Below are positions 1 to 20,052 of a stretch of DNA of 20,052 bases, piece after piece; within the stretch, counting starts at the first letter, position 1, and each line of letters begins with the position of its first letter. The stretch is taken from IMG/VR virus record IMGVR_UViG_3300017917_001107, positions 1 to 20,052 of that record; one strand, given 5' to 3'. This stretch comes from a virus. The translations under genes and the position numbers were made by a program. The notes beneath the pieces were generated by a model. It searched no databases. It was not told the DNA's origin and saw nothing but the letters and a program-made list of their open reading frames with translations.

Positions 1-877
1 CACGTTCGATCTGGAAAATCAGACCTTTGAAACGCTCAACAGCCCAACGGCCGTTAGAGTCAGTGTCAAGGACGAAAGCACCAGCAGTTGTGGTACCGTA
101 CTGAGCACCTGCAACAGCGCAAGCGTAGATTGTACGGATAACTTCACGGTTGATTTCAGCCAGAATTTCTGTAGACAGAATGTTAGACAGTTCTGTCTCA
201 GCGTCAAGACCGTGAATTGCCTTCAAGTCTTGAGCAAGTTCTAGAGAATATTCAGCTTTCAGAGCACGAGATTGAGCAGTTACAGTAACTTTCTCAATGC
301 TAAATGCCATTTGGTTGAACATACCGGTTGAAGTGTCAGCACCCAAACCTTCAGCAACGCTTGTCTGCATGCCGATACCAGTTGTGAAACTGTTAGCAGT
401 CAGATCAGCACCTGTGTTGGTAGCAACGTCAGTTGTGTTGTTACCACGGAAGCCGTACAGGTTACCAGAAGAACCAGCGCCAGAGAAGATTGTGTTAGCT
501 TCGCTGTAGAAGGCTTCGTTTGTGTTGCTTGGTGAACCAGATTGTGCATTGTAACGAGCGCGCATTGCAAAGATCAGGCCGGTAGGACCTGTCATTGGCT
601 GAACGCCAGCAACGTCATAAGCAATCAGGTTAGGAAGAGCACGACGAACCAAGCTGATTAAGATTGGGTCGTAGTTAGAAACGCCACCAGCAACGTTTGT
701 TGGTGTTGCAGAGTAGGTTGTTTCGTTCAACTGCTGTGCGTCTTGACGCATAGCTTGTTGTTGATTCTCCAGAACAAGTGCTGTAACAGCTTTCTTGTAT
801 GGGTCTTTAATGGCTTCAAGCTCTGGGTGCTCCAGAACAGGTTGCCATTTCTGTTGTAGTTCTTCAGTTAGATACAT
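1..877 (-). CDS. 23: Major capsid protein gp23, N-terminal 292 codons (runs off window edge)
   Basis: The product is the subunit that forms the hexamers of the T4-like capsid. The reading frame is open from ATG 877 to the window edge. It starts MYLTEELQQKWQPVLEHPE, matching the T4 gp23 opening (AELLNKWKPLLEGEG). It carries the family signatures LVRRALPNLIAYDVAGVQPM (about residues 75-94) and PTGLIFAMRARY, then SRALKAEYSLELAQDL, HGLDAETELSNIL and EILAEINREV. The start has a strong AAGGAG site about 7 nt upstream. T4 gp23 is 521 aa, so roughly the C-terminal half is missing. The N-terminal propeptide probably ends at LNE (residues 50-52), which fits the gp21 cleavage rule (L/I)-X-E before T53; this is inferred. 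It lies directly behind scaffold gene 22 with a 33-nt gap and no recognisable promoter of its own, so it is probably co-transcribed with 22. Confidence 0.97.
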   Translation of the reverse strand, partial: MYLTEELQQKWQPVLEHPELEAIKDPYKKAVTALVLENQQQAMRQDAQQLNETTYSATPTNVAGGVSNYDPILISLVRRALPNLIAYDVAGVQPMTGPTGLIFAMRARYNAQSGSPSNTNEAFYSEANTIFSGAGSSGNLYGFRGNNTTDVATNTGADLTANSFTTGIGMQTSVAEGLGADTSTGMFNQMAFSIEKVTVTAQSRALKAEYSLELAQDLKAIHGLDAETELSNILSTEILAEINREVIRTIYACAVAGAQYGTTTAGAFVLDTDSNGRWAVERFKGLIFQIER

Positions 878-910
878 TTATTATCTCCTTGTGAGTATCT
901 ATTTTGGTAA

Positions 911-2161
911 TTATTTTACCAAGCTTTTAGAAATGGTTTTTGCGTACTGTTCGATCATTGGGTCAACAGAAACAGGTTTCTTGTCTTCCTCAATTTGAAC
1001 TTCCTCGTTCAGAGCAGAACTATCAGCAGACTTAACTGGGGTCTTGAAGTAAGACTCTTTGATTGTTTCCAGTTTACCTGCGAATTCTTCCTCAGTAGTG
1101 AATTCCATACCCTCTGCGAGTGATTTCATTTTTTCTACTTGAGTCTGCGTCAGGCCTTCACAAGCTGTGTAAATAGCCTCAATTTTTTTCTGTTCGTTAA
1201 GTTGTTTTGTCAACTCAACTGTAGACTTGATTTGCTCATTCAGAGAAGACTCTAGTTCTTCAACTTTAGATGTCAGTTCTTCAACAACATCAACTTTGTC
1301 TTCTGGAATGTCAATATAATGTTCAGCAAACAGGTTACGTAGACCACCGATGAAGTCTTCAACGATTTCGGCACGTAGACCTTTTTCGATTGCCAACTGG
1401 TTCTCTTGTACCCACTCTTGAACCATATAGTTCAGGTAGTCATCAACCTTAGATGCCAGTTCTTCTTTGATTTGTTCAACTGATTCTTGGAACTGTTGTA
1501 CCAATTCGTCTTCGATTTGTTCAACGATTTCTTCAGCACGAGCAGAAACTGCGGCTTCGAAAATTGTGGTTGCTTTGGTGACGAATTCTTCAGACAGATT
1601 TTCACCAGATAGAAGAGCATCGATATCTTCTTTCATTTTTTCTTTGCTCATCATTTTCTTGATCATCTTCTTGTCTTCAGCTGCATCTTCGTGACCTTCT
1701 TCTTTTTCTTCTTTAGCCCACTTTTCTGCTACCATTTCACCTTCTTGTTCTGTTTCTTCAGGAACATGAGGAACAACGGCACCTGGATTGGCTTGCATTG
1801 TTTGTGCAGCTAATTTAGACTTAACGCGATCACGGATGGCATCGTATTGGTTGGCATCGGCTTGCATTGTGCTGGCAAGATCCTTACGACCCATTGTTTC
1901 TTGTGGTCCAGAAGCCTTGGCACCAGGTTGTGCACCTACTGGAGGTGTTGCGCCAGGAGGTGTTGCAGTAGGAACACCTTTTGTGTAATCTGGTTTGGCA
2001 TCGTCTTCTTTGTCAACTTCATGAGCAACAGTGCCGGCTTCTTTAGTGCCATAAGCAACTGCGCCAGGAAGTTTTGCTGGTTTGTCTTGGCCACCGTGTT
2101 TTGCAGAGACATTGCCTGCAAGAATTTCTTTAGCGGCTTCGCTCAGATTGAATTTTCCCAT
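911..2161 (-). CDS. 22: Prohead core scaffolding protein gp22
   Basis: This is the main internal scaffold of the prohead, around which gp23 assembles and which gp21 later degrades. It is 416 aa, well above T4 gp22 (269 aa). Residues 1 to about 150 are a low-complexity Ala/Pro/Gly/Lys-rich extension containing ATPPGATPPVGAQPGA. A highly charged Glu/Lys stretch follows (about 140-180). From about residue 190 comes the recognisable core region with FVTKATTIFEAAV, then long Glu/Gln-rich helical segments likely to form coiled coil (EDELVQQFQESVEQIKEEL, VVEELTSKVEELESSLNEQ). The C-terminal part includes LTQTQVEKMKSLAEG, seen in T4-like scaffolds. Position between 21 and 23 supports the call. The start has AAGGAG about 9 nt upstream, and an exact late-promoter octamer lies 30 nt upstream. 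Several (L/I)-X-E motifs could be gp21 cleavage sites. Confidence 0.93.
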   Translation of the reverse strand: MGKFNLSEAAKEILAGNVSAKHGGQDKPAKLPGAVAYGTKEAGTVAHEVDKEDDAKPDYTKGVPTATPPGATPPVGAQPGAKASGPQETMGRKDLASTMQADANQYDAIRDRVKSKLAAQTMQANPGAVVPHVPEETEQEGEMVAEKWAKEEKEEGHEDAAEDKKMIKKMMSKEKMKEDIDALLSGENLSEEFVTKATTIFEAAVSARAEEIVEQIEDELVQQFQESVEQIKEELASKVDDYLNYMVQEWVQENQLAIEKGLRAEIVEDFIGGLRNLFAEHYIDIPEDKVDVVEELTSKVEELESSLNEQIKSTVELTKQLNEQKKIEAIYTACEGLTQTQVEKMKSLAEGMEFTTEEEFAGKLETIKESYFKTPVKSADSSALNEEVQIEEDKKPVSVDPMIEQYAKTISKSLVK

Positions 2162-2190
2162 TTTGAAAATCTCCTTGATTTTATATTGGA

Positions 2191-2198
2191 TATTTATA
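2191..2198 (-). promoter_or_regulatory. T4-type late promoter upstream of gene 22
   Basis: The minus strand reads TATAAATA exactly, the T4 late-promoter -10 consensus. It sits directly after the gp21 stop codon (2200-2202) and about 30 nt upstream of the gp22 start. Transcription would begin near 2184-2185, leaving a leader of about 24 nt that contains the AAGGAG site. It would drive the abundant 22-23 transcript. Confidence 0.8.
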
Positions 2199-2199
2199 A

Positions 2200-2844
2200 T
2201 TAAAGTTTTTTGATGAAATTTTCAAAGATGCGTAAACTTACTTGTTCAATTTCTTTGCGCGAAGCTTGACGAATTTCTTGTCTTGCTTGTTCATATTGAA
2301 CTTCGGTCCATACACCATTTACCATCATCCATTCTTTACCTTCCATGATGCCCTGCACGAATGCTCCAGGCGCAGAAGGGTCTGCTACGATATCTGCCGC
2401 TGTGGCCAGATGAAAGTCATCTTGAACTATATTGACGCCGTTGATAGTTTTTAAAGAACCCATACCTCTAGAAGATACACCTAATTGTGCACCACCTTCG
2501 ATAAGATTCTTTGCAATATTTCCCATTGGCGTTTCAAGAATCTTTGCTTTGCCTATCCATGAAGATCCTTCTTTACGTAAACCAACAATTAAATGTGATA
2601 CACGGTCAAGATTGATTGATGGGGTGTCTGGATGTCCCAGTTCACCAAAGGCACGATTTTTATCGATATATTCTTCTGTATAACGGTTTACTTCTTTGTG
2701 CATGGTTTCTTCTTTGTACATGCGACCGTTACGATTGACTTTTTCGGAAACTAGGAAAGGTCCTTCAATATACAGAAACTTCTTTCCATCTTTTTCTTCG
2801 GTCAAATAAGAGACCGTTTCGGTAATTTCTTTAATAAGTTTCAT
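2200..2844 (-). CDS. 21: Prohead core protease gp21
   Basis: This is the maturation protease inside the prohead that cleaves scaffold and capsid proteins after (L/I)-X-E motifs. It is 214 aa, about the size of T4 gp21 (212 aa). An N-terminal beta segment with LYIEGPFLVSEKVNRNGRMY is typical of the family. The likely catalytic histidine is H71 in GELGHPD, and the likely nucleophile is S124 or S125 in GVSSRGMGS. DDFHLATAADIVADPSAPGA (about 142-161) is the other conserved block. The fold is related to herpesvirus assemblin-type serine proteases, which is family knowledge. The start ATG at 2844 has AAAGGA about 8 nt upstream. The gene follows the 175-aa unknown by 11 nt, and its stop abuts the late promoter of gene 22. 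Confidence 0.95.
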   Translation of the reverse strand: MKLIKEITETVSYLTEEKDGKKFLYIEGPFLVSEKVNRNGRMYKEETMHKEVNRYTEEYIDKNRAFGELGHPDTPSINLDRVSHLIVGLRKEGSSWIGKAKILETPMGNIAKNLIEGGAQLGVSSRGMGSLKTINGVNIVQDDFHLATAADIVADPSAPGAFVQGIMEGKEWMMVNGVWTEVQYEQARQEIRQASRKEIEQVSLRIFENFIKKL

Positions 2845-2855
2845 TATTGAATCCT

Positions 2856-3383
2856 TTAAGGTTTCATTCCGTATGAACCATAGTTGAATGCAGCAGGATC
2901 ATTAAATTGACCACGTTGATAGTGTGCGTTGTCTTTACGCAATTCCATAATAATTGTATAACTATCATTTGCTGCCATACCGCGTGTTACAATACCAATA
3001 TCTCCATTGCAACCAGCCGTACCAGCTGCATTATTTGGAATTGTTACCCAGTTTCCTGCACCGTCATATTCTCCGTTGCCATTCAAGAACATTAATGTTT
3101 TTGGAGTTGATGCGTTCCAATAAAGTTGAACGTCACCGGTGACAGCACAATCGTACCATAGGCGATGTACTGAAAGACCATAATAAGAAAGTGTTGTATT
3201 AGATGAACCGCCCTGATTGTTGGCAACAAGATAACCGTTTGTTGCTAATGCACCATACAATGTGTTGGCTGCAATACGCACAGCATTAGATTCTTGACCT
3301 GTGCCATCAAAGGAAGCTGTCAACTTAATCACAACATGTTCTGTTGTGTCTTTAATAATTTGTGATGAATATGCGTTTGCCAT
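2856..3383 (-). CDS. Predicted beta-rich virion-associated protein (175 aa), function unknown
   Basis: No T4 counterpart is recognised. The protein starts MANAYSSQIIKDTTEHVVIKL and has alternating hydrophobic strands. It carries the motifs LSVHRLWYDCAVTGDVQLYW, TPKTLMFLNGNGEYD and GDIGIVTRGMAANDSYTIIM, ending in a Gly/Tyr-rich tail. The pattern of a tryptophan strand, a short 'baLpG' type strand, a glycine loop and a final 'gsytIilelrKd' strand resembles a small beta-sandwich protein often found among phage virion genes; that is an impression from memory, not a search. It has no signal peptide or membrane segment. AGGA lies about 8 nt upstream of ATG 3383. Its place among prohead genes, between the 182-aa unknown and protease 21, suggests a head or decoration role, by inference only. 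Confidence 0.75.
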   Translation of the reverse strand: MANAYSSQIIKDTTEHVVIKLTASFDGTGQESNAVRIAANTLYGALATNGYLVANNQGGSSNTTLSYYGLSVHRLWYDCAVTGDVQLYWNASTPKTLMFLNGNGEYDGAGNWVTIPNNAAGTAGCNGDIGIVTRGMAANDSYTIIMELRKDNAHYQRGQFNDPAAFNYGSYGMKP

Positions 3384-3398
3384 TTTTAATTCCTATTT

Positions 3399-3947
3399 TT
3401 ATTTAAACTTTGAATGTTTCCATGCAAAGTCAACGACTCTGGTAAAATGTTCTTTGCTTTTATGAGCCATATTTTCAATCTTTTTCTTATTTTCATCATT
3501 CACCGCTTTGTGTACATTTAGTACCGCATTTGCTGTCTGTACATCTACCTTTATTGACTTACCGTCTTTAAATTTAATGGGCTTTGCGGCATGATTGTCA
3601 ACAATATCAGTTAAATGATGAATAATACTTTCTTCAACATATTCTTCTTTAAAACTTCTGTCATCATCAACAACACTATATGGCACTGTTACATATTTAT
3701 TAATTTTATCCACATAATATAGTGCAATACGTTCACCATTTGGAAACATACGAATAGCTTTGCGTTTCATTACCAACACTGCTGGCGGATCTTTTTTGGT
3801 TATATCTGCACTCATCGCAGCCAGTTCTGTCAAATGAAAATCTGTAACAAAATCTAATGCATCCAAATGTTCTATCTCCACAGATTCTTTCAACTGTGGA
3901 ATTTCTTTTTCTACCTTTGACTGTACGAATTCTTTAAGAGTTTTCAA
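3399..3947 (-). CDS. Conserved-looking hypothetical protein in the gp68 position, TTG start
   Basis: A protein of 182 aa with no confident family. It occupies the place of prohead core gene 68 between 67 and 21, but I cannot match its sequence to gp68. The N-terminus (KTLKEFVQSKVEKEIPQLKE) is a charged helix. The middle has VMKRKAIRMFPNGERIALYY followed by VDKINKYVTVPYSVV, a compact beta-type segment. The C-terminus (about 130-182) is a Lys/His-rich helix ending WKHSKFK. The start is chosen at TTG 3947 because GGAG lies 6 nt upstream. The longer frame would begin at another TTG (3980) with no ribosome-binding site and a 47-nt overlap. With TTG 3947 the gene overlaps the end of the gp67-like gene by 14 nt, suggesting translational coupling. 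Confidence 0.8.
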   Translation of the reverse strand: MKTLKEFVQSKVEKEIPQLKESVEIEHLDALDFVTDFHLTELAAMSADITKKDPPAVLVMKRKAIRMFPNGERIALYYVDKINKYVTVPYSVVDDDRSFKEEYVEESIIHHLTDIVDNHAAKPIKFKDGKSIKVDVQTANAVLNVHKAVNDENKKKIENMAHKSKEHFTRVVDFAWKHSKFK

Positions 3948-4119
3948 CCTCTGCTCCGGATTCTTGTGTTTGAGGCACAATCAAATTTTTAGCAATCTGT
4001 TGTTTGTGTGCTTCAATATGTGCCATTACTTTATCTTGAATGGCTGAATAAAGAGCATCACGCATCTCTTTACCATTATCATCATATGCATAATCAATAA
4101 TTGCTCTTGCTTTATCCAT
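3934..4119 (-). CDS. 67: Prohead core protein, gp67-like (61 aa)
   Basis: A small, mostly helical protein matching the first two thirds of T4 gp67, the minor prohead core protein needed for correct head shape. A pattern of short acidic/Ala N-terminal helix, then DALYSAIQDKVMAHIEAHKQ, then IAKNLI parallels gp67 (LFAEAMAARTIDLI and IAIARNFLI). It lacks the long acidic tail of T4 gp67 (80 aa). Its position directly after the portal gene is the gp67 position. GGAG at 4126-4129 fits ATG 4119 (6-nt spacing); ATG 4122 is possible. The in-frame ATG at 4131 would overlap the GGAG itself and has no ribosome-binding site of its own. A late promoter lies just upstream, giving a very short leader. The end overlaps the next gene by 14 nt. 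Confidence 0.75.
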   Translation of the reverse strand: MDKARAIIDYAYDDNGKEMRDALYSAIQDKVMAHIEAHKQQIAKNLIVPQTQESGAEVENS

Positions 4120-4138
4120 CATTATCTCCATCTAAAAA

Positions 4139-4146
4139 TATTTATA
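4139..4146 (-). promoter_or_regulatory. T4-type late promoter upstream of the gp67-like gene
   Basis: The minus strand reads TATAAATA exactly. It overlaps the portal gene stop codon (4142-4144). Initiation would fall near 4132-4133, so the GGAG site at 4126-4129 would lie within the first few nucleotides of the transcript. It would drive 67-like, the 182-aa gene, the 175-aa gene and 21. Confidence 0.75.
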
Positions 4147-5782
4147 GTATACGCTTCAATTTACTAAACGTTCCAGAATCTTCATTCTGTTGGTCTTGTT
4201 GTTGATCCATTGGATTCTGTGGTTGTTGTGGTATTGATGCCATCATTTGTGCTTGTGCAACATCGTTGGTGACACCTACTGGTAATCCAAGACCCATCTC
4301 TTTTTCTTCGTCCATTTCGCCTTGCATTTGTTTGATTTCATCGTCAGTTAGGCGTAAGACATTTCGTTGGATCCAAGATTGAGAGAAATAACGGCCAGTA
4401 TATGGATCGACAGAAGCCAAAAGTGTCAGTCGTTCCTTCATCAACTCGGCATCCTTGAGTTCTGTGAAGTTGTTATCTTTAATGAAATCATAATAAACAT
4501 ATTCTTTGAATTCGTCCCATTCTTCTGCGGTACAAATACCTTTTAGTACGCATTGAATGCGGAGTGCTTGGTCAAACACTTCTGAGAATTTGTTGCGAAG
4601 TCTATCTACAAATTTAGAAAACTTTAATTCATCTCTTGTGACTTCAGCAACTCGCCCGATGGAAAATCCTTGATTCGGTTCTAGTCTAGATATAGGTACA
4701 TTTAATGATTTGTATAGTTTCTTTTCGAAATATTTAACGTCTTCTAATTCACCAAGGTTTTGTCCACCGGGCAATGTTGTAATTTCTGTGCCCTTGCCAC
4801 CTTCTCTACGTGGTAACCAGAAGTCTTCCATCATCGATAGAAACTTGCGGTCATCACGAACTTCACCAGTATTTGCATCGTATACCAGTTTGTTCTTATA
4901 CTTAACCATGATATCGCGTAGGTATTGTTCTGCCTTCAACTTAGGAAGATTGCCTACGTCGATATAGAAAATGCGTCGTTCTGGTGCACGAGAAATACGG
5001 TAAATGACCGTAGCATCCTCAATCATTCTAAGTTGATTGAGAGGTTTAATAGCTTTGTGCAAATAACTCAGAACGACTGCTCTACGTGAATCCATCAGGC
5101 CAGAAACAACGGCCACGATAGAATCTGTTGTAATACGAATACCAACAGGTCCAAAATTAGATGAAGAACCTGTAACTACTTTATCGTTGTAGATGTAATA
5201 CTCGTTGATTACATTCATTACATCTGCACCAGTACGTTCATCTTTTTGTTTTCTAATCTCACGCACTTTACGTAATTTACGTGGGTCTATATAACGCAAT
5301 TCTTTCAGACCAGCTGTTGGATTTTCTCTATCAATGATGGCGTGATAATAAATTCTGCCGTCAATATAAAAACGACGGAAGATATCTTGAGCCATATTGT
5401 TATAGTTCATCAAACGAAGAATCGTATTAAATTCTGTTTTGATGGCATTTTTAATTTTGTCTGGTTGTTTTAAATTGTCCAGAACAATTTGTATAATTTG
5501 ACCATCGTCATCTTGACAAATGGCTTCATTAACGATATCATCAATAGCCGATTCAATTTCTGGTTGCATGGCCATTTCACGATATCTAGAAATTAATTCT
5601 ACTTCGTTTTTAGCTGTTCCATCTAGGTCAACATACGTTCCATAATATGCAGCCGAAGTAATAGTTAATGCACCGTCCTCATTAGAAGGTGGTGTAAAAG
5701 ATTGCTGCGTAGCTTGTTCAATCTCATCCTTATCTCGTGAGATCGTGAAGCCAAATAGCGAAAATTTATTTAATGCTGCCAT
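4142..5782 (-). CDS. 20: Portal vertex protein gp20
   Basis: This protein forms the dodecameric portal at the unique head vertex, through which gp17 pumps DNA and to which the neck attaches. It is 546 aa (T4 gp20: 524 aa). Conserved blocks in order: ELISRYREMAMQPEIESAID (62-81); FYIDGRIYYHAIID; LRYIDPRKLRKVREI; LHKAIKPLNQLRMIEDATVI then YRISRAPERRIFYIDVGNLP; VYDANTGEV; EDFWLPRREGGKGTEITTLP and GGQNLGELEDVKYF; and LNVPISRL. All have clear T4 gp20 equivalents. The C-terminus is Gln-rich (PQQPQNPMDQQQDQQ), a probable disordered tail. The ATG at 5782 has no visible Shine-Dalgarno site, only an A-rich leader (ACACAAAAAAAAT). A terminator hairpin separates it from gp19 upstream, and no exact late-promoter octamer lies in the 68-nt gap. 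Confidence 0.97.
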   Translation of the reverse strand: MAALNKFSLFGFTISRDKDEIEQATQQSFTPPSNEDGALTITSAAYYGTYVDLDGTAKNEVELISRYREMAMQPEIESAIDDIVNEAICQDDDGQIIQIVLDNLKQPDKIKNAIKTEFNTILRLMNYNNMAQDIFRRFYIDGRIYYHAIIDRENPTAGLKELRYIDPRKLRKVREIRKQKDERTGADVMNVINEYYIYNDKVVTGSSSNFGPVGIRITTDSIVAVVSGLMDSRRAVVLSYLHKAIKPLNQLRMIEDATVIYRISRAPERRIFYIDVGNLPKLKAEQYLRDIMVKYKNKLVYDANTGEVRDDRKFLSMMEDFWLPRREGGKGTEITTLPGGQNLGELEDVKYFEKKLYKSLNVPISRLEPNQGFSIGRVAEVTRDELKFSKFVDRLRNKFSEVFDQALRIQCVLKGICTAEEWDEFKEYVYYDFIKDNNFTELKDAELMKERLTLLASVDPYTGRYFSQSWIQRNVLRLTDDEIKQMQGEMDEEKEMGLGLPVGVTNDVAQAQMMASIPQQPQNPMDQQQDQQNEDSGTFSKLKRIL

Positions 5783-5818
5783 ATTTTTTTGTGTTAATTA
5801 CGAAATCAATAAAACATT

Positions 5819-5837
5819 GGAGGGCACTAGGCCCTCC
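5819..5837 (-). terminator. Intrinsic terminator hairpin after tail tube gene 19
   Basis: A perfect 7-bp GC-rich stem (GGAGGGC / GCCCTCC) has the 5-nt loop CTAGT on the minus strand. It starts 14 nt past the gp19 stop and is followed by AATGTTTTATTGATTT, a fairly T-rich stretch. Plus-strand reading gives A-rich sequence after the stem, so the minus-strand orientation is favoured. It would reduce read-through from the tail genes 18-19 into portal gene 20. Confidence 0.65.
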
Positions 5838-5850
5838 GCGAATAAAAATA

Positions 5851-6393
5851 TCAGGTTGTTGTTTCTGCTTCCCACCATTGATATGCAAATGTCGTGGTGA
5901 ATTCTTCAATAGCGTCATTTGAACCCCAATCTAGATCGATTGGTGCAACGTCTACTGGGAACATACCAACAAATTTGTATGTCTTTAGGTCATTTCCTGA
6001 TTTTCCATATTGTGTAACGAGTGCATCAACAGTATAACCTGAAGCATTTGTTGCTGAAGATGATCTCAAGTTTTGTGCATGACTGTTGATTGCATTCATC
6101 CAAGATTCGAGAGAATTTCGAATTGTAAAATCTTCGTCATTAATAATTGTTACTGTCCAATCAGCAAATGATCTGTTACCAGCAAACTTCAGTTCGCGAC
6201 CGAAGTAAAAAACTGGCACAGTTCCTACTGTTGATCCAGGCAACTGAGCGGCTTTGGCCATGAAAGTTACCTTCTGACCGGCCGCGGCAGCATTATTAGC
6301 AATTGTTGGAAATACCAATGTAATTTGGAATAGATTAGGACGGGCACCGTCCCCAATCATATTTGCTCTAAACTCTGCTACGTTGAATGCCAT
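5851..6393 (-). CDS. 19: Tail tube protein gp19
   Basis: This is the subunit of the inner tail tube inside the contractile sheath, through which DNA and the tape measure pass. It is 180 aa (T4 gp19: 163 aa). Family features: an N-terminal ARPNLFQITLVFP strand; AAQLPGSTVGTVPVFYFGRE with KFAGNRSF, the conserved segment ending in G-R/N-R; ADWTVTIINDEDFTIRNSLE with WMNAINS; and C-terminal FVGMFPVDVAPIDLDWGSND then AIEEFTTTFAYQWWE. These features are shared with T4-like tail tube proteins, especially those of aquatic T4-likes. A strong AGGAGA site lies about 6 nt upstream of ATG 6393. It follows the sheath gene by 27 nt and ends before a hairpin terminator, so 18 and 19 form one unit. Confidence 0.95.
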   Translation of the reverse strand: MAFNVAEFRANMIGDGARPNLFQITLVFPTIANNAAAAGQKVTFMAKAAQLPGSTVGTVPVFYFGRELKFAGNRSFADWTVTIINDEDFTIRNSLESWMNAINSHAQNLRSSSATNASGYTVDALVTQYGKSGNDLKTYKFVGMFPVDVAPIDLDWGSNDAIEEFTTTFAYQWWEAETTT

Positions 6394-6414
6394 TATTTTC
6401 TCCTGTTATCGTTT

Positions 6415-6422
6415 TATTTATT
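6415..6422 (-). promoter_or_regulatory. Possible degenerate late promoter before gene 19
   Basis: The minus strand reads AATAAATA, one mismatch from the T4 late -10 element. It overlaps the gp18 stop codon and lies 21 nt upstream of gp19. The spacing is suitable, but a single octamer with one mismatch in AT-rich DNA is weak evidence. Confidence 0.3.
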
Positions 6423-8130
6423 AGACTGAACCAACGATGGTGGCAAAGTCAACACCTGTTCCAACAGCAACGAAGTTCAACTGAATGAAATTGATAGAAC
6501 GAGCAGGTTTAATGTAAATATCACCCACAAATTGATTGCTATCAATAACTTGAGATGTGTTATTGGTCTTGTCGCAAACGACTTTGAAGTCTGTGATACC
6601 ACGACGACCTTGAACATCACGCAAGAATGGTGTTACTAGAGACACGAATTGTGCGCGGGTAAATTCATCGTTCAATTCAAACAGAGAGTATTGTGCAGCC
6701 TTGGCGATTGCTTTCTCCAGTGTAATAAACAATCTACGAACATTAATTCTGTCGAACGCTGAAGGCTTACTCAACAGTGTTTTGTCGCCGAACAGTACAG
6801 TACCTTGGCCAGGGAATGAAACGACAGGATTTACGCCTGCTGAATATAGAGCATCACGGTATGTTTTGCTTGGATTCCATGCCAATTTGATGCAGTTTTT
6901 GATTGCACCGCGGTTAAAACCAGCTGGAGAATACCATGGATCTCTAATTGAATCGGTATAAACGCAGAGTCCAGCAACGTCACCGTTCAATGGCATCCAA
7001 CGGTATACATTATTGTACTTGTCGAATTGATATTTCCAACCAGAATCTGATACAACGTAAGATGAAGAACGTGACAATGAATTTAACCAACTTAAAATGT
7101 TTGTAGATTCACTACCTGATTGATTTACAACAGCTGTCTGTGGTGGAGAAATAAATGCAATACAATCCGCACGAGCATTTACTACATTATCGATAACGTA
7201 TTGTTGTGTTGCAACTGCCGCATCACCTGTCAACACTAGAGAAATATCAACAGTTTCTTTATTTGCAAACAAATCATATGCGGTTTGTAAATCGCTAGCG
7301 GCTGGTGTTGAATCTACACCGCCAGCTAATGATACACTTTTTGTTCCAGAAACGGATACCACACGATCAAAAGTCTTTCCTGCTGCTGTAGTACCCCAAG
7401 TTGTATGGGTATTTGCATAATCTACAGGATCAACAGCGTAAATATATTTGGAGTTATTAAAAATTACTTGTTTGTAATAATTAGAAGCGCCATTTACTGC
7501 AGCATCTGAAGCTTTAGATACGAAAGGATAAGTTTCAATAACTGTTCCTGCTATTCCGGTAAATTTTCCGTTAGTATCAACAACAGCAATGTGCATTTCA
7601 TCATTCGAACCGCCCACATTAGATGCAAAATCAGATGTGCTTGGTGCAGATGTGAAATAACTCTTATAAGCCCAAGCATTGAACAATGTGGTATTTGAAC
7701 TGTCGAAAACTTCAACAGTAATTGAATTACCTAAACTGCCTGGATATTTGGCCATAAAAGCGCCATATACGTTTGCGTTATCGGCATTCAAATAAGATTG
7801 TTCAAATACGTCTTCATTTTTAACCAAAGCGTTTGCATGTGATGTGTTCGCGTCAGCATTTTTGCCACTTGAACCTACTGCACGAACAATACTTAAATTA
7901 TTGCCGTATGAAAGAAAGTTGGATGCTGTGAAAAAAGACACAGCTGAATCGGAATTTGGTTCTCCAAAAGTCTTTGTCAACGTAATTTCACTATCAACCA
8001 ATTTAATTTTGTCGGCTGGACCCCATTGGAATGTTCCAGCAAATGCACCGGCGGTTGTAAGAACTGAAGGAACAACGGTTGTAAGGTCAACTTCAGATAC
8101 ATTTACGCCTGGAGAGATTTGAAATGCCAT
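6421..8130 (-). CDS. 18: Contractile tail sheath protein gp18
   Basis: The subunit of the contractile outer tail tube. It is 569 aa, shorter than T4 gp18 (659 aa); such shorter sheaths occur in aquatic T4-likes. The N-terminus ISPGVNVSEVDLTTVVPSV is the typical sheath opening that takes part in strand exchange between subunits, followed by AFAGTFQWGPADKI. The middle (about 90-330) is variable and Ala/Ser/Thr-rich, matching the surface-exposed domains. The conserved C-terminal domain has YSPAGFNRGAI, GVNPVVSFPGQGTVLFGDKT, NVRRLFITLEKAI and FLRDVQGRRGITDFKVVCD, and ends with DIYIKPARSINFIQLNFV. A strong AAGGAG site lies about 7 nt upstream of ATG 8130. A late-promoter-like CATAAATA lies in the 72-nt gap behind gp17. 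Confidence 0.96.
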   Translation of the reverse strand: MAFQISPGVNVSEVDLTTVVPSVLTTAGAFAGTFQWGPADKIKLVDSEITLTKTFGEPNSDSAVSFFTASNFLSYGNNLSIVRAVGSSGKNADANTSHANALVKNEDVFEQSYLNADNANVYGAFMAKYPGSLGNSITVEVFDSSNTTLFNAWAYKSYFTSAPSTSDFASNVGGSNDEMHIAVVDTNGKFTGIAGTVIETYPFVSKASDAAVNGASNYYKQVIFNNSKYIYAVDPVDYANTHTTWGTTAAGKTFDRVVSVSGTKSVSLAGGVDSTPAASDLQTAYDLFANKETVDISLVLTGDAAVATQQYVIDNVVNARADCIAFISPPQTAVVNQSGSESTNILSWLNSLSRSSSYVVSDSGWKYQFDKYNNVYRWMPLNGDVAGLCVYTDSIRDPWYSPAGFNRGAIKNCIKLAWNPSKTYRDALYSAGVNPVVSFPGQGTVLFGDKTLLSKPSAFDRINVRRLFITLEKAIAKAAQYSLFELNDEFTRAQFVSLVTPFLRDVQGRRGITDFKVVCDKTNNTSQVIDSNQFVGDIYIKPARSINFIQLNFVAVGTGVDFATIVGSV

Positions 8131-8183
8131 TTTTTTCTCCTTGATATTATGTGTTCTTCTGGCAATTAGAATACCATAACAGA

Positions 8184-8191
8184 TATTTATG
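8184..8191 (-). promoter_or_regulatory. Probable late promoter upstream of tail sheath gene 18
   Basis: The minus strand reads CATAAATA, one mismatch (first base) from the T4 late consensus. It lies in the 72-nt gap between the gp17 stop and the gp18 start, about 53 nt upstream of the ATG. The larger gap, strong ribosome-binding site and need for high sheath expression make a promoter here reasonable. Confidence 0.45.
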
Positions 8192-8202
8192 AAAGGTCGT
8201 AT

Positions 8203-9912
8203 TTACATCCTGTTCAACATATTCTTAACAAAACCTGCATATGTTTCGCCACCATTGGCTACTTCCCAAATATCTCCGCCCATAACTTCGAATTCATGAT
8301 CCAACCCATCTTCAATAATAGGTGCAGGTAATGTTTCATCGTCTACCTGATTCATATTTTCTAATTGAATTTGTTTACGAATGTCGTGATTGACAATTTC
8401 TTTAAAGTATTTTTGTGTTGCTGCCCACGCAAATATGACCAACGTCATAACTAAGTCATCGTTTGCACCATCGGCCGCCTTAAAAGAATTCTTTTGTTGT
8501 TCAAAAGTTGTCAACTCTGAATAGGTATCAAAGTCTTGGATCACCAATTTATCACCTTCAATCAGTGTCTTGAGGTTGGAACATCCAATGGCTTTGACCT
8601 GCGGTGACATTTTTATGCCCATTTGTACACCACGAGCAAACCCGGCAGACAACTGTTGAGGTTTTTTGTTGCCCGTAAATATTTTCCATAGATTTTCGTA
8701 TTCAAAATCAGCGTGCAACGAATCGGCAATCTGTGGATTATTATTAATTTCTACCAGTACATATGCATCGTTGTACATTCTGGCTGCATTGTATATGACT
8801 GTTGGAAATAATATTGGTGAAATTGACGAACTGTTATAGGTTGCCACTTGTTTGTATGGAGTTTGAGATATATCAATCACCGAGAAAGCCGAACTGTCCA
8901 GATTTCTACCTTCTGATACGTCAACTGTAATACAATACAGATGGTCTTTTGCGTTTCCATTACCTTCTTTGACAGGATGTTCATATATTTTCATCATGTC
9001 GTGGGTCACCAATGGATCAGAATACACAAGTTGTTGCAACTTATAACCAGAAATTAGTGTGTTGGACGAACCTAAGAACTCGGTTTCAAACTCCTGGCGG
9101 AACTGACGTTCAGATGTGTTGCGAATAGTTTCTTCTTTCCAGGCCTCATCTCGCCCAGGTACCATCGACCAATGAATCTCAAAAGTCTTATAGTTGTTTT
9201 TCTTGTTGATTGCATCCATCCACAACTTGTAGAACAGATTCATTCCGTTTGGAGTGGAAACAATAATAATCTTTGTCGTTTTACCAGATGAAATTACAGG
9301 ATATACTGAATTAAAGAACTCTTCTGCGATATTATTTGGAACGAATGCGAACTCGTCCAAGAATACTAGGTTGAATGCACCTCCACGAATTGCAGAACTG
9401 GATGTAGATGCCGCAATAATCTTTGAACCGTTTTCAAGTTCTACGTTACCTTTGTTCCATGTAACGACACCTTGTTGCAACCACATAGGTAAGTTTTCAT
9501 AAGCCAGTTGGTATTTACCAAGAATATCTCTTGCGAGTGAACCCTTGTTGGCCAGAACTGCAACGTTTTGTGTGTCGGTGAACAATGTCAACCAAAGAAG
9601 ATATGCAACCGAAGTTGTGGTTTTTCCAACCTGACGAGGGCATTTAGTAATCGAGAAACGATTCTTATGGTACGTTTCAATCATTTTCTTTTGGAAGTCC
9701 CACATCTTGAACTTCATCAAACCTACGTCAACGTTAACAATCGTTACGTAATTCTCTGCAAAATAAATTGGATCTTTTGCACACTTAATGTATTCGTCAA
9801 CTTGTTCCTGTGTGTATTCTACCTTGACACCAGATTTTTTCAGTAATGGATTATCTCGGTACGTGTCTTTCGCACCAAGGTCATAATCTTCAATTTCATT
9901 TTCTATACTCAT
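8203..9912 (-). CDS. 17: Terminase large subunit gp17 (packaging ATPase and nuclease)
   Basis: The DNA packaging motor, which docks on portal gp20, hydrolyses ATP to translocate DNA and cuts the concatemer. It is 569 aa (T4: 610). ATPase domain: adenine-binding WDFQKKMI (71-78), Walker A CPRQVGKTT (91-99), Walker B NLVFLDE (181-187, catalytic E187) and coupling motif VSTPNG (218-223). The nuclease domain has RNase H-like acidic residues at D331 (ITVDVSEGRN), E388 (VLVEINNN) and D485/D486 (GANDDLVMT). All catalytic residues are present, so it looks intact, with no intron or intein. Its start overlaps the gp16 stop by 4 nt (ATGA), implying coupled translation of the two subunits. Confidence 0.98.
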   Translation of the reverse strand: MSIENEIEDYDLGAKDTYRDNPLLKKSGVKVEYTQEQVDEYIKCAKDPIYFAENYVTIVNVDVGLMKFKMWDFQKKMIETYHKNRFSITKCPRQVGKTTTSVAYLLWLTLFTDTQNVAVLANKGSLARDILGKYQLAYENLPMWLQQGVVTWNKGNVELENGSKIIAASTSSSAIRGGAFNLVFLDEFAFVPNNIAEEFFNSVYPVISSGKTTKIIIVSTPNGMNLFYKLWMDAINKKNNYKTFEIHWSMVPGRDEAWKEETIRNTSERQFRQEFETEFLGSSNTLISGYKLQQLVYSDPLVTHDMMKIYEHPVKEGNGNAKDHLYCITVDVSEGRNLDSSAFSVIDISQTPYKQVATYNSSSISPILFPTVIYNAARMYNDAYVLVEINNNPQIADSLHADFEYENLWKIFTGNKKPQQLSAGFARGVQMGIKMSPQVKAIGCSNLKTLIEGDKLVIQDFDTYSELTTFEQQKNSFKAADGANDDLVMTLVIFAWAATQKYFKEIVNHDIRKQIQLENMNQVDDETLPAPIIEDGLDHEFEVMGGDIWEVANGGETYAGFVKNMLNRM

Positions 9913-10322
9913 TCTTTACCCTTGATGAGTTTACTGAGTTCTGCGGTAGAACCCACAAAAATAGCCTTGTCAATTCTGGTATCACCATCTTTTTTGGATG
10001 ATTTATTCATGTCTCTCATTTGTTTTTGTACAGCTAAAAGTTCTTTGTTTGCGTCCACCACGTTTTTAAGTAGTGTGCCGTACACTTCAAAGGCTCTTGG
10101 GTGTTGCCCGGCTTTTGCAATCTGGAGAATTTCTTCCATGGCTTCTTTGCCCTGGTCGATCAGGTCTTGTAGATTATCTTTAGTTTGTTGATACGCATCC
10201 GCCAAATCTTCTTTTAGATCGGGTCCGTCGGTTGATTTTTCTATTGGAACTAAAGGTTGTTCTTTCGGTTCAACCGGAGTCACATCAAATAATTGTTCCA
10301 TATTTTTGTCAAAAGTATTCAT
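9909..10322 (-). CDS. 16: Terminase small subunit gp16
   Basis: The regulator of the packaging motor; it forms rings, helps choose packaging initiation and stimulates the gp17 ATPase. It is 137 aa (T4 gp16: 164). The central helical region (about 45-105) matches T4, with HPRAFEVYGTLLKNVVDANK against T4 [20 protein letters not shown], followed by ELLAVQKQMRDM. The C-terminal motif AIFVGSTAELSKLI parallels T4 ATVFMGSPTELMDEI. The N-terminus is acidic and Pro-rich and probably flexible. It starts 1 nt after the gp15 stop and overlaps gp17 by 4 nt, in the standard order. No strong ribosome-binding site is visible at ATG 10322; coupling to gp15 translation is likely. Confidence 0.92.
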   Translation of the reverse strand: MNTFDKNMEQLFDVTPVEPKEQPLVPIEKSTDGPDLKEDLADAYQQTKDNLQDLIDQGKEAMEEILQIAKAGQHPRAFEVYGTLLKNVVDANKELLAVQKQMRDMNKSSKKDGDTRIDKAIFVGSTAELSKLIKGKE

Positions 10323-10323
10323 T

Positions 10324-11307
10324 TTAATATTCTATAATACTGGTATTAGTTGTGTATAAAGAGTTTGCGTTGGCGTTTGCTGGATTTACTTGTGACGTTA
10401 TACGTACAATATTTTGGTTGGACATACCTGCAGGATTGTAAGAATCAAACACATAATTCGCGTGTGAATTTATGCTATATATTGGTTGAGAAGAAATAAA
10501 ATTTCCATTTACGTTTGTTAAATGTAACACGTTATTGTTCCACGAAACTACCTTTGCTGTTGCTGTAGCCGTTTGATATGAAAATCCTTGATAAACTGCC
10601 TCACCAATTTGATATGTACCAATTCCTGGAGTTGTCATATTAAATGCAACAACATCATCTTGTGTAATATTGTTGAGTATGTTGGTAATTGATGTTTTGA
10701 TGACGTTAACGGTGGATGTTTTACCGAAGATGAAACCTTTGACTTTGAAATTTAATGTCCAAATAACGATTCTTGTTTCAGAATCTCTGTTGCCTTCGTA
10801 AGTAATGTCACTTGTAATATCATTCAATATAATAGGAATTTCTTTTACGATTCCCATTTCAGGTATAAGGTTGAGTTTCAGTGTATAATCTGGTGTAAAA
10901 TAAGGTAAAATATATTCCAAAATTTGGTGCGCGTCTTCGATATTACGTGTGTATAGATACAGACTGAAATCAAAATCATATGGAACTGGATTGTATTGAG
11001 CAATCACACCATCCGTTTGCTGTGCAAAATTTCTTATGTTTGTATTTTGTTTGCGGTCATTGTTGTATGAAAGGCCAGTCATCTCAAAAGAAAATCTAGG
11101 CAATGTTGTCTGAACTTTTTTGTCCAGAGTCAAGTCATCTTCTAGACGTTTGACATACAATTCTTTGGCCGCATATGTAATCGGAACAATAATTCTTTCA
11201 GCTTCCGAATTATCTGCTTCATATTTAACCATTGGAATACTGTCGAATAAGTTTCCAAATGCGACAATTAATTTTCTAATGACACGGTTATACTGTATTG
11301 TGGACAT
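10324..11307 (-). CDS. 15: Tail terminator / sheath stabiliser gp15, with extra C-terminal domain
   Basis: This protein caps the finished tail tube and sheath and provides the joint to the neck. It is 327 aa, larger than T4 gp15 (272). Residues 1 to about 200 are the family core: YNRVIRKLIVAFGNLFDSIP, VPITYAAKELYVKRL, LPRFSFEMTGLSYNNDRKQN, PVPYDFDFSLYLYTRNIEDA, QILEYILPYFTPDYTLKLN and IPIILNDI with ETRIVIWTLNFKVKGF. Residues about 230-292 form an added beta-rich domain (IGEAVYQ, ATATAKVVSW, LHLTNVNGNF) similar to one near the C-terminus of gp14. The tail after residue 292 is Asn/Ala-rich. The ATG overlaps the gp14 stop by 1 nt (TAATG), indicating translational coupling. Confidence 0.94.
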   Translation of the reverse strand: MSTIQYNRVIRKLIVAFGNLFDSIPMVKYEADNSEAERIIVPITYAAKELYVKRLEDDLTLDKKVQTTLPRFSFEMTGLSYNNDRKQNTNIRNFAQQTDGVIAQYNPVPYDFDFSLYLYTRNIEDAHQILEYILPYFTPDYTLKLNLIPEMGIVKEIPIILNDITSDITYEGNRDSETRIVIWTLNFKVKGFIFGKTSTVNVIKTSITNILNNITQDDVVAFNMTTPGIGTYQIGEAVYQGFSYQTATATAKVVSWNNNVLHLTNVNGNFISSQPIYSINSHANYVFDSYNPAGMSNQNIVRITSQVNPANANANSLYTTNTSIIEY

Positions 11308-12191
11308 TACAATTTTCCAAATGCGTTAAGTTCGGTTGTGACTACGATATTGTTGGCCTGACTGTCAATATAATGGTTGTCATATGTTTCATTTCTTGTA
11401 CTATCTTTCAATGGATCATAATTCGACAGTGTGTAACGAGCATTACTTGATGCGCCAACAATAACAACGTTATCACTAAATTCACCAGAAATATTTGTTA
11501 CACTTAATGTATTTGAAGTGACATCCCACGATTGAACAATAGCAACTGCTGTTGCATTGGCTTCTGTATAATCTGGTGCTTGGTAAACAACTTCTTTTAA
11601 TGTATAGTTGTTTGCATTGCCACCTTGAAGATTGAGATCCAATGTGTAACTAGATTGTGTGACAACATCATCAATATCTGGAACACCAGTATCAATAATT
11701 TCATGCGAGTATTTGAACTTCTCTAGTTCCAATTCATAGAAGTATGGAATCTTGCGGCCCAAGGTAAAGAAGTCTTTAGTTTGATTGGTGAATTTAATTT
11801 CGTAGAGTTCACCAGTACCATTTAAGAATGGTACATAGATTAAATCGCCTTCGCGTGGTCTATTGAATGTATTTTTTGGAACTCTCTGTGCAAAGGAACG
11901 CTTCGAGACAATAACACTTACGTTATTTTTAATCTCTAAACCAAATTTGGAGAAAAATTCTTTCTCGCCCATGTACTCAATTGAACTAGACAAGTAGAAT
12001 TCAATTGGAAAGGCCGACTTGAATTTTTTAACTGGATCTTCACCAAACAGAATGTCACGATCCTCTTCATTTTCAATTGGGAGGTAGTAGGCGTCAAAAC
12101 CCATGATTTTGATGGATTCAACAATCAGGTCCTCAACAACCCGTTGTTCAGCAATAGAATTATAATTACTAAAATATGAACTGGTAGCCAT
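11307..12191 (-). CDS. 14: Neck protein gp14, with extra C-terminal domain
   Basis: A head-completion (neck) protein that, with gp13, seals the filled head and offers the site for tail attachment. It is 294 aa (T4 gp14: 256). Family features: EQRVVEDLIVESIKIMGFDA, YYLPIENEEDRDILFGEDPV, KFKSAFPIEFYLSSSIEYMG, KFGLEIKNNVSVIVSKRSF, RPREGDLIYVPFLNGTGELY then EIKF, and FFTLGRKIPYFYELELEKFK then YSHEIIDTGV. Residues about 195-261 form a beta-rich domain (LKEVVYQ, ATAVAIVQSW, LSVTNISGEF) that resembles the one in gp15. The gene begins 1 nt after the gp13 stop and shares TAATG with gp15. Confidence 0.94.
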   Translation of the reverse strand: MATSSYFSNYNSIAEQRVVEDLIVESIKIMGFDAYYLPIENEEDRDILFGEDPVKKFKSAFPIEFYLSSSIEYMGEKEFFSKFGLEIKNNVSVIVSKRSFAQRVPKNTFNRPREGDLIYVPFLNGTGELYEIKFTNQTKDFFTLGRKIPYFYELELEKFKYSHEIIDTGVPDIDDVVTQSSYTLDLNLQGGNANNYTLKEVVYQAPDYTEANATAVAIVQSWDVTSNTLSVTNISGEFSDNVVIVGASSNARYTLSNYDPLKDSTRNETYDNHYIDSQANNIVVTTELNAFGKL

Positions 12192-12192
12192 A

Positions 12193-12966
12193 TCAATTGA
12201 GCATAAATTCTAACGGCGCACCGTAATTGGTCTGCATTTCTTTCTGTAAAGCATCGATTTCGTCAGATGCTTCTTGGTATATTTTATCTCCGTTTAGAGT
12301 TACGCCGCCAGGTAATTGAATGCCTGAAAACTTTTTCAGGTTATTTCCCCATGTTCTCTTGATAAGTGCCGTTGCATATTCTTTCAACCAACGGTCATTC
12401 CAAACTTTATCAAAAACATCAGGATTAATATTTGCGTAGCATTCGGCCACAATAATAGTTCCTACTGGTGCTTCAGTTTGACCCCAAGCCCAATCAATAT
12501 ACAATCTCTGCATATGTCTCTGGAAACGAATAGGAACTTCACCTGTAAACATCAATGACAACGAACGTAAATGTTGTTGTGTTAATGTATAATTGATGTA
12601 AGAGGCAGAAGTGAAGTCATAAAGTTCATTCAGACGAAGTTGGTATCTAAGGTCAAACATGTTGATGTTTGCCTGCGAATCTTGCAATGGAAATATTCTG
12701 GTGACACCTATGATTTCCATAGGATTATCTTCGGCATCTGTCGCATCTTTTAAATCCAGATATTTCTGGTCGATTTCTTGTTGGCGAACTGCCTTGATGT
12801 AATAGACTTTTTGTGTGCCGTCGAAGTGATAATCTTGCCAATACTGTAACGCATCGTCGATTCTGTCTTCTACTTGGTCGTCATCGACGTTGATATCGAT
12901 GACAGGGAATCCAAGTCTTCTCAGGCAATAGTCTTTGAAACTACTTCTGTCTGTGATGGTGGTCAT
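12193..12966 (-). CDS. 13: Neck protein gp13
   Basis: The head-completion protein that binds the portal and, with gp14, forms the neck. It is 257 aa (T4 gp13: 309). The N-terminal block FKDYCLRRLGFPVIDINVDD, followed by DQVEDRIDDALQYWQDYH, is diagnostic. Further matches are GVTRIFPL, YQLRLNELYDFTSASYINY, GEVPIRFQRHMQRLYIDWAW and KEYATALIKRTWGNNLKKF, with IQLPGGVTLNG. The start is set at ATG 12966 because a weak GGAT lies 7 nt upstream. An in-frame ATG at 12975 (adding MIQ) cannot be excluded and lacks a ribosome-binding site. An exact late promoter lies about 30 nt upstream, so this gene opens the 13-14-15-16-17 operon. Confidence 0.94.
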   Translation of the reverse strand: MTTITDRSSFKDYCLRRLGFPVIDINVDDDQVEDRIDDALQYWQDYHFDGTQKVYYIKAVRQQEIDQKYLDLKDATDAEDNPMEIIGVTRIFPLQDSQANINMFDLRYQLRLNELYDFTSASYINYTLTQQHLRSLSLMFTGEVPIRFQRHMQRLYIDWAWGQTEAPVGTIIVAECYANINPDVFDKVWNDRWLKEYATALIKRTWGNNLKKFSGIQLPGGVTLNGDKIYQEASDEIDALQKEMQTNYGAPLEFMLN

Positions 12967-12975
12967 TTGAATCAT

Positions 12976-12996
12976 CCATGGTGTTATTTACCATGG
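12976..12996 (-). repeat. Inverted repeat (hairpin) between late promoter and gene 13
   Basis: CCATGGT and ACCATGG form a perfect 7-bp stem around a 7-nt loop (minus strand TAAATAAC region), made of two CCATGG palindromes 15 bp apart. It lies immediately downstream of TATAAATA and spans the expected transcription start. In read-through RNA it would fold just before the gp13 start. It is not followed by a T tract, so it does not look like a simple terminator. Confidence 0.5.
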
Positions 12997-13004
12997 TATT
13001 TATA
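12997..13004 (-). promoter_or_regulatory. T4-type late promoter for the 13-14-15-16-17 operon
   Basis: The minus strand reads TATAAATA exactly, in the 40-50 nt gap between fibre-like gene E and gene 13. Initiation would fall near 12990-12991, giving a leader of about 24 nt to ATG 12966. The two genes it separates are otherwise closely packed with their neighbours. Confidence 0.8.
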
Positions 13005-13015
13005 AACTTATTTGT

Positions 13016-14149
13016 CTATTGTCTGGGCACCAAGTAAGACATATTGGTCACGTTCACATACGCATAATTTTGACCATTAATTGTTAACGTGTCGCCAGAA
13101 GCTCCTAAGTTTGATCTTGTACCGTAAATGCCAGTTAATGAACTGAGATCATATACGGTGTCCCATGCAGGATAATGCAACAACGGCATGACAGGAATTG
13201 TTATTGTTGCACCTGACGCATTGGTCGTATTCGCCATACTTGAATATGTTCCTGGTTTCATAGTAGATAAATCACCTGTAGCCGTTGCGGTACTCCATAA
13301 GGATTGATATCCTGGGGTACCCAATGTTGGTGTATACGTGTATACGATACCAAGATTTGATGATACGGCGTATCCTGTTAAATCGTTGCCATCTCCAGGA
13401 TTATAACCTCCCGACACATTATATGCTGTAGTATTAAATGCTGTTCCTGCTGTGTTTGCAACTCCAGCAGAACCAACTTGATATAATATTTGATTAGGTA
13501 AATTATATATTTGTGACTGTGGTGTTGATGGATATTCCGCAAACATCATAACTTTAGAAGCTGTGGCATAACCAATGCCCTGTGCGCTTATAAAAATGGC
13601 TCTTGGGCTTGCATAAATTATAAATTCATATAATACATCTAGTCGAAGTGGTAAATTTGTTGGTGCGACAGTATTGTTATAATTATAACGAAAAGTTAAT
13701 GTTGGATTACCAACATAATCGGTAACACTCCAGGGATTGAAAAAATTAAAAAAATAATTAGATGTTAAGGTTGAGCTATTATTGTTCCATCCTATTCCAA
13801 CATATTTGTAAATTGGAGAACCATTTGCAGTATTAGCTGCATTAGTAGTCCTAAAATACATTATATTTGTATTGCCTGTCGTATCAATTGGAATATTTGT
13901 GGACGTATTTGCATAATTACTTTGATATTCGTTCCAACCTGGCGCAACAGTCCTAACAATCTCGCTGTTTGGTATGTCCCAAAGATTTGGATTTAAATCG
14001 CTAGTTGTCGTTATGTAACCAGTAATAACTCTTGCCATATCTTTCATGTACAAGCTCATAGCTATAGTACCAAGACTATTGGAGTTTGGGCTATTTGCGG
14101 TTTGATTACTACTAGTTATAGTTATTTTTGATCTTAAACGTGCATACAT
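13016..14149 (-). CDS. Fibre-like paralogue E (377 aa), probable tail-fibre or virion surface protein
   Basis: The most divergent of the five related proteins in this region. It starts MYARLRSKITI like the others (M-x-A-R/K/Q-L). A longer insert leads to MKDMARVITGYITTTSDLNP, equivalent to EIANVCTGGITSNTQLEFAN in paralogue B. It also has IYKYVGIGW, then ASPRAIFISAQGIG and MMFAEYPSTPQSQI, matching the family blocks 'R-x-L-I-V-F-A-S' and 'E-F-P-E-T'. The C-terminus GASGDTLTINGQNYAYVNV matches GDEITVGSDTYVVLTI of paralogue C. Composition is very rich in Asn, Ser, Thr, Gly and Tyr and poor in charged residues, as in extracellular beta-structured phage fibres. No signal peptide is seen. A fibre role is inferred from composition and position. 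Confidence 0.8.
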   Translation of the reverse strand: MYARLRSKITITSSNQTANSPNSNSLGTIAMSLYMKDMARVITGYITTTSDLNPNLWDIPNSEIVRTVAPGWNEYQSNYANTSTNIPIDTTGNTNIMYFRTTNAANTANGSPIYKYVGIGWNNNSSTLTSNYFFNFFNPWSVTDYVGNPTLTFRYNYNNTVAPTNLPLRLDVLYEFIIYASPRAIFISAQGIGYATASKVMMFAEYPSTPQSQIYNLPNQILYQVGSAGVANTAGTAFNTTAYNVSGGYNPGDGNDLTGYAVSSNLGIVYTYTPTLGTPGYQSLWSTATATGDLSTMKPGTYSSMANTTNASGATITIPVMPLLHYPAWDTVYDLSSLTGIYGTRSNLGASGDTLTINGQNYAYVNVTNMSYLVPRQ

Positions 14150-14153
14150 GTTT

Positions 14154-14357
14154 TTAACCCCATGACATTCTAGATGTTTCAGTACCTAAAGGTGCATCAT
14201 AGATTGCATTGTTGATTGGTGATACTGTCAAAATTATATTATTGGAAAGATTTAACCCTGTCGTTGATACGGCATTTCCGAATGAGTTTGCAGTAATCAA
14301 AAAAGTATTTGATAACGCATAAACAGTTAATACTCCGTTGTTTGCGAATGCAGCCAT
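14154..14357 (-). CDS. Small Asn/Thr-rich protein (67 aa), paralogue of the 110-aa protein at 17503-17835
   Basis: Unknown function. It opens MAAFANNGVLTVYALSNTF and ends ETSRMSWG. The larger relative opens MASLGNGVIYTLYANSF and ends ATSRFGPPDF before a short extension. It includes one clear copy of the Ala-Asn-Ser repeat (TANSFGNAVSTTGLNLSNN) against about four in the relative. It is hydrophobic and Asn-rich without a convincing transmembrane helix, and probably beta-structured. The start overlaps the stop of paralogue D by 1 nt (TAATG), and the gene lies 4 nt ahead of paralogue E. Translation is therefore likely coupled and the protein may work with the adjacent large proteins. Confidence 0.7.
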   Translation of the reverse strand: MAAFANNGVLTVYALSNTFLITANSFGNAVSTTGLNLSNNIILTVSPINNAIYDAPLGTETSRMSWG

Positions 14358-15388
14358 TATGATTTAGGAAATAATAAAGATGAAAATGTTAATGGCAACG
14401 AAACATAAGTGTTGCTACCATATGTAAATGTACTTTCAATAGGTGATAAAGAACCTCCATTTGGTACATAAGAAACGTTTGTTAAGTTTGTTGCATTAAT
14501 GAAATTGTGACTTCTATTCAAATCATAGAAAAATAAATCTTTACCTGGCATTTGTCTTAAATTTGTATTTGCTTGTGAAAAATATCTATCGCCTGGTTGT
14601 GCTGCACTCGCAACATATGTTTGACCAAAATCAAAAGAATGTGGGCTTGTTAATGCATCAATTGTCTGTAATGATTTTGTATTTGTTGATGCTGTGTATC
14701 CATCGGGCACTTGCATAACAGAATAACCTGGTGCAGCAGATGTTTCGAGTGCAGTTGTTGTGACGGTCAATGCAGCACCACGACCTCTGTATACAACAGC
14801 AGGAATTAAATTGTTACCTGTTGTAATATTGGTTTCTGGATATTCAAATACACCAAATGTACAAATAATGTTGGTTGAAGCATTATATTGAGAATATATG
14901 GCCAAATGTCTTGCACTTGCACTTACGTGTAGTGTTTGAGAAAACGGAATATACCCTTCGTTACTCTGGTGTTTGTATGTTGGATTTGTCACTACAGCTG
15001 TGGTTGTGTTGGCTGAAGTGCAAGAATCCATTTCAACATATCTTGCCGCATAAGTTCTTTGTTGATTTGGATTGGCTGTACCACCAGTTGGTTCAACCCA
15101 AGGTTCATTGGCTGCTGTGCCTTTACAAATCAATCTTGCATATTTGTATTTGCTGGTATTCACGCATTGCGATCTGAAAATATATACGTTACTATTAGAA
15201 GTAACGGCCGCAGGATATATTAACGACCAGTTGGTTGGTGTTGTGTTTATAATTGTACTGTTAACACCATCAAAAACAGATAATTGACTCGCAGTCGTAA
15301 CCGATCCAGTAATGACGTTCGCCATTTCCTGCATCATTTCAGCAATTGTGTTTGCTGTACCGCTTCTAACAACTAACTTTGCGTACAT
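14357..15388 (-). CDS. Fibre-like paralogue D (343 aa), probable tail-fibre or virion surface protein
   Basis: A member of the five-protein family. N-terminal MYAKLVVRSGTANTIAEMMQ then EMANVITGSVTTASQLSVFD aligns with EIANVCTGGITSNTQLEFAN of B. The next blocks are STIINTTPTNWSLIYPA (B: SIVINTEPAGWSIADA), CVNTSKYKYARL (B: CVNSSKTKYCEL), SASARHLAIYSQYN (B: VTNRKLIVFASSVN) and GVFEYPETNITTGNNLIPAV (B: NLEFPETQHTSIWSNLPFIN). The C-terminus STFTYGSNTYVSLPL is a weak version of the family end motif. Residues between the blocks differ strongly, as expected for receptor-facing surfaces. It begins 2 nt after the stop of C, with the same junction sequence (ATTAAGAAAGCATAA) as between B and C. There is no clear Shine-Dalgarno site. 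Confidence 0.8.
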   Translation of the reverse strand: MYAKLVVRSGTANTIAEMMQEMANVITGSVTTASQLSVFDGVNSTIINTTPTNWSLIYPAAVTSNSNVYIFRSQCVNTSKYKYARLICKGTAANEPWVEPTGGTANPNQQRTYAARYVEMDSCTSANTTTAVVTNPTYKHQSNEGYIPFSQTLHVSASARHLAIYSQYNASTNIICTFGVFEYPETNITTGNNLIPAVVYRGRGAALTVTTTALETSAAPGYSVMQVPDGYTASTNTKSLQTIDALTSPHSFDFGQTYVASAAQPGDRYFSQANTNLRQMPGKDLFFYDLNRSHNFINATNLTNVSYVPNGGSLSPIESTFTYGSNTYVSLPLTFSSLLFPKS

Positions 15389-15390
15389 TT

Positions 15391-16446
15391 TTATGCTTTC
15401 TTAATACAAATACATCTATTATATGTAGTGGCGGAACCAATAGTTAATACCACATATGTATCCGAACCAACAGTAATTTCATCTCCGCTTGTTGTATATG
15501 CTGCGGTTCTATAAGTGTAATATGTGTTGGTCAATGAGCTATAATTGTGAAAACCTTCACCTTTTGACATGCGAGTATCAACGAAAGGATATAAAGGATA
15601 TAAAGAAGTTCCTGAAGAATTAATCGTTAGTGAAGGAGGATTGGGCATATAGAATTGCCCTAATGCCTGGTCCGCACGAACTTGAGCTCTAGTTGCAGTT
15701 GTTATATCATACCAGTTAGTAAACCAAGCCGTTCTGTAAACAGACTGTGAATTGCTGTTAATATAATTTGTTGATTGTGGTTCACTGATCGGCGCAGGTC
15801 TAGAACTATCATTTAAGAAAATATTAATAAATGGTAAATTTCCCCATGTTGTTGTATGTGAAGTTTCTGGAAATTCCAAATTCATAATGATGGCTGGTCC
15901 ATTACCACCAGAAGAAGCGAAAACGATTAATTTTCTATTGGTAACACTTATGAAATATTCGGTAACTGTTGAAGATAAATTTGGATTAAAAACAGTTGTT
16001 GTTGCGGTACCACCTGTTGGGCTGTAACTATTAAAATACCAAATAGCATTTGTTAATGTGTTCGCACTCACGGCTGATCCTATGGGAACCCATAAGTAAC
16101 CAGTTGTAGCTGCAGCTGCAGGCCTGGTATTTACAGCTGTTCCAGATGTAGTTAAAGCTTGGGAAGCAAGCGCACTCAATTCGCAATATTTTGTTTTACC
16201 AGTATTGACGCAAGGAGCACTTAATCTATATTGAACTTTTGTGGCCGTATTTGTTGCTTCTATTGCACTATTGGCATCAGCAATGGACCATCCAGCAGGT
16301 TCAGTATTGATGACTATACTTTGTGATGTATTGGCGAATTCTAATTGTGTGTTAGAAGTAATACCACCAACGCAGACATTAGCTATTTCTTTTAATTTTT
16401 GTTGAACCGTCACTGACGATGAAAATATTAATCTTGCATAGGCCAT
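15391..16446 (-). CDS. Fibre-like paralogue C (351 aa), recent duplicate of B
   Basis: Closely similar to paralogue B over its whole length. Both begin MAYARLIF(S/P)S.VTVQQKLK and share SNTQLEFANTSQSIVINTEP and then AGWSIADAN. They also share ATKVQYRLSAPCVN, RPAAAATTGYLW, IGSAVSANTLTNAIWYFN, EYFISVTNRKLIVFASS, LPFINIFLNDSSR and TAWFTNWYD. Both end with a GDE(I/T)T(V/I)G block and KKA. Differences cluster in loops (for example residues 92-108, 145-160 and 220-240). The composition is Asn/Ser/Thr-rich, and it is probably an exposed virion protein. The start lies 2 nt after the B stop and its only upstream purine tract is within the end of B, so translation may be reinitiated. Confidence 0.82.
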   Translation of the reverse strand: MAYARLIFSSSVTVQQKLKEIANVCVGGITSNTQLEFANTSQSIVINTEPAGWSIADANSAIEATNTATKVQYRLSAPCVNTGKTKYCELSALASQALTTSGTAVNTRPAAAATTGYLWVPIGSAVSANTLTNAIWYFNSYSPTGGTATTTVFNPNLSSTVTEYFISVTNRKLIVFASSGGNGPAIIMNLEFPETSHTTTWGNLPFINIFLNDSSRPAPISEPQSTNYINSNSQSVYRTAWFTNWYDITTATRAQVRADQALGQFYMPNPPSLTINSSGTSLYPLYPFVDTRMSKGEGFHNYSSLTNTYYTYRTAAYTTSGDEITVGSDTYVVLTIGSATTYNRCICIKKA

Positions 16447-16448
16447 AA

Positions 16449-17501
16449 TTATGCTTTCTTAATTGCAATCGTGCGCCAATAAGTTGAAGAAGAACCGATT
16501 GTTAAAAGTACGTAAGTATCGCCGCCTATTGTTGTTTCATCACCACTAGCTGAATAATTAGTTGTTTTATATGTATAATATGTATTTGTTAATACACTAT
16601 AATTGTGTACTCCTTCTCCTTTAGTTGTTCTCACATCTACAAATTCACATAAAGGATAAACCGGAGTACCCGAAGATGTAATACTTTGTGAAGGACTATT
16701 TGGTATATAATATTGACCTAATGTTTGGTCCGCACGAACCTGAGTTCTGGTTCCTGATGTCATATCATACCAATTGGTGAACCAAGCCGTTTTGTAAATG
16801 CTCTGCGGGCCTCCAGCAATACTATTGGTGCTTAAAGGTTCGGTACCATTTGTTCTAGAACTATCATTTAAGAAAATATTAATAAATGGTAAATTGCTCC
16901 ATATACTGGTGTGTTGTGTTTCGGGAAATTCTAGATTCATATGAATTGTCGGACCATTGTTCACCGATGAAGCAAAAACGATTAATTTTCTATTGGTAAC
17001 ACTTATAAAATATTCTGTAGCTGATGATGATAAACTTAAACCATAAACGTTTACTGTTTGTCCTCCAGCTGCTCCGCCATAATTATTAAAATACCAAATA
17101 GCATTCGTTAGTGTATTGGCACTCACGGCGGATCCTATAGGAATCCATAAGTAACCAGTTGTAGCTGCAGCTGCAGGTCTGGTGTTATTTTGTGACACGC
17201 TACTTGTTATTGTCTGTGAAGTTAAAGCACCCAATTCACAATATTTGGTTTTGCTTGAATTGACACATGGAGCACTTAGTCTATATTGAACTTTGGTAGC
17301 AGTACCTGTTGCTTCTATGGAACTATTTGCATCTGCGATTGACCATCCTGCGGGTTCAGTATTAATAACAATGCTCTGTGATGTATTGGCAAATTCTAAT
17401 TGTGTATTGGATGTGATACCACCTGTGCAAACGTTGGCTATCTCTTTAAGCTTTTGTTGTACTGTGACCGTAGACGGAAATATTAATCTTGCATAGGCCA
17501 T
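16449..17501 (-). CDS. Fibre-like paralogue B (350 aa), probable tail-fibre or virion surface protein
   Basis: A member of the five-protein family and near-duplicate of C. The start is set at ATG 17501 (MAYARLIFPSTVTVQ), because this matches the N-termini of A and C and lies 1 nt after the stop of the 110-aa gene. A longer frame from TTG 17516 would add MEKYK with no support. GGAAA lies about 10 nt upstream. The N-terminal domain (about 1-125) carries EIANVCTGGITSNTQLEFAN, the W block and the C-V-N-x-x-K-x-K-Y block. A central domain has NRKLIVFASS and NLEFPET, and the C-terminus has the GDETTIGGDTYVLLTI block. Few charged residues and abundant Asn/Ser/Thr suggest extracellular beta structure. 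The role is inferred, not recognised. Confidence 0.82.
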   Translation of the reverse strand: MAYARLIFPSTVTVQQKLKEIANVCTGGITSNTQLEFANTSQSIVINTEPAGWSIADANSSIEATGTATKVQYRLSAPCVNSSKTKYCELGALTSQTITSSVSQNNTRPAAAATTGYLWIPIGSAVSANTLTNAIWYFNNYGGAAGGQTVNVYGLSLSSSATEYFISVTNRKLIVFASSVNNGPTIHMNLEFPETQHTSIWSNLPFINIFLNDSSRTNGTEPLSTNSIAGGPQSIYKTAWFTNWYDMTSGTRTQVRADQTLGQYYIPNSPSQSITSSGTPVYPLCEFVDVRTTKGEGVHNYSVLTNTYYTYKTTNYSASGDETTIGGDTYVLLTIGSSSTYWRTIAIKKA

Positions 17502-17502
17502 T

Positions 17503-17835
17503 TTATATTTTTCCAAATTTAAAATCAGGAGGTCCGAATCGACTTGTTGCAGATTGCAATATCAAATTAACTCGACTATTTGCTTGCATCGTGTTGGTGT
17601 TTCCATATAATAATGATGACGGATATGAAATTGAGGGCGAACTATTTGACATATTTACATATGTATTTCCATATAATGTATTCATATATGATATAGAAAT
17701 GGATGCATTATTTGTTGATGTTAAGTAAGAATTTGCGCGTATATCTACAACTGTGCCGCTTATAGAATTATTTGATTGTGTGACGAATGAATTTGCGTAT
17801 AATGTGTAAATAACGCCATTTCCTAAACTTGCCAT
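17503..17835 (-). CDS. Small Asn/Ser-rich repeat protein (110 aa)
   Basis: Unknown function. Residues 13-94 consist of about four degenerate repeats of 20-22 residues, beginning YANSF (13), RANSY (33), YGNTY (55) and YGNTN (77), each followed by a Ser/Asn-rich turn and an I/V-rich strand. This is the look of a small beta-solenoid or beta-sheet stack. The start (MASLGNGVIYTLYANSF) and end (ATSRFGPPDF) match the 67-aa protein at 14154-14357, which has fewer repeats. It sits 3 nt after paralogue A and 1 nt before paralogue B, so it alternates with the large fibre-like proteins. An accessory or structural partner for them is a reasonable guess. Confidence 0.72.
   Translation of the reverse strand: MASLGNGVIYTLYANSFVTQSNNSISGTVVDIRANSYLTSTNNASISISYMNTLYGNTYVNMSNSSPSISYPSSLLYGNTNTMQANSRVNLILQSATSRFGPPDFKFGKI
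17554..17799 (-). repeat. Internal ANS/GNT peptide repeats in the 110-aa protein
   Basis: Four degenerate units of 20-22 codons, with (Y/R)-(A/G)-N-(S/T)-x at the start of each and Asn/Ser pairs about 8 residues later. Unit starts are near residues 13, 33, 55 and 77. The repeat is visible at protein level; DNA copies have diverged. Confidence 0.6.
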
Positions 17836-17838
17836 GAT

Positions 17839-18936
17839 TTAACCATATTTAACCAATATTGTGGAATAATCCGTAAGGCCAGAGTTGTAGATATTTAACC
17901 CTTTATAGTTTGTATTGTTGGTATCAATCCAAAAACCTTCAGTAAAACTTCCATCAACAAAAAGGAATGTGTTTGAATATTTTGAACAATCTATAATTCC
18001 GTTTCCGTTGGCTGTGTCATCAATAATAATTGGCGCAGGCATCCAAGAATTTTTTCCATTTGTGATTGTTTTTCTGGACGAGACATTTGATAAATCGGCC
18101 GCGCTTGTCAATCCTTCTGCTGACACTGAATTAAAATTGCCACTATTTGCTGATCCTGAAGCGGCCGAAGTTAAGCAACGAATGCCGGTGTTTGCTGGTG
18201 TTGTTGCTCCCATATCGTATGTACCAAGAAGACTTATTACATTCAAAGAAGTCGATGCAGCAACCGTTGAACTTGTTAATTGTGTAGTTGCTCCGCCACC
18301 GGTGATGTGCAAACAAGGAGCTGTATTTGCATAAGCTGTTGGGCCAGTTTCATCAAATTCAGTTGTAAAATGGAAACAAGTTCTGCCGCCAATTGTACTG
18401 GAAATAAACAGATGCCTTGCACTCCAACTCAAATTAACTGCATAAACCTCTGTTGTACTAGTTGCCTTTTTAATTGTTGCAAAAGCACCAGAGTTATTTC
18501 TGTATGTTAGATTGGTTGCATTACCAGATACATCGACCGCAGTCAAACCTTGTACTTGAACACCATAATTGGTTGTGTTGGCATAAAAAGTATTCGCACC
18601 GTTAGTTGGTTCTGCATATAAACCAGTAGAACCTGCAATAATAAATCTTACAAATTTCCATGGACGAGCAGTGTTAATACATGGCGACGAAACAGTTGCT
18701 GTTGTTAGTACGTTACTACCGGCCGCGGGTAAAGACGCAGGATAAGATAAAGTCCAAGCTTCACTGTTTGGATTAACAATAACACTTTGATAATTTGATA
18801 CTGTATCAAATGTTGCGGTTGTTGTTACACCTTCGATGTTGGCTAGATTTTTTTCACCTGTTAATACCTTGATGATACCTTTAAGTACCTGCCCGGCTTG
18901 TGGTGTTGAAGGAAATACTAATTGTGCGTATGCCAT
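17839..18936 (-). CDS. Fibre-like paralogue A (365 aa), probable tail-fibre or virion surface protein
   Basis: The first member of the five-protein family in transcription order. N-terminal MAYAQLVFPSTPQAGQVLKG then IIKVLTGEKNLANIEG corresponds to the B opening. SVIVNPNSEAWTLSYPA matches the W block, CINTARPWKFVRFI matches C-V-N-x-x-K-x-K-Y, SWSARHLFISSTIGG matches NRKLIVFAS, and HFTTEFDETGP matches NLEFPET. Its C-terminus differs from B-E: it lacks the G-D-x-x-T-x-G-x-x-Y motif and ends FVDGSFTEGFWIDTNNTNYK and then a short strand. It is Thr/Ser/Ala/Asn-rich with no membrane segment. It begins 3 nt after the 64-aa gene, with no strong ribosome-binding site. It is likely a virion surface protein, by inference from family and place. 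Confidence 0.8.
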   Translation of the reverse strand: MAYAQLVFPSTPQAGQVLKGIIKVLTGEKNLANIEGVTTTATFDTVSNYQSVIVNPNSEAWTLSYPASLPAAGSNVLTTATVSSPCINTARPWKFVRFIIAGSTGLYAEPTNGANTFYANTTNYGVQVQGLTAVDVSGNATNLTYRNNSGAFATIKKATSTTEVYAVNLSWSARHLFISSTIGGRTCFHFTTEFDETGPTAYANTAPCLHITGGGATTQLTSSTVAASTSLNVISLLGTYDMGATTPANTGIRCLTSAASGSANSGNFNSVSAEGLTSAADLSNVSSRKTITNGKNSWMPAPIIIDDTANGNGIIDCSKYSNTFLFVDGSFTEGFWIDTNNTNYKGLNIYNSGLTDYSTILVKYG

Positions 18937-18939
18937 TTT

Positions 18940-19134
18940 TTATTCCACCAAAGGTTCGCGAACTAAAGTAAACTCGTTACTTTCCATAAATGTTGGCGCA
19001 CCAAAAAATAATGACTCACCAATTCTCAATGTATTGACAGAGGTGGTTACGAGACCCAACAATTCCAAATCTGTTAGTGTGCCGTCATTTGCTTGGTATA
19101 CGTAATATGTTTCGTCAAAAAAAGATAGATCCAT
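18940..19134 (-). CDS. Small acidic hypothetical protein (64 aa)
   Basis: No family recognised. It starts MDLSFFDETYYVYQANDGTL and contains TSVNTLRIGESLFFG, and the C-terminus is acidic (EFTLVREPLVE). It is probably soluble. GAGG lies about 9 nt upstream of ATG 19134, and the gene is packed between the collagen-like fibre gene (11 nt) and paralogue A (3 nt). Its coding status rests on this tight packing and on the lack of any other frame covering the stretch. It may be a small chaperone or baseplate/fibre accessory, but nothing in the sequence shows this. Confidence 0.6.
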   Translation of the reverse strand: MDLSFFDETYYVYQANDGTLTDLELLGLVTTSVNTLRIGESLFFGAPTFMESNEFTLVREPLVE

Positions 19135-19145
19135 TTATATTTACC

Positions 19146-19883
19146 TCAAGTTGAACCTACTAGTTGAACCGTCATGTCGCTACCTGGATATGTATTTCCA
19201 ACTTGCACAATATCCATTGTCAAATAATCATTTGATACGACAGTAAAACTTGATGTTGTATTTCTTGTATATGTGGTATTTGAAAGTGCAGGTACGTTTG
19301 CATTTGCAACACCATTCCTATTTATTCTCACAATCACATTCGCACCTCCAGTAGGAGGGCTGCTAAAATTAATCATAATGTCGGTCACGTTTGCATTTCT
19401 TGGAACATAGTATCTATTTGTACCATTAAATACTGATAGTGTTCCCGAAAATGTTGCAGATACAACTAATGAAATTGGGCCTGTAGCTCCTGTTGCTCCG
19501 GTTGCACCTGATCCAGTTGCGCCTGTTGAACCGGTTGGTCCAGTTGCGCCGGTTTGTCCAACGATTTGCAACTCTCTAATTTGAATTAATGTGGTGTTTG
19601 CTGGAGTTGTTGCGAATGTTAAAGTATCATTTGCAACGGTGTAATCAGTAATAGGAGATTGTAATACACCGTTTTCTGTAACAATTAAAGAGTTTGCAGT
19701 AAAACCAGAAGTAATTGTAAATGTATTTGAAACCCCGTTTGCTGTATATTCTCTGGATATGAATTGTCCAGGCAAACCAACAGTACGAATGACCACCCAA
19801 GCATTTTTGCTTGTTAGATATTGATACGTTTTGTTGTTAACAACTGTAATCGTACCGTTTGATGGGCTAACTGGAAAAGACAT
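19146..19883 (-). CDS. Collagen-like tail fibre protein (245 aa)
   Basis: A probable trimeric fibre or attachment protein. N-terminal MSFPVSPSNGTITVVNNKTY and QYLTSKNAWVVI resemble the short 'virion attachment' opening seen in many phage fibres. Residues about 41-107 (FISREYTANGVSNTFTITSG, LIVTENGVLQSPITDYTV, LIQIREL) look like a small fibre beta domain with the pattern 'v-x-v-N-G-v-l-q-x-P-x-x-D-Y-t-V'. Residues 109-136 are collagen-type Gly-X-Thr triplets with one interruption. The C-terminal domain (about 137-245) has beta strands and would be the receptor-facing or trimerising head. Only a weak GAG lies upstream of ATG 19883. Its place beyond the 13-17 operon matches the fibre/whisker region of T4-like genomes. 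Confidence 0.82.
   Translation of the reverse strand: MSFPVSPSNGTITVVNNKTYQYLTSKNAWVVIRTVGLPGQFISREYTANGVSNTFTITSGFTANSLIVTENGVLQSPITDYTVANDTLTFATTPANTTLIQIRELQIVGQTGATGPTGSTGATGSGATGATGATGPISLVVSATFSGTLSVFNGTNRYYVPRNANVTDIMINFSSPPTGGANVIVRINRNGVANANVPALSNTTYTRNTTSSFTVVSNDYLTMDIVQVGNTYPGSDMTVQLVGST
19476..19559 (-). repeat. Collagen-like Gly-X-Y repeat segment
   Basis: Codes for about nine Gly-X-Thr triplets (GQT, GAT, GPT, GST, GAT, then GAT three times, then GP) with a two-residue GS interruption at residues 124-125. Thr in the third position is usual for bacterial and phage collagen-like stretches, which lack hydroxyproline. Confidence 0.85.
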
Positions 19884-19909
19884 TTTATTTTCTCAATTTG
19901 TAAAAAATG

Positions 19910-20052
19910 TTATACTGTTATTACGATTCCGCCTGCTACACCAGGATTTCCTGATGTGCCTCTGAGAGCATCATTTACGTTTCCTGTGGTGGAATAATTT
20001 CCTTGATAAAGAACACCAGAAGTTACATAAGTTGGATTGTAGTAACCCGAGC
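19910..20052 (-). CDS. C-terminal end of a probable fibre protein (partial, 46 codons plus stop)
   Basis: The frame is open from the window edge to TAA at 19910-19912. It reads GYYNPTYVTSGVLYQGNY, then TTGNVNDALRGTSGNPGVAG, ending GGIVITV. The end, with Gly-Asn-Pro-Gly-Val-Ala-Gly-Gly before a hydrophobic strand, is typical of phage fibre or Gly-rich surface proteins. It is followed by 26 nt and then the collagen-like gene. The start and the main part of the protein lie outside the window, so its family cannot be judged. Confidence 0.6.
   Translation of the reverse strand, partial: SGYYNPTYVTSGVLYQGNYSTTGNVNDALRGTSGNPGVAGGIVITV

Follow-up and report, generated by a model that had tools for sequence, protein, structure and literature searches.

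The closest described counterpart of the genes reported here is the tail-fibre arm of Pseudomonas phage JBD30. Gp47 and gp48 of JBD30 have similar folds and form a tail-fibre arm on the baseplate, each arm consisting of three gp47/gp48 heterodimers related by rotations of 180 degrees; there are three such arms, all bent, which the upper baseplate and distal tail proteins hold in place and which clasp the type IV pilus (PMC11445458). Gp47 was also assigned to the nitrilase superfamily (PMC11445458). Gp67/gp68 of phage Lydia have been interpreted as the same kind of arm pair (PMC11946847), and the gene pair is also found in YuA, SM1, AH2, MMDA13, DLP3, UF_RH1 and others. In each of the 11 siphophages examined, two genes of the gp47/gp48 type lay next to each other. 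Their normal position in siphophages is between the genes for the tape measure and the distal tail protein, which is a custom of these phages rather than something that their function demands. The paper on the flagellotropic fibre of phage 7-7-1 does not mention JBD30. Both gp47 and gp48 are held in phrog_687, which is filed under head and packaging.

In T4, gp12 and wac (fibritin) directly precede gp13, and T4-type phages of uncultured bacteria are often without recognisable adhesins at this position. The window analysed here is an IMG/VR fragment of 20,052 bases that carries T4-type structural genes on the minus strand. The T4-type myovirus behind it is known from metagenomes only. Ahead of gp13 lay five open reading frames of 343–377 aa, designated paralogues A to E, all on the minus strand. 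The features of the region, in order of transcription, were:

19146–19883, minus strand: collagen-like tail-fibre gene that leads into the cassette (245 aa; PHROG tail-fibre matches)
18940–19134, minus strand: small 64-aa gene between the fibre gene and paralogue A
17839–18936, minus strand: paralogue A, transcribed first of the five (365 aa)
17503–17835, minus strand: s110, a small interspersed gene (110 aa; N/S/T-rich; fast evolving)
16449–17501, minus strand: paralogue B (350 aa; ATG at 17501)
15391–16446, minus strand: paralogue C (351 aa; AlphaFold2 model; fold match to JBD30 gp47 and gp48)
14357–15388, minus strand: paralogue D (343 aa)
14154–14357, minus strand: s67, a small interspersed gene (67 aa)
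13016–14149, minus strand: paralogue E, the most divergent (377 aa; AlphaFold2 model; fold match to JBD30 gp47)
12976–13004, minus strand: T4-late-type promoter motif TATAAATA and CCATGG hairpin, between the cassette and gp13
12193–12975, minus strand: gp13 neck protein, a landmark outside the family (phrog_211 head-tail adaptor, 1e-42)

The first-pass annotation had placed a five-member cassette of paralogues directly ahead of gp13. The five reading frames and gp13 as the next gene were confirmed, and the cassette proved to contain s110 and s67 and to be preceded by the fibre and 64-aa genes, none of which had been listed. Spacing between the cassette genes, including s110, s67, the 64-aa gene and the collagen-like fibre gene, was −1 to 4 bases, and 40 bases separated the cassette from gp13. 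The TATAAATA motif and the CCATGG hairpin were both kept in the closest relative (G001, see below). The cassette may thus form one late operon, and s110 may be a linker or adaptor; s110 and s67 showed a weak similarity to each other (shuffle z 3.5).

A–E were alike in composition, with N+S+T at 32–34% and D+E+K+R at 8–11%, which bears out their earlier description as Asn/Ser/Thr-rich proteins with few charges. B and C shared 75% identity. BLAST linked A to B (E-value 2e-12), D (9e-9) and C (7e-7), D to C (3e-11) and B (2e-10), and E to D (4e-5) and C (0.01). Shuffle z-scores between paralogues ranged from 8 to 171, the exception being A with E, the only pair without significant similarity (pairwise shuffle z 0.7). 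By both measures the paralogy was above chance: A–D are clearly one family, with E-values among them from 7e-7 down to 0, and E is a distant but real member, joined through D and C. The ordered motif blocks on which the family had originally been proposed were seen in the alignments, slightly overstated for E, which is without C-(V/I)-N and reads EYPST at the E-(F/Y)-P-E-T block, and for A, which reads EFDET there. Invariant in 10 of 10 sequences (A–E and their orthologues) were Y-A-x-L, the G and T of the helix-end motif, and a W, an R, an E and a T. The conserved block was N-terminal and the remainder of each protein was more divergent. The poly-Gly-rich domain (YLVVAGGGGG...) of Gly-rich tail-fibre adhesins, which occurs in neighbours and relatives, was absent from the sequences of A–E.

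C and E were modelled with AlphaFold2 from a ten-row alignment, with templates not used. The models (pLDDT 54.9 and pTM 0.66 for C; 51.6 and 0.65 for E) were confident for the strand-helix unit at the N-terminus and the beta unit at the C-terminus and poor in the middle loops, the C model being unreliable at residues 93–160 and 213–282. Comparison with known structures gave the same single outlier for both, chain K of 8RK3: the C model matched 8rk3_K with Z 15.1 over 260 aligned residues (2–351 on 2–318; next chain 4.6) and the E model with Z 13.0 over 264 (1–377 on 2–318; next chain 4.4), a drop of about 10 units to the next chain in a pair of proteins only about 24% identical. In a Foldseek search of the PDB with the C model, 8rk3_G and 8rk3_K were the top two (probability 0.96 and 0.99) and the third stood at 0.04. 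By residue number and length, chain K (residues 2–318) was assigned to gp47 (318 aa) and chain G (305 residues) to gp48 (307 aa). The gp47/gp48 fold was therefore seen over the whole chain in both models, at low mean confidence. Top matches in BFVD included the gp48-position proteins of AH2 (353) and MMDA13 (330); 'virion structural' proteins of FoX4, AchV4 and KL1 were also matched, as were two proteins of Atu_ph07 (lengths 329 and 392; probability 0.91–0.96). The three consecutive BFVD accessions A7KUT2/3/4, which we presume to belong to Bacillus phage 0305phi8-36, were left out of the evidence; this phage has corkscrew fibres.

A–E are probably the subunits of a gp47/gp48-type tail-fibre arm, non-trimeric and hetero-oligomeric, that is carried by a T4-type myovirus. 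They resemble JBD30 gp47/gp48 in the predicted fold from end to end, in being adjacent paralogues of about 300–380 aa, in their tail/adsorption context and in a matching C-terminal motif. They differ in being five subunits rather than two, in belonging to a T4-type myovirus rather than to siphophages, in their N/S/T-rich, low-charge composition, in the small genes interspersed among them and in lacking HMMER-level similarity. As the cassette lies ahead of gp13 and not between the tape measure and the distal tail protein, A–E are best named gp47/gp48-like relatives and not members of phrog_687. The receptor-binding or decoration role suggested in the first-pass annotation held in outline, with the fold match and the fibre context pointing to attachment; the trimeric fibre or lectin-like fold suggested with it did not, since what was found is a globular subunit which in JBD30 makes up an arm of alternating paralogues. 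In the two proteins modelled the folds were related to each other, and there was no match to an enzyme family.

Direct queries of IMG/VR returned only one other contig with the cassette, IMGVR_UViG_3300044266_000273 (G001; 95.9 kb), which encoded all five paralogues in identical order. A–E shared 70–86% identity with their G001 orthologues at a dN/dS of 0.07–0.18, compared with 0.03–0.08 for gp13–gp15; A–E are under purifying selection. The A orthologue (L007:3409-4512) was 86% identical (dN/dS 0.07), and the C, D and E orthologues 85%, 85% and 76%. Among the small genes, s67 (82% identity, dN/dS 0.08) and the 64-aa gene (67% identity) had orthologues, as did s110 (51% identity, dN/dS 0.39), whose orthologue carries a perfect 66-bp tandem duplication. 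In G001 one additional Gly-rich gene (L007:9463-10398) separates E from gp13. The order kept, the 70–86% identity and the low dN/dS indicate that the set was retained whole and not shuffled. B and C look like a pair between which sequence is still being exchanged, with the N-terminal third of B homogenised with C. In their first 100 codons orthology was lost (3 informative sites orthologous against 12 and 8 non-orthologous), whereas in the last third it was clear (30 against 9 and 6).

These patterns bear on the alternative that A–E are independent receptor-binding tips or adhesins, each of which would cap or decorate a fibre, directed at different surface receptors and sharing no common arm. 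Such tips would fit a tail-fibre locus, a conserved N-terminal block with a more divergent remainder, the homogenised N-termini of B and C beside C-terminal parts that stay orthologous, and the tandem Gly-rich adhesin-like genes that occupy the equivalent site in other relatives. However, the matched fold belongs to a subunit that acts in an arm together with its paralogue and not to a trimeric tip (PMC11445458), and the kept order, the 70–86% identity and the dN/dS of 0.07–0.18 look more like the parts of one machine. We consider independent tips unlikely.

The site ahead of gp13 was compared across 80 loci whose gp13 was 74–84% identical, about half of them with at least 4 kb upstream. Most such loci had Gly-rich adhesin-like or other fibre genes upstream of gp13, some in tandem. 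Three lineages (L091; L093/L094/L096; L100/L101) had, just before gp13, a gene with an N-terminal domain matching the A–E family (hmmsearch 6.5e-4; 1.5e-4 and 0.003 on iteration). These are two-copy loci of T4-type relatives in IMG/VR (L091:1544-3994, L093:550-2859, L100:5341-7605) with a first gene of about 300 aa followed by a longer second gene of 460–520 aa. The first gene was tied to A–E by profile-profile comparison (P 1.9e-6, 90%). For the second gene (fam464) profile comparison gave no tie to A–E (P 0.02); it was placed in the family solely on its position and a C-terminal resemblance, a suggestive link. Of the gp13-neighbourhood loci, six had the C-terminal domain of the fibre gene at 19146–19883, and they were precisely the six with the two-copy version; the coincidence of the two sets indicates a genuine module, made up of a fibre domain, an optional small gene and paralogues that number two or five, with a copy number that varies. 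The two-gene version is thus like the cassette in its site ahead of gp13, its upstream fibre domain and the alignable N-terminal domain of its first gene, and unlike it in having two genes (about 300 and 460–520 aa) instead of five. The cassette had earlier been called expandable. Two copies in three more distant lineages against five here partly agree with this, although the copy number did not change between the window and G001. Among named phages the site held tail fibres in Melnitz and phiN3, a YadA-type structural protein in P-SSM7 and enzymes in HTVC008M, Mosig and S-RIM44. Support for a host-attachment or surface role of A–E comes from their structural match to the pilus-binding tail-fibre pair, from the tail-fibre-type neighbours and from the content of this site in relatives.

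The same site is where a decoration of the head or neck might be encoded, either a capsid coat or neck whiskers replacing wac, in place of an arm on the baseplate. The genes directly precede neck gene 13, as wac does in T4, and phrog_687 is filed under head and packaging. A–E share with T4 gp12 and wac their place in the gene order; unlike them, they have a composition that is not that of a coiled-coil or trimeric fibre, and no family match to gp12 or wac was found for A–E in PHROG or Pfam, which agrees with the earlier remark that neither was seen. Atu_ph07, an Agrobacterium jumbo myophage with whiskers described as mainly capsid-associated (PMC6102473), has the two neighbouring BFVD matches, which by their lengths are probably gp321 and gp323. 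These are like A–E in giving predicted-structure matches of equal length and unlike them in that they show no sequence match and are annotated 'tail sheath'; they lie one gene apart in a tail-fibre cluster. Nevertheless, the sole solved homologue-like structure sits on the baseplate (PMC11445458) and fibre genes dominate the gp13-upstream site in relatives, which makes a head or neck decoration quite unlikely.

The fold match could also be an artefact of low-confidence models, A–E then being unrelated N/S/T-rich surface proteins. Mean pLDDT was 52–55 and no sequence link emerged at HMMER level. A–E had no sequence match in Pfam, PHROG or the PDB, and none to phrog_687 with HMMER at E up to 5. 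A match of A to PHROG 34083 'host range and adsorption' (E 0.099) was weak and was disregarded, as were matches to MacB (E 0.4). A tblastn search of 50,697 phage records with A, C and D returned no match. Profile A2 found nothing at E<=1 in ten complete T4-type and marine phage records or in Atu_ph07, JBD30 and six large relative contigs, coarse first passes that count as weak evidence. Against an artefact, C and E, at about 24% identity, gave the same single whole-chain outlier with templates unused, and an independent profile alignment was co-linear, C-terminus on C-terminus. This alignment, of the A–E family with a gp47/gp48-type profile pooled from 20–22 proteins of 11 siphophages, had a local P of 3e-4 and, in global mode, a P of 7e-6 (A5 profile) and 4e-7 (g4x profile); the g4x global score was reached by none of 100 column shuffles. 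As 1 of 100 shuffles beat the real score in a local-mode hhalign control (132.7 on 14 columns), the local P was not relied on. With gp47 and gp48 in separate profiles, only the local mode gave a match, at the C-terminus and with a score higher than in all shuffles, and the global mode gave none; profiles made from the single sequences of A and D gave nothing. At the level of sequence the profile alignment is supportive, not conclusive, of a remote homology to gp47/gp48 that would be mainly C-terminal, and a modelling artefact seems very unlikely. That A–E are enzymes digesting the cell surface, as the nitrilase-superfamily assignment of JBD30 gp47 (PMC11445458) might suggest, is extremely improbable, given that JBD30 gp47, gp48 and A–E have no Pfam domain and that A–E are N/S/T-rich and poor in charged residues.

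For the hetero-oligomeric arm the following scheme can be proposed. An ancestral pair would have grown to five specialised subunits, in each of which a strand and a helix at the N-terminus would lead into a beta core and then into a C-terminal beta unit with a basic tail. A single compact late operon would express the five one after another, along with the collagen-like fibre and two small proteins, and the five would assemble side by side, by analogy with JBD30, into a longer hetero-oligomeric arm. The divergent middle and C-terminal surfaces may bind a filament or envelope receptor. By the same analogy A–E are expected to be incorporated in the virion, to interact and to bind the host; the type IV pilus is a possible, if speculative, receptor. 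More tentatively, such arms may represent a class of fibre that consists not of homotrimers but of dissimilar globular subunits with the gp47 fold, joined in a chain, in which the gene copy number sets arm length or specificity: two in JBD30-like siphophages and some T4-type relatives, five in the window.

A cassette at the gp12/wac position thereby gains a structural identity that can be tested, and a recently solved pilus-gripping arm would be extended from two-subunit siphophages to a myovirus and from a pair to a series of two to five genes. One can then ask if gene copy number encodes the length of the arm, the order of its subunits or the choice of receptor. The combination of fold and tandem paralogy provides a search template for similar appendages missed by sequence searches. 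If the proposed class is real, chains of gp47-fold subunits could also explain flexible, so far uncharacterised appendages of Atu_ph07 and similar jumbo myophages.

The 315-, 116- and 321-aa genes before gp13 in Caulobacter phage Cr30, considered as a parallel to the cassette, were unrelated. Among named phages, the best relatives of the gp13 in the window were those of Cr30 (49%) and of Stenotrophomonas phage DLP6 and Methylophilales phage Melnitz (both 45%).

Comparison of paralogues B (16,449–17,501) and C (15,391–16,446) revealed that their N-terminal sequences were homogenised in a gene conversion-like manner, whereas the C-terminal parts of both retained orthology to their counterparts in the relative G001. 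The small 110-amino acid gene of the cassette, s110, was its quickest-evolving gene (dN/dS 0.39), and the G001 orthologue of s110 contained a perfect 66 bp tandem duplication (L007, 4530 bp–4660 bp).

G001 encoded an additional Gly-rich fibre-type gene (L007, 9463 bp–10,398 bp) located between paralogue E and gp13, the N-terminal 64 amino acids of which were similar to a protein of a freshwater-spring phage. This gene was absent from the corresponding interval of the window (12,976 bp–13,015 bp). The following further features were located in the window:

12,976–13,004, minus strand: T4-late-type TATAAATA motif and CCATGG hairpin, directly ahead of gp13, both kept in G001
4146 and 2198, minus strand: additional TATAAATA motifs
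2856–3383: gene for a 175-amino acid protein, flanked by the gp21-type protease gene and ORF 3399–3980

Two other IMG/VR loci, L034 (879 bp–7656 bp) and L035 (618 bp–8857 bp), carried Gly-rich adhesin-like paralogues in tandem at the site occupied by the cassette in the window; the gp13 of these relatives showed 80% identity. These arrays represent a second type of tandem expansion upstream of gp13. Judged from its sequence, a putative oxygenase-like gene adjoined gp13 in both loci.

The PHROG family containing JBD30 gp47 and gp48 (phrog_687) is categorised as 'head and packaging', which is at odds with the solved structure of these proteins as a tail-fibre arm. Additionally, Atu_ph07 gp321 and gp323 (NC_042013.1, 244,205 bp–247,330 bp) are annotated as 'tail sheath', a label that is probably wrong; the two look like a gp47/gp48-type pair sited in a tail-fibre cluster.
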